Source: Pedobacter frigidisoli
Lineage (GTDB): Bacteria; Bacteroidota; Bacteroidia; Sphingobacteriales; Sphingobacteriaceae
Assembly (NCBI RefSeq): GCF_004331675.1
Contig: NZ_SJSN01000001.1
Span: 248,001 to 312,000 of the forward strand
Direction of reading: 5' to 3'
Length of the DNA: 64,000 bases
Part shown: positions 1-64,000 of the stretch, piece after piece
Layout of the letters: each line of letters opens with the position of its first letter
How positions within the stretch are numbered: the stretch's first letter is position 1
Made by a program: the position numbers and the translations under genes
Notes under the pieces: generated by a model
Database searches by the model: none
What the model saw: the letters and a program-made list of their open reading frames with translations, nothing else
What the model was told of the DNA's origin: nothing

Positions 1-135
1 CTAAATACGCGGCGTAAAATTTTGCCGACTTAAGGGATAATAGAATACAGGCTGAAAACGATTAATAAACAAACTCATCGCAGCAACATATTGTGCTGAA
101 ATAACAGAAAGTTTATGTAAAAATTGTTTAATCAT
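1..135 (-). CDS. Possible 44-residue small protein
   Basis: An ATG at 133-135 opens a frame that closes with TAG at 1-3, giving 44 residues (MIKQFLHKLSVISAQ at the start, ending FTPRI). It has a moderately hydrophobic middle and a basic, aromatic tail. I do not recognise a family. It stands alone at the window edge, with about 150 bases of AT-rich DNA separating it from the lipoprotein gene on the same strand. The only evidence is an open frame with a plausible ATG, so it may be chance. Confidence 0.3.
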   Translation of the reverse strand: MIKQFLHKLSVISAQYVAAMSLFINRFQPVFYYPLSRQNFTPRI

Positions 136-246
136 TTCTTGCGTACCAAAAGGCTTTAACTCTATTGAGGTGCAAAGGTTTAAATAATAATCGGGTTCTA
201 CAATAGTTTTTAACTTTTTTACATTTTTATACTAAAGTAAAAAAGC

Positions 247-276
247 AAAAGCTCTCCCTTAAATAGGAAAAGCTTT
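247..276 (-). terminator. Probable terminator of the lipoprotein gene
   Basis: Read on the minus strand, an AAAGCT/AGCTTT stem with a loop of about 17 bases is followed by a T-rich tail. It lies just past the stop of the 284-826 gene. The stem is short and imperfect. Confidence 0.4.
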
Positions 277-283
277 CATTTGT

Positions 284-826
284 TTATTTTTTTCCTAATC
301 CAACTGAGACCCTAGTTCCATCTAAAAAGAAGTTAAGCTTACTAGGATTTGTACCTGCAGGAAGTTGGAATTTCCATATAGCTTCTGTAGAAGCTTCAGC
401 ATCTGGCTCAGTACTGCCACTTTCTTTACTACCTGGAACAGCTGTCTTATTATCCAGTTCTAATCTTGCATCGGAAGCAGAAACTGAAAAATATTTTTTG
501 GCATCTAAAGTGCTTTTATTTGTAATCAATAATTTAACGGTAAGCTCGGAACCTGTAGATTTACCATCTGCATCTTGCAAAACAACAGATTTTGCTTCCG
601 TTACCTTTACCAGTGCCTCCCTATTTTTACCAAGAATTGCCGTATCAGGACTAACTAAATAATCTACACCTTCGGGTGCATTTTCTGCTTTTGCCGGAAT
701 AGTAACCGTAGTTTCTGTTTTTGTAATGGTGGTATCTGCTGGTTTATCTTTCTGAGATGAACCGCAAGAGGAAAGAGCTAAAACGCCCATAGATACTAAA
801 GCGAATTTTGAGATGTTTTTAATCAT
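284..826 (-). CDS. Exported lipoprotein, function unknown
   Basis: 180 residues. The N-terminus is a lipoprotein signal: basic start, hydrophobic stretch and a lipobox LSSC with Cys21 as the predicted lipidation site. A Thr/Lys-rich linker follows (about 25-50), then a beta-rich domain (about 55-178) that looks like an Ig-like DUF4352-type fold, with phrases such as LTVKLLITNKS and WKFQLPAGTNPSKLNFFLDG. The family assignment is only an impression. It is a single gene with its own promoter-like box (848-855) and a downstream hairpin. It is probably anchored in the outer or inner membrane; no enzymatic motif is visible. Confidence 0.75.
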   Translation of the reverse strand: MIKNISKFALVSMGVLALSSCGSSQKDKPADTTITKTETTVTIPAKAENAPEGVDYLVSPDTAILGKNREALVKVTEAKSVVLQDADGKSTGSELTVKLLITNKSTLDAKKYFSVSASDARLELDNKTAVPGSKESGSTEPDAEASTEAIWKFQLPAGTNPSKLNFFLDGTRVSVGLGKK

Positions 827-847
827 TTTTTGAGGTTTTTAGGTTTT

Positions 848-855
848 CAAATATA
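848..855 (-). promoter_or_regulatory. -7 promoter box of the lipoprotein gene
   Basis: On the minus strand the octamer TATATTTG matches the Bacteroidota -7 consensus TAnnTTTG exactly, 21 bases before the ATG at 826. No clear TTTG -33 box is seen at the usual spacing. Confidence 0.45.
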
Positions 856-1150
856 GCTGTCTATTTATTATCTAATCGTTAACTTTTAAGAACGACTTTG
901 TAAACTTTTATCGAACAGATGAATTAATTTTTTGTTTGCTCTCTCCTGATAATGAATAAATTATTTCGCCATTAAGAATTGTTTACGTTCTAACATTGTT
1001 AAATCCACAGGTAAAACTTTAACACCTGTTAACATCATTTAACATGCGTTATAATCGTTTAAACGCAATCTTTGTAATCTGTAGCGAATGTTAGTTCAAC
1101 ATCGTTTTACAAATACAGAATAATTCAAAATCAAATCCCAATAAATTATT

Positions 1151-1846
1151 ATGAAAAACTTTACACTTAAAAATTTCAGTTATTTTACAGTTATCCTTTT
1201 CTTCTTAGCCACTACATTATCTTGCAAAAAGGAAGAGACCGATACCACAATTTCTTACCTAAGAGTTATTAATGCATCTCCAACATCAGCAACTTACAAT
1301 GCCTATTTTAATGGAACGATGCTAAATACAGTTGCGCTACCTTATGCTGGAGCTGTAGCTTATTCTTCATATTCTGCAGGATCATACAACATCAACTTTA
1401 CTACCGCAAGCTCTGCTGTTAGTTTGTTTACCAAAACCATTTCACTAAATCAAAATACATCATATTCTTTTTATTTGATAAACAAGCTGGGGGCATTGGA
1501 TGGGCTAACCATCGGTGACGATCTTTCAACACCATCTTTAGATAAGGCATATATTCGTTTTATTAACTTATCGCCTGATGCGCCAGCTTTAGACTTAGCA
1601 AAATCTGCAGCAACCACATCGTTAATTACAAATAAAGCTTATAAATCAGCATCTGGTTTTATTGCTGTTGATGCAGGAACGTATGCTCTTGATGCAAAAG
1701 ACTCTAATTTAGGTGCCGTGAAAACAAGTTTAGCAAGTACTACATTTGTTGCTGGGTATCATTACGACATTATTTGTGGCGGATTGATTACACCGGCAAA
1801 TGACACAGAAAGACCGCTCAATCTTCAAGCTATTCTCATTAAATAA
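1151..1846 (+). CDS. DUF4397-type lipoprotein
   Basis: 231 residues with a lipoprotein signal peptide (hydrophobic segment about 11-22, lipobox TLSC, Cys25, followed by KKEE). The mature part has two repeats of the DUF4397 pattern: YLRVINASPTSATYNAYFNG near residue 37 and YIRFINLSPDAPALDLA near 135, each followed by a beta-rich segment. DUF4397 proteins are surface or periplasmic lipoproteins of unknown function, common in Bacteroidota. It stands alone, preceded by a 324-base gap and followed by a strong terminator. The ATG start agrees with the signal peptide. Confidence 0.85.
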   Translation: MKNFTLKNFSYFTVILFFLATTLSCKKEETDTTISYLRVINASPTSATYNAYFNGTMLNTVALPYAGAVAYSSYSAGSYNINFTTASSAVSLFTKTISLNQNTSYSFYLINKLGALDGLTIGDDLSTPSLDKAYIRFINLSPDAPALDLAKSAATTSLITNKAYKSASGFIAVDAGTYALDAKDSNLGAVKTSLASTTFVAGYHYDIICGGLITPANDTERPLNLQAILIK

Positions 1847-1863
1847 TCACCTTTTCTTTTTAT

Positions 1864-1896
1864 AAAAATGTCTTGCTAAATTGTCAAGACATTTTT
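1864..1896 (+). terminator. Rho-independent terminator after the DUF4397 gene
   Basis: The perfect stem AAAAATGTCTTG / CAAGACATTTTT with a nine-base loop ends in a T-run, 18 bases past the stop codon at 1846. Confidence 0.8.
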
Positions 1897-2084
1897 AACA
1901 AATCTTTCCCACTAAAATTTGTAAAATTGCTACTCCTATACAATTTAATTTTGTTTCAATAGGGGTTTGATGGCAGTTCTATATTAAACACGTCTCTTAT
2001 TTAGAATTGTTCAAAATAATTTGGATTATAAACTTTTGTGATGTTATTTTGCAGCTGTTTAGAATTAATCCAAATAAATATAGC

Positions 2085-4472
2085 ATGTATAAAACCAAAC
2101 TATTCAGTTTAGCGCTCTTACTCTCATTTTTGTCCCTATCGGCACTTGCACAACAATTAGGCAGCATCAAAGGCCTTATAACTACATCAAACGGCAAGCC
2201 CGCTGCCTATATCACTGTAGGGCTGAAGGGCAAAGGAATCGGATCAACTACGGATGAGAAAGGAAATTTTACACTACATCGTATTAAGCCAGGCACTTAT
2301 ACAATTGTGGCATCGGCTGTGGGCATTAAACCATCAGAACAGAACGTTACAATAAACGCTGGGGAAAATAAAACGATAAACTTCTCTCTTGTAGAAACCG
2401 ATCAAGTATTGGAAGACGTTACGATTGCTGGCAAAAACAATCGCTATAAAATTAGCCTGCCTTCAGCTTCATTAAGATTAAATGAGCCTTTATTAGAAGC
2501 ACCTCAAAATATTCAAACCGTTAGTGATCAAGTAATAAAAGATCAGCAAATTATTAGCATGAGCGATGGTTTAATTAGAAATGTAAGTGGTGCGGTTAGG
2601 GTAGAACACTGGGGCGATATGTACACCAATATTACCATGCGTGGGTCTCAAATTCAAGCCATGCGAAATGGTTTTAATGTAGTTTCATCTTTTTGGGGAC
2701 CATTAACTGAAGATATGAGTTTTGTAGATCATGTCGAATTTGTAAAAGGTCCGGCGGGTTTTATGCTGGGCAATGGCGATCCAAGTGGCATGTATAACGT
2801 AGTAACTAAAAAGCCTACAGGTTTTAACAGAGGTGAGGTTTCGCTAACCGTTGGAAGTTATGACTTATATAGAACCACTGTAGATTTTGATCACAAATTA
2901 ACTGCCGACGGGAAATTATTATTCAGATTGAATGCGGCAGTTCAAAATAAAGGATCTTTTAGACCTTATGAGCAAAACGATCGTTACAGTTTTGCTCCCG
3001 TAATAAGCTATCAAATTACCAATAAAACCAAATTAACGGCAGAATACACTTTGCAAAATGCTAAAATGACCGAGGTTGGTTCTTACTATATTTTCTCGCC
3101 AATAGGTTATGCAGCTTATCCAAGAGAATTAACTATGACCCAGCCTGGGATACCAGCTACCCGTATTAACGATCATAGCTTATTCTTAAACTTGCAACAT
3201 AATTTTAGCGATACCTGGAAGTTAACTGCTCAAGCAGCCTATTTCAAATATTTACAAAACGGATATAGTTCATGGCCATCTGCGGTAAATGAAAATAGTA
3301 CCGTAATTAGAAATGTTGCCATTTGGGATGCGGAAAGCAGCATGAAATTGGCTCAATTATTTATCAATGGTCAAGCTAAAACTTTTGGCATTAACCACCG
3401 GATTTTAGCTGGTTTTGATGGAGGAAAGAAAAACTACATGGCAGATTGGGGTCAAGTGCATGACTTAGATTTACCAACTTCCCCTTTCGATTTGAACAAT
3501 CCGAATTATGGTTTCCCAACAAATGGCTATCCAAGCTTCGATCGTGAAACTTCACTACAACAAAGAGCAATTAATGCAGGCGGATTAATGTCATCAAAGT
3601 ATTTAAGTGGTTACGTTCAAGATGAACTTGGTTTCTTTGAAAACAAGGTTCGTTTAACACTTGCTGGCCGTTATACTTATGTAAGTCAGGCAGCTTGGGG
3701 CGGCGAACCAGATAAAGCTAAAAAAGTTACTCCTCGTGTTGGCTTAAGTGTTTCTATCGATAAGAACACAGCAGTTTACGCAGTTTATGACGAGGCTTTT
3801 ACTCCTCAAAGCGGATTAATTCGCGGAGGTGGAAAAGTTGAACCAATTACCGGAACAAACAACGAAATCGGGATTAAAAAAGATTGGTTCGATGGAAAAT
3901 GGAATACTACACTATCGGCTTACAGAATACTTAAGCAAAATGAATTAACTGCTGATCCAACAAATACACCAGGACAAAATTTTAACGTTGTTTTAGGTGA
4001 GAAAAGATCGCAAGGGATTGAGTTCGATTTGCGTGGTAAAATAACCGATGGTTTAACTTTAATTGCAAACTATGCTTACACAGATTCTAAAGTAACCGAG
4101 GTTACACCAGGCGTTACAGGCATTAATGTTGGCGATGTTATACCAGGTTTTGCCAAACATGTATCTAATGCATGGTTAACTTATACTTTGCAAAAAGGCG
4201 CTCTTAAAGGCTCGGGTATTTCTGCAGGCTTTACTTATTTAGCAGATCGTGCGACTGACACTTGGAGTATTGGTTTACAGAAATTACCTAACTATTTTAA
4301 ATTAGATGGAGGACTTTTTTACGAGCGCCCAAAATTTAAAATTACTGGTAATGCCTTTAACATCTTGAACAAATACTTATTTACCGGATCCTATTACGAG
4401 TGGTTAAAAGCTTACTATTACCAAGCCGAAGCACCAAGAAATTACAGAGTAACTGTAGCGTATAAATTTTAA
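2085..4472 (+). CDS. TonB-dependent siderophore receptor
   Basis: 795 residues from the chosen ATG at 2085, where a clean signal peptide begins (MYKTKLFSLALLL, cleaved after SALAQ). An upstream in-frame ATG at 2007 would add 26 residues and bury the signal. Domains: carboxypeptidase-regulatory-like beta sandwich (about 26-110), TonB plug (about 125-235, with EAPQNIQTVSDQVI and VEFVKGPAGFMLGNGDPSG), then a 22-strand barrel ending in the C-terminal Phe (VAYKF). The plug resembles FhuE/FpvA-type ferric-siderophore receptors. It imports a chelated metal across the outer membrane using TonB energy. The PepSY gene follows after 9 bases and the DUF6607-type gene after that, so this is probably the first gene of an iron-uptake operon. 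The ligand cannot be told from the sequence. Confidence 0.88.
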   Translation: MYKTKLFSLALLLSFLSLSALAQQLGSIKGLITTSNGKPAAYITVGLKGKGIGSTTDEKGNFTLHRIKPGTYTIVASAVGIKPSEQNVTINAGENKTINFSLVETDQVLEDVTIAGKNNRYKISLPSASLRLNEPLLEAPQNIQTVSDQVIKDQQIISMSDGLIRNVSGAVRVEHWGDMYTNITMRGSQIQAMRNGFNVVSSFWGPLTEDMSFVDHVEFVKGPAGFMLGNGDPSGMYNVVTKKPTGFNRGEVSLTVGSYDLYRTTVDFDHKLTADGKLLFRLNAAVQNKGSFRPYEQNDRYSFAPVISYQITNKTKLTAEYTLQNAKMTEVGSYYIFSPIGYAAYPRELTMTQPGIPATRINDHSLFLNLQHNFSDTWKLTAQAAYFKYLQNGYSSWPSAVNENSTVIRNVAIWDAESSMKLAQLFINGQAKTFGINHRILAGFDGGKKNYMADWGQVHDLDLPTSPFDLNNPNYGFPTNGYPSFDRETSLQQRAINAGGLMSSKYLSGYVQDELGFFENKVRLTLAGRYTYVSQAAWGGEPDKAKKVTPRVGLSVSIDKNTAVYAVYDEAFTPQSGLIRGGGKVEPITGTNNEIGIKKDWFDGKWNTTLSAYRILKQNELTADPTNTPGQNFNVVLGEKRSQGIEFDLRGKITDGLTLIANYAYTDSKVTEVTPGVTGINVGDVIPGFAKHVSNAWLTYTLQKGALKGSGISAGFTYLADRATDTWSIGLQKLPNYFKLDGGLFYERPKFKITGNAFNILNKYLFTGSYYEWLKAYYYQAEAPRNYRVTVAYKF

Positions 4473-4481
4473 TCAGCATTC

Positions 4482-5645
4482 ATGTCTGAAAAGAAAAAAA
4501 ATAAAACCTTAAAATATTGGATTGGAAGAATCCACTTATGGCTCGGATTAACATCCGGGCTATTCGTATGCTTTTTGGGCATTACCGGATGTATTTTGGC
4601 TTTTGAACGAGAGATTGAAAATGTAACTCAACCCTACAGAAATCTTGAGGTACAAAACAAAGCCTTGTTACCACCAACGCAGTTGAAACTAATAGCCGAT
4701 AAAGCATTACCCAATAAACATGCTCATAGCATTACTTACCAGCCCGGAAAAACAGCCCAGGTTGTTTATTACAATTTCGATCCAGAATATTATTACATCG
4801 TTTTTGTAAATCAATACACTGGCGAAGTGATGAAAGTTAAAAACATGAATGATGATTTTTTCAGGATTGTGATCATGGGCCACTATTATTTATGGTTGCC
4901 GCCAACAATTGGTCAGCCCATATTAACCAGTGCCACATTAATTTTTGTGATGCTTTTAATATCCGGATTAATATTGTGGTGGCCAAAAAATAAGGCTGCA
5001 TCAAAACAACGTTTTACGGTGAAATGGAATGCAAAGTGGAGGCGGGTAAATTACGATTTCCACAATGTACTCGGTTTCTACATCACCTGGATAATAATTT
5101 TTATTGCGCTTTCGGGCATGATAATGGGTTTTCAATGGTTTGCCAAATCGGTGTATTTTGTTAGTTCTGGCGGTAAAACGCTCAATCAATTCGAAGAATC
5201 CTATTCTGATACGACAGGAACTGCTAAGTTGAAATTAAATGCTTCAGCTGCAGATAAAATTTGGAAATCGTACATAGATTCCGATCCAAAATTTACTGGA
5301 AGTTTGGATGTTCATGTTCCAGAAAATGAAAAGGCATCGATAGAAGTAGCCAAAAATCCTGATACCGAAACCTATTGGAAAGCAGACTACCGCTATTTTG
5401 ATCAACATACGTTGAAAGAAATAGAGGTGAAACATGTTTTTGGAAAGTTGAAAAATGCATCAGTTGCCGATAAAATAATGCGTATGAATTATGATATCCA
5501 TGTTGGCGCAATTGCTGGATTGGCGGGTAAAATAATTGCCTTTTTGGCCAGTTTAGTTGCAGCAAGCATGCCCATTACAGGCGTGATGATATGGATCGGA
5601 AGAAATAAAAAAAAGAAAAAAGCCGCAGTTGCGGTAATCAGATAA
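4482..5645 (+). CDS. PepSY-associated transmembrane protein (iron-uptake reductase-like)
   Basis: 387 residues. The first transmembrane helix follows the family motif RIHLWLGLTSGL (about 12-40), a second lies near 145-165, a third in HNVLGFYITWIIIFIALSGM (about 195-218) and a fourth near the C-terminus, before a lysine-rich tail. A periplasmic PepSY-like segment lies between helices 1 and 2. Conserved His residues in the helices could bind haem; relatives coded beside siderophore receptors are thought to reduce ferric siderophores at the inner membrane. It starts 9 bases after the receptor stop codon and is followed at 5664 by the DUF6607-type gene, so all three are probably co-transcribed. 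The reductase role is inferred from context. Confidence 0.82.
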   Translation: MSEKKKNKTLKYWIGRIHLWLGLTSGLFVCFLGITGCILAFEREIENVTQPYRNLEVQNKALLPPTQLKLIADKALPNKHAHSITYQPGKTAQVVYYNFDPEYYYIVFVNQYTGEVMKVKNMNDDFFRIVIMGHYYLWLPPTIGQPILTSATLIFVMLLISGLILWWPKNKAASKQRFTVKWNAKWRRVNYDFHNVLGFYITWIIIFIALSGMIMGFQWFAKSVYFVSSGGKTLNQFEESYSDTTGTAKLKLNASAADKIWKSYIDSDPKFTGSLDVHVPENEKASIEVAKNPDTETYWKADYRYFDQHTLKEIEVKHVFGKLKNASVADKIMRMNYDIHVGAIAGLAGKIIAFLASLVAASMPITGVMIWIGRNKKKKKAAVAVIR

Positions 5646-5663
5646 ATTATAAATAACATCATT

Positions 5664-6584
5664 ATGAAAATTTTAAATATAATCTTAGTGATAACAGGCC
5701 TTAGTGCTATTGGCGCTAGCGCTCAAGAAAAATTGGAGCAAGATAGAAAAGCAATTAAATCATTAGCTGGCTTTTACAAAGTCAATTTTAATTATGGTGA
5801 AGTAACCGCTCCAGATCCTAATTACATTTTTAGCAAACCTTACAAAAGCCACGGCAATGAATGGGCAGAAATTATTGTTGATGAACCCAAAAGAATCGTT
5901 ATTCAACACCTATTAGCCATTAACGATTCTACAGTTATTAAACATTGGCGCCAAGATTGGACCTATGAAGATCCAGAAATAATGCTTTATACCCAAGATA
6001 ACGCTTGGAAAAAAGGCAACTTAACTGCTGCAGATGTTAAGGGAAAATGGACACAAAAAGTTTTCCAGGTTGATGATAGTCCGCGCTACCAAGGTTATGG
6101 AACTTGGAGCCATATTGGTGGTCATGATTCTTGGTCGAGCGAGGCCGATTCTCCATTACCAAGAAGAGAATCTACGGTTCGTAAAGATTACAATGTTTTA
6201 AATCGTGGCAGTAGAATTACCATCACAACAAACGGCTGGATGTTTGAACAAGACAATAAAAAGATAGTGCGTACGCCTCAAGGCGATAAATTATTAGCGA
6301 TAGAAAAGGGTTACGAAGAGTTTACCACAATTGATACCGCAAAATTTGCTTATGCACAAAAATGGTGGGCTAGTCAGAAAACATACTGGGCTGATGTTCG
6401 GGATGTTTGGGCTGATGTAATCAAGGCAAACCCAACTTCGTTAAAAGTAGATACCCGTGCAAATGGAAAATTACTTTATGAAACCTTGTTTACTTTAGGT
6501 GATGAATCGGTTAAAGAAAAATGGAACACTGCACAAAATAAAGAAAAAGTTAAAGCTGCTTTACAGCCATATTTGGTTAAGTAA
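5664..6584 (+). CDS. DUF6607-type secreted protein of the iron-uptake operon
   Basis: 306 residues with a signal peptide (cleavage near SAQE, residue 21). The mature protein is rich in Trp and Tyr, with distinctive stretches WRQDWTYEDPEIMLY, RYQGYGTWSHIGG and SEADSPLPRRE. I place it in the DUF6607 family from memory of these motifs; its biochemical role is unknown. Relatives are often coded next to TonB-dependent receptors and PepSY proteins, as here, which suggests a periplasmic part in metal acquisition. It starts 18 bases after the PepSY gene and is followed by a terminator at 6599. Confidence 0.75.
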   Translation: MKILNIILVITGLSAIGASAQEKLEQDRKAIKSLAGFYKVNFNYGEVTAPDPNYIFSKPYKSHGNEWAEIIVDEPKRIVIQHLLAINDSTVIKHWRQDWTYEDPEIMLYTQDNAWKKGNLTAADVKGKWTQKVFQVDDSPRYQGYGTWSHIGGHDSWSSEADSPLPRRESTVRKDYNVLNRGSRITITTNGWMFEQDNKKIVRTPQGDKLLAIEKGYEEFTTIDTAKFAYAQKWWASQKTYWADVRDVWADVIKANPTSLKVDTRANGKLLYETLFTLGDESVKEKWNTAQNKEKVKAALQPYLVK

Positions 6585-6598
6585 AGTTTGTTTTGGTG

Positions 6599-6644
6599 GT
6601 TGATGGTAATTGCAATGGATGATTAACCATCAACTATTTTTTTT
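6599..6644 (+). terminator. Terminator of the iron-uptake operon
   Basis: The stem GTTGATGGT / ACCATCAAC with an 18-base loop is followed by a run of eight T, 15 bases after the DUF6607-type stop codon. Confidence 0.7.
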
Positions 6645-6672
6645 CGTAAAATAGGCCACATACATGAAATAT

Positions 6673-6755
6673 CGTCATTACGAGGTACGAAGCAATCTTA
6701 AAGCGATCGCTGGAGTACCCATAGTAGCAAGATTGCTTCGTACCTCGCAATGACG
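6673..6755. repeat. Palindromic intergenic element, copy 1 of 4
   Basis: The arms CGTCATTACGAGGTACGAAG and its near-exact reverse complement (CTTCGTACCTCGCAATGACG) enclose about 40 bases. The same arms recur at 12358, 19347 and 62627. It lies between two terminator hairpins downstream of the iron-uptake operon. There is no coding capacity; this is a REP/MITE-like element. Confidence 0.8.
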
Positions 6756-6799
6756 AGATGGTTCGGCAAAACGCCAAACCTCAGAATGACAGGGTAATT

Positions 6800-6835
6800 A
6801 ATGGTTGGTTGCTTTTTGCAACCAACCATTTTTTG
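6800..6835 (+). terminator. Second strong hairpin/terminator before the M28 gene
   Basis: The perfect stem AATGGTTGGTTGC / GCAACCAACCATT with a five-T loop is followed by T residues. It lies 57 bases before the TTG start of the next gene and may insulate it from read-through. Confidence 0.65.
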
Positions 6836-6891
6836 ATTAGTTTTAAATCGCAAGACATTAGTAGAACCTTCTTAAAATTAATTGTATTCAA

Positions 6892-8031
6892 TTGAAAAAA
6901 TTTATTCCCATAATCATCCTGTTTTCAACCTTGAACTGTTTAGCACAAGATTCCGTTTACGTGAAGCAAACAGTAAATAAATTGACTTCCAAAGAATTTT
7001 GGGGTAGAGGTTATACCAAAAATGGAATGACTAAAGCCGCCGATTTTCTTGAAGAGCAATATAAAAATATAGGTTTATCGCCAATGGGCGAAAAGTATAA
7101 ACAAGATTTCAGTTTTCCCGTAAATACTTTTCCTGGCAAAATGATGGTTGAACTGAACGGCAAAAAACTTATCGTAGGAAAAGATTTTATCGTGAATAAT
7201 GAAAGTCCGAAGATTAAGCAAAAAGCATTATTAACCAAGATTGATAGCTTGAATTACCAAGCATCGCCTACACTAAAAGTTTCTTTAAAAGATAAGTTGA
7301 CATGGTCGGTTGCTACCGAAGTTGGCGATTTTACAGAAATTCAAATTAATAAAAAGAGTTTAAAGGCAATTCCAAGAGAGATTAATGTTGATATCGAAAA
7401 CCAATTTGTTCCGAATTTTAAAGCTTCAAATGTTTGTGGTTTGGTTAAAGGAACAAAGTATCCAGATTCTATTCTGATAATTACTGCTCATTACGACCAT
7501 CTTGGAGGTATGGGCGCCGATACGTATTTCCCAGGGGCAAACGATAATGCAGCAGGCGTAGCTACACTTTTAAGTCTGGCAAAATATTACGCGGCAAATC
7601 CACAGCCATATTCAATTGGTTTTATTTGCTTTGCAGGAGAAGAGGCTGGTTTATTGGGTTCAAGGTATTACACCGAAAATCCATTAATTCTACTTAGTCA
7701 GGTTAAATTTCTTATTAATTTAGATTTAGTTGGCACAGGAGAAAGCGGAATGACCGTTGTTAATGCCTCCATTTACGCCAAAGCTTTTTCAATTCTGAAT
7801 GAGATCAACAATCAATATAAATACATTTCGAAAATAAATTCTAGAGGAAAAGCCGCAAATAGCGATCATTATTTCTTCACCGAAAAAGGCGTTCCTGCAT
7901 TTTTTATTTATACCCAAGGTGGCCCAACCGCCTATCATGATGTGTTCGACAAACCCGAAACCTTGCCCCTAAACGAATATAATGACTTGTTTAAGTTGAT
8001 TATCAATTTCAATAAAAAGTTGATGGAATAA
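6892..8031 (+). CDS. M28-family zinc metallopeptidase, exported
   Basis: 379 residues, read from a TTG start that directly precedes the signal peptide (MKKFIPIIILFSTLNCLAQD). The M28 catalytic set is visible: H200 and D202 in HYDHLGG, the bridging Asp in NDNAAG near 218, the EE pair in GEEAGLLGS near 249-250, an Asp in INLDLVG and a His in ANSDHYFF/YHDVFD. M28 enzymes are co-catalytic di-zinc aminopeptidases or carboxypeptidases; here the enzyme should act in the periplasm or outside. It is a single gene flanked by hairpins. A second, longer M28-type gene lies at 45220. The substrate cannot be read from the sequence. Confidence 0.85.
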   Translation: MKKFIPIIILFSTLNCLAQDSVYVKQTVNKLTSKEFWGRGYTKNGMTKAADFLEEQYKNIGLSPMGEKYKQDFSFPVNTFPGKMMVELNGKKLIVGKDFIVNNESPKIKQKALLTKIDSLNYQASPTLKVSLKDKLTWSVATEVGDFTEIQINKKSLKAIPREINVDIENQFVPNFKASNVCGLVKGTKYPDSILIITAHYDHLGGMGADTYFPGANDNAAGVATLLSLAKYYAANPQPYSIGFICFAGEEAGLLGSRYYTENPLILLSQVKFLINLDLVGTGESGMTVVNASIYAKAFSILNEINNQYKYISKINSRGKAANSDHYFFTEKGVPAFFIYTQGGPTAYHDVFDKPETLPLNEYNDLFKLIINFNKKLME

Positions 8032-8209
8032 TCTTGTTTTCTGGGATGAAAGCCTAAACTCCTTATCTCAATCTATTATTTTGAATGACGAACACCTAAA
8101 TTCTAAAATTGAATATTGGGATAATATTCTAAGCCATTGGGATAATTAAATATAGCAATCGGGTTGGTATAATCATCTTTGAATCAACAAATCAAAAACA
8201 AGATTCATT

Positions 8210-9286
8210 ATGAAAACCATACTCAACCTAAGCTTTGCATTTTTATTATTAATCGCTGGAGCGGTTAAATCAAATGCACAAAATCAAATCGAAATCGTTA
8301 TTGTTGGCTCTAGTCACGATAACTCAAAATCTACCCAAAACTTTCAAGCGATAATTGATAAGTTGAAGAATTTTAAACCAGATATGGTTTTCGGAGAATA
8401 TCTTCCAGCAGAAGATTACGCAAAATTGGATAGCATTAATTACGGCAAAAGAGCTTTCCAAAAGAAGTATGATTATATCCAAAAGCTAAATCCAAAGACT
8501 TCAAAAAACATTCCTTCAGAGATAAAAAAAGACCAGAAAGCTTTATCCTCATTTCCATTTTATCATCAAACAAGAATGAATTTAGCGGTTGATTACGCCA
8601 AGAATTGGGATAGAGGAAACGCTGATTATCAAATTTTCGTTCTTGAAAATTACATGAAAGACAAATTTGGCAAAGAAGAACAAGCTGCTTATACAAAGAT
8701 GTTCGGTGGTTCAGATTCTTTGAAAAAAGTTGGGTTATTTCGTCCAAATAGTGAATACAATAAAATCTTCTTCCCTTTAATTTATGAATTGAAACAAGAT
8801 CGAATTTACAATATGGATTGCCAAAACTATGATGAACCTTGGAATGAGGCTTGGGGCAAAATGGATACACTTTATAAGGCAATGTTACAAAAAGCAAAGT
8901 TAGATAGCACTTCGCAAGAGGCTGCAACGGTTAAAGCGATGGATGAATATTGGAAATTTACACCTGAGGAATCGAAAGCTTTTAACGCTGATGTTTACGC
9001 AGGTTTAAACTCAGAAAAATATGGCAAGCTAGATGAGGCCTGGAATTTATATGGCGGTCGCCACTTTTATGGAGCTCCGGGTTTCCCTACTGATGCTTTG
9101 AAAGATATGGTAGCACAATGGATATTGCGAAATGAGGGCATGTGTAAAAACATCATCGACCAAGCCGTTGCCAAAAAAGCTAAAAGAGTTGTAGTTGGTG
9201 TTGGTGCATCGCATCGTATTTGGATGGAAGAGATTTTAGCAAAGAATCCAAATGTTAAAATTGTAAACTATAATGATCTTAAATAG
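8210..9286 (+). CDS. DUF5694-like exported protein (TraB/GumN-like)
   Basis: 358 residues with a signal peptide cut near SNAQ (residue 24). The first strand carries IEIVIVGSSHDNSKS, then DMVFGEYLPAED, and near the C-terminus VVVGVGASHRIWMEEIL. This arrangement of G-x-x-H motifs at both ends of an alpha/beta protein is that of the TraB/PrgY/GumN (ChaN-like) superfamily, and I would place it in DUF5694. The biochemical function is unknown; related proteins may be metal-dependent hydrolases. It is a monocistronic gene ending 15 bases before a terminator. A true TraB/GumN homologue, frameshifted, lies at 39730. Confidence 0.75.
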   Translation: MKTILNLSFAFLLLIAGAVKSNAQNQIEIVIVGSSHDNSKSTQNFQAIIDKLKNFKPDMVFGEYLPAEDYAKLDSINYGKRAFQKKYDYIQKLNPKTSKNIPSEIKKDQKALSSFPFYHQTRMNLAVDYAKNWDRGNADYQIFVLENYMKDKFGKEEQAAYTKMFGGSDSLKKVGLFRPNSEYNKIFFPLIYELKQDRIYNMDCQNYDEPWNEAWGKMDTLYKAMLQKAKLDSTSQEAATVKAMDEYWKFTPEESKAFNADVYAGLNSEKYGKLDEAWNLYGGRHFYGAPGFPTDALKDMVAQWILRNEGMCKNIIDQAVAKKAKRVVVGVGASHRIWMEEILAKNPNVKIVNYNDLK

Positions 9287-9301
9287 TCAAAGCATTCTTC
9301 T

Positions 9302-9335
9302 AAAATCCTCAAGATTAATTTCTTGGAGATTTTTT
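9302..9335 (+). terminator. Terminator after the DUF5694-like gene
   Basis: The stem AAAATC-CTCAAG / CTTGGAG-ATTTTT with an eight-base loop and a T-run lies 15 bases after the stop codon. The remaining 236 bases up to 9572 are AT-rich upstream DNA without a recognisable feature. Confidence 0.6.
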
Positions 9336-9571
9336 AATTTATATCCATTGTAATTTTTTCGTGGTCATTTGCATTTCACATCCTATAAATATATTTTTAC
9401 CTAAAATCTTAGTTGATTTATTTTTTGATGCAACATCCCATAAATTTTAGTGTCTATCGTTAAATAACCAAGTAATTTTTCATCCATCACATTTTATTAA
9501 ACGTTCATCACATTTACAGCTCCAGCAAAAAAATTGCCTTTACTTTTAGGTACGTTATTTAAGAAATATAC

Positions 9572-12346
9572 ATGAAGAAACTTATATTATCCCTAGCATT
9601 CTCTTTATCTATTTTTAACCTTTTTGCCCAAAAAAATGGTAGTATAACAGGCATTTTGGTAGATAGCGCAAACCACAAAAGCACCCTAAATTATTCCACA
9701 GTTTCGGTTTATAAAGTTGGCGATAGTGTGTTATCAACCTACAGACTTTCTGACGATAAAGGTCTTTTCAAAATCAATAATCTACAAATTGGCGTCAATT
9801 ATCGATTAATCGTTACCGCTTGGCAATACGGAACTTACCGTAAAGAAGTTTCTGTAACAGCAGAAAAACCTGCCGTAGATCTCGGCACCATTTATCTTTC
9901 TACAAAATCTAATGACTTAAATGAAGTAGTAATCACGGGAGAAAGACCTCCCGTAATTGTCCGTAAGGATACGATTGAATTTAATGCGGAGTCTTTTAAA
10001 ACCTTACCATCTGCAGTGGTAGAAGATTTATTAAAGAAATTGCCTGGTGTACAAATCGCTGCCGATGGTTCTATTCAGGTTAACGGAAAAAATGTAAGCA
10101 AAATATTAGTCGATGGAAAGGAGTTTTTTGGCGGCGATCAACAAATTGCGACTAAAAATTTACCCGCGAATATTATAGATAAAATCCAGGTAGTTGATGA
10201 TAAACAAGCAAAAAGAAGAGATCCAGATATGTTAGCCTCAGAAATTCCGCAGGTTATCAACTTGAAACTTAAAAAGGCTATTAAAAAAGGAGCTTTTGGA
10301 AAATTGTACGCTGGCGGAGGAATCAAGAATCTCTATCAAGCTGGCGGAATAATGAGTTTTTTTAGAGATACCACTCAGGTAAGTATTCTGGCTTATGCAA
10401 ATAATATTAATCAACCGGGTTTTAACCCAAATGATGTGCAAAGAATCGGCGGTTTTAGCAGAAGCGGCGTTAATTCGATGATGATGAGTTCTGGAGGATA
10501 TTTTGAATTTAACGGAATAAATTTTGGCGGAAGTTATAGTGGTATTCAAACATCATCTGGTGGAGGATTTAATTTTAATACTTTAACAAAAAGGGGAATT
10601 AAAATCAACACACAATATTTCTTTGGAAAATCGGATAATTTATTGGAAAGATTAACCAACACCAACCAAACATTAGGCACGGATAGACAAATTACTAATG
10701 CCGATGAAAATACAAGTTCAATGGCGCTTAAACATAATATTGGCGCTAAATTAGATTGGCAGATAGATTCGTTAACCCAATTAACCATTGAGCCTGCCGT
10801 AGTTTTAAATTCCAATAATTCGATAAGCACTAGTTTTACATACAACACCAATGCTAGTGGCCAACTCATAAATACACTGCAAAACTTAAATGACCGCAAT
10901 GCATCAACCAATAAATATCAGTTAATTGCCGATTTAAGTAAGGATTTTAAGAAAGCTGGGCGAGCTTTTAACATCGGTTTTGATGTTTCGACAACTCCAA
11001 ATCCCAGTTTAAATTACAATCGAAGTAATAGTGTTTTATTTTTAACGCCATCAACATCAGAAATTGATCAGCTGAGGAATAATCAGATCGATAATTTTAG
11101 ATCCTATTTATATGCCAATTACACCGAGCCAATTAGCAAGAAGCTAAATTTCAAAGCCGACATAAATGGGAACATCATCAATAATGAGAATGCATTAAAT
11201 ACCTTTTTCCGAAATCCAAGCAATCAATTGTACGATATTTTAGTGCCAAGTTTATCGCAAAGTGTAAAGCAGGCTGGATTTAAAACGAATGCAAACCTTA
11301 GTCTTCGGTATAAAATAACTAAGGATTTATTTATTCAGCCTGGGTTAGTTTACAATTACATATCACTAAATAATCGTTTTAGTAATGGCGCTGATATCAA
11401 TCAGCAATATAATTTTGCTTGGCCAACCTTTCAATTAAAGTATAAGATCTTCTCCCTTACTTATTCCGCAAGATTTACTGAGCCAAACGTTAGCTACCTT
11501 CAACCTGTTGCAGATAATACAAATGCTTTTTACATTAGAAATGGAAACCCAAATCTAGTTCCAGCAAGAATGCAGAGCTTAAGCATAAACATGTACAAAT
11601 ACGATCCGAAAAGTTTAATCAATTATAATTTATATGGTTATGGAAATTTCACCAAAAATGGAATTATAAATAGGATTAACATTAAAGATGGTGTCCAAAC
11701 CGTTAATCCAATTAATGCAAGTGGTATTTTCAGTTTTAATGGTGGTGCAAATATTTCAAAGGATTTTAAAAAGGATAAAACAAACTTAAAACTTGGAGTA
11801 GGTTTTTGGGCAAACTTTAATCATTCGCCAGTAATTGTAAACAACATTAATAGCGATGCCAATGTATTTTATGTCGGCCCAAATGGAAGTGCTCGCTTAA
11901 ATTTAAATGATGTTGTGGAAATTAATCAATCTTATTCTATAAACTTAAATCGAAGTAGGTATGAGGATAGCTTCTATAGAAATTTGAGTTACAACACACA
12001 GCAAAGTTCCACTGAATTAATTGTACGCTATCCAAAGAAACTGGTTTTTGAAACCAATTATGCCTTGAGTGTTAATACGCAGCAACTTGATGGTTATAAC
12101 AACAATATTAAATTGTGGAATGCAGCGCTTACCTACTTATTCATGAAAAACGACAGATTGCAATTGAAACTTTCTGTAAATGATATTTTGCAGAGCAACG
12201 TAAAAAGAGCCATCGAGATTACCGGAAACAGTGTTGTAGATTCTCAAAGCAATAATTTAGGGAGGTATGGGATGTTAACGGTTACTTATAACATTCAAAA
12301 TTTCGGTCAGAAAGTTGGCGGCAGGCAAACGTTTTTTAGTTTTTAA
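9572..12346 (+). CDS. Large outer-membrane beta-barrel protein with carboxypeptidase-regulatory and plug-like domains
   Basis: 924 residues. Signal peptide (MKKLILSLAFSLSIFNLFAQ), a carboxypeptidase-regulatory-like domain (about 22-115, GSITGILVDSANHKS), a plug-like segment (about 125-215, with EDLLKKLPGVQIAADGSIQVNGK and KILVDGKEFFGG) and a long barrel typical of the OMP_b-brl_3 group, ending in Phe (FFSF). This group is common in Bacteroidota; some members take up peptides or polymers, most are uncharacterised, and TonB dependence is uncertain because no TonB box is obvious. There is no SusD partner nearby. The gene stands alone and is followed by a palindromic repeat (12358) rather than an ordinary terminator. 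The segment after the signal resembles the proteins at 33377 and 35929 only at family level. Confidence 0.85.
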   Translation: MKKLILSLAFSLSIFNLFAQKNGSITGILVDSANHKSTLNYSTVSVYKVGDSVLSTYRLSDDKGLFKINNLQIGVNYRLIVTAWQYGTYRKEVSVTAEKPAVDLGTIYLSTKSNDLNEVVITGERPPVIVRKDTIEFNAESFKTLPSAVVEDLLKKLPGVQIAADGSIQVNGKNVSKILVDGKEFFGGDQQIATKNLPANIIDKIQVVDDKQAKRRDPDMLASEIPQVINLKLKKAIKKGAFGKLYAGGGIKNLYQAGGIMSFFRDTTQVSILAYANNINQPGFNPNDVQRIGGFSRSGVNSMMMSSGGYFEFNGINFGGSYSGIQTSSGGGFNFNTLTKRGIKINTQYFFGKSDNLLERLTNTNQTLGTDRQITNADENTSSMALKHNIGAKLDWQIDSLTQLTIEPAVVLNSNNSISTSFTYNTNASGQLINTLQNLNDRNASTNKYQLIADLSKDFKKAGRAFNIGFDVSTTPNPSLNYNRSNSVLFLTPSTSEIDQLRNNQIDNFRSYLYANYTEPISKKLNFKADINGNIINNENALNTFFRNPSNQLYDILVPSLSQSVKQAGFKTNANLSLRYKITKDLFIQPGLVYNYISLNNRFSNGADINQQYNFAWPTFQLKYKIFSLTYSARFTEPNVSYLQPVADNTNAFYIRNGNPNLVPARMQSLSINMYKYDPKSLINYNLYGYGNFTKNGIINRINIKDGVQTVNPINASGIFSFNGGANISKDFKKDKTNLKLGVGFWANFNHSPVIVNNINSDANVFYVGPNGSARLNLNDVVEINQSYSINLNRSRYEDSFYRNLSYNTQQSSTELIVRYPKKLVFETNYALSVNTQQLDGYNNNIKLWNAALTYLFMKNDRLQLKLSVNDILQSNVKRAIEITGNSVVDSQSNNLGRYGMLTVTYNIQNFGQKVGGRQTFFSF

Positions 12347-12357
12347 CTTAGTCAGAT

Positions 12358-12418
12358 CGTCATTGCGAGGCACGAAGGAATCTCATTTATCTAAATTACT
12401 TCGTACCTCGCAATGACG
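12358..12418. repeat. Palindromic intergenic element, copy 2 of 4
   Basis: Arms CGTCATTGCGAGGCACGAAG and TTCGTACCTCGCAATGACG enclose a short AT-rich middle. This is the shortest copy (61 bp). It fills the space between the convergent barrel gene and methyltransferase gene, where it could also act as a bidirectional terminator. Confidence 0.8.
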
Positions 12419-12421
12419 AAT

Positions 12422-13105
12422 TTATGCTAAAGTCAGCTTTACCAAATACTGATCTTCGCCATCATCGAAAATCATTTCACAATCCCAGCCAGTTTCTTTA
12501 GCGATAGATTTGATCGTTTCTTCATCAACGTAAATCCAATCAAACCAATCTCCCTTTTCTCCTTTGTATTCATATTGATAAGAAACTTCTCCGTAATATT
12601 TATCCTTAGGGTTAGGGATATCATCATATAAATAAGAAATATCTGATGAATCGAAAAGCACTTGTCCGCCAGGATTTAATAAGTCTTTTAGTTTGATTAG
12701 GGAATTTTTAAAACCCGCTAAAGTTCCTGCTAAACCGATACCATTCATTAACATTAAAATGGTATCGAATTTCTCTTGGTAAGTAAAGACATCTTGCATG
12801 AGTACCTTTTTAACGCCACGATCTTTCATAATTTCTACCGCAACCTCAGATATATCTATCGCCGTCACATCAATATTAAAAGCTTGCAAAAGTAAAGCAT
12901 GACTCCCAACACCTGCGCCAATATCCAAAACTTTTCCATTGCACATTTTTAAAGCCTGTAGCTCCAAAACTGGCATATCTTCATCATCCCGGAAAAAAAA
13001 TTCTAGTGGCATTTCTTCGGGTTCGCCATAAGAATTATTTAGCCAAAGTATATCAGCCTCGCCAGTTTTATAAATATCGTTAAGCGCCTTACCAAAAACA
13101 TCCAT
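12422..13105 (-). CDS. Class I SAM-dependent methyltransferase
   Basis: 227 residues, cytosolic. The Rossmann-type SAM-binding motif I is VLDIGAGVGSHALLL (about 75-89), motif II lies in VTAIDISEVAVEIM with the acidic residue that binds the ribose, and FDTILMLMNGIGLAG is motif IV; later comes GQVLFDSSDISYLYDD. The substrate is unknown. The stop codon lies four bases from the palindromic repeat. A perfect TATCTTTG box ends four bases before the ATG, so the mRNA is probably leaderless. Confidence 0.85.
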   Translation of the reverse strand: MDVFGKALNDIYKTGEADILWLNNSYGEPEEMPLEFFFRDDEDMPVLELQALKMCNGKVLDIGAGVGSHALLLQAFNIDVTAIDISEVAVEIMKDRGVKKVLMQDVFTYQEKFDTILMLMNGIGLAGTLAGFKNSLIKLKDLLNPGGQVLFDSSDISYLYDDIPNPKDKYYGEVSYQYEYKGEKGDWFDWIYVDEETIKSIAKETGWDCEMIFDDGEDQYLVKLTLA

Positions 13106-13109
13106 GCGG

Positions 13110-13117
13110 CAAAGATA
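13110..13117 (-). promoter_or_regulatory. -7 box directly before the methyltransferase ATG (leaderless)
   Basis: TATCTTTG on the minus strand matches TAnnTTTG exactly; the A of the ATG at 13105 is the fifth base after it. In Bacteroidota transcription starts a few bases after this box, so the transcript would begin at or next to the start codon. Confidence 0.5.
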
Positions 13118-13121
13118 ATTA

Positions 13122-13193
13122 GAAAGCTGAAAGGAAAAAGCTAAAAGACTAAAGCTGAAAGACCAAAGCGCAAAGCAAAAAGACTAAAGTCTA
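13122..13193. repeat. Short oligomer repeat of the AAAGCTGAAAGACTAAAG type
   Basis: About 70 bases built from degenerate copies of AAAGCTNAAAG, AGACTAAAG and similar 7-9-mers, between the methyltransferase start and the metallo-hydrolase stop. A related stretch lies at 20030-20089. Confidence 0.6.
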
Positions 13194-13206
13194 ACAACTT
13201 AAACAA

Positions 13207-14649
13207 CTAGCTTATCACAGTTTGCGCTCCCTCTCCTTCGGAGAGGGCTGGGGTGAGGCTAAAATCCTGATGATATTCTGGAATGGCCACATTCTTAAAA
13301 CCATGATCTTTTAATCGCGTAGCAAAATGTTGTTGCACTTCATATTCTCCATGAACCAAAAACAACTGCTTCACTTTTGCTGGATCCTGACAAGATAAAA
13401 ACTGCAATAAATCTTCGTAATCGCCGTGAGCACTCATCGATTTTATTGATCGTACTTCGGCCTTTACTTCATACTCATCACGAAAAATTTCTACCACTTT
13501 TTTTCCTGCAATTAACTGACCTCCAAGAGATCTTGGTTCGCAATAACCCACCATTAATATCGTATTTTTTTGATCACCAATATTATTTTTGATGTGATGT
13601 TTCACTCTACCAGCATCAGCCATTCCTGATGCAGAAATGATAACGCATGGTTTTGGATCTTGATTTAAGGCTTTTGATTCGTCTACACTTTCGATAAACC
13701 GTAAGCCTTTAAAACCAAAAATATCATGGTCAGATTTTAAAACCTGCTTAACCCCATTATTGTAAACCTCTGGATGATTTTTTAAAATCTCAGTAGCTTT
13801 CGAGGATAGAGGACTGTCAACATAATACGGAATATTTGGTAATTTACCCTTAAGTTCTAAGCCGTTTAAAGCGAATAGTAATTCTTGGGTTCTGCCAACT
13901 GCGAAAGCTGGAATAATCACTTTTCCTTTTTTAACGTTACATGTATTGTTAATGATTTCCAGCAGCATATCCTCAATTGGATCGAGATCTTTATGCAATG
14001 AATCTCCATAAGTCGATTCCATTAAGATATAATCTGCCTGATCAAAAGTTTGCGGGCTTTTTAAAAGTAAATCACCATAACGACCAACATCTCCAGAAAA
14101 AGTAATTCGGGTAGGTTTACCATCTTCAGTAATGGTTAAATGAACCGCTGCACTACCTAGAATATGACCAGCATCGGTAAATTTTAAACGAATGTTTTCT
14201 TCAATCTCAAAATCCTCCTCATACTCCACAATCTTCACTAAACTCAATGTTTTGGTTACATCTTCATCAGTGTAAAGCGATTCTTCCATTTCCTCACCCT
14301 CACGTAAATGTCGATTAGAATACTCAGCATCCTGCATTTGTATTTTGGCAGAATCCATCATCAAAATTCGAGCTAAATCCATGGTAGCAGATGTACAGAA
14401 GATTTTTCCGTTAAATCCATCTGCAACCAATTTTGGCAACAGCCCACAATGATCGATGTGGGCGTGAGATAAAACTAGATAAGTAACTTTTTTGGCATCG
14501 AAACCAAAATAATCGTTGAGCTTATCTGTAACGTGGCCCATCCCTTGGAATAAGCCACAATCTAATAATATTTGGGTGTTATTTTTTAATGTAATGAGGT
14601 GTTTACTTCCCGTAACTGTACGAGCTGCACCATGAAAAGCAATCTTCAT
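13207..14649 (-). CDS. Beta-CASP metallo-beta-lactamase-fold hydrolase (RNA-processing nuclease type)
   Basis: 480 residues. The N-terminal metallo-beta-lactamase fold has the zinc motif HAHIDHCG (62-69), a later His in DAGHILGSAA and an Asp in FSGDVGRYGD. The beta-CASP part includes VIIPAFAVGRTQELL, PCVIISASGMADAGRVKHH and SAHGDYEDLL. This matches the CPSF73/YSH1-like exonuclease group that processes RNA, probably in the cytosol. The last 15-20 residues read SLTPALSEGEGAQ, the translation of a palindromic repeat (13226-13258) that has replaced the natural C-terminus; the catalytic part is intact. The gene follows the ytxH-like gene on the same strand, but a terminator lies between them. Confidence 0.85.
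   Translation of the reverse strand: MKIAFHGAARTVTGSKHLITLKNNTQILLDCGLFQGMGHVTDKLNDYFGFDAKKVTYLVLSHAHIDHCGLLPKLVADGFNGKIFCTSATMDLARILMMDSAKIQMQDAEYSNRHLREGEEMEESLYTDEDVTKTLSLVKIVEYEEDFEIEENIRLKFTDAGHILGSAAVHLTITEDGKPTRITFSGDVGRYGDLLLKSPQTFDQADYILMESTYGDSLHKDLDPIEDMLLEIINNTCNVKKGKVIIPAFAVGRTQELLFALNGLELKGKLPNIPYYVDSPLSSKATEILKNHPEVYNNGVKQVLKSDHDIFGFKGLRFIESVDESKALNQDPKPCVIISASGMADAGRVKHHIKNNIGDQKNTILMVGYCEPRSLGGQLIAGKKVVEIFRDEYEVKAEVRSIKSMSAHGDYEDLLQFLSCQDPAKVKQLFLVHGEYEVQQHFATRLKDHGFKNVAIPEYHQDFSLTPALSEGEGAQTVIS
13226..13258. repeat. GC-rich palindromic repeat inside the 3' end of the metallo-hydrolase gene
   Basis: CCCTCTCC-TTC-GGAGAGGG is a perfect inverted repeat followed by CTGGGGTGAGG. 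It is markedly more GC-rich than its surroundings and is translated as SLTPALSEGEG in the host frame. This sequence pattern is often seen as a dispersed repeat in bacterial genomes. Confidence 0.65.
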
Positions 14650-14673
14650 TTAGATTTGGTTAGTTATATATAA

Positions 14674-14700
14674 TAAAAATGCCGGATATTTCCGGCATTT
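14674..14700 (-). terminator. Terminator of the YtxH-like gene
   Basis: On the minus strand the stem AAATGCCGGA / TCCGGCATTT is followed by a T-run, just past the 14709 stop. It separates the YtxH-like gene from the metallo-hydrolase downstream. Confidence 0.75.
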
Positions 14701-14708
14701 CCAATTCT

Positions 14709-14957
14709 TTAAGCGTTTACTTCGGCTATTTTTTCTTTAACCCTATCAGCTACAGTTGTAGCTTTATCAGCTAAACCAGCAGCTTTATCCGCCAAACCAG
14801 CTAATTTATCCTTTGAGGCGTCGAGTAGATCAGCAAAGAAATCCGACACTTTACCTTTTAAATCGCTACTAGAATCTGAAGATAATGCTAATGCGATTGT
14901 TGCGCCTAATGCTGCTCCAGCTAAAACGCCTACTATAATTTTTGTTTCCTTTGTCAT
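14709..14957 (-). CDS. YtxH-like small membrane protein
   Basis: 82 residues. An N-terminal membrane helix of the YtxH type (IIVGVLAGAALGATIALAL, about 7-25) is followed by an amphipathic, Ala/Lys/Asp-rich region predicted to be helical, with repeats such as LAGLADKAAGLADKATTVADRV. YtxH-domain proteins are small stress-associated proteins of unknown mechanism, with the helical tail in the cytosol. It is monocistronic, with a terminator at 14674. Confidence 0.75.
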   Translation of the reverse strand: MTKETKIIVGVLAGAALGATIALALSSDSSSDLKGKVSDFFADLLDASKDKLAGLADKAAGLADKATTVADRVKEKIAEVNA

Positions 14958-15299
14958 GATCTTAAATTCTTTAGTTAATAAACATATTTATCTAACAGGT
15001 GTTTTATTTTTTTTACATTACAAAAACCACTCCACAATAAAACGTATATTTTTTATCGAGTTAGACACTACAATTTATTTTACAAAACCGAACGAAGAAG
15101 TTTTAATGAGTGGGCTATATCAACTATTGCATGATAAAGATCTTAGCATTTGCCAAATCAGAAATAATGCATGGAATACAACTGGGCTTTTAAGCTTGCC
15201 TTCTCGATCCTGATGATCTTCATTCCAATGCTAAATCTACTTATCGGGGAAAAGATTTGAGTAATTTGCACCAAGCTGCGGGGCAGTAATTACACATAA
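14958..15299. other. Gene-free stretch of about 340 bases
   Basis: AT-rich DNA upstream of the YtxH-like gene and downstream of the repeat-rich exported protein. An 85-codon plus-strand frame crosses it, with the phrase KPNEEVLMSGLYQLLHDKD, but it has no recognisable family, signal or partner. It could be a gene remnant or chance; I see no firm feature here. Confidence 0.4.
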
Positions 15300-15328
15300 A
15301 AAAAAGTCCCGATTTTCATCGGGACTTT
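15300..15328 (-). terminator. Terminator of the repeat-rich exported protein gene
   Basis: AAAGTCCCGA / TCGGGACTTT with a TTTCA-type loop, flanked by a run of A on the plus strand (a T-run on the minus transcript). Nearly the same hairpin recurs at 61082 and 62716. Confidence 0.8.
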
Positions 15329-15332
15329 CAAT

Positions 15333-17174
15333 CTATCCTCTACCACCTCTCGATGGTCTTCCTCCACCTTCAGAGCCACCTCTTTGTTGTTGCTGTTGTT
15401 GTTGTGGCGCTTCAACTCTTCGTTGTTCTGTACGTTGTTGCTGCTGTTGCGACCTTTGTTGTTGAGCTTGTGCATCACGCTGTGCCCTTTGTTGGTCGGC
15501 TTGAGCAGAACGTTGTTGTTGCTGCTGTTGCGCTTGTTGGGCACGTTGCTGATCGGCTTGCTGGCTGCGCTGTTGCTGTGCTTGTGCATCACGTTGCGCT
15601 CTTTGTTGCTCTACTTGGGCAGAACGTTGCTGTTGCTGCTGTTGCGCTTGTTGGGCACGTTGCTGATCGGCTTGCTGGCTGCGTTGTTGCTGAACTTGCG
15701 CATCACGTTGTGCTCTTTGTTGCTCTACTTGGGCAGAACGTTGTTGCTGCTGCTGTTGCGCTTGTTGTCCACGTTGCTGATCAGCTTGCTGACTGCGTTG
15801 TTGCTGAGCTTGCGCATCACGTTGAATACGTTGTTGCTCTACTTGGGCAGAACGTTGTTGTTGATTAGCTTGAACATCACGTTGAATACGTTGTTGATCT
15901 TGGCTCATGCGATCTTGCTGACCACGACCAGTACGTTGTTGCTGCATTTGTTGAGCACGTTGTTGATCCTGACTTCTATCAACATTAGTCTGTCCATTTT
16001 TTTGATCTACGCTGTTTGCATTTCCACGTTCAACTCTTCCACCAGCACTTCTATTGTAAACATCACCTCTAGTATTAGGCTGATTATTATTGTTATTATT
16101 ATCTCTTCCTACACCAGATTCATTCCCTCTGTTTGGCTGAGAACTACGATTATCATTTCTTTGACCAAACCTATTATCATTGCTGTTTCCATTAGGGCGA
16201 TTGGCATTATTATTATCTCTGCCAACACCTGCATCGCCACCTCTATTTGGCTGAGCTCCGCGGCTGTCGTTTCTTTGGCCAAATCTATTATCGTTACTGT
16301 TTCCACTCGGGCGATTTGCATTGTTATTATCTCTTCCTCCTCTATTGAAACCAGCATTACCCTGCTCAAATTTTCTTGGTGCAGCATTGCGATTATCTAC
16401 AGCATTACGCTCTGGTCTTGGTCTGTAAATCGAAACCTCTCTGCCGCCAATTCTACTTGCGCCAGGTCTGCTGCTTTGATTGTACCTGTAAACAGTAACA
16501 TCACGATTGGTTGCACGGCGAATATCCTCCGCTCTTGGTCCACCATAATAATTCCTTCTGTTATACACATAAGTATTGTTTATAATGGTGGTGTTACGGA
16601 TGTAAACATTGTTGCGCCCATAATCATATCTAGGGAAAGCATTAATGTAAATACTGGCTTGTGGAATAAAGTTCCAGCAAAATTCTGGCACCACATAACG
16701 ACGACCAAAACTTAAATTAATGTTTATGCTTGGTGCCATTGGTGCCCAACCATATTGGCCATCGCCGCTTCTCCAGTCTACCCAAGCTGGTCCCCAATTG
16801 GTATCTGGCATCCAAATCCATTGGCGATAACTATTAATTACCCATCTACCGTAGTGGAAAGGTGCCCAGCCCCAATCATAATTCGAAACCCAAGTATTTC
16901 CATACTCCGTCATTGCCCAGCGGCCATTGGTATAATACGGGCGGAATTCATTTTGATCTACATCCGGACGCCAAACATAACCATACTGTGGATCCTGAAT
17001 CCAGGTTCCATAAGGGGAAAGTTCGTCGTAAAAGGTTTGCATAGATACATTACCAGTGCTGTAACCATCATCCTGGTAATTATCTTGGTAGTCTTGTGCC
17101 CTGACTAAGGTTGTGGTTCCGGCAAGGAGCGAAAAAAGCCCCAGCACAATTGCCGCAGATTTCAGTGTTTTCAT
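15333..17174 (-). CDS. DUF6600-type exported protein with long Q/R/N-rich tandem repeats
   Basis: 613 residues. Signal peptide (cut near VRAQ, residue 27). Residues about 38-190 are a compact Trp/Tyr/Pro-rich domain (DELSPYGTWIQDPQYGYVWRP, WAPFHYGRWVI, WIWMPDTNWGPAWVDWR), the pattern I associate with DUF6600. Then follow an Asn/Arg-rich repeat (about 280-360, unit about NRPSGNSNDNRFGQRND) and a Gln-rich coiled segment (about 420-590) with a 38-residue unit beginning RSAQVEQQRAQRDAQ, ending in a Gly/Arg tail. The repeats should be extended or coiled, possibly binding polymers or nucleic acid. The function is unknown. It is divergent from the RsmI-like gene at 17454. Repeat copy number probably varies between strains. 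Confidence 0.75.
   Translation of the reverse strand: MKTLKSAAIVLGLFSLLAGTTTLVRAQDYQDNYQDDGYSTGNVSMQTFYDELSPYGTWIQDPQYGYVWRPDVDQNEFRPYYTNGRWAMTEYGNTWVSNYDWGWAPFHYGRWVINSYRQWIWMPDTNWGPAWVDWRSGDGQYGWAPMAPSININLSFGRRYVVPEFCWNFIPQASIYINAFPRYDYGRNNVYIRNTTIINNTYVYNRRNYYGGPRAEDIRRATNRDVTVYRYNQSSRPGASRIGGREVSIYRPRPERNAVDNRNAAPRKFEQGNAGFNRGGRDNNNANRPSGNSNDNRFGQRNDSRGAQPNRGGDAGVGRDNNNANRPNGNSNDNRFGQRNDNRSSQPNRGNESGVGRDNNNNNNQPNTRGDVYNRSAGGRVERGNANSVDQKNGQTNVDRSQDQQRAQQMQQQRTGRGQQDRMSQDQQRIQRDVQANQQQRSAQVEQQRIQRDAQAQQQRSQQADQQRGQQAQQQQQQRSAQVEQQRAQRDAQVQQQRSQQADQQRAQQAQQQQQQRSAQVEQQRAQRDAQAQQQRSQQADQQRAQQAQQQQQQRSAQADQQRAQRDAQAQQQRSQQQQQRTEQRRVEAPQQQQQQQRGGSEGGGRPSRGGRG
15505..15960. repeat. 114-bp tandem repeat coding a Gln-rich unit
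   Basis: The landmark GCAGAACG occurs at 15505, 15619, 15733 and 15847, exactly 114 bases (38 codons) apart. Units differ by a few substitutions (Ala/Val, Glu/Asp). Related shorter motifs continue to about 15960. Confidence 0.85.
16085..16345. repeat. Second 114-bp tandem repeat, Asn-rich, in the same gene
   Basis: The landmark GGGCGATT occurs at 16195 and 16309, again 114 bases apart, within a repeated unit coding NRPxGNSNDNRFGQRND. A third, degenerate unit lies near 16085-16160. Confidence 0.75.
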
Positions 17175-17441
17175 TTGTGTGTTTATTTTTAATAACCTAA
17201 TGTGTGTGTATCAATTAGAGAACCAAAAATCTACATGGTTTAATATGCATGCATAGTTTTTTAGTTTTCCTCCAAATATTGCCTTTCAAGGCATATTTAA
17301 CTATTATTTAACGTTTTACGCTGACATTAATTGTGCAGAAAATAAGTCAATTAGAAATAATATTTGCTACACCACTGTTTACAAAAGAGATTATATTGTT
17401 ACAGCACGAAATTTTAAAACTTAAATTCTATTTATTGTAAG

Positions 17442-17449
17442 TATTTTTG
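17442..17449 (+). promoter_or_regulatory. -7 box directly before the RsmI-like gene ATG (leaderless)
   Basis: TATTTTTG matches TAnnTTTG exactly; the A of the ATG (17454) is the fifth base after it. No TTTG -33 box is evident. The remaining divergent region 17175-17441 shows no other feature. Confidence 0.45.
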
Positions 17450-17453
17450 TGGC

Positions 17454-18155
17454 ATGCAGAACGGCACCTTATACCTTATTCCTGTACCTCTTGCTGAAGA
17501 GGTTGCACACAAAACTTTTACGCCATATTTGGTAGATACCATTAATCAAATTGATACTTATATAGTAGAAAATAGCAAAACAGCTCGCCGCTTTTTAAAA
17601 GAGGCAGGTTTAAAAACGCCTCAAAAAGATTTAATTGTTCACGACTATGGCAAGCACAACCGTACCGATTTAGGTCAGTTTTTTGTTGAGCTTAAAGCCG
17701 GCAAAAATGTTGGCTTAATGAGCGAAGCTGGTTGCCCCGGCATTGCAGATCCAGGTGCGGATATTGTTGCCGAAGCACATAAACGCGGCATTAAGGTGGT
17801 GCCTTTAGTTGGCCCGAGTTCAATTTTATTGGCTTTAATGGCTTCTGGCTTTAACGGACAAAGTTTTGCATTTTGGGGATACCTGCCAATAGATAAAGAA
17901 CAACGCACTAAACGCATTAAAGATTTGGATTTATCTGCAAGTCGGTACAAGCAAACACAAATATTTATCGAAACTCCTTTCCGCAATAACCAAATGTTAG
18001 AAGAGGTTTTAAAAAGCTGTAAGCCAAATACCCAGCTTTGTATCGCTTGCAATTTAACTGGTGAAGATGAGTTTATTAAAACCCAAAGCATTTACAACTG
18101 GCGCAAAGAAGAAATCGATCTTCATAAAAAGCCAGCTATATTTTTATTGTATTAG
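17454..18155 (+). CDS. Tetrapyrrole-methylase-family SAM methyltransferase (RsmI-like)
   Basis: 233 residues. The N-terminus GTLYLIPVPLAEE and the motifs LMSEAGCPGIADPGADIV (about 82-99), VVPLVGPSSILLALMASGF and FIETPFRNNQMLEEVL are those of the RsmI family, which 2'-O-methylates C1402 of 16S rRNA. It is shorter than the usual 280 or so residues, lacks the classical NLxD start region and ends soon after NLTGEDEFI, so it may be the short paralogue found in many Bacteroidota rather than RsmI itself. Cytosolic. It is monocistronic with a clear terminator. Its target RNA is not certain. Confidence 0.8.
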   Translation: MQNGTLYLIPVPLAEEVAHKTFTPYLVDTINQIDTYIVENSKTARRFLKEAGLKTPQKDLIVHDYGKHNRTDLGQFFVELKAGKNVGLMSEAGCPGIADPGADIVAEAHKRGIKVVPLVGPSSILLALMASGFNGQSFAFWGYLPIDKEQRTKRIKDLDLSASRYKQTQIFIETPFRNNQMLEEVLKSCKPNTQLCIACNLTGEDEFIKTQSIYNWRKEEIDLHKKPAIFLLY

Positions 18156-18161
18156 TTACTC

Positions 18162-18193
18162 AATGGTCTGTGTTCTCACAGACCATTTCTTTT
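18162..18193 (+). terminator. Terminator of the RsmI-like gene
   Basis: The perfect stem AATGGTCTGTG / CACAGACCATT with a four-base loop and a T-rich tail lies seven bases past the stop codon. Confidence 0.85.
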
Positions 18194-18244
18194 ACACGCG
18201 GTATGTTTGGTGATTAAGAATTATCAGAAAACGAATGTTTGAAG

Positions 18245-18620
18245 TTTTTGGCAATTGCAGTCCCGCCATTTGCTACAATCTTTTTTGAGTATGATTAATA
18301 AAATTCAGTGCAGAAAACTCAGTTAATAGCTAACATTAACAATTGATGTTAATGGAAAGAAAAAAAGTATTTCCGCGTCTGTCAGGTTTACTTAACTCAA
18401 AACTGTGCCCATTAAATCGTTCAGTATTAAAAAACGACAGGCTTGTTGCTCTTCTTTTACTGCAAATCGCAACCTTTAATAATTGCAGAACATTTTATAT
18501 CTAAACTGGATTGAAGCGGTATCCCCGATTTAAACATCGGCACTTTCCATTTTTGTAGTATGCTTGCTTGTTGCACAGTTTTCATCGGGATTTAGTGGAA
18601 AGCCAGACGAACATTAACCT
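18245..18620 (+). repeat. Long intergenic element, copy 1 of 5
   Basis: Non-coding. It contains the landmarks shared with the other copies, in the same order: AGTCCCGC, TGTCAGGTTTA, GGATTGAAGCGGTATCC and AAAGCCAGACGAACATTAAC (divergent from AAAGCCCGACGGACATTAAC). The middle is the most divergent of the five. It fills the convergent gap between the RsmI-like and nadD genes. The ends are approximate. Confidence 0.6.
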
Positions 18621-18724
18621 CATCCCTGTTCTTGCTTTACAAATGAATTTATTTACTGTTACTTTCTTTAGAGACTACGAAGTTCTCCTTTCGCTTATCC
18701 CTTTTAAAACTTCGTAAGTCGGAT

Positions 18725-19318
18725 TTATCGATACATTCCCTTACCATCAATAAAATCGATAACCTTATCTGGAAGAAAGAATTGAACATTCTTGTTTTCC
18801 TTAATGGCCTTACGAATAAAGGTAGAAGAAATTTCCATTAAAGGCGTTTTGGTAAAAGTAATTGCTGGGTGGTTTTCCCATTCAGAAACATTGGCCTCAG
18901 GACGAGGATAAACATAAATTTGATAGTTTTTTAGCAGAACCTCGTAGTTCTTCCACTTTTTGAAAGAGACCAAATTGTCAGCTCCCATGATCAGCACAAA
19001 TTCCTTTTCTGGATATTTTTCATGTAAATAGGTTAGCGTATCAATGGTGTAAGATGGTTGAGGCAAAGCAAACTCGATATCGCTAACCCGAATATGTTCG
19101 GCATTTTCTACAGCCAATTTGGCCATCTCCAGTCGATCGTACATATTGGTTAACCCACTTTTATCCTTTAGCGGGTTATGCGGAGAAACCACTAACCAAA
19201 CTTCATCAAGCTCGGTATGGTTAGCCATATAATTGGCAATAATTAAATGCCCAGTATGAATTGGATTGTATGAACCGAAGAAAAGGCCAGTTTTCAGTTT
19301 ACGGTTTTCAGTTGTCAT
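18725..19318 (-). CDS. nadD: Nicotinate-nucleotide adenylyltransferase
   Basis: 197 residues. It converts nicotinate mononucleotide and ATP to deamido-NAD in NAD synthesis, in the cytosol. The nucleotidyltransferase signature GSYNPIHTGH lies at 15-24 (Tyr replaces the usual Phe), and the second motif ISSTFIRK near 162. The first ten residues (MTTENRKLKT) are encoded by an ACTGAAAAC-type oligomer repeat, and no other start codon is available before GLFFGSYNPI, so the natural N-terminus seems to have been replaced by repeat DNA. It is the last gene of yicC-gmk-nadD, with 134 bases (holding a palindromic repeat) between gmk and nadD. Confidence 0.9.
   Translation of the reverse strand: MTTENRKLKTGLFFGSYNPIHTGHLIIANYMANHTELDEVWLVVSPHNPLKDKSGLTNMYDRLEMAKLAVENAEHIRVSDIEFALPQPSYTIDTLTYLHEKYPEKEFVLIMGADNLVSFKKWKNYEVLLKNYQIYVYPRPEANVSEWENHPAITFTKTPLMEISSTFIRKAIKENKNVQFFLPDKVIDFIDGKGMYR
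19286..19318. repeat. ACTGAAAAC-type oligomer repeat covering the nadD start
   Basis: On the minus strand ACTGAAAACCGTAAACTGAA and further AACTG units form the first codons of nadD. A related stretch (CAGTTTTCAGTTAACAGTT) lies at 22717-22744. Confidence 0.55.
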
Positions 19319-19346
19319 TTTCCTTTTACTTACTTGTTTGCTCTTT

Positions 19347-19433
19347 CGTCATTGCGAGGCACGAAGCAATCCTACTACTGTGGGTTTTAAATTTAACAAT
19401 CGCATTAAGATTGCTTCGTGCCTCGCAATGACG
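19347..19433. repeat. Palindromic intergenic element, copy 3 of 4
   Basis: The arms CGTCATTGCGAGGCACGAAG and CTTCGTGCCTCGCAATGACG are exact complements over 20 bases, with about 47 bases between. It sits between gmk and nadD, two genes of one operon, so the hairpin would be in the shared mRNA. Confidence 0.85.
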
Positions 19434-19452
19434 ACCGACAAGGCAAAATGCC

Positions 19453-20022
19453 TTAACTCTTTAAAAAGTCGCCCACCAATTGCTCTGCTTCTTTACAAGC
19501 CGTTTCCAAATCGTAATTTTTCAAAATTACGTCAAATTTATCAGCATAGGTAAGTTCTTTTTCTGCCTTAACGAAACGTTCTTCTAATTTTTCCTTACTA
19601 TCAGTTCCCCTACCGCTTAAACGTTCCTTTAAAACTTCTAAAGATGGGGGTTGAACGAAAATAGCTAAGGCATCTTCTTCGTACTTTCTTTTCAAACGAA
19701 TGCCACCTTCAACATCAATATCAAAGATCACATGCTTACCATCATCCCAAATACGCTCAATTTCTGAACGTAAAGTACCATAAAATGTACCGTTGTAAAC
19801 CTCTTCGAACTCTACAAATTCTTGGCGAGCAACTTTGTGCAAAAACTCTTCCTTAGTAATAAAATAGTAATCATTTTCATGGGTTTCAGCACCTCTCAGT
19901 TCGCGTGTTGTTGCAGAAATAGAAAAGCTCAACTCAGGAAACTTTGTTAATAAATGATGTACGATGGTCGTTTTACCGGCTCCAGATGGCGCTGAAAATA
20001 TGATTAATTTGCCTTGTTTCAT
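19453..20022 (-). CDS. gmk: Guanylate kinase
   Basis: 189 residues, close to the usual length. It phosphorylates GMP to GDP with ATP. The P-loop APSGAGKTT lies at 11-19, the GMP-binding region has SATTRELRGAETHENDYYF (Arg and Tyr contacts), then FDIDVEGGIRLK and the lid region LSGRGTDSKEKLEERF. Cytosolic essential enzyme. It lies downstream of yicC on the same strand with a 69-base gap filled by an oligomer repeat. Confidence 0.95.
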   Translation of the reverse strand: MKQGKLIIFSAPSGAGKTTIVHHLLTKFPELSFSISATTRELRGAETHENDYYFITKEEFLHKVARQEFVEFEEVYNGTFYGTLRSEIERIWDDGKHVIFDIDVEGGIRLKRKYEEDALAIFVQPPSLEVLKERLSGRGTDSKEKLEERFVKAEKELTYADKFDVILKNYDLETACKEAEQLVGDFLKS

Positions 20023-20029
20023 TTTTTTT

Positions 20030-20089
20030 AGACTAAAGCTTAAAGCAGAAAGTCCAAAGCTTTAGTCTTTGAGCTTTAAGCTTTAGGCT
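20030..20089. repeat. Short oligomer repeat between yicC and gmk
   Basis: Built from AAAGCTTAAAG and GACTAAAGC words and their reverse complements (GCTTTAGTC, GCTTTAAGC), so it can fold into a hairpin. It belongs to the same family as 13122-13193. Confidence 0.6.
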
Positions 20090-20091
20090 TC

Positions 20092-20967
20092 CTATAATAC
20101 ATTCAATAACTGTTCTTTAATTTTTTCTAATTCTTCTTTCATGCCTACCACAAACTGTTGCATTTGTGCATCATTAGCTTTTGCACCCATGGTATTAATT
20201 TCTCTTCCAATTTCTTGCGAAATGAAGCCCATTTTTTTACCATTTGCCTCTTTACTGGCTAAAGTTTGCAAGAAATAATCGCAATGGCTTTTTAAACGAG
20301 TTTTCTCTTCTGTGATATCAATTTTATCGATGTAATAGATCAACTCCTGCTCAAAACGATTTTGATCGATGTTAACCTTACCAACGGCATCCTCTAAAAA
20401 TTGAGAAAATTTATCACGAATAGCAGAAATTCTTTTTGGCTCTAATTCTTCTACAGATTTAAAATAAGAAAGGATATTTTTGATTCTCAATTCCAGATCA
20501 GCTTTTAACACCGCTCCTTCATCTTCTCTAAAATTATTGAAGTTGGCTAAGGCTTCTGTGAAGATTTTATATAAATGATTCCATTCATCTTCTCCAACGC
20601 TCTCTTCCTTGTAAGAAATTACATCAGGAAAAGTTAGGGCAGTTTGCAGCAAATTGCTGCTATTTGCACCCAATTCGTTGTTAACAGAAATTAGTTGATT
20701 ATAGTAATGAGTAAGCAAAGCCGTGTTGATAGTTGCACCCGTAACTTCGCCATTGGCACGTTCTACGTTAATGCTCAAACTAACTTTTCCGCGTTCGATA
20801 TCTTTACTGCAGATATTGCGCAGAATTAATTCTTTATCAGAAAAAGCTTTAGGATATTTTAAATTTAACTCAAGAAACTTACTGTTGAGCGATTTGATTT
20901 CGACACTATACTTCGCATTCGCATAATCGGCTGTTGCTAAGCCGTATCCTGTCATGGATTTTATCAT
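20092..20967 (-). CDS. YicC-family endoribonuclease
   Basis: 291 residues from the ATG at 20967, giving the family's conserved start MIKSMTGYG; an in-frame TTG two codons upstream would lie inside the promoter box. N-terminal YicC-like domain (about 1-155, with EIKSLNSKFLELNLKYP) and C-terminal DUF1732 (about 205-291, with SHCDYFLQTLASKEANGKKMGFISQEIGREINTMG in pieces, ending LLNVL). YicC proteins are cytosolic hexameric metal-dependent endoribonucleases. It heads the yicC-gmk-nadD operon. The promoter box directly adjoins the start codon. Confidence 0.9.
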   Translation of the reverse strand: MIKSMTGYGLATADYANAKYSVEIKSLNSKFLELNLKYPKAFSDKELILRNICSKDIERGKVSLSINVERANGEVTGATINTALLTHYYNQLISVNNELGANSSNLLQTALTFPDVISYKEESVGEDEWNHLYKIFTEALANFNNFREDEGAVLKADLELRIKNILSYFKSVEELEPKRISAIRDKFSQFLEDAVGKVNIDQNRFEQELIYYIDKIDITEEKTRLKSHCDYFLQTLASKEANGKKMGFISQEIGREINTMGAKANDAQMQQFVVGMKEELEKIKEQLLNVL

Positions 20968-20970
20968 GCG

Positions 20971-20978
20971 CAAAGATA
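20971..20978 (-). promoter_or_regulatory. -7 box directly before the yicC-family ATG (leaderless operon start)
   Basis: TATCTTTG on the minus strand is a perfect TAnnTTTG. Only the three bases CGC separate it from the ATG, so the expected transcription start falls on the start codon. No TTTG is seen at the -33 position. Confidence 0.5.
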
Positions 20979-21115
20979 GAAAAATAAGTTTACAGTTTTC
21001 GGCGAGCTGGTTTAGTGTTTATAAGTTGCAGTTATTTTTTTATGGGGATTACAACTTAAACATAAACCTGTGGTTTCAATAATAACTATAGAAATTTCAC
21101 CCTAATTGAATCAGC

Positions 21116-21148
21116 GTTAACGTTTCTTTAACAAAAGAAAAGGTTAAC
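21116..21148. other. Inverted repeat upstream of the tandem exported-protein genes
   Basis: GTTAACGTTTCTTT and AAAGAAAAGGTTAAC form a stem with a short loop, between the divergent yicC operon and the 21282 gene. It may be an operator or hairpin; no regulator is evident. The rest of the 308-base gap is plain. Confidence 0.35.
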
Positions 21149-21281
21149 AAGTGTTAATTTTACCGAACATCCAACAGGAGAATGATGTAACAATTAAGGC
21201 GTGGAGCAAACAACAGAACTTGGTAACTGTTAAACTGACACAAACGAATAGATGCCTAAAAAGATCATTAAATTATTATTA

Positions 21282-21998
21282 ATGAATAACTTAAGACTAA
21301 TATTTTTATTGAGCATTTTAGTGTTAAGTTTTAAAACCGAAGCGCAGGAGTTTACTATGAGTGGCGTTGTAATCGAGAAAGGATCGAATGTTAGGATCGC
21401 TTTAGCTGAAATTAACAACCTACGCAGTAAGATGGGTGAAACGAGTAATGAGCTTGGGATATTCCATTTAAAAACAAAAATTGGAGATACCCTTTTGATT
21501 AAGAAAAGAAATCTCATCGATCAAAAATTAGTTGTCAAAACAGATGATGATTTGGTGATTTATTTGATAAGGGGAAGTACGAATCTCGAGGAAGTTACCG
21601 TTAAAGGGCAGACCAAAAAGCAAGAAATGGAAGATATTAAAAGAGATCTAAAAAGAAATGGTTCATTTTTTGAGGGAAAGCCACCATTGATTCTATTGAA
21701 TCCATTTGGCGGAAGTCCGATAACTTTTTTCTATGAACTCTTTGGCAAAACGCCAGCCAAGGCTCGTCAGTTTAATCGTTATTACCGAAAGGAGTTACAG
21801 CTAATAGAGATTGATAAGTTTTTTAATAAAACTTTAATATCAAATAATACAGATTTAAAAGGTAGGGATCTTGATAAATTTATGCTAGATTATTCCCCTA
21901 CAAGCAGCTTAGTAACCAATTGGAACAATTATGATGCTGTAAAATACATCAAGGAATCGGCAAAAAAATATACCGATACCTTGAGGCACACAAAATAA
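21282..21998 (+). CDS. Exported carboxypeptidase-regulatory-like protein, paralogue 1
   Basis: 238 residues from the ATG at 21282. An upstream ATG (21252) exists, but the internal start aligns with the start of the neighbouring paralogue and gives a clean signal peptide (MNNLRLIFLLSILVLSFKTEAQ). Residues about 24-105 form a carboxypeptidase-regulatory-like beta sandwich (SGVVIEKGSNVRIALAEI, GIFHLKTKIGDTLLIKKR), followed by a Lys-rich helical region and the C-terminal phrase NNYDAVKYIKESAKKYTDTL. Function unknown; probably periplasmic or attached to the outer membrane. It is followed after six bases by its paralogue. Confidence 0.75.
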   Translation: MNNLRLIFLLSILVLSFKTEAQEFTMSGVVIEKGSNVRIALAEINNLRSKMGETSNELGIFHLKTKIGDTLLIKKRNLIDQKLVVKTDDDLVIYLIRGSTNLEEVTVKGQTKKQEMEDIKRDLKRNGSFFEGKPPLILLNPFGGSPITFFYELFGKTPAKARQFNRYYRKELQLIEIDKFFNKTLISNNTDLKGRDLDKFMLDYSPTSSLVTNWNNYDAVKYIKESAKKYTDTLRHTK

Positions 21999-22004
21999 TA
22001 CACA

Positions 22005-22715
22005 ATGAAAAACTTTAAGTTTGCGCTAATTCTAATCGTCTTTACTTTAATTGGCTATATTTCAAAGGCACAAGATTTTATTATTAGAGGAGTTGTGATC
22101 GAGAAAGGATCCAATATCAGAATTGCGCTATCTGAAATCACTAACCTCCGTACCAACATTGGCGTGGGGAGTAACGACATTGGAATGTTTCAACTAAAAG
22201 CAAGAATCGGAGACACTTTGTTGGTTACCAAGAGAGATTTAATCGATCAGCATGTTGTGGTAAAAAGCGAATTAGATTTAGTTATTTATTTGGTTAGAGG
22301 CAGCACCACTCTAGATGATGTAACTATTCGAGGCAATACAAAACAACAAGATTTAGACGAAATTAAAAGGGAGTTTAGAAATAAAGGGGTTTATAATGGT
22401 GGCAAAACAACATTTTTATCTGCTGTTTTTAGTCCGCTAAATGCGCTGTATAATTTAGTAGGGAAAGACCCGAAAAATGCCAGAAGATTTGGCAGATATG
22501 CCGATAATGAAATTAAGCAATCGCAAATTGATGTTTATTTTAATCAAAGCATGATTAAAAACAATACCGAGCTGAGAGGTGATACCTTGGAGAAATATAT
22601 GTTAAATTATCGTCCGGAGTTTGACAAAGCACAATATTGGAACAGCTACGACTACATCAAGTACATTAAGGAATCATCGAAAAAATTTACGGACACCCTA
22701 GGAAAAGGAAAGTAA
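22005..22715 (+). CDS. Exported carboxypeptidase-regulatory-like protein, paralogue 2
   Basis: 236 residues, with the same plan as the gene before it: signal peptide (MKNFKFALILIVFTLIGYISKAQ), beta sandwich starting RGVVIEKGSNIRIALSEITNL, and the C-terminal YDYIKYIKESSKKFTDTL. The two proteins align end to end without large gaps, so this is a tandem duplication; the middle helical part is the most divergent. Co-transcription is likely (six-base gap). Function unknown. An ACTG-type oligomer repeat follows the stop codon. Confidence 0.75.
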   Translation: MKNFKFALILIVFTLIGYISKAQDFIIRGVVIEKGSNIRIALSEITNLRTNIGVGSNDIGMFQLKARIGDTLLVTKRDLIDQHVVVKSELDLVIYLVRGSTTLDDVTIRGNTKQQDLDEIKREFRNKGVYNGGKTTFLSAVFSPLNALYNLVGKDPKNARRFGRYADNEIKQSQIDVYFNQSMIKNNTELRGDTLEKYMLNYRPEFDKAQYWNSYDYIKYIKESSKKFTDTLGKGK

Positions 22716-22716
22716 A

Positions 22717-22744
22717 TCAGTTGGCAGTTTTCAGTTAACAGTTC
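22717..22744. repeat. CAGTTTTCAGTT-type oligomer repeat
   Basis: CAGTTGGCAGTTTTCAGTTA followed by ACAGTT lies between the convergent paralogue-2 and rnc genes. It is the same word family as at the nadD start. Confidence 0.5.
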
Positions 22745-22778
22745 TTTTCGAACGATTAACCAATTAAACAATTGATCT

Positions 22779-23507
22779 TTAAATAGCCAATGTTTCGCAA
22801 GCTTTTTCGGCGGCCAGTTTCTCAGCATTTTTCTTATTGTAATCTCTGCCCACACCAACTTTTTCTCCTTCAACAACGGCACTAATTGTAAACAGTTTTG
22901 CACTTTCACCCTCGCCATTTGCTGCAAGCTCAAATAATACATCCTTGCCATGACGTTGGCACCATTCAATAAGTTTACTCTTGAAATTGGTTTCGGTAAG
23001 TTCTAGGGTATGAATATCAATATGTGGCTTAACAATTCGGCGAAGCAAAAACTCCTTGGTAAAATTGTAGCCTTTGTCCATATAAATTGCACCGATTATG
23101 GCTTCGAAAGCATCGCCCAACATAGAATTATGCTTGGTTTGAATGCTAACAGATCGCTGATCAAATTGGATCATTTTATCGAAACCAATCTTTTTTGCAA
23201 GCTGATTTAAATTTGCACGATTTACAATCTTCGAGCGCATTTCGGTTAAGAAACCTTCTTCCTTGTACGGATAATGTTTAAAAAGCAGTTCTGCAATTAC
23301 AGAACCTAATACCGCATCGCCCAAAAACTCTAAGCGTTCGTTGCTACTTCTGCTTCCATTCTTTAAAACCTTAGCTACAGAACGATGTCTGAACGCCATT
23401 TTATAGAGCGTAACATTACCAGGCACAAAGCCTAAAATATTTTTCAGCTTCTTAACAAACTCCTTTTCTGGAGAGAGATAAAGTTTATATAATCTTAATA
23501 TCGGCAT
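22779..23507 (-). CDS. rnc: Ribonuclease III
   Basis: 242 residues. It cleaves double-stranded RNA in rRNA and mRNA processing. The family signature NERLEFLGDAVLG lies at 56-68 with the catalytic Glu and Asp; a second acidic site is in HNSMLGDAFEAIIGAIYMDKG. The double-stranded-RNA-binding domain takes up about 168-240 (KSKLIEWCQRHGK, KKNAEKLAAEKACETL). Third gene of acpP-fabF-rnc, 94 bases after fabF. Confidence 0.95.
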   Translation of the reverse strand: MPILRLYKLYLSPEKEFVKKLKNILGFVPGNVTLYKMAFRHRSVAKVLKNGSRSSNERLEFLGDAVLGSVIAELLFKHYPYKEEGFLTEMRSKIVNRANLNQLAKKIGFDKMIQFDQRSVSIQTKHNSMLGDAFEAIIGAIYMDKGYNFTKEFLLRRIVKPHIDIHTLELTETNFKSKLIEWCQRHGKDVLFELAANGEGESAKLFTISAVVEGEKVGVGRDYNKKNAEKLAAEKACETLAI

Positions 23508-23601
23508 TAAATAAATAACACAATTAACGGCTAACTAGCATATTTAACTAAGTTATCTATTTTTAATTAGCATACAAAATTATATAGCAGGGCTGAATAA
23601 A

Positions 23602-24855
23602 TTATTCTTCGTATTTCTTAAAAATAACTGAAGCATTGTGACCACCAAAACCAAACGTATTACTTAAAGCCGCTCTAACTGTACGTTTTTGAGCTTTGTT
23701 AAAAGTAAAATTCAATCTAGGATCAAAAGCAGGATCATCTGTAAAGTGATTAATTGTTGGAGGAACAATATCATTTTTAACAGCTAAAATTGCCGCAATC
23801 GCTTCGATGGCACCAGCTGCTCCCAAAAGGTGACCCGTCATTGATTTAGTTGAACTGATGTTTAATCTGTAAGCATCTTCACCAAATAATGTACCAATCG
23901 CTTTCGTTTCACTAATATCACCGAGTGGTGTAGAAGTTCCATGAACATTAATGTAATCGATATCGGCTGTTGTTAAACCTGCATCTTTAAGTGCATTCGT
24001 CATTACCATTCTAGCGCCTAAACCTTCGGGATGTGGAGCGGTGATGTGATTTGCATCAGCACTCATTCCACCACCAACAAGCTCTGCATAAATTTTTGCA
24101 CCTCTTGCTTTTGCGTGTTCAAGTTCTTCTAAAATAATAGTCCCTGCACCTTCACCAGCCACGAAGCCGTCGCGATCTTTATCAAAAGGACGAGAAGCCG
24201 TTGCTGGATCATCATTGCGTGTAGATAATGCATGCATGGCATTGAAACCACCCATTCCCGCTTCATTGATAATCGCCTCAGAACCACCGCTTATAATCAC
24301 ATCAGCCATACCCAAGCGGATATAGTTGAATGCATCAATCATTGCATTAGTAGCTGAAGCACATGCCGAAACAGTTGCAAAATTTGGCCCACGTAAGCCG
24401 TACTTGATCGAGATATGCCCTGGAGCAATATCAATAATCATTTTAGGAATAAAAAATGGATTGTATCTTGGCGTGCCATCTCCCTTAGCGAAATTCGAAA
24501 TTTCATCTAAGAAAGTTTTCAATCCACCTATGCCTGCGCCCCAAATTACACCGATTCGGTTGGTATCTAATTTCTCGAAATCAAACCCACCATCCTTCAC
24601 AGCTTCATCTGTAGCTACCAAAGCATATTGTACAAACGGATCTAGCTTACGGGCTTCCTTTTTCTCCAAAAAATCTTCTGGATTAAAGTTTTTTACCTCG
24701 CAAGCGAATTTGGTCTTGAACTTTTCAGTATCAAAACCTTTAATAGGAGCAGCGCCACTCACCCCGTTAGTCAATCCTTCCCAAAAATCGGGAACATTAT
24801 TGCCTATAGGAGTGAGCGCACCCAACCCTGTTACTACTACTCTTTTTAATTCCAT
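23602..24855 (-). CDS. fabF: Beta-ketoacyl-ACP synthase II
   Basis: 417 residues, full length. It condenses acyl-ACP with malonyl-ACP in fatty-acid elongation. The thiolase-fold triad is present: Cys165 in SACASATNAM, the first His in NVHGTSTPLGD (about 306) and the second in STKSMTGHLLGAAGA (about 343), plus the C-terminal NTFGFGGHNASVIF. Cytosolic. It lies 21 bases after acpP on the same strand, its substrate carrier. Confidence 0.95.
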   Translation of the reverse strand: MELKRVVVTGLGALTPIGNNVPDFWEGLTNGVSGAAPIKGFDTEKFKTKFACEVKNFNPEDFLEKKEARKLDPFVQYALVATDEAVKDGGFDFEKLDTNRIGVIWGAGIGGLKTFLDEISNFAKGDGTPRYNPFFIPKMIIDIAPGHISIKYGLRGPNFATVSACASATNAMIDAFNYIRLGMADVIISGGSEAIINEAGMGGFNAMHALSTRNDDPATASRPFDKDRDGFVAGEGAGTIILEELEHAKARGAKIYAELVGGGMSADANHITAPHPEGLGARMVMTNALKDAGLTTADIDYINVHGTSTPLGDISETKAIGTLFGEDAYRLNISSTKSMTGHLLGAAGAIEAIAAILAVKNDIVPPTINHFTDDPAFDPRLNFTFNKAQKRTVRAALSNTFGFGGHNASVIFKKYEE

Positions 24856-24876
24856 TTATACTGAAAAAGCGTAATT

Positions 24877-25113
24877 CTATTTAACGTTTTTTTCCAAATA
24901 AGCGATAGCTTGACCAACTGTACCAATGGTTTCAGCCTGATCATCAGGAATAGCTACATTAAATTCTTTTTCAAATTCCATAATCAATTCTACGGTATCT
25001 AAAGAATCTGCACCTAAATCGTTGGTGAATGAAGCCTCTGGCGTAACTTCGCTTTCGTCAACACCTAGTTTTTCTACGATAATAGCCTTAACTCTTGAAG
25101 CAATATCAGACAT
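24877..25113 (-). CDS. acpP: Acyl carrier protein
   Basis: 78 residues, the standard size. It carries growing fatty acyl chains on a phosphopantetheine arm. The attachment site is Ser37 in [18 protein letters not shown]. It is acidic and four-helical. First gene of acpP-fabF-rnc, with a promoter-like pair upstream (25147-25177). Confidence 0.96.
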
Positions 25114-25146
25114 AATTTTATAATTTAATGGTTAAATAATTCTGTG

Positions 25147-25177
25147 CAAAGAAAAATAAATTCTTACAATATTCAAA
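25147..25177 (-). promoter_or_regulatory. Promoter of acpP-fabF-rnc
   Basis: On the minus strand TTTG (25174-25177) lies 19 bases before TTTCTTTG (25147-25154), one mismatch from TAnnTTTG. This is the normal Bacteroidota -33/-7 spacing, with a leader of about 30 bases. Confidence 0.5.
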
Positions 25178-25271
25178 TGTTTTTATTTCGATACCTATTT
25201 TTGGTGTCTAAATAACACAGCGAATATAGAATTAGTTTTTTAATTTCGTTCTGTAAATAATTTATTTCGTT

Positions 25272-25691
25272 TTGAACAGAACTTACCTAAAATTAACCTT
25301 AGACCTTGATTTTATACTAATTGCGATCACTGCGCCCCTAAAAGACTATGTTCTATGCCACAAAATTAATACGCGATTAAATACCCAATTCGAGAAAATA
25401 GAGGACCACGAAATATTTTTTAACATTGATGAACCAGCGCTATCTTTTTCTAAATATTATTTTTTTGTAGAGCAAGGTGAGGTTGAGTATTACCTCATTA
25501 GTAACAGAAGTAGTGATGGATTGCTGATTCCAGAGATGAGCAATGTTGATTTTTTCATCATTATAAAAGAATTTATAGATCAAGAAGATTTAAATTATTT
25601 AATCAACGGATTAAACAAACTGCCTGATATTCAAGTAGCTGCAAAAATAAACCCTGCTAAGCTTAAGAACAAGGAAAATTTGGTAATATAA
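25272..25691 (+). CDS. IPExxxVDY-family protein
   Basis: 139 residues, read from a TTG start that gives MNRTYLKLTLDLDFILIAI. The family motif appears as LIPEMSNVDFFIII (about 86-99; Phe in place of the final Tyr). The family is restricted to Bacteroidota and of unknown function; it is typically coded beside pyk and the acpP/fabF/rnc group, as here. There is no signal peptide, so it is probably cytosolic. Divergent from acpP; pyk follows after 149 bases. Confidence 0.8.
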   Translation: MNRTYLKLTLDLDFILIAITAPLKDYVLCHKINTRLNTQFEKIEDHEIFFNIDEPALSFSKYYFFVEQGEVEYYLISNRSSDGLLIPEMSNVDFFIIIKEFIDQEDLNYLINGLNKLPDIQVAAKINPAKLKNKENLVI

Positions 25692-25705
25692 AAATTATAT
25701 ACTTC

Positions 25706-25728
25706 GTGTAGTAAATACACTATATTTG
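25706..25728 (+). promoter_or_regulatory. pyk promoter box with an overlapping inverted repeat
   Basis: TATATTTG at 25721-25728 is a perfect TAnnTTTG. Immediately upstream GTGTA-gtaaa-TACAC (25706-25720) is a perfect inverted repeat in the spacer, where an operator could act. The leader before the pyk ATG would be about 110 bases. Confidence 0.45.
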
Positions 25729-25840
25729 AGGGTTACAAACAACGAACAAAAAAACAAAATATATAAATTTTAATGCAGTTTTATTATTTTAGATAATAAT
25801 TAGCACTTTCTAAACTGCATTGCTAAAATCAATTAATTAA

Positions 25841-27271
25841 ATGAAACCTTTTCATTCGAGAACCAAAATTGTTGCCACTCTTGGGCCTGCATCCGCAAAA
25901 CCAGATGTATTATATAGTATGTTTAACGCTGGTTTAGATGTTTGTCGTCTAAATTTTTCACACGGATCACAAGCTGATCACCAAGCGGTTTTAGACACAA
26001 TTAAAGATCTAAACAAGAAATACGATTATAATGTAGGAATCCTTGCCGATTTACAAGGCCCTAAAATCCGTATCGGACTTGTAAAAGAAGGTGGAATAAA
26101 CCTTATTAATGGTAAAACAACAGTTATTACCACTACCGAATGTATCGGAAATGAAGAACGCATTTATATTACCTATCAAAGTTTTCCTCAAGATGTTCAG
26201 GCAGGAGAAATTATCCTTTTGGATGATGGAAAACTACAAATGAAAGTTATTTCTACCAATTTAAAGGATGAGGTAGTTTGTGAGATTGTTCACGGTGGTA
26301 TTTTAACTTCGAGAAAAGGTGTAAATCTTCCAAATACTAAAGTTTCTATTCCATCTTTAACTCCAGAAGATCGTGAAAACTTAGAATTCGTTCTAGAAAA
26401 CGATGTAGAATGGATCGGTTTATCTTTCGTTCGTAAGGCTGAAGATATTATCGAACTTAAAAAAATAATTGCTGAGCGAGGTAAAACTGCTCGTGTAATT
26501 GCTAAAATAGAAAAACCAGAGGCTATTGCTAACATCGATGAAATTATCGCTGTATCTGATGGTATTATGGTTGCTCGTGGAGATTTAGGTGTTGAATGCC
26601 CAATGGAAGAAGTTCCATTATTACAGAAAATGATTGTTGCTAAATGTAGAGCGGCTTCGAAACCTGTAATTGTAGCTACTCAAATGCTAGAAAGCATGAT
26701 CACTACACCTCGCCCAACACGTGCAGAGGTTAATGATGTTGCAAACTCTGTTTTAGATGGTGCTGATGCAGTAATGTTAAGTGGCGAAACTTCAGTTGGA
26801 GAATTTCCTTTAATCGTTATTGAAACGATGCAAAAAATTATTCAGAACATTGAGCAAAACAATTATCCATTCAATCCTGATAAGTTCTTAAAACCAAAAT
26901 CACCATCTTTCTTAAGTGATGCGATTTGCGATTCGGCTTGTTTCTTAGCTAAACAAACCAATGCTGTAGGGATTGTTTCTATGACGTTAAGTGGTTATAC
27001 TGCATTCGAAATTTCGAGCCACAGACCAGAAGCTTTGACTTTTATCTTTACCAGTAACAGAGCGCTTTTAAACGCAGTAAGTTTACTTTGGGGTGTTAGG
27101 GGCTTTTACTACGATAAATTCGATAGTACGGATAGTACCATTATTGAGGTTAACGAGATCTTGAAAAGCAAGAAATTGGTTAAACAAGGTGACATAATTA
27201 TTAATACCGCAGCAATTCCAATGGAAGCTAAAGGTAAAACCAATATGTTAAAAATTACGGTTATAGATTAG
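25841..27271 (+). CDS. pyk: Pyruvate kinase
   Basis: 476 residues. It transfers phosphate from phosphoenolpyruvate to ADP in glycolysis. Conserved parts: RTKIVATLGPAS near the start, the active-site Arg/Asn stretch CRLNFSHGSQADH, IGLSFVRKAEDI, IAKIEKPEAIANIDEII (catalytic Lys), MVARGDLGVE (metal and substrate binding) and ATQMLESMITTPRPTRAEVNDVANSVLDGADAVMLSGETSVGEFP in consecutive blocks. The C-terminal regulatory domain is present. Cytosolic. It has its own promoter box and ends 21 bases before a terminator. Confidence 0.96.
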   Translation: MKPFHSRTKIVATLGPASAKPDVLYSMFNAGLDVCRLNFSHGSQADHQAVLDTIKDLNKKYDYNVGILADLQGPKIRIGLVKEGGINLINGKTTVITTTECIGNEERIYITYQSFPQDVQAGEIILLDDGKLQMKVISTNLKDEVVCEIVHGGILTSRKGVNLPNTKVSIPSLTPEDRENLEFVLENDVEWIGLSFVRKAEDIIELKKIIAERGKTARVIAKIEKPEAIANIDEIIAVSDGIMVARGDLGVECPMEEVPLLQKMIVAKCRAASKPVIVATQMLESMITTPRPTRAEVNDVANSVLDGADAVMLSGETSVGEFPLIVIETMQKIIQNIEQNNYPFNPDKFLKPKSPSFLSDAICDSACFLAKQTNAVGIVSMTLSGYTAFEISSHRPEALTFIFTSNRALLNAVSLLWGVRGFYYDKFDSTDSTIIEVNEILKSKKLVKQGDIIINTAAIPMEAKGKTNMLKITVID

Positions 27272-27292
27272 TTTCTAAATCAAAATAGATCG

Positions 27293-27325
27293 AATGCTTC
27301 CGCCAAAAACGGGAGCATTTTTTTT
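27293..27325 (+). terminator. Terminator of pyk
   Basis: The stem AATGCTTCCG / CGGGAGCATT with one mismatch and a seven-base loop is followed by eight T. It lies 21 bases after the stop codon and 32 bases before the tRNA. Confidence 0.8.
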
Positions 27326-27356
27326 GCTAAGAAAATTATAGATTTGCAACCGATCC

Positions 27357-27441
27357 GGAGAGGTGTCAGAGTGGTCGATCGAGCACGCTTGGAAAGCGTG
27401 TGTACTGCAAGGTACCGCGGGTTCGAATCCCGCTCTCTCCG
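27357..27441 (+). tRNA. tRNA-Ser (anticodon GGA)
   Basis: About 85 bases. Acceptor stem GGAGAGG / TCTCTCC with discriminator G, anticodon arm CACGC-TTGGAAA-GCGTG with anticodon GGA, a variable arm as expected for class II tRNA-Ser, and T arm GCGGG-TTCGAAT-CCCGC. The 3' CCA is not encoded (GCATA follows). It decodes UCC and UCU. Confidence 0.95.
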
Positions 27442-27543
27442 CATAAAGAAAAATTAGGATTCGGTCTATCCGGCCAGTTACACCTTGAGTTAGCTTAATA
27501 AATGTGGTGCTACTAGATAGATCTGAATCAGGTTTGTAAATTT

Positions 27544-27930
27544 TGGAAATGGAAAGTTCGGTGAAAATGGCGGCCAGTAGTCCCGCTAACGTTCCAAGCA
27601 CCGAAAAACCCGTGAGGAAACTAAATATCTACATAAAACAACTGTACAAATGCACAATTCGGTGGCTTTTCACTTATATCGGGTTTATAAACTAAAGTAA
27701 TCACTTTTTTGAAACAAGCATAAAGTTCTAAATTATAAACCTTATTTCTGAGCTTATGCATTGGCGTTTAGCAGCCGTAAATAGTAGCAAAAATCAAGTT
27801 AATAAACGGGATTGAAATGATATCCTTTTTGATGCAGTGAATTTAGATTTCGTTTAACATTCTCAAAAAGATTAAATGTAAAGCCCGACTAACATTAACT
27901 GCTCCACAGGTTTGGCTTTCAAAAACATAT
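27544..27930 (+). repeat. Long intergenic element, copy 2 of 5
   Basis: Non-coding, about 390 bases. It shares with copy 3 long stretches in order: ATGGCGGCC, TAGTCCCGCTAACGTT, CACTTATATCGGGTTTA, GGGATTGAAATGATAT and the end AAGCCCGAC..ACATTAAC..ACAGGTTT.GCTTTC. The core CTTTTTG..CAAAAAGATTAAATG can form a hairpin. It lies downstream of tRNA-Ser; the remaining gap to 28384 has no other clear feature. Confidence 0.7.
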
Positions 27931-28383
27931 TTATCTTAATGAAAAGGCTCAACCGTTTCTCAACAACTGAGCATTTGAATATATTAATCCCATTACTTTT
28001 TTGAGATCGCTACACTTGGTGGTCTTGTTTTGCGAATTCACCATGCGAAATCTGCGACCAGTTACAATATTCGAAATCATAAGATGAGCTTTGATTATCA
28101 TCGTACATTTTCATTTTAAAAAACTATACCGGACATTTATAAACCCCCTCTCAAGCTTTCTGTCGAAGAAGTTTCAGTGCCTAAATCAAATCTCTGAGGT
28201 AAACGATTATTGGCATTTTCGTAGAGCATTGGTTTATAGTTAAAGCCTGGCACATTACAAACTGTTAATATCCAAACCTTATGAGGAGAAAAGGCAAGAA
28301 AATGAACACTTTTTGTATCATCATTAATACCTATCATTTTACAAAACAGTCTTATTTTTATGCCAAAGATTAACCCACAGATT

Positions 28384-30513
28384 ATGAATAAATATTGGCT
28401 TACGGTTACGGCTTGCGCTTTAGCCATTACAGCAAATGCCCAACAACAAGCTTTAACAGCGGAAGATTACAAGCGTGCTGAAAGTTTTATGGGATACAAT
28501 ACTTCGAAGTATATCGATAACCCAGGTGTTAGCCCAACTTGGCTGCCAGGCGACAAGTTTTGGTATATAAATAAAAACGAGGCAGGAACCCAAACTTATT
28601 TAGTAGATCCGGCAACAAAAACCAAAACACCTACCACCGAATACAAAAGTGTTTCTCCTCCACCGAGAAGAGCCAGAAATAATGAAGAGTTATCGCCAGA
28701 TGGAAAAAAATCGATCCTAATAAAAGATTACAATCTGTATGTTAAAGATATTGCTACAGGAAAGCTTACGCAGCTAACTACTGATGGAATAAAAGATTAT
28801 GGTTACGCCACAGATAATGCTGGCTGGAAACACAGTGATGCACCAATTTTACGCTGGTCACCAGACTCAAAAAAAATAACAACCTTTCAACAAGATCAAA
28901 GAAACTCGAAAGACATGTATTTGGTAAGCACTAATGTTGGTGCACCAAAACTAAGCGCTTGGAAATATCCTTTGCCAGGTGATAAGGAAATCGCTACGAT
29001 TAGAAGAGTGATTATCGATGTTGAAAATCCTAAGATTATTTCCTTAAGCATTCCACCAGATCAACATCGTGGAACCTTAAGCGATGACATTTCTAGCAGC
29101 GGTACTTTCGATGATATCGATTGGAAAGCGGATGGCTCTGAAGTAGCTTTCGTTTCTACTTCTCGTGATCATAAAAACGAAAAATTCCACATTGCAAATG
29201 CCGAGACAGGTGCTGTTCGTGAGGTTTTTGAAGAAATTGTTAAAACACAATTCGAATCTGGACAGGGCGCAATTAATTGGAGATATCTTGCCGCTTCAAA
29301 GGAGATTATTTGGTATTCGGAACGAGATAATTGGGGTCACCTTTATCTTTATGATGCTACCACTGGAAAAGTAAAAAACCAGATTACAAAAGGCGATTGG
29401 GTGGTTACTCGTATGGTTAAGGTTGATGAAAAAACAAGAACAATTTATTTTATGGCTAACGGGCGTGAAAAAGAAAATCCATACTTCGGGCATTTCTATA
29501 AAATAGGTTTCGATGGAAAAAACTTAACTTTATTAACTCCAGAAGTTGGAAACCATGCGGTTACTATCTCTCCGACAGGAAAATATTTTATTGATAGCTA
29601 TTCTCAACCAAACGTTCCTCAAGTAGCAGTTCTTCGTAGTCTTGATGGAAAATTAATTACCACATTAGAAAAAACAGACGTTAGCCGATTGGCAGCAACA
29701 GGCTGGAAAGCACCTACACCAGTTTCGGTGAAAGCGCATGATGGTAAAACAGATATTTATGGCCTAATTTTTACACCTACAAAAATGGATGCTGGAAAGA
29801 AATATCCGGTGATCGATTATATTTATCCTGGTCCGCAGGGCGGAAGCGTAGGCAGTTGGTCTTTTTCGGCATCAAGAGGCGATCATCAAGCTTTGGCAGA
29901 ATTGGGATTTATTGTTGTGGTAATTGAGGGAACGAGCAATCCAAATCGCTCTAAAAGTTTTCATGATATGACTTATGGCAACATGGCCGAAAATACTTTG
30001 CCCGATCAAATTACAGCCATTAAACAGCTTTCTGGAAAATACCCAATTGATACCACAAAAGTTGGAATTTGGGGACATTCGGGTGGTGGTTTCGCAACTG
30101 CGACTGCGATGTTCCGTTATCCCGATTTCTTTAAGGTTGGCATTTCAGAATCTGGAAACCATGAAAACAGAAACTATGAGGATGATTGGGGCGAACGTTA
30201 CAATGGCTTAGTAGAAAATGCTGATTACGAAGCGCAGGCCAACCAAAATTATGCAAAAAACCTAAAAGGAAAATTAATGCTCGTTCATGGAATGATGGAT
30301 GATAATGTGCCGCCTTACAATACGCTTTTAGTTGTAGAAGCATTAGAAAAGGCAAACAAATCTTTTGATTTGGTGATCTTTCCTAATAGCGCACATGGCT
30401 ACGGCCCTTATTCACCCTACATGATGAGAAGAAGATGGGATTATTTTGTTCAAAATTTACTGGGCGCACAAATACCGCATGATTACCAAATGACGGGTAC
30501 AGTTATTAAATAA
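28384..30513 (+). CDS. S9-family prolyl peptidase (dipeptidyl peptidase IV type), exported
   Basis: 709 residues from the ATG at 28384, which begins a good signal peptide (MNKYWLTVTACALAITANAQ); an upstream ATG at 28360 would add eight unlikely residues. A beta-propeller (DPPIV N-terminal domain, about 80-440) is followed by an alpha/beta hydrolase domain (about 480-700). Catalytic Ser566 lies in GHSGGGFA, the Asp in MMDDNVPPYN and the His in SAHGYGPYS. DPP IV cleaves X-Pro or X-Ala dipeptides from peptide N-termini, here in the periplasm. Single gene with a terminator 18 bases past the stop, flanked on both sides by copies of the long intergenic element. Confidence 0.9.
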   Translation: MNKYWLTVTACALAITANAQQQALTAEDYKRAESFMGYNTSKYIDNPGVSPTWLPGDKFWYINKNEAGTQTYLVDPATKTKTPTTEYKSVSPPPRRARNNEELSPDGKKSILIKDYNLYVKDIATGKLTQLTTDGIKDYGYATDNAGWKHSDAPILRWSPDSKKITTFQQDQRNSKDMYLVSTNVGAPKLSAWKYPLPGDKEIATIRRVIIDVENPKIISLSIPPDQHRGTLSDDISSSGTFDDIDWKADGSEVAFVSTSRDHKNEKFHIANAETGAVREVFEEIVKTQFESGQGAINWRYLAASKEIIWYSERDNWGHLYLYDATTGKVKNQITKGDWVVTRMVKVDEKTRTIYFMANGREKENPYFGHFYKIGFDGKNLTLLTPEVGNHAVTISPTGKYFIDSYSQPNVPQVAVLRSLDGKLITTLEKTDVSRLAATGWKAPTPVSVKAHDGKTDIYGLIFTPTKMDAGKKYPVIDYIYPGPQGGSVGSWSFSASRGDHQALAELGFIVVVIEGTSNPNRSKSFHDMTYGNMAENTLPDQITAIKQLSGKYPIDTTKVGIWGHSGGGFATATAMFRYPDFFKVGISESGNHENRNYEDDWGERYNGLVENADYEAQANQNYAKNLKGKLMLVHGMMDDNVPPYNTLLVVEALEKANKSFDLVIFPNSAHGYGPYSPYMMRRRWDYFVQNLLGAQIPHDYQMTGTVIK

Positions 30514-30530
30514 TTCGCTAATACATTTGC

Positions 30531-30563
30531 AAAAGGCTCCGAAAATTTCGGGACCTTTTTTTT
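30531..30563 (+). terminator. Terminator of the DPP IV-type gene
   Basis: AAAAGGCTCCGAAA / TTTCGGGACCTTTT with one mismatch, followed by a run of T. Confidence 0.7.
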
Positions 30564-30605
30564 GTTAAAGATTTTTTTAAAATGACCGACCTCATTTCTA
30601 CAGAA

Positions 30606-31000
30606 TTTGGAAATGTATGGTTCGGTAAATGATGGCGGCCGATAGTCCCGCTAACGTTTCAAGTCCCGAAAAAACTTGTGCAAACATTTAAGTATGCCTA
30701 TAAAAACAAAAATATAGATGCTTAAATTCGGGAGCTTTACACTTATATCGGGTTTAGATACCGAGGTAAATCGTCTTTTTGAGAACGAGCAAACTTAGTT
30801 TCTCTGCAAAATTTAAGGCTAACGTACTGGCGTTCTGCAACCATGAATAGTAGCAAAAAACTAGGTTATTAAACGGGATTGAAATGATATACTTTTTGCT
30901 CTCGTATACTAGATTCAGCAAGAACTTTCACAAAAAGATTAAATGCAAAGCCCGACGGACATTAACAATTCTACAGGTTTTGCTTTCCAAAAAACATTCA
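30606..31000 (+). repeat. Long intergenic element, copy 3 of 5
   Basis: About 395 bases, non-coding, the best match to copy 2. Landmarks: GATGGCGGCC, TAGTCCCGCTAACGTTTCAA, CTTATATCGGGTTTAGA, AAACGGGATTGAAATGATAT, CACAAAAAGATTAAATG and AAAGCCCGACGGACATTAAC. It sits between the DPP IV-type terminator and the 31111 gene. Confidence 0.75.
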
Positions 31001-31110
31001 TTTTGAAAGCAGCTCGCCACTATGGCCAAAAGGATGGCCTCGCTTATTAAAATTTATTACGCCAAACAAAGATTAACTTTCACAGTTAGGTTAGATATAA
31101 CAATACTTCG

Positions 31111-31788
31111 ATGGGAAAAACTAGATCAATAAATAATATTATTATTACTGGAGCGACTGGTATGGTTGGCGAGGGTGTATTACTTAAGTGTTTAAAAAGC
31201 CCTGAAATAGATTCGATCTTAGTGATTAATCGGAAGCCTTGTGGATATACGCATCCAAAATTGAAAGAGATTATTCATTCAGACTTTTTTGATTTCTCTC
31301 CCATCCAAGATCAATTATCTGGTTATAACGCTTGTTTCTTTTGTTTGGGAATTACATCTGTTGGTGCAGATGATGATACCTATTACAAAATGACTTACAC
31401 CTTAACCATGCATGTTGCCGAAACATTAAGCAAATTAAATGATAATATGACTTTCTGCTATGTTTCTGGAGGAGGAACAAACGAAAATGAAAGATTGAAA
31501 TGGGCAAGGGTGAAAGGAAAAACCGAAAGTGATTTAATGAAATTGCCTTTTAAGCAGGTATTTAATTTTCGCCCAGGATTTATTAAACCCGTGGAACCAC
31601 AGAAATACGTTAATAAATTTTATAAATATGTTAATTGGTTATTCCCCATCGGAAGAGCAATATATCCAAATGGTTTTTGCACTATGGGAGAACTCGGAAA
31701 CGCCATGGTTAATACTTTGAGCCACAACAATGAGCGAAGAACGTTGGAGGGCAAGGATATTATTGCTTTTGCGAACGAACCATTATAA
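31111..31788 (+). CDS. NAD(P)-binding Rossmann-fold (epimerase-like) protein
   Basis: 225 residues. The nucleotide-binding motif GATGMVGEGVLL (about 13-24) follows the first strand NNIIITGA. Later come ACFFCLGITSVGADDDTYYKM and FCYVSGGGTNENERLKWARVKGKTE, where the Ser/Lys pair corresponds to the short-chain dehydrogenase active site in an atypical form; FNFRPGFIKP follows. This is the short atypical epimerase/NmrA-like group related to HTATIP2, whose substrate is usually unknown. Cytosolic. It is followed by an AAAATGT oligomer repeat. Confidence 0.8.
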   Translation: MGKTRSINNIIITGATGMVGEGVLLKCLKSPEIDSILVINRKPCGYTHPKLKEIIHSDFFDFSPIQDQLSGYNACFFCLGITSVGADDDTYYKMTYTLTMHVAETLSKLNDNMTFCYVSGGGTNENERLKWARVKGKTESDLMKLPFKQVFNFRPGFIKPVEPQKYVNKFYKYVNWLFPIGRAIYPNGFCTMGELGNAMVNTLSHNNERRTLEGKDIIAFANEPL

Positions 31789-31793
31789 GGATG

Positions 31794-31859
31794 GAAAATG
31801 TAAAATGTAAAACGGATTTAATAAGTTATTAACTATCACCCATTTTACATTTTACCTCT
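31794..31859. repeat. AAAATGTAAAATG-type oligomer repeat with inverted half
   Basis: AAAATGTAAAATGTAAAA at the left and CATTTTACATTTTA at the right form an inverted repeat across about 66 bases, between the convergent 31111 and 31864 genes, where it could serve as a terminator. Confidence 0.55.
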
Positions 31860-31863
31860 TACC

Positions 31864-32043
31864 TTATTTCTTATTATCGTATTTACGCTGATTATCTTTA
31901 TTGGAGGTTTGATCTGACCTTTGTCCGCCTCCGTTTGTTATTCCTTGAATTTTCTTATCAATTTTAACATCGTGATTAGCTCTATCTGCTATCGAACTTC
32001 CCTGAGTGGTTGGGTTGTTTTTCGGTGTGCTTACGTTTTTCAT
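31864..32043 (-). CDS. Small hydrophilic protein of 59 residues
   Basis: ATG at 32041-32043, TAA at 31864-31866. The product begins MKNVSTPKNNPTTQGSSIAD and ends NQRKYDNKK; it is rich in Asn, Lys, Asp and Gln and probably disordered, without a signal peptide or membrane segment. Codon use is that of the neighbourhood and the frame runs cleanly between a plausible start and the oligomer repeat. I do not know a family. It is monocistronic, preceded by an AT-rich upstream region. Confidence 0.6.
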   Translation of the reverse strand: MKNVSTPKNNPTTQGSSIADRANHDVKIDKKIQGITNGGGQRSDQTSNKDNQRKYDNKK

Positions 32044-32142
32044 AACAATATAAATTAGTTAATAAATTATTCGCTGAGCGCTATTGTATTAACCGACGGC
32101 ATCGAAATATGTTTTAATTAATTGTTGGAAGTTTAATCAAGT

Positions 32143-33069
32143 TTAAAATTTAAGATTCAGTAATTTCTCTCCCAATACTTCAGAAATTTTGCGATAGGAA
32201 TCAAAAGTCCAGCCGCCAACGTGTGGGGTTAGAATTACCTTATTATTAACTTTTAATTCATTATACCAATCTTGTTCACTTAGGGCAGGAAACTTTTCAG
32301 TTTGTAAAACATCTAAACCAGCGCCTAAGATTTTACCAGTTTTAATTGCGTTAAGCACAGCTGAAGTATTTACAATTTCCCCTCTTGCGGTATTGATAAA
32401 GAAAATCGGCTTTTTAAAATGATAGAAATATTCATCATCAACCATTTGCTTTGTTTCTGCCGTTAAAGGAATATGCAGACTTAAAACATCGCTATGCTTT
32501 ACAATTTCTTCCATACTTACCTCGCGGGCAAAAGCATCAGAAAAACCAGTTTTATATTTATCGTAAGCCATCACATCAACCTCAAAACCAGCCAATTTTT
32601 TGGCGAAGCTTTGTCCCATGTGCCCATAACCAATAATACCCACTTTTTTGCCTTTCAACTCATAGCCACGATTTCCCTCACGATCCCAAATACCATTTCT
32701 AATTTCTGCATCAGCATTGCGAAAATTATTCATTAGCGATAAAAGCAAACCCGTTGCATGCTCACCAACGGCATCGCAATTTCCTTCGGGCGCATTAATG
32801 AGTGCGATATTTCTTTCGAAAGCGATTTTATCATCAATATTATCTAAGCCGGCTCCGGCCCTTGCTACAAATTTTAAGTTTGGTGCGGCGGCAAAAAGTT
32901 CCTCATCAATTCTAAACTTTGTTCTAACAGCAATACCAACATAATCCTTAATCTTATCTATGGTCTGTTGTCTGGTAATTTGAGGTTCATCATCAACTTC
33001 ATATCCCATTTCAATAGCCCGCTCTTTAAAAGCCGGATGCAAGTCATCAACAATTAATATTTTTTTCAT
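32143..33069 (-). CDS. D-2-hydroxyacid dehydrogenase (phosphoglycerate-dehydrogenase-like)
   Basis: 308 residues from the ATG at 33069 (MKKILIVDDLHPAF); an upstream in-frame ATG would add seven residues. Catalytic Arg in FVARAGAGLDNID, NAD-binding GYGHMGQSFAKKL (about 146-158), a Glu in the region after LHIPLTAETKQMVD, and the catalytic His in LTPHVGGWTFDS. It oxidises a D-2-hydroxyacid with NAD; sequence and size fit the short SerA-like group but the substrate is not proven. Cytosolic. Divergent from the outer-membrane protein gene at 33377. Confidence 0.85.
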   Translation of the reverse strand: MKKILIVDDLHPAFKERAIEMGYEVDDEPQITRQQTIDKIKDYVGIAVRTKFRIDEELFAAAPNLKFVARAGAGLDNIDDKIAFERNIALINAPEGNCDAVGEHATGLLLSLMNNFRNADAEIRNGIWDREGNRGYELKGKKVGIIGYGHMGQSFAKKLAGFEVDVMAYDKYKTGFSDAFAREVSMEEIVKHSDVLSLHIPLTAETKQMVDDEYFYHFKKPIFFINTARGEIVNTSAVLNAIKTGKILGAGLDVLQTEKFPALSEQDWYNELKVNNKVILTPHVGGWTFDSYRKISEVLGEKLLNLKF

Positions 33070-33376
33070 CAGGTAATTTTTATTCAACAATATTTAAGCT
33101 ATCATGATTTATTAAGAGTTAGTTGAATTTTAAAACCATGATGGGTTTTCACCTTAAAACAAAAGTAACATTTTAGCAGTTGCTTCAATTTAAATCTCTA
33201 TCCATATTTCTTAATAACGCTCATAAACATTGATCTAAAATCAGGATTCGCACAACAACGCTCACAAAAATATTACTATAAAATGGCTGTAATAAAATAG
33301 TTACGCCCCCTTAATTAAACTTACTTGCCGTTACTTTGTCTCCCTTTACAAAAACACATACATATATTATTTTTTA
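33070..33376. other. Divergent regulatory gap of 307 bases
   Basis: AT-rich DNA between the dehydrogenase and the barrel gene. A TTACTTTG octamer about 45 bases before 33377 resembles a -7 box with one mismatch; nothing else is visible. Confidence 0.35.
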
Positions 33377-35866
33377 ATGAGAATTTTAGAATCGAGAACG
33401 ATACAGATTACCCTTTTACTTTTAAGTTTAACTTTTAACCTTTTTGCCCAAACTGGAGGAAAAGCAAAAATTACAGGCACCCTAAAAGATGCCAAAACTC
33501 AAGAAACTATTCCCTTTGCAACAGCCGTATTAATTAATAAATCGACAGGCAAAAATGCAAAAATTGCCCAAACAGATATTAATGGTGCTTTTGTTATGGC
33601 AGATATACCAGCCGGAACTTTTACTTTTAAAATTAGCTTTGTTGGCTACCAAACCATGGTTAGGGATAACATTTCCATTACCGCAGCAACAGGAACGCTA
33701 AATTTTGGTGATATTAAAATGAACTCGGGCAAGGGAAATATTCTAAGCGAAGTTACCGTGACTGGCCAAAAACAAGGCATGCAAATGGGCATTGATAAAA
33801 AGATTTTCTCGGTAGATCAAAGCGTAATCAGCGAGGGTGGCTCTGCAGGCGATTTGTTAAATAACGTCCCTTCAGTTTCTACAGATATGGATGGAAACGT
33901 AAGCTTACGTGGTTCTACTGGCGTAAAGGTTTTAATTGATGGAAAACCATCGTTAATTGCTGGCGGTAACGTTGCTCAAATTTTGCAATCCATTCCAGCA
34001 AGTTCTATCGAAAGTGTTGAGGTAATTACCAATCCATCGGCTAAATATGATGCAGAAGGACAGTCTGGAATTATCAACATCGTATTAAAGAAAAACACAA
34101 AATTGGGTTTTAATGGTTCCGCTGCCTTAACCGCTGGTAACCGCGATAACTATAATGCAAACACCAATTTAAGTTTCCAAAACAGTAAAGTTAATATTTA
34201 CGGAAACTACAGCTATCGTTACGGCAATCGTATTGGGGGTGGTTTTCAGGATATTACTTATAAAAACTCGACAACTTCTACTGCTTTTGCAAACCAAAAT
34301 ACCGTTTCTACTTCATTGGATAAGGGCCATAATGCAAAGGCCGGGATTGATTATTATGTGGCACCGAAAAGTGTAATCAGTTTGTCTGGCGGCTTCAACT
34401 CTCGTGAAAATGATCGTAATGAGGTAATCAGCATCAATCAATTGGGTAAAACACTAAATCCCGTGTTGTTGAGCAACAGAAATAATTCAAACAGTGGAAC
34501 TGGAGATAGCTATGACTTGAATTTGGATTACAGCCAAAAATTTAAAAAACCGAAAGAAGAATTAACATTTAACTTCGGCTATTCTTACGGAACAAATGAT
34601 AACGACCAAACGTACAACACCAATACCACCAACAGAAATGGTGTTGCCATTAATGAAACCCTAAGTTTGCAACGAATCTTCAATACCGGGAATAATTCAA
34701 ACTATAATATTCAAACAGATTATACCTTACCAGTTGGAAAAGCAGGTAAAATTGAAGCTGGATACCGCAGCCAGATCCGTTTAGGCGATAACGACCAGTA
34801 TGCGGATTCGATTTTGACAAACACGAATTCCTATATCCAAAACAATAAATTGATTAACGGTTTTAGTAGCAAGGATCAGGTTCATGCGCTTTATTTAAAT
34901 TATCAAAATCAAATTAAGGATTTCGGTTACCAATTAGGTTTAAGGGCAGAAGACGCACGACTAGATACCCATTTAGATGGTTATACAAACAATGTATTAA
35001 CGTCTAGCGAAGGGAATATCCATTACAAAAGATTATACCCAAGTGTGTTTTTAACGCAGAAATTAAAAGGCGATAACCAAGTTCAACTGAGCTATACCCG
35101 CCGCGTAAATCGCCCTCGTCCTTGGGATACCAATCCATTCTTGGATGTTTCTGATCCATTAAATTACAGAGGCGGTAATCCGAACTTATTACCCGAGGAT
35201 GTGCACTCTTTCGAATTGGGCTACAGTAAATACTGGAAGAAAGTAACGTTAACGTCTAGCTTATATTACCGTAGAACAAATGATGTAATTCAACGCGTAA
35301 GAAGTACACCTGTAAATGGAATTATTACTACTACCCCACAAAATTTATCGAACCAAATTAATACCGGTTTAGAATTAATCGGTCGCTTTGATTTGATAAA
35401 GGCCTTAAATTTTACTACTAACGTAAATCTTTATCAAGCAAAATTTGCAGGCGATGAGCGTTTTGATATCCCTACAAGCAGTGGCTTTAGTTGGAATGCA
35501 AATTTAACGGCTAACTTAACTGTGGTAAAAAATGTATCGGTACAACTACGTGGAGATTACCGTGCTCCAGAAGTAATGGCTCAAGGTAAACGCAACGCAA
35601 TGTATGGTATTGATGGAGGAGCAAAATATGATTTTCCAAACAAAAAGGCATCACTCAGTTTCAATGTTAGGGATATGTTTAATACCCGCAGATGGAGCAT
35701 GACGACCGAAGATAGATCTACAATTGTAGATTTTGAACGACAAATGCAAGGAACGATGGGCAACTTAACTTTCTCATACCGATTTGGAAAAACAAGTTTC
35801 AACTTAAATAAAACCAAGAAGAAAGACGATCAACAAGATAACCGACCTGATGAAGGTTCATTTTAA
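33377..35866 (+). CDS. Outer-membrane beta-barrel protein (CarboxypepD-reg, plug-like, OMP_b-brl_3)
   Basis: 829 residues. Signal peptide (cut near LFAQ, residue 25), carboxypeptidase-regulatory-like domain (about 30-115, ITGTLKDAKTQETIPFATAV), plug-like region (about 130-225: GDLLNNVPSVSTDMDGNVSLRG, KVLIDGKPSLIAGG, SIESVEVITNPSAKYDAEG) and a long barrel with motifs such as SYTRRVNRPRPWDTNPFLD and YRGGNPNLLPED. It belongs to a large Bacteroidota group whose ligands are mostly unknown. The tail after the last strand is Lys/Asp-rich. It is separated from a similar gene at 35929 by a terminator. A transport or adhesion role is inferred only from the architecture. Confidence 0.85.
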   Translation: MRILESRTIQITLLLLSLTFNLFAQTGGKAKITGTLKDAKTQETIPFATAVLINKSTGKNAKIAQTDINGAFVMADIPAGTFTFKISFVGYQTMVRDNISITAATGTLNFGDIKMNSGKGNILSEVTVTGQKQGMQMGIDKKIFSVDQSVISEGGSAGDLLNNVPSVSTDMDGNVSLRGSTGVKVLIDGKPSLIAGGNVAQILQSIPASSIESVEVITNPSAKYDAEGQSGIINIVLKKNTKLGFNGSAALTAGNRDNYNANTNLSFQNSKVNIYGNYSYRYGNRIGGGFQDITYKNSTTSTAFANQNTVSTSLDKGHNAKAGIDYYVAPKSVISLSGGFNSRENDRNEVISINQLGKTLNPVLLSNRNNSNSGTGDSYDLNLDYSQKFKKPKEELTFNFGYSYGTNDNDQTYNTNTTNRNGVAINETLSLQRIFNTGNNSNYNIQTDYTLPVGKAGKIEAGYRSQIRLGDNDQYADSILTNTNSYIQNNKLINGFSSKDQVHALYLNYQNQIKDFGYQLGLRAEDARLDTHLDGYTNNVLTSSEGNIHYKRLYPSVFLTQKLKGDNQVQLSYTRRVNRPRPWDTNPFLDVSDPLNYRGGNPNLLPEDVHSFELGYSKYWKKVTLTSSLYYRRTNDVIQRVRSTPVNGIITTTPQNLSNQINTGLELIGRFDLIKALNFTTNVNLYQAKFAGDERFDIPTSSGFSWNANLTANLTVVKNVSVQLRGDYRAPEVMAQGKRNAMYGIDGGAKYDFPNKKASLSFNVRDMFNTRRWSMTTEDRSTIVDFERQMQGTMGNLTFSYRFGKTSFNLNKTKKKDDQQDNRPDEGSF

Positions 35867-35869
35867 ATG

Positions 35870-35912
35870 AAAAAAGGTGCTTTTGAAAAATTTATTTTTA
35901 AGCACCTTTTTA
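35870..35912 (+). terminator. Terminator between the two barrel genes
   Basis: AAAAAAGGTGCTT / AAGCACCTTTTT with a loop of about 20 bases, followed by T. It ends 17 bases before the TTG start of the next gene, so that gene needs its own promoter or read-through. Confidence 0.75.
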
Positions 35913-35928
35913 TTAACTAATCTAGCCA

Positions 35929-38364
35929 TTGAAAAAACGCCTACTCAAAATTATTCTCCTCGTTACTATGCTGTCGGGCAGCGTAATGGCTAATACTATT
36001 GATAAAGGCATTATTAGTGGCCGAGTGGTAGAAGAAGTTGGCGGGCTTTCCATTCCATCGGCTGTTATTTCCATTTATTTAGATTTATCTGAGCAACCAA
36101 TTATAACAGCCTCAACTGACGATGATGGACATTTCAGCATTAAAAACCTCAAAGCTGGAAACTACAGTGTAAGGGTAAGTTTTGTAGGTTATGCACCACT
36201 TAAAGTAAACGGAATTACGATTACAGAAAAGGATTTTGACAAAAATCTTGGCACTTTGAAGTTGGGCTCAGATCAGAATACACTCGGCGAAGTAACTATT
36301 ACCGTTCAAAAACCGCCTATAGAATTTGGTGCCGATGGTATTACCTATAACGTAGGATCATCCTTGTTAGCCGAGGGAAGCACGGCAACCGACGTACTTA
36401 AAAACGTACCCATGGTTCAGGTGGATATTGATGGCAATGCAACTATTGCTGGCAAAAGAAATACAAGGATTTTTATCGATGGAAAACCATCAGATTATAT
36501 GACTTCAAATATTTCTGATTTGCTGAATGTGCTTCCATCCGATGCCATCGAAAAAATAGAAGTACTTACCAACCCACCATCGAAATATAGCGGAGATGGC
36601 GAGGGCATCATCAACATTGTGATGAAGAAAGGCTTCAAAGTAGGCTTTAATGGTAATGCTGGCATTTCTAGTGGCCTTCAAGGTAATAGCAATGCGAATG
36701 CTAACGGTTCTTATCGAGGCAAAAACTATTCAATTAACGGAAGTGGTGCTTACCGATTTAATATCGGCAAAGGGGATAATCACAATTATCGCGAGAATTT
36801 CTTTCCTGATACCACTTTTTATTATGATCAATATGGCGGTTATAAAAACCTAAATAATGGTGCAAATTTTCGTGTTGGCTTAGATTGGGACATTACGCCA
36901 AAGCAAAGTTTACGGGTATCTACAAACTTTAATAACAATAATTCTAACACGAATTCATCCAACGATCTTCATTATTTAAGTGAGGATTTAGCTGAACAAA
37001 AGCTTAGAAACCAACTTAACACTGGCGATGGAAGCAGCAATAACTTTGTTTTTAATTCAGATTATGATCTTCAAACGGATACCAGTGGTGGTAAAATTTC
37101 CATTGGCTTAACAGTAAGCACCAATAAAAACTTAGACTTTCGAGATTACAGTACCACTTATGCTCAACCCAGTAATTCCAACCCAACACTCCAACAAAAT
37201 AGCAATAACACGGGCAATAATGGTGTAACCTTTAATCTCGATTACGAGAAGCCAATATTTAAGAAAAGAGATCGTGTTGAGGCAGGACTTGCTTACAATT
37301 ATCGAAAGAATGATAATGATTTAGCAATAGAAAACTACAATTTCACTACCCAGCAATTTATTAAGAACATTAAACTTTCTAATCAATTTTTATATAATGA
37401 AAATATCTTTGCGGGTTATGCTTCGTATAACTTTCGGAGTACTGGCTGGGGAGCAAAAGCAGGTATGAGAGCAGAGCTTACAGATGTAGCTTTTGATCTT
37501 TCTACCGGGGAGAATTATAACGTAAAACCCTACCTCAGTCTTTTCCCTAACCTATCACTAAATCGATTTTTCAGGAAGCGTTACAACTTTGGAGCTACCT
37601 ATAGCATCCGTGTAAATCGCCCAAGAGAGAATACCTTAAATCCACAAGTTAACAATGTAGACACCTTAAATATTTCCTATGGAAACCCGGATTTACTTCC
37701 TGCCTACACCCATCAAATGGAAATAAATTTCGGTGCTTTTGGTCAAAAATGGTCGTTTAATCCAAGGCTTTCCTACTCAACAAGCAGGGGTGTAATAGAG
37801 CGATTTCGAACGGTTACTTTAATCCCTGGAACAAGTACAGCCCGATCAGAAAGCACTTTCGATAATGTGGGCACAAATAATTCTTTAGCGCTAATCCTAA
37901 TAGGAAATTATCGGCCTACAAATAAGATATCAGCTAATGGAAACTTTAGTGTAATACAGAGCAATTATACCTCGAAACTAAATAGCTCATTAAATAGAGA
38001 TGGATTAAGCTTTAGGGCTGCAATGGGTTTTTCTATGCAATTGCCCTTTAAAACGGCTTTTGAATCGAACCTAAATTACGCGAATAATACCAATGCGCAA
38101 GGTAGAAACAAGGGCTCAATGACTTCCAATTTCTCTGCTAGAAAGGTGTTTTTCGGTAACCGATTAAACTTTAGAATTACCTTAAATGATATTTTTGGCA
38201 ATAGAAGTAATACTTTCTTTAACGAAGGTACTAACTTCCGATTGGAAAATTATTCGACCAACAACACCCAGAATTTTGTGTTTAGCTTAAATTATAGGTT
38301 TACCAAGATTAGGGTGAATAAAACGCCTATCCCTCCTCCGCCAGCAACTATGGATCCAAAATAG
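35929..38364 (+). CDS. Second outer-membrane beta-barrel protein of the same group
   Basis: 811 residues, read from TTG (MKKRLLKIILLVTMLSGSVMAN signal peptide). The same order as the upstream gene: carboxypeptidase-regulatory-like domain (about 27-115), plug-like region (about 140-225: TDVLKNVPMVQVDIDGNATIAG, RIFIDGKPSDYM, AIEKIEVLTNPPSKYSGDG) and barrel (NRPRENTLNPQVNNVDT, YGNPDLLPAYTHQMEI). It ends in a proline-rich tail (PPPPATMDPK) instead of the usual aromatic last residue, so the tail may lie outside the barrel. A distant paralogue of the preceding gene. Function unknown. Confidence 0.85.
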   Translation: MKKRLLKIILLVTMLSGSVMANTIDKGIISGRVVEEVGGLSIPSAVISIYLDLSEQPIITASTDDDGHFSIKNLKAGNYSVRVSFVGYAPLKVNGITITEKDFDKNLGTLKLGSDQNTLGEVTITVQKPPIEFGADGITYNVGSSLLAEGSTATDVLKNVPMVQVDIDGNATIAGKRNTRIFIDGKPSDYMTSNISDLLNVLPSDAIEKIEVLTNPPSKYSGDGEGIINIVMKKGFKVGFNGNAGISSGLQGNSNANANGSYRGKNYSINGSGAYRFNIGKGDNHNYRENFFPDTTFYYDQYGGYKNLNNGANFRVGLDWDITPKQSLRVSTNFNNNNSNTNSSNDLHYLSEDLAEQKLRNQLNTGDGSSNNFVFNSDYDLQTDTSGGKISIGLTVSTNKNLDFRDYSTTYAQPSNSNPTLQQNSNNTGNNGVTFNLDYEKPIFKKRDRVEAGLAYNYRKNDNDLAIENYNFTTQQFIKNIKLSNQFLYNENIFAGYASYNFRSTGWGAKAGMRAELTDVAFDLSTGENYNVKPYLSLFPNLSLNRFFRKRYNFGATYSIRVNRPRENTLNPQVNNVDTLNISYGNPDLLPAYTHQMEINFGAFGQKWSFNPRLSYSTSRGVIERFRTVTLIPGTSTARSESTFDNVGTNNSLALILIGNYRPTNKISANGNFSVIQSNYTSKLNSSLNRDGLSFRAAMGFSMQLPFKTAFESNLNYANNTNAQGRNKGSMTSNFSARKVFFGNRLNFRITLNDIFGNRSNTFFNEGTNFRLENYSTNNTQNFVFSLNYRFTKIRVNKTPIPPPPATMDPK

Positions 38365-38400
38365 TTTGCATAGCAATAACCATATTTATTAAATTGCGAC

Positions 38401-38955
38401 ATGGAAGAAATCAATCCTTGGAAAACCCTCGAAAGCGAAGTAAAGTACGATAACAATTGGATCAGGTTAACCGAACATCAGGTGATCAACCCATCGGGAG
38501 GCAAAGGCATTTATGGAACCGTTCATTTTAAAAATATTGCCATTGGTATTTTACCGCTCGATGCAGATTATAACACCTGGTTAGTTGGTCAATATCGTTA
38601 CCCATTAAAAGCCTATAGCTGGGAAATTCCCGAAGGTGGTGGCCCATTTCATGAGGAACCATTAGAAAGTGCTCGAAGAGAATTGCTCGAAGAAACCGGT
38701 ATGAGTGCTAGAAATTGGCAAGAAATTCAAAGAATGCACCTTTCAAATTCGGTAAGCGATGAACTTTCTATTATTTACATCGCCACAGATTTAATTCAGG
38801 GTATTGCCATGCCCGAGGAAACGGAACAATTGGTGGTTAAAAAATTAGCTTTTGATGAGGCTTACCAAATGGTGATGAATGGTGAGATAACCGATTCGAT
38901 GAGTGTGGTAGCCATTTTAAAGGCAAAGCTGATGATTTTAAACGGTGATTTGTAA
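38401..38955 (+). CDS. Nudix hydrolase (ADP-ribose pyrophosphatase type)
   Basis: 184 residues. The Nudix box G-x5-E-x7-REL-x-EE-x-GM spans residues 79-101 (EGGGPFHEEPLESARRELLE, then ETGM). The preceding WEIPEGG is typical of ADP-ribose/NDP-sugar pyrophosphatases. It hydrolyses nucleoside diphosphate linked compounds in the cytosol; the exact substrate is uncertain. It is followed 32 bases later by the acyltransferase gene, which has its own promoter box. Confidence 0.88.
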   Translation: MEEINPWKTLESEVKYDNNWIRLTEHQVINPSGGKGIYGTVHFKNIAIGILPLDADYNTWLVGQYRYPLKAYSWEIPEGGGPFHEEPLESARRELLEETGMSARNWQEIQRMHLSNSVSDELSIIYIATDLIQGIAMPEETEQLVVKKLAFDEAYQMVMNGEITDSMSVVAILKAKLMILNGDL

Positions 38956-38959
38956 TCAT

Positions 38960-38967
38960 TATCTTTG
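38960..38967 (+). promoter_or_regulatory. -7 box of the acyltransferase gene
   Basis: TATCTTTG is a perfect TAnnTTTG, 21 bases before the ATG at 38988. A TTTT/TTTA stretch lies about 20 bases upstream at the -33 position. Confidence 0.5.
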
Positions 38968-38987
38968 TCGCCATATTTAACCAAACG

Positions 38988-39728
38988 ATGAGTAAATTTT
39001 TCGGATACATACTTAGTCCAATATTCTATTTTTTCTTCGCCCTTTCACTTTGTATTTTCCATCCCATACAATGGTTTTGCCACAAGTTTTTCGGTTATAA
39101 GGCGCATAAGGTTTCGGTCGATTATCTTAATTTTTTCTTAACCTATTGTCAAATATTTCTTTTTAATTCCGTTAGTTTTAAAAATGAGTATGATTTACCA
39201 ACTGATAGACCAATAATTTTTGCGGCAAATCACCAGAGCATGTACGACATTCCATCGCTGATTTGGTTTTTAAGAAAACACAGTGCAAAGTTTATTTCCA
39301 AAATAGAGCTTACAAAAGGTATTCCATCCATTTCCATTAACCTACGTTTAGGCGGCGGAGCAAATATCAATAGGAAAGATAACAAGCAGGCCATCTCAGA
39401 AATTATTAAACTTGGCCGCCGGATGAAAGAAAATAATTGGAGTACAGTTATCTTTCCAGAAGGAACAAGGGCAAAAGATGGGCTCGTTAAACAGTTTCAA
39501 TTCGGTGGCATTGCAACAATTTTAAAGGCTGTTCCAAATGCATTGGTTGTACCTGTGGCTATAGAAAATTCCTGGAAAATAGTTCGTTTCGGAATGTATC
39601 CATTAACTACAGGCCACGCGTTGCGGTGGACAATTTTGAAGCCCATTGAACCGGGAGAGAAAACAGCTAATGAGATTACATTAGAGGTAGAAACAGAGAT
39701 TAGAAAAGTATTAAAACAAATTTCATAG
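38988..39728 (+). CDS. 1-acyl-glycerol-3-phosphate acyltransferase (PlsC-like)
   Basis: 246 residues. An N-terminal hydrophobic segment (about 5-30) anchors it to the inner membrane. The HX4D catalytic motif is NHQSMYD (81-87), followed by the substrate-binding FPEGTRAKDG (about 162) and VPVAIENSW. It transfers an acyl chain to lysophosphatidate in phospholipid synthesis. The downstream TraB/GumN gene begins one base after the stop, so they are co-transcribed. Confidence 0.88.
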   Translation: MSKFFGYILSPIFYFFFALSLCIFHPIQWFCHKFFGYKAHKVSVDYLNFFLTYCQIFLFNSVSFKNEYDLPTDRPIIFAANHQSMYDIPSLIWFLRKHSAKFISKIELTKGIPSISINLRLGGGANINRKDNKQAISEIIKLGRRMKENNWSTVIFPEGTRAKDGLVKQFQFGGIATILKAVPNALVVPVAIENSWKIVRFGMYPLTTGHALRWTILKPIEPGEKTANEITLEVETEIRKVLKQIS

Positions 39729-39729
39729 T

Positions 39730-40607
39730 ATGAAGCATCTAAAATATATTTTGGTTCTATTCGTCTTTATCGGATTAAAATCAAGCGCTCAAAATAAAGC
39801 AACTACGAACAGCATATTCTGGGAAATATCTGGCAAGGGGATAAAATCATCCTATCTTTTCGGAACTTATCATTTCGCTGGAAAAAGCTTTCTCGACAGT
39901 ATGAAAAACGTTAATTCAAAGCTGGCCGCAAGCGATGTAATTGTTGGTGAGCTCTTACTTAAAGATAGTTTGTTACCTCAAAAACTTGCCCCATTTATGC
40001 TTTTGAAAGATACTACTTTGAATAAAGTATTAAATGAGAGTGAGTACAAATTGGTAGCAGATTATTTGAAAAAAATATCTGGTTACGATTTAAATTTTCT
40101 AAATGCCATGAATCCGACAGGTGTGCAAATGATGATGCTCCAATTTACAGCACCTAAAACAATAGATAAAGACAATCCGGCTTTAGATATTTACTTTCAG
40201 GATTATGCACAAGCGCATAAGAAAAATATTATTGGTTTAGAAACGGTAGAAGAACAGGGACGAATTATGTTCAACGGCACTGTAGAAAGACAGAAAGAAA
40301 GATTGCTTGATAATGTAAAAAACAGCGAAAAGACAAAAAACAAGGCGACGAACTATATCAATATTACATTCAACAAGACTTGAAGAAGATTGAGGCATTG
40401 TATGCTGAAAAAAGTGGCTACACAGACGAAGAATTTGAAGATTTACTTAAGAATAGAAACCTAGCCTGGATGAAAATATTGCCTGAAATAATGAACAAGC
40501 AAACTGCATTTATTGCAGTAGGTGCAGGTCATTTAATCGATCAATGGGGATTAATTAATCTTTTAAGAAAAAGCGGTTATACCGTTAAGCCTATAAATAC
40601 GAACTAA
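39730..40607 (+). pseudogene. TraB/GumN-family gene broken by a frameshift
   Basis: Signal peptide (cut near SSAQ, residue 21), then NSIFWEISGKGIKSSYLFGTYHFAG in successive pieces, the TraB/GumN N-terminal G-x-x-H motif. The frame runs to a premature stop at 40381-40383. The C-terminal half (DELYQYYIQQDLKKIEAL, then RNLAWMKILPEI and TAFIAVGAGHLIDQWGLINLL) continues in another frame from about 40341 to 40607. Adding one A to the A6 run at 40335-40340 restores one continuous protein of about 292 residues, so this is a one-base deletion (or an assembly error, or programmed slippage). Function unknown; probably periplasmic. The end lies two bases from the convergent LytTR gene. Confidence 0.85.
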
Positions 40608-40609
40608 AT

Positions 40610-41359
40610 TTAAATATTCTTATTGCCAATTACCCTAAAAAATTCGTCTCTGTAGGTATCTCCTACTGGGATAATCTTGGTATTAATTGTAATTCGACTT
40701 CGTTCAATACTTTCAATTTTATCAACTGCAACAATGTAAGATTTGTGCACCCTGATGAACTGACTTTGAGGTAAAGCTTCCTCCATCTTTTTCATGCTTT
40801 GAAGTGTAATTACACGCTCATCCTTTGTAAAGATGGAAATGTAATCTTTCAATCCCTCAATGAATAAAATATCGTGTAAGTAAATTTTCTGAATCTTATG
40901 TTCCGTTTTTACGAAAATATAATCTTGAATAGGGTTAGCTGAACCCGAAAATGGAGCTGGCGTAATAATGGGCTGTGCAACAGCTGCAGGCACTTCTACT
41001 GGCTTAAACTGATTATGAACTTTCTCCACAGCCTTATAAAAACGATCGAACGCAATTGGTTTCAAAAGGTAATCAGAAACATTAAGATCGTAGCTTTCTA
41101 AAGCATATTGTGGGTAAGCAGTTGTTAAAATATAATGGCATTTATTGCCTGCAATCTTCAAGAATTGAATGCCTGTTAGTTCTGGCATTTGGATATCCAG
41201 AAATACTAAATCGATTCCACCAGCCTGAACAATTTGTAAAGCCTCAATAGGGTTTTCGCACCTTTTAACCATGGTTAAAAAAGGCACTTTCGAAATATAG
41301 TCTTGCAAAATATCAAGCGCTAAAGGCTCGTCATCAACAACAATACAGTTTAAGTTCAT
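40610..41359 (-). CDS. LytTR-family response regulator
   Basis: 249 residues. Receiver domain (about 3-120) with phospho-acceptor Asp in LVFLDIQMPELTG (about 55) and the Lys in DYLLKPIAF. A linker rich in Pro/Val/Ala (about 130-150) leads to a LytTR DNA-binding domain (about 150-245, IFVKTEHKIQKIYLHDILFIEGLKDYI in pieces, SQFIRVHKSYIVAVDKIESI). It pairs with the histidine kinase upstream at 41421 (62-base gap). The target genes are unknown; the nearby ABC exporter is a candidate. Confidence 0.92.
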   Translation of the reverse strand: MNLNCIVVDDEPLALDILQDYISKVPFLTMVKRCENPIEALQIVQAGGIDLVFLDIQMPELTGIQFLKIAGNKCHYILTTAYPQYALESYDLNVSDYLLKPIAFDRFYKAVEKVHNQFKPVEVPAAVAQPIITPAPFSGSANPIQDYIFVKTEHKIQKIYLHDILFIEGLKDYISIFTKDERVITLQSMKKMEEALPQSQFIRVHKSYIVAVDKIESIERSRITINTKIIPVGDTYRDEFFRVIGNKNI

Positions 41360-41420
41360 TTTAGGTTTATTATTTTAATTAATGATTTTCAATTGGGCTC
41401 CGCTAGTCTGGCTTACGAAA

Positions 41421-42452
41421 TTAAATATCAATCATCAGTTCACAGGTGTAATGAGTAGCCGAATTTACAACATTTAATTTATATCTATCAGGATAAGTAA
41501 GCTGTAACCTTCGCTCCACATTGGTTAACCCCACACCACCCTGCGCATCTTTATTCTGATTATTCTTTTTATTGATCACACTGAAATGAAGAATTTTTTG
41601 GTTTGCAATGATGTTAATCTTTACCGGATTTTCAGGATCATTTACCACGCCATGTTTAAAAGCGTTTTCTACAAAAGAAATCAACATTAACGGAACAATC
41701 TTTTGATCATCTATTTCGCCATTTAGCGTAAGTTCGATGAAAGCGCCATCCTTAAACCTTATTTTTTGGAGTTCTATGTAATTGGTTAAATAATCAACTT
41801 CCTTACTTAGGGCAACAGTTGGTGTATTGCTTTCATAAATCATGTAGCGCATAATCTCTGAGAGCTTCATAATCGCATCGGCTGTTTTATCCGATTTTTG
41901 ATAAGCAAGAGAATAAATATTATTAAGTGAATTAAATAAGAAATGTGGGTTAAGCTGAGATTTTAGAAACTGAAGCTCCATTTCACGGCGCTCGCTTTCC
42001 AAGTTGCGTTGAATACGTTCATTTGCAAACCAATCTGCTGCAAATTTTATGAGGCAGCTGGAAACCAGAAAGAAGCCACAAAGAAACAATTGAGCGAAAA
42101 AGTATTGATCTGCTAATAGGGTTTTTTTCTTGCCATCCATCACGTATTCCAACATATCCTTTGGATTCAAAACCGCGACAACAGTTTTAATTAAAGATGC
42201 AGCGCCTAGCAACAGAACAAAAGCCAGAATATATAAAAAGTACTTTTTCCTTTGCTTAATAAGGTTGGGTATAAGGATTAAATAATTAATATAGAACAGT
42301 GAAACATTTATTATCCCAAATAAAATGAACGATAACAAGATATGTTTTACACTCTTTGCCTCGGTATCAAAAAAAACATCCAAAGCGATTATAATCAATA
42401 TTACTGCCCAATATATCCCATGTAATATTATAGGTCCTTTACTTTTTTTCAT
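41421..42452 (-). CDS. LytS-type sensor histidine kinase
   Basis: 343 residues from the ATG at 42452 (MKKSKGPIILHG); an upstream in-frame ATG (42488) adds 12 residues. Four predicted membrane helices (about 12-30, 38-58, 70-90, 120-140) are followed by the PF06580-type kinase domain with the phospho-His in QLNPHFLFNSLNNIYSLAYQ and the ATP-binding part VPLMLISFVENAFKHGVV and GGVGLTNVERRLQLTYP. It works with the LytTR regulator that follows. No extracellular domain, so the signal is probably sensed in the membrane. Confidence 0.92.
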   Translation of the reverse strand: MKKSKGPIILHGIYWAVILIIIALDVFFDTEAKSVKHILLSFILFGIINVSLFYINYLILIPNLIKQRKKYFLYILAFVLLLGAASLIKTVVAVLNPKDMLEYVMDGKKKTLLADQYFFAQLFLCGFFLVSSCLIKFAADWFANERIQRNLESERREMELQFLKSQLNPHFLFNSLNNIYSLAYQKSDKTADAIMKLSEIMRYMIYESNTPTVALSKEVDYLTNYIELQKIRFKDGAFIELTLNGEIDDQKIVPLMLISFVENAFKHGVVNDPENPVKINIIANQKILHFSVINKKNNQNKDAQGGVGLTNVERRLQLTYPDRYKLNVVNSATHYTCELMIDI

Positions 42453-42699
42453 GTATGCTTTGTTAATTGGAGAACAAATAAATGGCATTTGCTTTCATGC
42501 ATCCAAAATAAATAAACTTTACATTTTAAAAGTATACAATCTACCAACGGGCATTTTTTTTCTACCAACCGTCCAAATGGCATAATTTATCGACAAACGC
42601 CTAAAATGCCTGTTGATCTAGAATCTTTAACACTTGGTATAATAGATTTTAGCAGCAGGTTTTCATTCTGTTCCTTTGAATCATCAAAACGAAACAATT

Positions 42700-42957
42700 A
42701 TGAAATCATCAGCAGTCATTAACTTAAAAAACACAGCTTTAATTGCTGATGAAAATAATATCGCCTCAACCATAAATAACCAGATCATGAAAAAGTTAGC
42801 CAACACTTCGCCATTTTTACTTTTATTATTACCAGTATTTATGATGATTATTTTAACGCTTACCGTTAACACCAATCAAAACGATGCTGAAATTGTAGTT
42901 AAACCTGCTAAAGCTTCTACTTCTATTGTAAAACAGGCAACAGCCATTTTCAAATAA
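42700..42957 (+). CDS. Small single-pass membrane protein upstream of the ABC exporter
   Basis: 85 residues from the ATG at 42700; an upstream ATG at 42676 and an internal one at 42787 are alternatives. Residues about 37-57 form one membrane helix (PFLLLLLPVFMMIILTLTV), with the tail NTNQNDAEIVVKPAKASTSI outside. No family recognised. It ends five bases before the ABC ATPase gene, so it is likely to be co-transcribed and may be an accessory subunit or substrate of the exporter, which is inference. Confidence 0.6.
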   Translation: MKSSAVINLKNTALIADENNIASTINNQIMKKLANTSPFLLLLLPVFMMIILTLTVNTNQNDAEIVVKPAKASTSIVKQATAIFK

Positions 42958-42962
42958 GAAGA

Positions 42963-43871
42963 ATGAGCAATTACGCGATCGAAACTGTAGGCTTAAATTT
43001 CAACTTTGGCAACCAGCACATTGTAAAAGATTTATCATTACAAGTACCCATTGGAAGCATTTATGGCTTTTTAGGTCCGAATGGAGCTGGAAAAACAACA
43101 ACCATAAAAATTCTGCTGAATTTATTAAAATCGCCGGCAGATCAGGTTTTTGTTTTTGGCAAGGAGATTAATAGTAATCGCATTGCAACGCTTAAACGTG
43201 TTGGTGCATTGGTAGAGCAACCCGCTATTTATGGGCACCTAACAGGCAGAGAAAACCTTATAAATCGCTGCATACTCTTAGGAATTAAAAAAAGCAAGGC
43301 CGATGAAATGTTGGCACTTGTTGGCTTAACAGAAGCAGCAAATAAAAAATCGAGTAAATATTCCTTGGGAATGAAACAACGCTTAGGCATTGCCCTTGCA
43401 CTGGTTTCAGATCCCGAATTGTTGCTTTTAGATGAACCTACAAACGGACTAGATCCAAACGGCATTATCGAAGTTCGAAACTTAATGGTCGAGCTGGCAA
43501 CCAAACACCAAAAAACAATATTGGTATCTAGCCATTTATTGGCCGAAATAGAAAGAACAGCTACTCATGTTGGCATCATTAACAAAGGCCAGTTATTATT
43601 TCAAGGCACTATTGATGAACTTCATTTGTTAAGCAAGCCAATGTTAGAAATCGAGGTAGATCAAGTTGAAAATGCAAGCAACTTACTAATCAAATCGGGC
43701 TTTGAAATTGCTTCGCAAAGCGATAAAAAAATTATAATCCCTTTCATATCCTCAAAAGAAAGTGGCGAAATAAATACGCTGCTTATTCAAAATGGATTTA
43801 CGGTGAGTAGCCTTTACCAGAAAAGAAAAGATCTCGAAAACCTATTCCTAGATATTACAAAAAACAACTAA
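42963..43871 (+). CDS. ABC transporter ATP-binding protein (bacitracin/lantibiotic-type)
   Basis: 302 residues. Walker A GPNGAGKTT (about 39-47), Q-loop GALVEQPAIYGHLTGREN, signature YSLGMKQR, Walker B LLLLDEPTNGLDPNG and the switch His in LVSSHLLAEIE. The C-terminal extension (about 215-302) is typical of BcrA/MutF-like exporters that act in self-protection or efflux. The permease gene follows after one base. The two-component pair next door is a possible regulator. Confidence 0.92.
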   Translation: MSNYAIETVGLNFNFGNQHIVKDLSLQVPIGSIYGFLGPNGAGKTTTIKILLNLLKSPADQVFVFGKEINSNRIATLKRVGALVEQPAIYGHLTGRENLINRCILLGIKKSKADEMLALVGLTEAANKKSSKYSLGMKQRLGIALALVSDPELLLLDEPTNGLDPNGIIEVRNLMVELATKHQKTILVSSHLLAEIERTATHVGIINKGQLLFQGTIDELHLLSKPMLEIEVDQVENASNLLIKSGFEIASQSDKKIIIPFISSKESGEINTLLIQNGFTVSSLYQKRKDLENLFLDITKNN

Positions 43872-43872
43872 C

Positions 43873-44670
43873 ATGCGCTCCTTATACATATCTCTAGTTT
43901 CAGAATTCTACAAGTCGAGAAAAACCTTAGCCTTTTGGGCTGCCATTTTGTTACCGGTTATCATTTGCGGATTAATCACTTTCGGTTTTTACTCTACCTC
44001 AGAAAAGGTACTAAATCTTCATTATCCACCAATGGTACTTTGGGCACAGTACAGCGGTGCGGCACTAGGCGTAATGGGCATGCTTATTATGCCTTTCTAT
44101 GTTATATTCATGGCCTTTTCGGTTAATAACATCGAGCATAAAAACGACACATGGAAAACCCTTTTTGCACAACCTTTAAACAAGTTCTCCATTTATGCGG
44201 CCAAGTATCTTTATGCCGTATTTTTGATATTTATCTGCCTGTTCTTATTTGCTACGTTAACTTACGCATTTGGTTATTTGTTACAGGTTTTAGTTCCCGA
44301 ATATAACTTTAATCAATACAATCCATCATCCATCCTAATTAATTCCTACAGCAAATTATTCCTTTCATCATTAGGTATTTTATCCCTGCAATTTATCCTC
44401 AGTTTAGTTTGGGGTGATTTTCTTAAACCAATGGGCATCGGTTTTGTAGGTACCATAATGGGTATTATTACCGCAAGTGTAGGCTGGAAATACGCCTACC
44501 TTATTCCCTACAGTTTGCCTACGTTAGCTTTAAGAATTACCAAGGTTAAAAAAGGTGGCGATCCACTAGATTTCCCAATATTTACACAAGAAATTTATAC
44601 AAGCTTAATTTATGCTGCTGTATTTTTCCTTATCGGTTATTTTATTGTAACCAAAAAGAGCATCAAATAA
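43873..44670 (+). CDS. ABC transporter permease (ABC-2 / lantibiotic immunity type)
   Basis: 265 residues with six predicted membrane helices: about 18-38, 55-85, 108-130, 150-175, 185-205 and 238-258. The region IEHKNDTWKTLFAQPLNKFSIYAAKYLYA matches the coupling helix area of MutG/EpiG-like permeases. It forms an exporter with the ATPase coded one base upstream. No second permease follows; the operon probably ends here, though no terminator hairpin is clear. Confidence 0.88.
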   Translation: MRSLYISLVSEFYKSRKTLAFWAAILLPVIICGLITFGFYSTSEKVLNLHYPPMVLWAQYSGAALGVMGMLIMPFYVIFMAFSVNNIEHKNDTWKTLFAQPLNKFSIYAAKYLYAVFLIFICLFLFATLTYAFGYLLQVLVPEYNFNQYNPSSILINSYSKLFLSSLGILSLQFILSLVWGDFLKPMGIGFVGTIMGIITASVGWKYAYLIPYSLPTLALRITKVKKGGDPLDFPIFTQEIYTSLIYAAVFFLIGYFIVTKKSIK

Positions 44671-44729
44671 TTTATCATATCTTTTTGAAAAGCAGTTTCA
44701 GCATTTCATTTTAAGGTTAGTCCTTCTTT

Positions 44730-44990
44730 ATACTGCAAGTCCGCTTCCAAAAACCTGTGCAACAGGCAAGCAAGTTAATCAAGCATTAAAACAGTGATTA
44801 AATTGGAATGCGGGCTTTTCGTTTCAATAAGGTTTAGATTACTTCGTTTACCTTACCTGAGTGATGAGTACAGGTAACATAATTATGCTATCTTTTTTTG
44901 ATATTTACTAGCGTTAACGATGGAAGCGACATCCTTTTTGGCTTTTTCTGCCAAAAAGATAGAGCGAACAGCGTGTTAAACCGAAGCTTT
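44730..44990 (+). repeat. Long intergenic element, copy 4 of 5
   Basis: Non-coding. Landmarks: CAAGTCCGCTTCCAAAAACC, TGTGCAACAGGCAAGCAAG, GATGGAAGCGACATCCTTTTT and a strong hairpin TCCTTTTTGGC..GCCAAAAAGATAGAGCG. It shares TGTGCAACA.GCAAGCA with copy 5. The rest of the 44671-45219 gap shows nothing else. Confidence 0.6.
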
Positions 44991-45219
44991 GCTGAGCTCA
45001 TTGATACCAAAAAAATAGAAACTTATCAATAAACGCCCAAGTTATTATGAAGTTCAACTTTTATAGATTAAAATCAAGCTATTTAAACTGTTTCTCCTCA
45101 GGAACAGCGCAAATTAACATTGGAGAACTCACTTTCAATGTAAAAATATCATTGTAAAGCAATTCCCATCGGGCTAAAGTGTACTTTTAATCAAAATCAA
45201 CCAACCAACATTTCAGAAT

Positions 45220-46788
45220 ATGATCAAAAGATTTACAATTACGGCATTGGCTTTCGCCCTATGCCTTTCTGCATTTGCTCAAGACACCCCAGATGCAGCT
45301 GTGGTTCAAAAAATTAGAAAAGAAGGACTAGAAAATTCAAAGGCAATGGATATTGCTTTCAACTTAACTGATGTTTCAGGCCCACGCTTATCTAATTCTC
45401 CAGGCTTAAAAAGAGCGCAAGAATGGGCGGTTAAACAGCTTACAGATTGGGGCTTAAAAAATGCGCACCTCGAAGCTTGGGGAACTTTTGGAAAAGGTTG
45501 GCAGATAGATAAATATTATGCTGCAACTACAATACCTTATTACCATGCCATTATTGCTTCACCCAAAGCTTGGACACCTGGCACAAATGGCCCAATTAAA
45601 TCTACCGTAGTGCTAATTAAAGCCGATAGCGTTGCCGACTTGGCAAAATATAATGGCAAATTGGCTGGCAAAATTGTAATGATGGATCAAGGTACCCCAC
45701 TTACTAGCGGTATTAAAGCAGATTTTTCTCGCTATGCCGATACAACCTTGGCACAAATGGCAGCAGCAAAACCAACAGCTGGTGGAGCAAGACAACGCCC
45801 AACAGGTGGCCCAATGGCAGACCGTATGGCACAAATGATGAAAATGCGTGAGGTTCGTGCTGCAATGAGCGCCATGTTAGTAGAAGAAAAAGTGGGATTA
45901 ATTTTAACTTATGCTCGTGGTGGACAAGGAACCTTTTTCACCAGTAATGGCGCATCTTACGCTTTAGATGCTAAACCAGTTTCTCCGGAGCTAGAAGTTG
46001 CAGCTGAAGATTATCTTCACATACTACGCCTTTTACGTGCTGGAAAGGTCGTAGAAGTTGAGGCTGATATTAAAACTTCATTTTACGATCAAGATCCACA
46101 GGGTTACAACGTTATTGCAGAAATCCCAGGAACGGACAAAAAACTAAAAGATGAATTGGTGATGATTGGTGGTCACTTCGACTCGTGGCATGCCGCAACG
46201 GGCGCAACAGATAATGCTGCTGGTTCTGCAGTAATGATGGAAGCCATGCGCATTTTGAAATCCATCGATTTTAAACCAAAACGTACCATTCGCATAGCAC
46301 TTTGGAGTTCGGAAGAGCAAGGCCTATTTGGTTCGAGAGGTTATGTTGCCAAACATTTCGGCGACCCGAAAACAATGGTTTTAACGCCAGATCAGAAGAA
46401 AATTTCTGCTTATTACAATTTAGATAATGGAACAGGTAAAATCCGTGGCGTTTATTTGCAAGGCAATGAAGCTGCAGGACCGATTTTTCAAAGCTGGTTA
46501 ACCCCTTTTAACGATCTTGGTGCAACTACAATAACTATAAATAATACTGGCGGTACCGATCACCAAGCTTTTGATGCGGTTGGTATTCCAGGTTTTCAGT
46601 TTATTCAAGATCCTGCTGATTACAACACGCGTACGCACCACAGCAACATGGATACTTACGATAGATTAGTTGAGGATGATTTGAAACAATCGGCAACCAT
46701 TATTGCATCCTTTGTTTACAATACCTCGCAACGTGAAGCTCAAATCCCTAGAAAAGAATTACCAGCGCCACAACCAGCAAGACCATAA
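45220..46788 (+). CDS. M28-family metallopeptidase with PA-domain insert, exported
   Basis: 522 residues. Signal peptide (cut near SAFAQ, residue 21). Residues about 40-280 include a lid/PA-like region (GPIKSTVVLIKADS, LAGKIVMMDQG). The M28 metal site: His319 and Asp321 in GGHFDSWHAATGATDNAAG (second Asp about 334), Glu-Glu in WSSEEQGLFGSRG (about 364-365), Asp in YNLDNGTG and His in THHSNMDTYD. It is probably a di-zinc aminopeptidase or carboxypeptidase acting in the periplasm. The insert LAQMAAAKPTAGGARQRPTG is low-complexity. Monocistronic with a terminator. Confidence 0.87.
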   Translation: MIKRFTITALAFALCLSAFAQDTPDAAVVQKIRKEGLENSKAMDIAFNLTDVSGPRLSNSPGLKRAQEWAVKQLTDWGLKNAHLEAWGTFGKGWQIDKYYAATTIPYYHAIIASPKAWTPGTNGPIKSTVVLIKADSVADLAKYNGKLAGKIVMMDQGTPLTSGIKADFSRYADTTLAQMAAAKPTAGGARQRPTGGPMADRMAQMMKMREVRAAMSAMLVEEKVGLILTYARGGQGTFFTSNGASYALDAKPVSPELEVAAEDYLHILRLLRAGKVVEVEADIKTSFYDQDPQGYNVIAEIPGTDKKLKDELVMIGGHFDSWHAATGATDNAAGSAVMMEAMRILKSIDFKPKRTIRIALWSSEEQGLFGSRGYVAKHFGDPKTMVLTPDQKKISAYYNLDNGTGKIRGVYLQGNEAAGPIFQSWLTPFNDLGATTITINNTGGTDHQAFDAVGIPGFQFIQDPADYNTRTHHSNMDTYDRLVEDDLKQSATIIASFVYNTSQREAQIPRKELPAPQPARP

Positions 46789-46807
46789 TAAGAAATCATT
46801 AAAATAA

Positions 46808-46852
46808 CAAAAGCCTGCTTTTTTGAATTTGACTTCAAAAGGCAGGCTTTAT
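46808..46852 (+). terminator. Terminator of the M28 gene
   Basis: AAAGCCTGC / GCAGGCTTT with a further TTTTTGAA / TTCAAAA inner stem. It lies about 20 bases after the stop. Confidence 0.85.
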
Positions 46853-46892
46853 TGTTTGAGAGAGAAACGTAATTATATGGATCTTTAAATCC

Positions 46893-47123
46893 CTAAAAGG
46901 ATAATATTCTTTCTTTAAATGCCCAGACAATGAGTTGATAAGAATTTTTTAAATCAAGTTTTCTTACCATATTTCTTCTGTGGGTATTTACGGTGTGCTC
47001 ACTAATAAACAGGGCTTCACCAATTTCTTTACTATTATAGCCCATCGATAGAAGCTGGACTATCTCTATTTCCCTTTCACTTATCGATGCATGATTTTCA
47101 TGAAGTAAAATGTTATTTATCAT
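46893..47123 (-). CDS. Short LuxR-type helix-turn-helix protein
   Basis: 76 residues from the ATG at 47123; a GTG at 47201 would give 102 residues. Almost all of it is a LuxR/GerE DNA-binding domain (ISEREIEIVQLLSMGYNSKEIGEALFISEHTVNTHRRNMV in order). There is no receiver or PAS domain, so it is either a stand-alone regulator or the remains of a larger PAS-HTH protein like the one at 49932. It lies divergently from the four-gene module at 47420. Confidence 0.7.
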   Translation of the reverse strand: MINNILLHENHASISEREIEIVQLLSMGYNSKEIGEALFISEHTVNTHRRNMVRKLDLKNSYQLIVWAFKERILSF

Positions 47124-47313
47124 TTTAGGATGAATTAAAAAATAAAGAAACGTACTATTGTTTAAGGGCAAGTTGTACGATCTCCCTTCTTGAGTTTTCA
47201 CTCAAATCACTTCATCAATTTCGAGATAAGACAACTTAATTTCGCAGCAACAGCATTTACATCTGTTATTGTAATACCAAAATTAAGTACTGAGACTAAT
47301 ACAAGACAAGCAT

Positions 47314-47341
47314 AAAACGCCCTAAATAAAAGGGTGTTTTT
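47314..47341 (+). terminator. Terminator-like hairpin in the divergent region before the four-gene module
   Basis: AAAACGCCCT / AGGGTGTTTTT with a seven-base loop, T-run on the plus strand, 79 bases before the ATG at 47420. No plus-strand gene ends here, so it may end a short RNA or act as an attenuator. Confidence 0.55.
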
Positions 47342-47419
47342 ACGGTATATAATTTTCAGATTTCTATTTGTAGGAACACATATTAATATCGACTTTTAGA
47401 AAAACCAAACCCTATTAGT

Positions 47420-47806
47420 ATGAATCCAATAAAAGGCGACACAAATGTCCCTGTAGAAATTGCAAAAGATATGGTAAGTGCCTATGCAAGTGAAGCTAGC
47501 AAATACCCAAAATCTTATACCAAAGCTGTATGGTTTCCAGCAGATCAAATTTTAGAAATTGCAAAAACACTAAGTGATGGAAAGCACGATGGCTTAAGAA
47601 TTTATTTCGGTCAGTACACAGCAGAATCCCTTGATGGATTACCTAAAGAGTTTGAAGGAAGAAACACGGCATTATTGGTGCCTACTTATGCCGCAGGATT
47701 TAAGAATTCATTAGGCGACCCAACAGAGGAGCATGAAGATGATATCGATGACATTGGCAATAGAGGCGAACTTTGTCCATCAATGTGCGCCGGAGCAGTA
47801 CTTTAA
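47420..47806 (+). CDS. Conserved-looking hypothetical protein, first gene of the module
   Basis: 128 residues, without signal peptide or membrane segment. The N-terminal part is helical (VPVEIAKDMVSAYASEASKYPKS), then WFPADQILEIAKTLSDGKHDGLRIYFGQY and NTALLVPTYAAGFKNSLGDP; the acidic stretch EEHEDDIDDIG precedes the C-terminal ELCPSMCAGAVL with two Cys, which could bind metal or form a disulfide. I do not recognise the family and give no function. The membrane protein gene begins three bases after the stop codon. Confidence 0.7.
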   Translation: MNPIKGDTNVPVEIAKDMVSAYASEASKYPKSYTKAVWFPADQILEIAKTLSDGKHDGLRIYFGQYTAESLDGLPKEFEGRNTALLVPTYAAGFKNSLGDPTEEHEDDIDDIGNRGELCPSMCAGAVL

Positions 47807-47809
47807 ACT

Positions 47810-48457
47810 ATGCGAATAATATCACCAATTATTATCGCTGAATTGTTTTGTTTGATAGCAGCAATTTTCCTCTTATCAAAAGATAAGATTAAGTTTTGGA
47901 AGGTAAATATTGCTTATTTATGCATTGCCCTAATAACAGAATCTTACGGATCTTACCTATCATCTAAAAGCATTCACAATATTTGGTGGTACAATAGCTT
48001 TATTTTACTTGAGGTTGCCTTTATTTTTTATGGGCTCTACCATTGTTTAAAAGAATACATTAATCCCAAGCCACTGATTTTCGGTGGCCTTGGGATTAGT
48101 TATGCTATTTTTATTACATATGCTATTTTAGATGGCTATACTACTTACGCCAATACTACAGTAACCGTAATGTCGGTAATATTTGTAGCTTATTGTTTAT
48201 ATTATTATTACCTGTTACTGAAAGATGAGCGGGTAGTAGAACTAAAATATCACCCAGAATTTTGGTGGATTACAGCTGTATTATTTTATTACTTTGGTGG
48301 AACAACAAGCAATCTATTTTATTGGATACTTAAATTTGAAATCTTAAAAAATTTCCCTCTTCGCCTAATTATTTTTTACATCACTAACATTATCCTTTGT
48401 AGCATTTGGATATACACTTATATATGCAGAGCCAAACAACGCAAATTGCAATCTTAG
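47810..48457 (+). CDS. Seven-helix membrane protein of the module
   Basis: 215 residues with about seven predicted membrane helices (roughly 3-22, 32-50, 58-76, 84-106, 111-135, 146-170, 182-207) and short loops; the last residues are basic (CRAKQRKLQS). It looks like a membrane sensor without soluble domains. Its 3' end overlaps the start of the histidine kinase gene by about 34 bases, so the two are translationally coupled. It may supply the sensory input for the kinase, which has only one helix of its own; this is inference. Confidence 0.7.
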   Translation: MRIISPIIIAELFCLIAAIFLLSKDKIKFWKVNIAYLCIALITESYGSYLSSKSIHNIWWYNSFILLEVAFIFYGLYHCLKEYINPKPLIFGGLGISYAIFITYAILDGYTTYANTTVTVMSVIFVAYCLYYYYLLLKDERVVELKYHPEFWWITAVLFYYFGGTTSNLFYWILKFEILKNFPLRLIIFYITNIILCSIWIYTYICRAKQRKLQS

Positions 48458-49215
48458 TAGCTGTAGGAACATTAATCTTCTTATTAGTCCCTTTTTTTCT
48501 GGTGATGTATATTAGGTCTTACGTGAGGCATAAAAAAAATCATGTGTTAGAAAAAGAAACCATGAAGCAGAAATTCGAAGCAGAAATGCTGCAAACTCTT
48601 GTGGAGGTTCAAGATCAAACCATGCAAACCATTGCCACAGAATTGCATGATAATGTTGGACAATTGCTTAGCCTTACCACCTTAACCTTAAACTCCATAA
48701 ATTTGGGCGACAGCGAAAAAGCAGGCAAAAAAATAGAGAGCTCATTATCGTTGGTAAACAAATCTATAAAAGAATTAAGAGAACTTGCCAAGTTATTACA
48801 TGGCGAACAACTTGTAGAAAATGGCATTGGCCATGCCATAGAACAGGAAATAAATTGGCTAAGTAAAAGTGGTGCCTACGAATTAAAGGTGAGTAATCAA
48901 TTATTCGATTTGCAGGTTGCCTCGCCAAATAAGGATTTAATTATACTCCGGCTATTGCAAGAAATAATTAATAACATTATTAAGCATGCAAAAGCCAGTT
49001 ACATTGAAATCGATTGCTACTATGCACATGAAACGCTTTATCTTAAGGTAAAGGAAAATGGCATTGGCTTTAGCTACGATGAGAAAAAGCAGAAAAAAAC
49101 TGGAATGGGACTTAACTCTATTTACAAACGAATAGAGATGATCAATGGAAAATTAGTGCTAAATTCGAAACTGAATAAAGGCACGTCTATCGCCATTGAA
49201 ATCCCATATCCTTAA
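48424..49215 (+). CDS. Histidine kinase with HisKA_3-type dimerisation domain
   Basis: 263 residues from the ATG at 48424 (an ATG at 48406 adds six). One membrane helix (about 9-30), a coiled linker (KNHVLEKETMKQKFEAEMLQ), the phospho-His in ATELHDNVGQLLSLTTLTL (about 74) and an HATPase_c domain (DLIILRLLQEIINNIIKHAK, then KENGIGF and GMGLNSIYKRIEMINGK). This is the NarX/DesK class that pairs with NarL-type regulators, coded five bases downstream. There is no periplasmic sensor domain, so the upstream membrane protein may sense. Confidence 0.88.
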   Translation: MQSQTTQIAILVAVGTLIFLLVPFFLVMYIRSYVRHKKNHVLEKETMKQKFEAEMLQTLVEVQDQTMQTIATELHDNVGQLLSLTTLTLNSINLGDSEKAGKKIESSLSLVNKSIKELRELAKLLHGEQLVENGIGHAIEQEINWLSKSGAYELKVSNQLFDLQVASPNKDLIILRLLQEIINNIIKHAKASYIEIDCYYAHETLYLKVKENGIGFSYDEKKQKKTGMGLNSIYKRIEMINGKLVLNSKLNKGTSIAIEIPYP

Positions 49216-49220
49216 TATAT

Positions 49221-49862
49221 ATGCAGCATCCTACTATTTCTATTGCAATTGTTGATGACCACACGCTTTTCCGATCTGGATTAGCAAGCTTATTAGAGGA
49301 ATTTGAAGAAATCGACATCAGTTTCGAGGCAATTAATGGCCTGGATCTTCAATCAAAAATAGGAAGTAAACCCCAAATTCAGCTAATTCTAATGGATATT
49401 AATATGCCCGTAATGGATGGCTTTGCAGCTACCAAGTGGGTTAAAGCGAACTACCCGCATATCCATGTATTGGCCTTAAGCATGCTTGAAGACGAGAAAG
49501 CAATTATTGGAATGCTTAAAGCTGGTGCTGGAGGATACATGCTAAAAGAATCTACACCTACCGAATTGTTAACCGCTATTAAGGTAATTGTTGAAAAAGG
49601 TTTTTATGTAAATGAAGTCGTATCTGGTAGGCTTTTAGTGGCCTTGAAAGATGCCGATACCAAACCAATTTTTTCGGCAAGAGAATTAACTTTTCTTCAA
49701 CATTGCAGTACAGAGTTTACCTATAAGGAAATTGCCGATTTAATGAATGTGAGTCCACGAACGGTAGATAACTATCGCGAATCCTTATTCGCTAAACTTA
49801 ACATTAAATCTCGTACTGGTTTGGTGGTGTATGGAATCAAAAATGAAATAATTCTTATTTAA
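49221..49862 (+). CDS. NarL/FixJ-type response regulator
   Basis: 213 residues. Receiver domain (about 5-120) with the phospho-acceptor Asp in LILMDINMPVMDG and the Lys in GYMLKESTPTELL. The C-terminal LuxR-type helix-turn-helix is FSARELTFLQHCSTEFTYKEIADLMNVSPRTVDNYRESLF (about 148-190). It completes the module with the histidine kinase five bases upstream. Confidence 0.92.
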   Translation: MQHPTISIAIVDDHTLFRSGLASLLEEFEEIDISFEAINGLDLQSKIGSKPQIQLILMDINMPVMDGFAATKWVKANYPHIHVLALSMLEDEKAIIGMLKAGAGGYMLKESTPTELLTAIKVIVEKGFYVNEVVSGRLLVALKDADTKPIFSARELTFLQHCSTEFTYKEIADLMNVSPRTVDNYRESLFAKLNIKSRTGLVVYGIKNEIILI

Positions 49863-49931
49863 TCTGCTTATCATTCTCTCAACGAATTACAGCTAACCTT
49901 TAAATAACATCTTGCCCACTAAATCATTATG

Positions 49932-50612
49932 TTAAATCAAGTCGAACGCCCTTGCATACTCACAAAGTTCGTAGTATGAGTTCGTGTTTAATTTCTGCTT
50001 AATGTTTTTTCGGTGCGTTTCTACCGTACTTTGGGCAATAAATAATTGTTGAGCAGTATCAATAGAACTTTTCCCCAATGCCATTAAACCAAGTACCTCT
50101 TGTTCTCGAGCACTTAAAGTGGAGAAAGTTTTAAAGTTTTTACGAAGAAAATTATTTTCATCCAGTAGCCGAGATGCTTTCGTAGCCATGTGGTGCATGG
50201 CATCTATAGGAACAGCAGTGGTTATCGTTAATAATGGGGTGCCGTCATCATCCCTCAAAAATATTTTTGTACTGGCCATATGCCAATTATAATCACCATT
50301 TGCAGAAAAGCGAACCTGCTGAAAAAAAGTGCAAATTTCTTCGTCATTGTTGTTTTCAATTAAGGTTAATATTTTAGGCACGTAGTCCTTTGCATCCTCG
50401 GCATTAAAAAACCTTTCATAATATTCTTCTGCGCTTAATTTAGTAATCTCAGCTAAGGAAATATTTAGTTGCTTTAAACCTGTATTTGAAATCCAAACCA
50501 CTGCACCATCTTTTATATTGTGCAATAGCACTACTGCTGGAATTTTATCTGCGATAGCTTCGAGTTGGGATATGCCATCGTTTATTTTTTGCTTAATGTT
50601 TGGAGCGTACAT
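49932..50612 (-). CDS. PAS-like plus LuxR-type regulator
   Basis: 226 residues. The N-terminal part is PAS-like (AVVLLHNIKDGAVVWISNTGLKQLNI, then WHMASTKIFLRDDDGTPLLTITTAV), covering about 25-140, and the C-terminus is a LuxR/GerE helix-turn-helix (LSAREQEVLGLMALGKSSIDTAQQLFIAQSTVETHRKNI, about 160-200). There is no receiver domain, so it probably senses a small ligand or redox signal directly. It is convergent with the module's response-regulator gene. Confidence 0.85.
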   Translation of the reverse strand: MYAPNIKQKINDGISQLEAIADKIPAVVLLHNIKDGAVVWISNTGLKQLNISLAEITKLSAEEYYERFFNAEDAKDYVPKILTLIENNNDEEICTFFQQVRFSANGDYNWHMASTKIFLRDDDGTPLLTITTAVPIDAMHHMATKASRLLDENNFLRKNFKTFSTLSAREQEVLGLMALGKSSIDTAQQLFIAQSTVETHRKNIKQKLNTNSYYELCEYARAFDLI

Positions 50613-50850
50613 AATTTAGTTAATAAACTGGATGATTTATTTAAATATTAAAAAAATATACCGTAAAACATATTCTATTTAAACAATTAAAAATCCACAA
50701 ACTATAGTGATTGAAATACACCGACAGTTAGTATCTCGATTGTACTCAATATTTTAAAAAAAAACAACTCAAAAACTTGCATAACTAAATAATTAGTTTT
50801 AACTTTAATTAAGGCAACAAATTTTGCCCCTATCCTTATTACAAATTATT

Positions 50851-51228
50851 ATGGAAATTAAAGATTTAACCAAGGCCGAAGAGCAGATTATGCAGGTGAT
50901 GTGGCAGTTGGAAAAAGCATTTGTTAAAGATGTAATTGATGAATTACCTTTTCCAAAACCCGCTTACAACACTGTCTCAACAATCATCAGGATTTTAGAA
51001 ACAAAGGGCTTTATTGGCCACGAGGCTTTTGGAAAAGCCCACCAATACCACCCTCTAATTAGCAAGGAAGAATATAAGCGCCACGCTACAGAAAAACTTC
51101 TCGGCAACTACTTCGAAAATTCAGTAGAAAGTATGTTTTCTTTCTTTGTTAAGGAAGAGAAATTGGATTTGAGTGATGTGGATGAGATTTTAAAAATGAT
51201 TAATAAAATTAAACATAAACCAAGATGA
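50851..51228 (+). CDS. BlaI/MecI-type transcriptional repressor
   Basis: 125 residues from the ATG at 50851 (MEIKDLTKAEEQIMQVMWQLE); an upstream TTG would add nine residues of poor quality. Winged helix-turn-helix (about 7-80, VIDELPFPKPAYNTVSTIIRILETKGFIGHE) and a C-terminal dimerisation tail. In the BlaI/BlaR1 system the membrane metallopeptidase triggers loss of this repressor. Here the stop overlaps the start of the M56 gene by four bases, so the pair is coupled. Confidence 0.92.
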   Translation: MEIKDLTKAEEQIMQVMWQLEKAFVKDVIDELPFPKPAYNTVSTIIRILETKGFIGHEAFGKAHQYHPLISKEEYKRHATEKLLGNYFENSVESMFSFFVKEEKLDLSDVDEILKMINKIKHKPR

Positions 51229-53246
51229 GTTTTGCCCACTACCTACTTCAGGTAAACTTATACTTAATTGTTTTTTACGGCTTTTATAAATTACTGTTAG
51301 ATAAGGAGACCTACTTTACCCTAAACCGCTTTTACTTAGTTGGAGCTGGAGCATTGTCGCTTTCTATACCTTTTATTCGTTTAGAATGGCTAACACAGCA
51401 AAGCGCAGCACAACAAGTTTACACCTCAGTAAATTGGGATGCCGTATTGCAACAAGCCACAATAGTAACCGAAACCAGCAATGGTTTTAACTGGGCAAAT
51501 GCTTTTGTTTATATTTATTGTGGTGGTATTTTGTTTTTCTTGTGTAGGCTAGTGTTTAACTTAATGGCTGTAAGAAGCTTAATTTCCAATGCAAAAACAG
51601 GTTCGGCTTTTTCTTTTTTAAGTAGCAAAATTGTAGATAAAGATCTTCCTCAAAGGGATGTAATTAATATACATGAGGAAGCCCACATTAAACAATGGCA
51701 TACCTTAGATGTGTTATTCTTCGAGATTTTAGGCGTAATTACCTGGTTAAATCCAATAATTTATTTCTACAAAAAATCGATTAAGAACATTCATGAGTTT
51801 TTAGCCGATGAGCAAGCTGCCGAATTTCAGGGCGATAAAGCAGAATATGCCATGTTGATTTTAAGCCAATCTTTTGGGATTTCCCCAAATACACTAACCA
51901 ATGGCTTTTTTGATAAATCACTAATCAAGAAGCGTATTTTTATGCTTCAAAAAGAACGCTCAAAAAGAATAGCAATTATGAAGTATGGTATTTCCATCCC
52001 TCTATTTGCTATTCTGATTGTATTCTCTTCTGCAACGGTGCGTAAAAATGAAAGGTTAATTTCAATTTCTGATCAAATTCCATTGGATAAGCCTATTGAA
52101 ATGGTAAAAGAAGTAGTTAACCCCGAAGAAGAATTTGTAGCCCAAACTATCACAAAGGAAAACGTAAGCTTACCACAAGTTAAGACAGATAGCAACTGGT
52201 CTACTTTTTATAAATTTATTGGTAGGTCAATCAAATATCCAACAGAAGCTCAAAATAACAACCTACAAGGAAACACCTTGATTAAATTTACCCTAAAGAA
52301 TAATAAGGTAACAAATTTAAGTAGCATTTTATCGCTCGGTGATGGATGTGATGAGGAAGTAATGAAAACAATCCTATCTTTTAAGAACTTTAAAAATGCA
52401 AATAATGGAAATTATTGTATTCAAGTTAATTTTAGGTTAAGTAACAACAAATCAGAAATAAAAAACCAAAAGAAAGTTACAGTTCCATCGTATACTAAAT
52501 TATCAGATATAAACATAGTTGCCTATTCAAAAACAAGTTCGGGAATTGGCAATAACGACAAAGATGATGATGTTTTTGATTTTGTAGCAATTGACAAACA
52601 ACCAGAGTTTCCGGGGGGACTAAAGAAGTTTTATGAGTATTTGGGCAGAAGCATTAAATACCCTGAAATGGCTCAGGAAAATAATGTTCAAGGAAAAGTA
52701 TTTCTGAGTTTCATTGTGGAAAAGGATGGTTCTTTAAGTGATGTTCTTATAACCCGAGGACTCGGAAGTGGTACAGATGAAGAAGCTGTGAGAGTAATTA
52801 AAGAAAGCCCAAAGTGGAATCCTGGAATTTCTAATGGCAATGCCGTTCGTGTAAAATACAATATCAATGTGAATTTCACTTTAAATAACGATCCACCTTC
52901 AACTGAAAAGTTGACCGGAATTTCTATTAAACAGCAAAATTCACAGAATAAAGCCTATTCAACAACACAAACAGCAACCGTATTCAAAGGTGGAAAATTT
53001 GAGGGTTTGGTTGTTTATAATGGTAAAGAAAGTGCAAATGGGTTCGATTTCACAAAGATTGATAATAGAGATATTCAATCGATTAGTGTGTTAAAAGATG
53101 TTTCAGCCACCAGTCTATATGGCGATAAGGGAAAAAATGGCGTATTAATCATCACCACAAAAAACAACATCTTCAGAAAAATGGAAGACACTGAACTTAA
53201 AATGGACAAAAGCTTACCAACTCTTCAATTGAGACAAAAGTTTTAA
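51225..53246 (+). CDS. M56 (BlaR1-like) membrane metallopeptidase fused to TonB-C and plug-like domains
   Basis: 673 residues. Helices about 5-23, 37-52, 93-113 and 256-271; zinc motif HEEAH at 150-154 with DE at 195-196 as further ligand candidates. Outside the membrane follow two TonB-C-like domains: a degenerate one (about 322-405, SIKYPTEAQNNNLQGNTLIKF) and a good one (about 452-552, EFPGGLKKFYEYLGRSIKYP and EEAVRVIKESPKWNPGI). The end (about 585-648) is like a TonB-receptor plug piece (VVYNGKES..SISVLKDVSATSLYGDKGKNGVLIITTK). It is probably a signal-transducing protease acting on the BlaI-like repressor. The role of the C-terminal domains, perhaps contact with an outer-membrane receptor, is unknown. 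Confidence 0.85.
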   Translation: MSFAHYLLQVNLYLIVFYGFYKLLLDKETYFTLNRFYLVGAGALSLSIPFIRLEWLTQQSAAQQVYTSVNWDAVLQQATIVTETSNGFNWANAFVYIYCGGILFFLCRLVFNLMAVRSLISNAKTGSAFSFLSSKIVDKDLPQRDVINIHEEAHIKQWHTLDVLFFEILGVITWLNPIIYFYKKSIKNIHEFLADEQAAEFQGDKAEYAMLILSQSFGISPNTLTNGFFDKSLIKKRIFMLQKERSKRIAIMKYGISIPLFAILIVFSSATVRKNERLISISDQIPLDKPIEMVKEVVNPEEEFVAQTITKENVSLPQVKTDSNWSTFYKFIGRSIKYPTEAQNNNLQGNTLIKFTLKNNKVTNLSSILSLGDGCDEEVMKTILSFKNFKNANNGNYCIQVNFRLSNNKSEIKNQKKVTVPSYTKLSDINIVAYSKTSSGIGNNDKDDDVFDFVAIDKQPEFPGGLKKFYEYLGRSIKYPEMAQENNVQGKVFLSFIVEKDGSLSDVLITRGLGSGTDEEAVRVIKESPKWNPGISNGNAVRVKYNINVNFTLNNDPPSTEKLTGISIKQQNSQNKAYSTTQTATVFKGGKFEGLVVYNGKESANGFDFTKIDNRDIQSISVLKDVSATSLYGDKGKNGVLIITTKNNIFRKMEDTELKMDKSLPTLQLRQKF

Positions 53247-53258
53247 AAAAATAGTACG

Positions 53259-53912
53259 ATGAAAAACATAATCATATTTATGCTAGCCATAGGGTTTACA
53301 CTAAATGGCTTTGCTCAAAAAGCTGATAGTATAAAGACGCCATCTTTACGACTAAAAAGCGCTTCAATGGCAACCTCTGAGCCACTTATAGTTGTTGATG
53401 GGAATAAACAATATATTAAGGGTACTTCATCCTTAAATGCTATAGATCCAAATAATATTGAATCAATTACTATTTGGAAAGATAGCACAGCAATTGCGAA
53501 ATATGGCGTAGATGGTTTTGGTGGCGTTGTAGAGATAAAAACAAAGAATGGTCTACTCAATTCAAGCATTACGCCAAAAATTAAGGGCAACTCTACATTA
53601 AAACCTGGAGGAAGCATTTCCAATTTAAAAATATACCCAAATGCTCGCCCTAAAAATACAACCCCTCTCAATAATAAACCAGCAATAAAAAATTTTCTGT
53701 TGTATAAGGACACAGACCCCAAGGCAAAGCCAATTTATGTACTGGACGGCAAGCAGGTAGCAGACGTAAAGAATGTAGACCCGAACACCATCGAATCGGT
53801 AAATGTTATAAAGGACAAAGCTGATAAAGATAATATATATGGTGGAAAAGCCGAAAACGGAGTGATCATCATTACCACTAAAAAACCCAAACCACTTCCA
53901 AAGGAAGATTAA
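53259..53912 (+). CDS. Exported protein with two plug-like repeats
   Basis: 217 residues with signal peptide ([20 protein letters not shown]). Two copies of the TonB-receptor plug signature: [38 protein letters not shown] (about 38-95) and [44 protein letters not shown] (about 155-208). There is no barrel, so it cannot be a receptor itself. It lies 12 bases after the M56 gene, whose C-terminus carries the same motif. Periplasmic; function unknown. Confidence 0.75.
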
Positions 53913-53939
53913 TTAATTTAAAAATTTTATTATATAAAA

Positions 53940-54674
53940 ATGAGAAAGCTAATTTTTTTAGCCCTAATGGGCTTTGCCATGTTATTAAATCCAGCAAAGG
54001 CACAGGATCAGGAGAAAATTTATGATTTTGTTTCAATTGAAAAGCAGCCCAACTTTCCAGGTGGGATGCAGAAATTCTATGAGTACCTTGGGAAAGAAAT
54101 CAAATATCCCGACAAAGCAAAAGTTGCTAAAACTCAAGGAAAGGTTTTCTTAACATTTGTAGTAGAAAAAGAGGGAACTTTAAGCGGTATCGAAGTAATT
54201 AGAGGCCTTACCGAAGAAACCAATAATGAAGCGATTAGGGTTATAAAGAACTCCCCAAAATGGAATCCCGGGATACAAAAAGGAAAAGCAGTTAGAGTAA
54301 AATATAACATCGCTGTTAATTTTAGCCTTTCTCCAAAAGGCACAGAGAAAAAAGCAAATGTAAAAAAGGCAAATCAAAAATTTCCAGAATATCCTGGAGG
54401 TCAAGCCAAATTATATTCTTATTTAGCGAAAAATGTAAAATATCCTGAACAAGCTAAAAAGGATAAAATGTAAGGGAAGGTATTCGTATCTTTCTATGTT
54501 GAAAAAGATGGAAGACTTTCGAATATTGAAGTTACCAAAGGTGTAAGCAAAGAATTGGATGCAGAAGCGCTAAGGGTAATTAAATTATCACCGAGATGGA
54601 ATCCAGCAATTGGTGATAACGGAAGCCCTCAAAGAGCTAAATATGTGCTGCCAATCAGTTTTACTATTGTTTAA
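53940..54674 (+). pseudogene. Tandem TonB-C protein interrupted by an in-frame TAA
   Basis: Signal peptide (cut near AKAQ, residue 22), first TonB-C domain (about 28-130, PNFPGGMQKFYEYLGKEIKYP..NEAIRVIKNSPKWNPGIQKGK), then a second one starting KFPEYPGGQAKLYSYLAKNVKYPEQAKKDKM. A TAA at 54471-54473 interrupts it exactly where relatives read Q-G-K-V-F; the same frame continues GKVFVSFYVEKDGRLSNIEV..ALRVIKLSPRWNPAI to a TAA at 54672. The simplest explanation is a CAA to TAA change. If real, only the first domain plus a partial second (177 residues) is made. Confidence 0.8.
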
Positions 54675-54733
54675 ATTACTTGATAGGTTGACATTATAGC
54701 ACAAAGTTAATATTAGTTAATACATGCATAATA

Positions 54734-54760
54734 CCTCAGCAAAAATAGCTGGGGTTTTTA
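54734..54760 (+). terminator. Terminator after the interrupted TonB-C gene
   Basis: CCTCAGC / GCTGGGG with a seven-base loop, followed by TTTTTA. Confidence 0.6.
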
Positions 54761-54832
54761 TGTTTCAGCAGGCCGCTAAGATAATTCCTAGCTATACTTT
54801 GCGTATTTATTTTAATCGCAATATATTTGAAA

Positions 54833-55258
54833 ATGAAAAATTACCTCTTAGCATCAATTTTATTTTGCATTGCATTTACTGCATCAGCACAAAAAGATTC
54901 AACAACTAAAACCGAGTTTCACGTTGATTCATTGGCTAAGGAAAAATTTGCTTTTTTGTCTATAGAAAAGCAACCAGAATATCCTGGTGGTTTGAAAAAT
55001 TTCTATCAATACATCAGCAGAAATGTTAGATACCCCAAACAAGCAAAAAAAGACGGTGTTTCTGGAAATGTAGTTTTAAGCTTTGTAGTTGAAAAAGATG
55101 GTCAACTAAAAGATGTTAAGGTGATTAATAGCGTAAGGGAAGATATAGATGCAGAAGCAATTAGAGTAGTTTCGAATTCAATAAAATGGAGCCCAGGTAT
55201 TCAAAACGGTAAACCTGTTAGAGTGATGTATCGCTTCAACGTTAACTTCGCTCTATAA
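54833..55258 (+). CDS. Small exported TonB-C-domain protein
   Basis: 141 residues from the ATG at 54833; a TTG two codons upstream is less likely. Signal peptide (MKNYLLASILFCIAFTASAQ) and one TonB C-terminal domain (about 42-140: PEYPGGLKNFYQYISRNVRYPKQAKKDGVSGNVVLSF, EAIRVVSNSIKWSPGI). It lacks the cytoplasmic-membrane anchor and Pro-rich spacer of true TonB proteins, so it is probably free in the periplasm. Paralogue of 53940. A strong terminator follows. Confidence 0.8.
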   Translation: MKNYLLASILFCIAFTASAQKDSTTKTEFHVDSLAKEKFAFLSIEKQPEYPGGLKNFYQYISRNVRYPKQAKKDGVSGNVVLSFVVEKDGQLKDVKVINSVREDIDAEAIRVVSNSIKWSPGIQNGKPVRVMYRFNVNFAL

Positions 55259-55286
55259 CAGCGATAAACTATAAAAAATAAAACCA

Positions 55287-55318
55287 CAAAACCCCAGCTA
55301 AAATTAGTCGGGGTTTTA
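55287..55318 (+). terminator. Terminator after the small TonB-C gene
   Basis: AAAACCCC / CGGGGTTTTA with a 13-base loop, about 30 bases past the stop. The rest of the gap to 55590 is AT-rich without features. Confidence 0.75.
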
Positions 55319-55591
55319 TGTTTTCTCTCCTGTCTCGGAACACTAAATTTATAAAATTTTTAATGCATATACAAATTTTACAGAATAAAATTTCTAAAAA
55401 GATAATTAATTGATATGCTAACATAAGATTATTGCAAGTTTCGCAAACTTTTATTTTGAAGCTTGTTTATTGTGCTAGGTTTCGATTTCTAAAAAATTAC
55501 TTTCGTATGTTTTCATAACAATTAATATTATTAAAATAATGCAAAATACTAGTCATTAAATCGGTAAAACCTTAAGCAGATTATCATCCAT

Positions 55592-55620
55592 AAAAAAAGC
55601 CCCAAACTAGGTTTGAGGCT
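55592..55620 (-). terminator. Terminator of the sdhCAB operon
   Basis: On the minus strand AGCCTCAAAC / GTTTGGGGCT with a short loop, followed by seven T. It lies about 40 bases past the sdhB stop. Confidence 0.75.
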
Positions 55621-55658
55621 CAAGAATCCAGTAGTTAAACTGAACGCACAGTATACTT

Positions 55659-56429
55659 TTAAACCGTTTCTTCCGAAATAAATTTAGCAGAAGCGAAATC
55701 GCGGTTCATACGGGCAATATTTTCTAAAGAAATTCCCTTAGGACATTCTGCTTCACAAGCACCTGTATTTGTACAGTTACCAAAACCTTCTGCATCCATT
55801 TGCGCCACCATGCTTTGTACACGGCGGTAACGCTCTGGCTGACCTTGGGGCAATAAAGCTAACTGAGATATTTTAGCAGAAACAAATAGCATTGCAGATG
55901 CATTTTTGCAAGTTGCAACGCAAGCACCGCAGCCAATACAAGCAGCAGCTTCGAAAGCAGCATCAGCTTGCATTTTAGGGATAGGCAGGTTATTTGCATC
56001 CTGAGCATTACCTGTGTTTACCGAAATAAAACCACCGGCGGCAATAACTCTATCAAAGGCAGAACGATCTACAGTTAAATCTTTCACTACCGGAAATGCA
56101 GCAGCTCTCCAAGGCTCAACAACGATGGTATCGCCATCTTTGAAAGAACGCATGTGCAACTGGCATGTGGTAACTAAATCTTTTGGTCCGTGCGGGCGAC
56201 CATTGATAAACATTGAACACATACCGCAAATACCTTCACGACAATCGTGGTCAAACACAACAGGTTCTTCGCCTTTGTTTATTAACTGCTCGTTTAACAC
56301 ATCGAACATCTCCAAAAAAGACATATCCGGTGAAATTTCGGCTAATTTATAATCAACCAAAGCACCTGCAGTTTTGTTATTTTTCTGACGCCAAACTTTT
56401 AGCGTTAAGTTCATATTTCCTGTACTCAT
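55659..56429 (-). CDS. sdhB: Succinate dehydrogenase/fumarate reductase iron-sulfur subunit
   Basis: 256 residues. The [2Fe-2S] ligands lie in CREGICGMC (about 63-71) plus a later Cys in [10 protein letters not shown]; the [4Fe-4S]/[3Fe-4S] ligands in [11 protein letters not shown] (about 164-174) and [15 protein letters not shown]. It passes electrons from the flavoprotein to the membrane cytochrome b and quinone. Third gene of sdhCAB; a 108-base spacer with oligomer repeats separates it from sdhA. Confidence 0.95.
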
Positions 56430-56431
56430 GA

Positions 56432-56533
56432 TATTGAGATTTAAGTATCAAAAATGGTATCAAGATTTGAGTATCAAATATCAAGATTGCAAACCGTCTT
56501 GATACTTGATACTAGCTACTTGATATTTAAGTT
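56432..56533. repeat. TATCAAGA-type oligomer repeat between sdhA and sdhB
   Basis: Several copies of GTATCAA, TATCAAGA and their complements (TTGATAC, TCTTGATA) in about 100 bases, able to fold. It is the same kind of short-word repeat as at 13122, 20030 and 31794, but a different word. Confidence 0.55.
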
Positions 56534-56537
56534 GCTA

Positions 56538-58517
56538 CTATTTATAACTTCTTTGTGCTACTTTAATATTTTCAAACTTCAACTCTTCTTTATGAAGCTC
56601 GAAGTTTACACCTTCTTTAAATTCCCATGCGGCAACGTATGCATAATTAACATCATCACGTAATGCTTCCCCTTCTTCAGTTTGATACTCTTCACGGAAG
56701 TGACCGCCACAGCTTTCGTTACGATCTAATGCATCAATACACATTAATTCTCCTAACTCGATAAAGTCGGCCACACGACCTGCTTTCTCTAACTCTGTGT
56801 TTAACTCATCTGCCGTTCCGGGAACACGAACATCGCTCCAGAATTCTGCACGTAAAGCCCTGATTTCTGCAATAGCCTGATTTAAACCTTCTGCATTACG
56901 AGCCATTCCACATTTTTCCCACATGATATGGCCTAAACGCTTGTGGAAATGATCTACTGATTTAGTTCCCTTAATATTGATTAAAGTATTCAAAATACCA
57001 ACTGCCCTTTCTTCAGCCTCTACAAACGCAGGGTGATCAGTTGGAATTGCCTTTACCGAAATTTCTTTCGATAAATAAGCACCAATTGTATATGGAAGAA
57101 CGAAATAACCATCAGCCAAACCTTGCATTAAAGCAGATGCACCTAAGCGGTTGGCACCATGATCGGAGAAGTTAGCCTCACCTGTACAGTATAAACCAGG
57201 AACAGATGTCATTAAGTTATAATCAACCCACAAACCACCCATTGTATAGTGAACAGCAGGATAAATACGCATTGGTGTTTCGTAAGGATTTTCGCCAGTA
57301 ATCTGTGCGTACATATCGAACAGGTTACCATATTTCTCCTTAACAACCGCAGTACCTAAGCGCATGCAAGTTTCTTTATCAGGATTATGAATACCAGCTT
57401 TAGAAGCTTCGATTTTTCCGTAACGTTCTGTATTTGCCTTAAAATCTAAGTAAACGGCAAGTTTCGAAGTACCAACACCGTAACCTGCATCGCAACGTTC
57501 TTTAGCAGCACGAGATGCAACATCACGAGGAACCAAGTTACCGAAAGCAGGGTAACGACGCTCTAAATAATAATCTCTTTCATCTTCAGGAATCTCGGAA
57601 GCTTTTCGGTTATCATCCTTCTTTTTAGGCACCCAAATACGTCCGTCGTTACGTAACGACTCAGACATCAGGGTTAATTTAGATTGATGATCTCCGGAAA
57701 CCGGAATACAAGTTGGGTGAATTTGCGTATAACATGGGTTTGCAAAGTAAGCACCTTGTTTGTGCGCTTTCCAAGCCGCTGTAACATTACTACCCATTGC
57801 ATTGGTAGAAAGATAGAATACGTTTCCGTAACCACCTGTTCCTAAAACCACAGCATGGCCGAAATGACGCTCAATTTCACCTGTAATTAAGTTACGGGCA
57901 ATAATACCACGAGCTTTACCATCGATTTTTACAACCTCAAGCATTTCATGGCGAGTGTACATTTCTACCTTACCCATACCAATTTGGCGTTCTAAAGCAG
58001 AATATGCACCTAATAATAACTGCTGACCAGTTTGACCCGCAGCGTAAAAAGTACGTTGAACTTGTGTACCACCGAATGAACGGTTATCTAACAAACCACC
58101 GTATTCGCGGGCTAAAGGAACACCTTGAGCCACACATTGATCTATAATGTTAGCGCTTACCTCAGCCAAACGATGCACATTGGCTTCGCGGGCACGATAA
58201 TCGCCACCTTTAATGGTATCGTAAAATAAGCGATAAGTACTATCGCCATCATTTTGATAGTTTTTTGCTGCATTAATACCACCCTGAGCAGCAATTGAGT
58301 GCGCTCTACGAGGTGAATCCTGAAAACAAAAACACTTTACTTTGTAACCCATCTCGGCTAAAGTAGCTGCCGCCGAAGCACCCGCCAAACCTGAACCTAC
58401 AATGATTACCTCAATACTTCTTTTATTCGATGGATTAACCAAAGCCACGGATGACTTGAATTTTGTCCATTTATTGGTTAATTCGCCTTCCGGTATATTT
58501 GAATTAATATCTGACAT
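56538..58517 (-). CDS. sdhA: Succinate dehydrogenase/fumarate reductase flavoprotein subunit
   Basis: 659 residues. FAD motif [17 protein letters not shown] (about 38-54), the covalent-flavin region [14 protein letters not shown], the active-site stretches [12 protein letters not shown] and [16 protein letters not shown], and the FAD-binding [21 protein letters not shown]. It oxidises succinate to fumarate (or the reverse). The length and the large insert are typical of the Bacteroidota B-type enzyme. Second gene of sdhCAB, 17 bases after sdhC. Confidence 0.96.
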
Positions 58518-58534
58518 ATCTTTCGTGCTTAAAA

Positions 58535-59215
58535 TTATTTAATAAAACCGAAGTGAATTGCGATCGGCATCGCTGCGAATACAATCGAAATAATAATCGA
58601 ATACCAAACGCCTGCACCCTTAATTATACCGTTGTATTTTGAATGATTCCAGCCCATGGTTTGGAACGCAGATGCAAAACCGTGTAGTAAGTGGTAGCAT
58701 AAAGAGATCATCGCTAAAATGTAAACACCAACCCTAACAGGATCCTGGAATTTATCTTTCATTACCGCATACAAATCTTCATGACCGTTTGCATCAACAG
58801 TTGGAATTCCTGTGAAACGAGAAACTACCCAAAAATCTTTTAGGTGAACCACTAAGAAAATTAATAATAAAGTACCCAACAAGCCCATTGAACGGCTGTA
58901 CCATTTACTGTTAGCCTTACCATCGTTCACCGCATACTTTACAGGCCTAGCCTTTCTATTTTCAATAGTCAACCGTAAAGCCTGAAAAATGTGAACAAGC
59001 AAACCAAGCATTAAAACAACCTCGCCAGCTCTGATAATCCAATTGGTAGCCATAAAATGAGCACCAATGTTAAATGTTAAACCGTTGTCATCTAAGAAAA
59101 TCAACGCATTAATACCACAGTGTACAATTAAAAAGAGTATCAGGAATATTCCCGTTGCACCCATTATAAATTTTTTTCCGATAGAAGAGGAAAAAGCATT
59201 TCCGAAACCACTCAT
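58535..59215 (-). CDS. sdhC: Succinate dehydrogenase cytochrome b subunit
   Basis: 226 residues, five predicted membrane helices of the B-type (about 12-35, 53-78, 105-130, 160-180, 200-222). Probable haem ligands are His in [32 protein letters not shown] and [10 protein letters not shown], fitting a di-haem anchor. It hands electrons to quinone in the inner membrane. First gene of the sdhCAB operon. Confidence 0.93.
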
Positions 59216-59244
59216 TTGATTAGGATTTATATCTAAATTTCTTG

Positions 59245-59252
59245 CAAAAGTA
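59245..59252 (-). promoter_or_regulatory. -7 box of the sdhCAB operon
   Basis: TACTTTTG on the minus strand is a perfect TAnnTTTG, about 30 bases before the ATG at 59215; TTTA lies about 21 bases upstream at the -33 position. The rest of the gap up to 59612 is AT-rich without other features. Confidence 0.5.
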
Positions 59253-59612
59253 TCTAATTATGAGTTTAATTTATAAACGATTATGACAAAACGACGATAA
59301 AACATTTATTTAGAAACATTCTAAAGCTATATTGCTAACAACTGAAAGTGTTTAGATTATTTATGCTTTCTTTTATCACCGTAGCACTTGGTGTAGAAAT
59401 TATTTTTACCATGATCATTTCATCAAACAGCGTAACCTAATCTTTGCAATCCAATGGTGATAAGGAACAATTTTTTAAATCATTTTATTTCCACCATAAA
59501 ATTTATATTTTAGCTGAAGCAAACCATTGTTTGCAAATCCCTATTCATTTTTTGATCCCAAAACTTATTGAGGAAAAACCTCGACTTAGATTTTTAATTT
59601 CAAAATAACAAA

Positions 59613-59807
59613 ATGAAGAGATTATTTACACGTTACCCGTTTCTTTTTTTAATTCTGGCTGCTATTCTAATTGCCAACGACATTTTACATTTCGCACCTG
59701 CCCAAGTTAATACAGGCTTTACACGTTGGCTTGTTCCACTTGCCCTTATGTTTTTTGGAATTGTTGGTTATATCATTAAATGGAATGAGAAACGAACTCA
59801 AGCATAG
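59613..59807 (+). CDS. Small two-helix membrane protein
   Basis: 64 residues with two predicted membrane helices (about 9-25 FLFLILAAILIANDIL and 40-56 LVPLALMFFGIVGYII) and a basic C-terminus (KWNEKRTQA). No family recognised. It lies 27 bases before the DUF695-like gene and may be co-transcribed. Confidence 0.65.
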   Translation: MKRLFTRYPFLFLILAAILIANDILHFAPAQVNTGFTRWLVPLALMFFGIVGYIIKWNEKRTQA

Positions 59808-59834
59808 CTAATTAATAATCTAACCTTTTTAATT

Positions 59835-60644
59835 ATGGGATTATTTAAAAATTTATTTGGCAACAAACAACAAACTGAAATACCAAAACACCCTCTACAT
59901 AAGGAAGAGTGGGATACTTATTTTACTAATGTTGATGATAAATTAGGCCCTATCCTGGTCGACCTTGGCCTTAAGTCCATCGCACCAATAAACGACATGG
60001 GGAGCTTGGTATGGATCTCGATTCAAATGAACAATTCGCGGGAAGACGGTTTGTCATCATCAGAAGAAAGCGAAAAGCTTTATGAAATTGAAGACAACTT
60101 GGTTAACGGATTAACACAAAAATTTGATTGCGTATATCCTGGGCGCTTAACATCAAATGGTCATCGTGATTTATATTTCTATTTCAGTGATAGCCTTTTG
60201 TTTGATAAAACCATTTCAGAAGTTATGGTTGCTTATCCGAATTATGAATACGATTTCGGTGTAAAGGAAGATACTGAATGGGGCGGCTATCTTAATTTCT
60301 TATATCCTTTACCTAGCCAATACCAAAGCATGTTGAATCGACGGGTTTTAGATAATTTGGCAGAACATCAGGATAAAAACGAGCTTCCTCGAAAGGTAGA
60401 TCACTATCTGTATTTTACTACAGAAACCGACCGCTTAGGTTTTATAAAGGCAGTTGAAGATGCCAAGTTTTCAATCGAAAACCAAGATAAAAGGGATGAT
60501 AGCGATTTCAGTTACACTTTGCACCTTACCAGAGTTGATCCTGTTGATCAAAATAGTATTGATGATTGTACCATAGAACTTTCAAAAAAGGCAAAACAAT
60601 TCAATGGTTATTACGACGGCTGGGGTTGCCCGATTCAAAAATAA
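59835..60644 (+). CDS. DUF695 plus RraB-like protein
   Basis: 269 residues, cytosolic, no signal. The N-terminal part (about 24-160) resembles DUF695 (EEWDTYFTNVDDKLGPILVDLGL, YPGRLTSNGHRDLYFYFSDS); the C-terminal part (about 178-265) resembles the RraB regulator-of-RNase-E fold and ends with the typical YYDGWGCPI. The two-domain arrangement is known in Bacteroidota, but the function is unproven and an RNase E link is only by homology. It follows the small membrane protein gene. Confidence 0.75.
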   Translation: MGLFKNLFGNKQQTEIPKHPLHKEEWDTYFTNVDDKLGPILVDLGLKSIAPINDMGSLVWISIQMNNSREDGLSSSEESEKLYEIEDNLVNGLTQKFDCVYPGRLTSNGHRDLYFYFSDSLLFDKTISEVMVAYPNYEYDFGVKEDTEWGGYLNFLYPLPSQYQSMLNRRVLDNLAEHQDKNELPRKVDHYLYFTTETDRLGFIKAVEDAKFSIENQDKRDDSDFSYTLHLTRVDPVDQNSIDDCTIELSKKAKQFNGYYDGWGCPIQK

Positions 60645-60720
60645 TTGACATAAAAGTCCCTTTCAAACAACTCAAGGCATTAAAAAACAAATATTTAAGT
60701 TAATAAATTACCAAAAAGTT

Positions 60721-60728
60721 TATCTTTG
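60721..60728 (+). promoter_or_regulatory. -7 box of the small lipoprotein gene
   Basis: TATCTTTG is a perfect TAnnTTTG, 39 bases before the ATG at 60768; TTTAAG lies about 21 bases upstream. Confidence 0.5.
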
Positions 60729-60767
60729 CAACAAATTATTAATCGGAAAACAAAGACTTAAATCATC

Positions 60768-61034
60768 ATGAATTTAAAAAAAATCACCTTTCGTAATGTT
60801 GCAATGGGAATTACAGCATGCCTTTTATCGATTGTATTTATCAGTTCTTGTGGTAAAAAAGATCAGAACGTTTGTACTACTTGTACGGCACGTACTGCTG
60901 TTACAGTAGGTAATGCTGGTACAATAACTACTAGCAACATGGAAGAATGCGGAAGTTCAGGAGATGTAGCTAATGCTGAGGCAAACTTTCGTAATCAAAA
61001 CCCTGGTGCTACAGTTGAGTGTACTAGAAAGTAA
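60768..61034 (+). CDS. Small Cys-containing lipoprotein
   Basis: 88 residues. Lipoprotein signal with lipobox ISSC (Cys28). The mature 60 residues contain four further Cys (VCTTCTART near 37-40, EECGSS and VECTRK), which could form two disulfides or bind a metal. No family recognised. It has its own promoter box and shares a bidirectional hairpin with the cold-shock gene. Confidence 0.7.
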   Translation: MNLKKITFRNVAMGITACLLSIVFISSCGKKDQNVCTTCTARTAVTVGNAGTITTSNMEECGSSGDVANAEANFRNQNPGATVECTRK

Positions 61035-61081
61035 TCCCCAAAAAAATCATTCCTGATTAAAATTTTAAAATTCATCCCACA

Positions 61082-61112
61082 AAAAAAGTCCCGATTTGCA
61101 TCGGGACTTTTT
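61082..61112. terminator. Bidirectional terminator between the lipoprotein and cold-shock genes
   Basis: AAAAGTCCCGA / TCGGGACTTTT with a T-run on the plus side and an A-run on the other, so it can stop both convergent genes. It is almost identical to the hairpins at 15300 and 62716. Confidence 0.8.
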
Positions 61113-61135
61113 ACGATTTATGTGTTCGAGTTTTC

Positions 61136-61327
61136 TTAAGCTACTTTAACATTTACCGCGTTTAGGCCTTTTCTACCTTCTTCTACATCGTAGTTTACGG
61201 TATCATTCTCGCGAATGTTGTCGATTAAGCCTGAAGCATGAACAAAAATTTCGGCATCGCCATTAGATGGAGTGATGAATCCGAAACCTTTAGTTTCATT
61301 AAAAAATTTTACTGTTCCTTGTTGCAT
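61136..61327 (-). CDS. Cold-shock protein (CspA family)
   Basis: 63 residues, a single cold-shock domain: MQQGTVKFFNETKGFGFITP with the RNP1 motif KGFGFI and RNP2 IFVHASGL. It binds single-stranded RNA and DNA. Monocistronic, with a promoter box 22 bases before the ATG. Confidence 0.95.
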   Translation of the reverse strand: MQQGTVKFFNETKGFGFITPSNGDAEIFVHASGLIDNIRENDTVNYDVEEGRKGLNAVNVKVA

Positions 61328-61349
61328 TATATTGTATTTTAATTTGCTC

Positions 61350-61357
61350 CAAAGATA
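61350..61357 (-). promoter_or_regulatory. -7 box of the cold-shock gene
   Basis: TATCTTTG on the minus strand is a perfect TAnnTTTG, 22 bases before the ATG at 61327. The leader is short for a cold-shock gene. Confidence 0.5.
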
Positions 61358-61532
61358 GACTTAAATACCTATTAATCACTTTTTTATTTTTAAATTCTAA
61401 ATAATTGATTAATAATATTGATTTGCTTGCAATTGAGGGGCATTTTCCTCAATAATTAAATTCTCGCAAACGTTATAAATCGATTGAATTTTTTGCAAAA
61501 ACGAACTATTGCTACTTAAAAATAGCAAGAAA

Positions 61533-62048
61533 TTAGCAAATACTTGCCTCCCGTTCCTGCACTTTATCATAATTTACAACTAAATCATCCGTCATTTTTA
61601 CCATAAATGTTTCATTGAAATTACCTCTAACATCATAACTTAAAATCAATAAATCGCCTACAATTTCATGCAAAACCAATTTCGGGCTTGTATAGTTAAT
61701 CGAAACCACATGGCCGGCTTTATTCATTAAATCTGAAGCATAAATATGAAGCTCTGCCCAGTCAAATAAAACCGAATTACCATTCATATCACTAAGCAAA
61801 GGCATTTTATTTTCTAAAGCTTCTATAGTACTCATCACCGAATAATGAAGCTTTTGATGCAAAGAATTTGCTTTTTCATTCGCCAAACACATTTGCGAAA
61901 ACGTGTGCAAGCTTTGCCCTAAACTGTATATTTTCGATTTCCTTTGAAATTCCTTATAAGTATCGTGAAAAATTCTGCGCTCAAAATCTGTTATGCACAT
62001 GAAATTGAAATATTGTTTCGAGCTGAGGTTGATGTAAGCTAAAGCCAT
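61533..62048 (-). CDS. Hypothetical cytosolic protein
   Basis: 171 residues from the ATG at 62048 (MALAYINLSSKQYFNF); an in-frame ATG at 62096 adds 16 residues, but a CATATTTG box (62073-62080, one mismatch to TAnnTTTG) lies between the two and favours the inner start. No signal peptide or membrane segment. The first half is rich in Phe/Tyr (ITDFERRIFHDTYKEFQRK), the second half beta-rich (KAGHVVSINYTSPKLVLHEIVGDLLILSYDV in pieces). I do not recognise the family. Confidence 0.6.
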   Translation of the reverse strand: MALAYINLSSKQYFNFMCITDFERRIFHDTYKEFQRKSKIYSLGQSLHTFSQMCLANEKANSLHQKLHYSVMSTIEALENKMPLLSDMNGNSVLFDWAELHIYASDLMNKAGHVVSINYTSPKLVLHEIVGDLLILSYDVRGNFNETFMVKMTDDLVVNYDKVQEREASIC

Positions 62049-62257
62049 AATATTCGGTTCTAATTGCTGGTTCAAATATGAAATAATAAAATTCATTAAC
62101 TAGTTAAGTGTCTGTAAACACTGATGATCAATCGGTAAATGCGAAACTAAAACGTGTTTATGAATTTAGTATGAACATGTTTCTTTAACAAAACGAGTCA
62201 ATTGCGTAAATCGCTTCATGTTAGGGAAATAAAAATGATTTGGAACATCAATTCAAT

Positions 62258-62346
62258 CGTCGTTTCGACTGAAATGGAGAAATCTTTGAACCTTTTAAAA
62301 GGCATTTCCGACTTTAAAAGATTTCTCGGCTTTGCTCGAAATGACG
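62258..62346. repeat. Second type of palindromic intergenic element
   Basis: CGTCGTTTCGACTGAAATGG at the left and CTCGGCTTTGCTCGAAATGACG (given in part: TTGCTCGAAATGACG) at the right, with AGAAATCTTT / AAAGATTTCT next to the arms, form a long imperfect inverted repeat. It is related in design, but not in arm sequence, to the element at 62627. Confidence 0.65.
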
Positions 62347-62399
62347 AATGGACAATCAGTCTCATTGCGGTCAGGCTTTAATTTAACCGCTTTTCAGCC

Positions 62400-62605
62400 T
62401 ACAGAAATAAAAGGATTTGAAAAGCAGGTTTCTGTGCATTTCGGCCCCGAAAGTCCTGCCAACCGCTTTACTTAGCCGAAAGAAACCTGTGCAACAAGCA
62501 AGCATTCCTATAACAAAATAGAAACAAATGCTTAATTCGGCTTTCGTGTTCGCTTTTGTCAGGTTTAGGAAACTTTAAATTGTGCTCAGAACTAACAAAC
62601 GAGTT
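62400..62605 (+). repeat. Long intergenic element, copy 5 of 5
   Basis: Non-coding, 5' part of the element only. Landmarks: TCGGCCCCGAAAGTCCTGCC, CCGAAAGAAACCTGTGCAAC, AAATGCTTAATTCGGCTTTC and TTGTCAGGTTTAGGAAACTT. It lacks the GATTGAAGCG core seen in the other four and is followed directly by palindrome copy 4. Confidence 0.55.
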
Positions 62606-62626
62606 GCTGAACTTTTATAAAGCGGT

Positions 62627-62710
62627 CGTCATTGCGAGTCACGAAGCAATTAATGCGATGGGTTATTGAATTGCTATCTTTTTAGGATTGCTTCGTACCT
62701 CGCAATGACG
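62627..62710. repeat. Palindromic intergenic element, copy 4 of 4
   Basis: Arms CGTCATTGCGAGTCACGAAG and CTTCGTACCTCGCAATGACG around a middle of about 44 bases. It ends six bases before the terminator of the protease gene. Confidence 0.8.
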
Positions 62711-62715
62711 GAAAA

Positions 62716-62751
62716 TAAAAAAGGGTTCCGATTTGCATCGGGACCCTTTTC
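62716..62751 (-). terminator. Terminator of the HtrA/Deg protease gene
   Basis: AAAAAAGGGTTCCGA / TCGGGACCCTTTT on both sides of a TTTGCA loop, giving a T-run on the minus transcript. About 20 bases past the stop codon. Confidence 0.8.
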
Positions 62752-62771
62752 CAAACTATTTTTCAAATTAA

Positions 62772-64000
62772 TTACTGTGCAGGGAAACTGAAATTAAATG
62801 TTCCTTGTTCGCTCACTCCAGACATATAAACCATATTATTTCTGGTTTGAGGCAACGCTTTTTGAACATCACCAACAGAATTTACAGGCTGACCATTCAC
62901 TTTAGTAATAATTAAACCTTTCTCAACACCAATGTTATCGAAAGCTTTTCCTGTGGTTACAGAACTTACCACAACACCGCTATTAATACCAAATTTAGAT
63001 TTTTGAGCTTGCGTTGCAGGTACAAATGTTGCTCCTAATTTAGAAACTTCAACACTTTTGGTTGCTGCGGTATTTGATGAAATCCCAACGCTAGATTCAC
63101 CCTTTAAGGTTACTGTGAAATCTTTTAATTCACCAGCTCTCAACACACTCAATTTCACTTTATCGCCAGGATTTAAACGACCAATTCTTTCTTGTAAATC
63201 TGGCGAATCGTTAATTACAACACCATCAACTTTCTTAATTACGTCTCCGGCTTTTATACCTGCAGCAGCACCGCCGCCGCCGGCTACAACATCATTAACG
63301 TATAAACCGCTAACCTCATTCGATTTTATTTCAGCAGGATTATCTGCACTTAAGGGAACGAAACTAACGCCGATATAACCACGTTTTACCGAACCGTATT
63401 TCATAAAATCATCTACAACTTTACGAGCTAAATTTACAGGAATTGCAAATCCATAACCCTGATTGTAACCACTTTGCGAAGCAATTGCAGAGTTAATACC
63501 AACCAATTCTCCGTTAGCATTTACCAAAGCACCACCACTATTACCTGGGTTAATCGCAGCATCAGTTTGAATAAACGATTCTATACTTGTATTTGCAGGT
63601 CGATCTGGTCTCTTACCTGTACGTTGGTACTCACGGTATTCCTCTTCAGTAATTTCTGCACCTTCTTGCTCACGACCAATAATACCAATACTTCTGTTTT
63701 TCGCACTCACAATCCCAGCGGTTACAGTTGTATTTAAATCTAACGGGAAACCTACTGCTAAAACCCATTCACCAACTTGAACATTATCAGAGTTACCGAA
63801 TTTTACAACTGGTAAATTTGTGGCATTTACTTTAATTAAAGCCAAATCCGTATTCGGGTCACGACCGATAACTTTCGCTTCAACTTTACGTCTATCAGTT
63901 AAAATAACTTCTACTTTCTCTGCATTTTCTACCACATGGTTGTTTGTAACGATATAACCATCCTGGCTAATAATTACACCTGAACCCGAAGCTGCTCTTG
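62772..64000 (-). CDS. HtrA/Deg-type serine protease, 5' end beyond the window
   Basis: About 409 residues are visible; the start lies outside. A GTG at 63935 is not the true start because the frame continues upstream into SGSGVIISQDGYIVTNNHVV, which holds the catalytic His. The Asp is in DPNTDLALIKV and the Ser in NPGNSGGALV. Two PDZ domains follow (about 225-315 and 320-405 of the visible part; VNDVVAGGGGAAAGIKAGDVIKKVDG). Deg proteases degrade misfolded envelope proteins in the periplasm. An insert of about 20 residues (REQEGAEITEEEYREYQRTG) precedes the Ser motif. The signal peptide cannot be seen. Confidence 0.92.
   Translation of the reverse strand, partial: RAASGSGVIISQDGYIVTNNHVVENAEKVEVILTDRRKVEAKVIGRDPNTDLALIKVNATNLPVVKFGNSDNVQVGEWVLAVGFPLDLNTTVTAGIVSAKNRSIGIIGREQEGAEITEEEYREYQRTGKRPDRPANTSIESFIQTDAAINPGNSGGALVNANGELVGINSAIASQSGYNQGYGFAIPVNLARKVVDDFMKYGSVKRGYIGVSFVPLSADNPAEIKSNEVSGLYVNDVVAGGGGAAAGIKAGDVIKKVDGVVINDSPDLQERIGRLNPGDKVKLSVLRAGELKDFTVTLKGESSVGISSNTAATKSVEVSKLGATFVPATQAQKSKFGINSGVVVSSVTTGKAFDNIGVEKGLIITKVNGQPVNSVGDVQKALPQTRNNMVYMSGVSEQGTFNFSFPAQ

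Follow-up and report, generated by a model that had tools for sequence, protein, structure and literature searches.

The closest described relative of the sequences analyzed here is Flavo-1 (RF01705). It was graded as probably RNA ('y') in the entry concerned of PMC2864571, and it is counted among the most abundant small-RNA families in the relevant part of PMC9029176. Where the transcriptome work on a fish pathogen deals with it (PMC9723704), no clue to its role is given, and the Flavo-1 passages of the literature that we found do not propose that it could be a DNA repeat. The sequences in question flank a DPP IV-type gene within a stretch of 64,000 nucleotides of the Pedobacter frigidisoli genome (hereafter the window), where a first-pass annotation had pointed out two parallel non-coding copies of around 390 bp.

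The two elements, at positions 27538-27937 and 30602-31004, are each around 395 nt long and share 74% identity. In a blastn search of the window with positions 27481-28000, the segment 27542-27937 matched 30606-31004 over 407 columns (74% identity, E 1.4e-56) and the next-best match had an E-value of 0.008, leaving a single long second match. The first-pass description of parallel copies, with shared words in the same order and at conserved spacing, was thereby confirmed. As to the claim that neither copy has an open frame, the ORF list of the window contains no frame of 80 or more amino acids that spans either element; a minus-strand ORF of 108 amino acids (27275-27601) overlies a tRNA-Ser gene and extends into the beginning of copy 1. 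The claim that terminal repeats are lacking was not confirmed, since both copies have inverted ends of the form TTTGGAAA..CTTTYCAAA. By eye, the ends of element 2 run from TTTGGAAA (30606-30613) to TTGCTTTCCAAA (30980-30991), giving the terminal inverted repeat TTTGGAAA..TTTCCAAA. Those of element 1 are approximate, with TTTTGGAAA on the left (27541-27549) and GGCTTTCAAAA on the right (27914-27924), and four further pairs have ends of the same kind. The adjoining stretch 27930-28350 was rejected as part of the element, for it occurs only once in the genome. Carriage by a plasmid or phage was likewise rejected, as copy 1 had no match at E <= 1e-5 in either collection.

The 3' third of each element corresponds to Flavo-1. 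The match of copy 1 (27800-27894, plus strand, 53.6 bits) passed the Rfam gathering score of 42 bits, whereas that of copy 2 (30867-30961, plus strand, 39.6 bits, E 3.5e-6) fell just below it. The left-hand parts, read in reverse orientation, gave no Rfam match at E <= 1 in either element. To describe the complete unit we used a covariance model of 132 positions (R1; the Rfam model has 76), which was built without the 5' thirds, so that the left unit of element 1 lay outside its input. This model matched the 5' thirds on the opposite strand, with 54.0 bits (E 1.5e-8) for the left unit of element 1 (27538-27690, minus) and 61.1 bits (E 5e-10) for that of element 2 (30602-30759, minus). The right unit of element 1 (27800-27928, plus), with a tail that contains CTTTCAAAA, scored 97.9 bits, a value that is not independent as this unit was in the R1 alignment, and the right unit of element 2 (30867-30996, plus) scored 89.2 bits. 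Each element is therefore a head-to-head inverted pair, and its roughly 390 nt represent two homologous hairpins on opposite strands and not one structured RNA. The building block is a hairpin of around 76 nt or more (Flavo-1) followed by a tail of around 45 nt that ends near GCTTTTCAAA; one element consists of two such blocks, inverted relative to each other, with the hairpins on the inside, the tails on the outside and inverted ends. The foot 3' of the stem reads GACT in 71 of 125 units and GGCT in 17, and the 5' side is mostly TAAAC. Further occurrences within the window are a third pair at 18219-18648 (units 18219-18393, minus, and 18499-18648, plus; R1 71.7 and 66.8 bits), a fourth at 44679-44982 and a single unit at 62411-62570 (minus, 47.6 bits), which brings the total to four inverted pairs and one single unit. 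The fourth pair combines a unit at 44679-44839 (minus, R1 71.6 bits) with a hairpin of subtype B at 44906-44982 (plus, R1 47.0 bits), the latter also passing the Rfam gathering score (57.1 bits).

The repeat is abundant. A 501-nt query around copy 1 gave at least 24 blastn matches at E <= 0.001 in the whole genome (40 of 104 candidates scored), many of which cover just one half of the element. Among 150 scored candidates each, the genome holds at least 92 Flavo-1 matches, 69 of them above the cut-off, and at least 136 R1 unit matches, the two sets being overlapping. The inverted arrangement recurs as well: among 129 matches, 24 of the 27 neighbours less than 400 nt apart were ordered minus-then-plus, two minus-minus and one plus-minus (25 of 28 when a duplicate locus, omitted here, is included). 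In the P. frigidisoli genome itself this order was found in 14 of 14 cases and in its relatives in 10 of 13, orthologous loci being counted apart, a repetition that also applies to the covariation, tRNA-control and flank sets and to the orientation counts in the relatives. One locus (L119) carries an alternating array, -+-+-, with a period of 344, and singles bearing one end are common. The copies are mostly intergenic. Based on gene calls made with a simple ORF rule instead of annotation, one of 52 units (37 loci) in this genome overlapped an accepted ORF, and three of 41 elements in four relatives plus the window lay inside a called ORF. By the same rule, singles between codirectional genes had no sense-strand bias, the ratio of sense to antisense being 6 to 11 in this genome and 9 to 13 in the four relatives plus the window, where orthologues are repeated and one window element was scored divergent owing to the ORF over the tRNA. 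Across the phylum, RF01705 was found in at least 28 of 198 sampled Bacteroidota genomes and in none of 14 control genomes (22 candidates scored per genome).

Comparison with relatives indicates that the family is a dispersed, apparently insertable repeat that is present or absent between related species. Neither copy had a blastn match when the DPP IV loci (the gene plus around 1500 nt on each side) of 29 relatives were searched, and the distance from the DPP IV gene to the next gene can be around 120 nt there, versus around 600 here. Units of the family were seen at four of these loci, namely one weak unit (36.2 bits) upstream of the gene in L060 and units on the far side of the next gene in L056, L057 and L064. 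The idea that two direct copies carry the DPP IV gene between them as cargo was rejected, as the 29 related loci keep the gene and the copies are unmatched by blastn. In alignments of four related species some repeat sites are absent, the intergenic DNA being too diverged for exact borders of the empty sites. Many copies share their position across related species, which suggests that movement is slow or rare.

The pairing within the hairpin is upheld by strong covariation. In 125 distinct units 93.5% of the cells were paired and all 17 stem pairs had changed on both sides, giving a covariation score of 0.694 versus 0.201 for shuffled and at most 0.146 for slid alignments. For 20 units, 18 of which come from other genera, these values were 97.9%, 12 of 17 pairs and 0.587, both alignments being fitted to the same structure. 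Folding of single copies as DNA was no better than that of shuffles (z +0.6 to -1.9, 8 strands), so that the structure rests on covariation, and thermodynamic stability was dropped as evidence. G-U made up 19 of 1844 standard pairs (1.0%) in the large set and 3 of around 329 in the small one, as compared to 34 of 282 (12%) in the stems of 12 distinct tRNAs, a small control. After exclusion of one badly paired position, G-U (18) and A-C (10) were about equally rare. The argument from G-U is a statistical one, and a low share could alternatively stem from repair of the palindrome by template switching. The internal loops, in addition, have G/A positions that are conserved on one strand: GNA faces GNA in 96 of 125 units, and the second loop has G facing A at its lower end in 122. 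Taken together, the base-pair changes suggest that the hairpin acts as DNA rather than as RNA.

These results bear on the other expectations of the first-pass annotation. It had taken the conserved islands for a structured RNA or protein-bound DNA. The islands are indeed the arms of a covarying structure, yet of two opposite-strand hairpins instead of one RNA. It had also argued against a decaying insertion sequence; the family is dispersed and apparently insertable, with inverted ends, and neither copy had a blastn match in the 29 DPP IV loci. Its impression that related words occur in other Bacteroidota was supported, as the motif is present there. The opposite picture that it had outlined, with random drift, no covariation and target duplications, is not what we observed: covariation is strong, and no duplication was seen in the four pairs with anchorable ends.

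We consider the family to be, probably, a REP/MITE-like dispersed repeat that acts as a single-stranded DNA hairpin and is mobilised in trans. The block would then work as single-stranded DNA that folds where a strand is exposed, the lagging-strand template being one example, and an enzyme would recognise the hairpin, needing true Watson-Crick pairs and internal loops closed by G.A. With one hairpin per strand, each end of an element could be recognised alike, and either the whole element or a single block might be copied or moved in trans. The Rfam reading as a structured RNA, in which every hairpin is expressed as RNA, either from a promoter of its own or as part of an mRNA, and binds protein or processes transcripts, while a pair represents two RNAs on opposite strands, has the grading as probably RNA in PMC2864571, the covariation and the strand-specific internal loops in its favour. 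It also fits one locus in four species (L086, L114, L116 and L125) where the arms are almost unchanged and the loop has diverged, and the coincidence of several structured 5' transcribed regions with Flavo-1 matches that is mentioned in the part of PMC9723704 on this family. Nevertheless, the same part describes the Flavo-1 copies of F. psychrophilum as indistinctly sense or antisense, with many outside transcribed regions; together with the near absence of G-U and the lack of sense bias among singles, this makes the RNA reading unlikely in our view.

Two transposon-based explanations appear more improbable still. One holds that the family is a conventional MITE, the non-autonomous remnant of a DDE transposon with TTTGRAAAGC as terminal repeat and the hairpin as cargo. 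The inverted ends and the presence or absence of sites would agree with that, as would the tail end TTGCTTTTCAAA, the best-conserved stretch outside the hairpin, after whose CAAA conservation falls (in the 67 of 129 matches that could be anchored, with a pattern that itself required most of these letters except the preceding TTG). Against it, subtype B and other genera have hairpins that lack this tail, and one-ended singles are common. Target-site duplications were not seen in the four anchorable pairs, where shared flank words had a mean length of 3.25 versus 4.2 at random, nor did ORF clustering (loci L003-L050 and L082-L140) reveal a recurrent transposase or recombinase gene, or an autonomous relative, near the repeat; the best 25 recurring clusters came either from a single place covered by overlapping loci or from loci that are orthologous between several species. 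The other explanation, a REP family copied by a RAYT (REP-associated tyrosine transposase, Y1/HuH) that cuts single-stranded hairpin DNA, gains from the hairpins, inverted pairs, arrays and copy number, which are like those of REPs and BIMEs as described in the section concerned of PMC2817692. Moreover, Y1_Tnp was present in 56 of 61 genomes of the genus with R1 matches and in 2 of 38 without (33 candidates scored per genome, so that R1 presence is a lower bound), an association that is not corrected for phylogeny; two of the five R1-positive genomes without Y1_Tnp are incomplete. Adjacency points the opposite way: R1 matched in 3 of 40 long-Y1 and 0 of 29 short-Y1 loci, and in just 1 of 30 Y1 loci of a second genus, versus 4 of 29 of the (longer) DPP IV control loci. 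By eye, many of 14 Y1 genes of the YIHQNP/YIHNNP type are flanked by other palindromes, and so is the sole Y1 gene of this genome, near which no Flavo-1 match was found at E <= 1. A Y1 transposase is thus disfavoured as the mobiliser, and we regard this explanation as having little chance of being correct.

Going one step further than a hairpin DNA repeat, and only tentatively, Flavo-1 might not be an RNA at all but the single-stranded recognition hairpin of a recombination or copying system specific to the Bacteroidota. The hairpin on each strand would define the mobile unit, hairpin cores could be swapped at a locus that itself remains fixed, with the tail retained, and the enzyme would lie outside the known Y1/RAYT pairs; we would sooner expect this extended version to fail than to hold. 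If the family is a DNA repeat, the numbers of small RNAs counted in the Bacteroidota are too high, and work on its function should turn to DNA enzymes instead of RNA partners. The G-U share, in turn, provides a cheap test by which DNA hairpins can be told apart from RNA when candidate RNAs are catalogued.

In comparison with Flavo-1 as described, the right-hand hairpin of each element is alike, but Rfam models 76 nt as a small-RNA gene, whereas the unit found here has a further tail, often occurs in an inverted pair and has pair changes of a DNA-like kind. With DDE-transposon MITEs the family shares a length of a few hundred bp, the non-coding nature, the inverted ends and the dispersal; it differs in the occurrence of the hairpin elsewhere without the tail, and neither target duplications (four pairs) nor an autonomous partner (ORF clustering around the loci) were found. 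The likeness to REP, BIME and REPIN sequences lies in mostly intergenic palindromes with more than 100 copies, in alternating orientation and in arrays. The differences are in size, REPs being 20-40 bp according to the passage concerned in PMC3733652, in the foot, where most copies have GACT (AGTC when read on the opposite strand) and not the REP tag GTAG or CGTC, and in the lack of a RAYT adjoining the repeat. A further possible parallel is offered by the attC sites of integrons, at which recombination acts on a folded single strand with unpaired positions; on our reading, the repeat would resemble them in this respect.

The two near-parallel copies that the first-pass annotation had described on either side of the DPP IV-type gene (27538-27937 and 30602-31004, elements 1 and 2) are real, aligning at 74% identity over 407 columns (blastn within the window, E 1.4e-56), and blastn yielded no further long match to them in the window. 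Genome-wide, at least 24 blastn matches to copy 1 were obtained, many of which covered one half only, suggesting that the copies are composite. In Rfam, the right-hand part of element 1 (27800-27894) was recognized as Flavo-1 (RF01705) with 53.6 bits against a gathering score of 42, and that of element 2 (30867-30961) with 39.6 bits, under the gathering score, at E 3.5e-6; the left-hand parts of both gave no Rfam match at E <= 1. A covariance model of the unit, i.e. the Flavo-1-type hairpin plus tail, was built on an alignment of 20 units from this genome, every one a Flavo-1 match (model R1). Copy 1 contributed its right-hand unit to this alignment, and left-hand parts were kept out of it. 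R1 matched both left-hand parts in minus orientation (element 1, 54.0 bits, E 1.5e-8; element 2, 61.1 bits, E 5e-10), the matches taking in the tail, which is TTTGGAAA in plus-strand reading. Each element thus consists of a minus unit, a spacer and a plus unit, with the hairpins pointing inward and the tails outward. R1 also recovered a third (18219/18499) and a fourth (44679/44917) inverted pair and a single unit (62411) in the window. The earlier proposal of a structured element therefore stands in so far as the copies are real, structured and repeated. It needed revision in that Flavo-1, a motif already catalogued with its function unassigned, belongs to a larger inverted-pair DNA repeat, which is what is new here.

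The hairpin has a 17-pair stem. Among 125 distinct units, 93.5% of the cells were paired and two-sided changes occurred at 17 of 17 pairs, the covariation score being 0.694, compared with 0.201 after shuffling and no more than 0.146 after sliding. A further set of 20 units, including 18 from outside Pedobacter, was 97.9% paired and scored 0.587, with two-sided changes at 12 of the 17 pairs. These two alignments had been fitted to the model; the very first alignment (20 units, made with MAFFT) gave 94.0% and 0.661. Folding energies of single copies were unremarkable. The internal loops are strand-specific, with GNA opposite GNA in 96 of the 125 units and, in the second loop, the initial G opposite A in 122. 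Such tandem G.A motifs form stably in both DNA and RNA.

In RNA stems, G-U is a frequent intermediate of pair changes. For the unit, the first, large and third alignments showed 2 G-U pairs in about 312, 19 in 1844 and 3 in about 329, respectively, versus 34 of 282 in the stems of 12 distinct tRNAs from fetched loci (Fisher p 2.6e-6, computed with the first five tRNAs only, 10/115). Without one badly paired position, the large alignment contains 18 G-U and 10 A-C, so that the two are similarly rare. The conserved forms of both hairpins could never be in one transcript, being on opposite strands. Single units between codirectional genes of this genome were sense in 6 cases and antisense in 11 (9 and 13 in a second count with orthologues repeated). 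According to PMC9723704, several structured 5' regions overlap Flavo-1 hits, but the hits occur sense or antisense without distinction, many outside transcribed regions. Because G-U is nearly absent, the hairpins lie on opposite strands, singles show no sense bias and the cited hits behave likewise, single-stranded DNA is favoured as the acting form, judging from the patterns of change.

Among 129 R1 matches in this genome and relatives (one duplicate locus removed, orthologous loci of relatives counted separately), 27 neighbours lay less than 400 nt apart, being minus-plus in 24 cases, minus-minus in 2 and plus-minus in 1; for this genome it was minus-plus in 14 of 14. One locus of genome G068 (L119, 1157-1978) carries five units alternating as -+-+- with a period of 344, resembling a BIME array. 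Many units stand single. In a second version, subtype B, the hairpin is by eye alike and the flanks are different, and outside Pedobacter, chiefly in a single Flavobacteriaceae-like genus, AGCTCC follows the hairpin at 9 of 10 readable loci; the hairpin is thus the part common to all. R1 matched in 61 of 99 Pedobacter genomes, often with nearly all of the best 33 candidates per genome, and had no match in 38. With the best 22 candidates scored per genome, a phylum-wide sample of 198 genomes contained 28 with RF01705, spread over 17 of 102 genera, and none of the 14 control genomes had it. In one genus of another family, which we infer to be Flavobacterium, 21 or 22 of the 22 scored candidates matched in each of nine listed genomes, the list omitting 150 negative genomes.

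The DPP IV gene was matched in 99 of 99 Pedobacter genomes at E <= 0.001, in some by distant homologues only. At 29 other DPP IV loci (gene plus ~1500 nt per side) blastn found no match to elements 1 and 2; 24 of these showed a recognizable downstream epimerase gene, in one case through just 28 nt, and 5 showed the pyk/tRNA-Ser side. The DPP IV-to-epimerase gap is as short as ~120 nt in relatives versus ~600 here. The simplest reading would be a gain in the P. frigidisoli lineage, loss in the others being also possible. The ~400 nt from element 1 to the DPP IV gene (27930-28350) had no second copy found in the genome, and in five relatives with tRNA-Ser kept upstream the gene is much nearer to it than in the window.

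A comparison of 200 kb from four close species showed many units at common sites and some that are present or absent. At one shared site (concatenated coordinates G020 143049-143154, G041 136554 and G011 148042) the tail is kept (38/44) and the hairpin differs (arms 15-16 of 25-27, loop 4-5 of 70-71), stem and loop belonging to a different version of the hairpin that carries CCCGAT..ATCGGG at its top; from this contrast, the hairpin seems to have been exchanged as a whole. In 15 comparisons of orthologues, which used some sites repeatedly, identity was ~80% in the arms, 78% in the tail and 46% in the loop. At one site in four species (L086 1501-1629, L114, L116 and L125) the arms are almost constant and the loop has diverged, making this unit a candidate for a host function. 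Conserved arms at fixed sites and hairpin replacement thus put constraint and turnover side by side.

The obvious candidate for mobilising the repeat was a Y1 transposase. Across the 99 Pedobacter genomes the sharp 61/38 split of the repeat is nearly identical to that of Y1_Tnp, which is present in 56 of the 61 genomes with R1 matches versus 2 of the 38 without, so that, kinship ignored, enzyme and repeat track each other by genome; adjacency, however, fails. R1 matched in 3 of 40 long-Y1 and 0 of 29 short-Y1 loci, against 4 of 29 DPP IV control loci, which are longer, and in 1 of 30 Y1 loci of the putative Flavobacterium. By eye, the flanks of 14 Y1 genes of the YIH[QN]NP type in many cases carry other palindromes, in line with the Bacteroidetes subclass that PMC6006769, in its part on these enzymes, describes as flanked by structures of their own. 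No other recurrent gene was found near the repeat loci. In this genome Y1_Tnp matched only once (155 aa; L051 1489-2270, contig C60); after the match come several hairpins of another repeat, marked by TAGCCCC..GGGGC words, and, by eye, a fragment akin to the Flavo-1 tail (~2283-2336).

The window holds other repeats as well. Short, degenerate AAAGACTAAAGCTGAAAG-type repeats occur at 13122-13189 and 20030-20094, and a TTG/CTG-rich region (15456-16320) with long, 114-nt tandem repeats is perhaps a repetitive coding region. Four palindromic copies of the form TCGTCATTGCGAGG..CCTCGCAATGACGA (6669-6759, 12357-12419, 19346-19434 and 62626-62711) are like the CGTC-tagged REPs of PMC3733652, which that paper's treatment of them presents as apparently without dedicated transposase. 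The inverted-pair element itself departs from REPs in the defining tag, size and RAYT, and is therefore not filed as one. With no claim of present-day movement, it probably works like a REP/BIME or a MITE.
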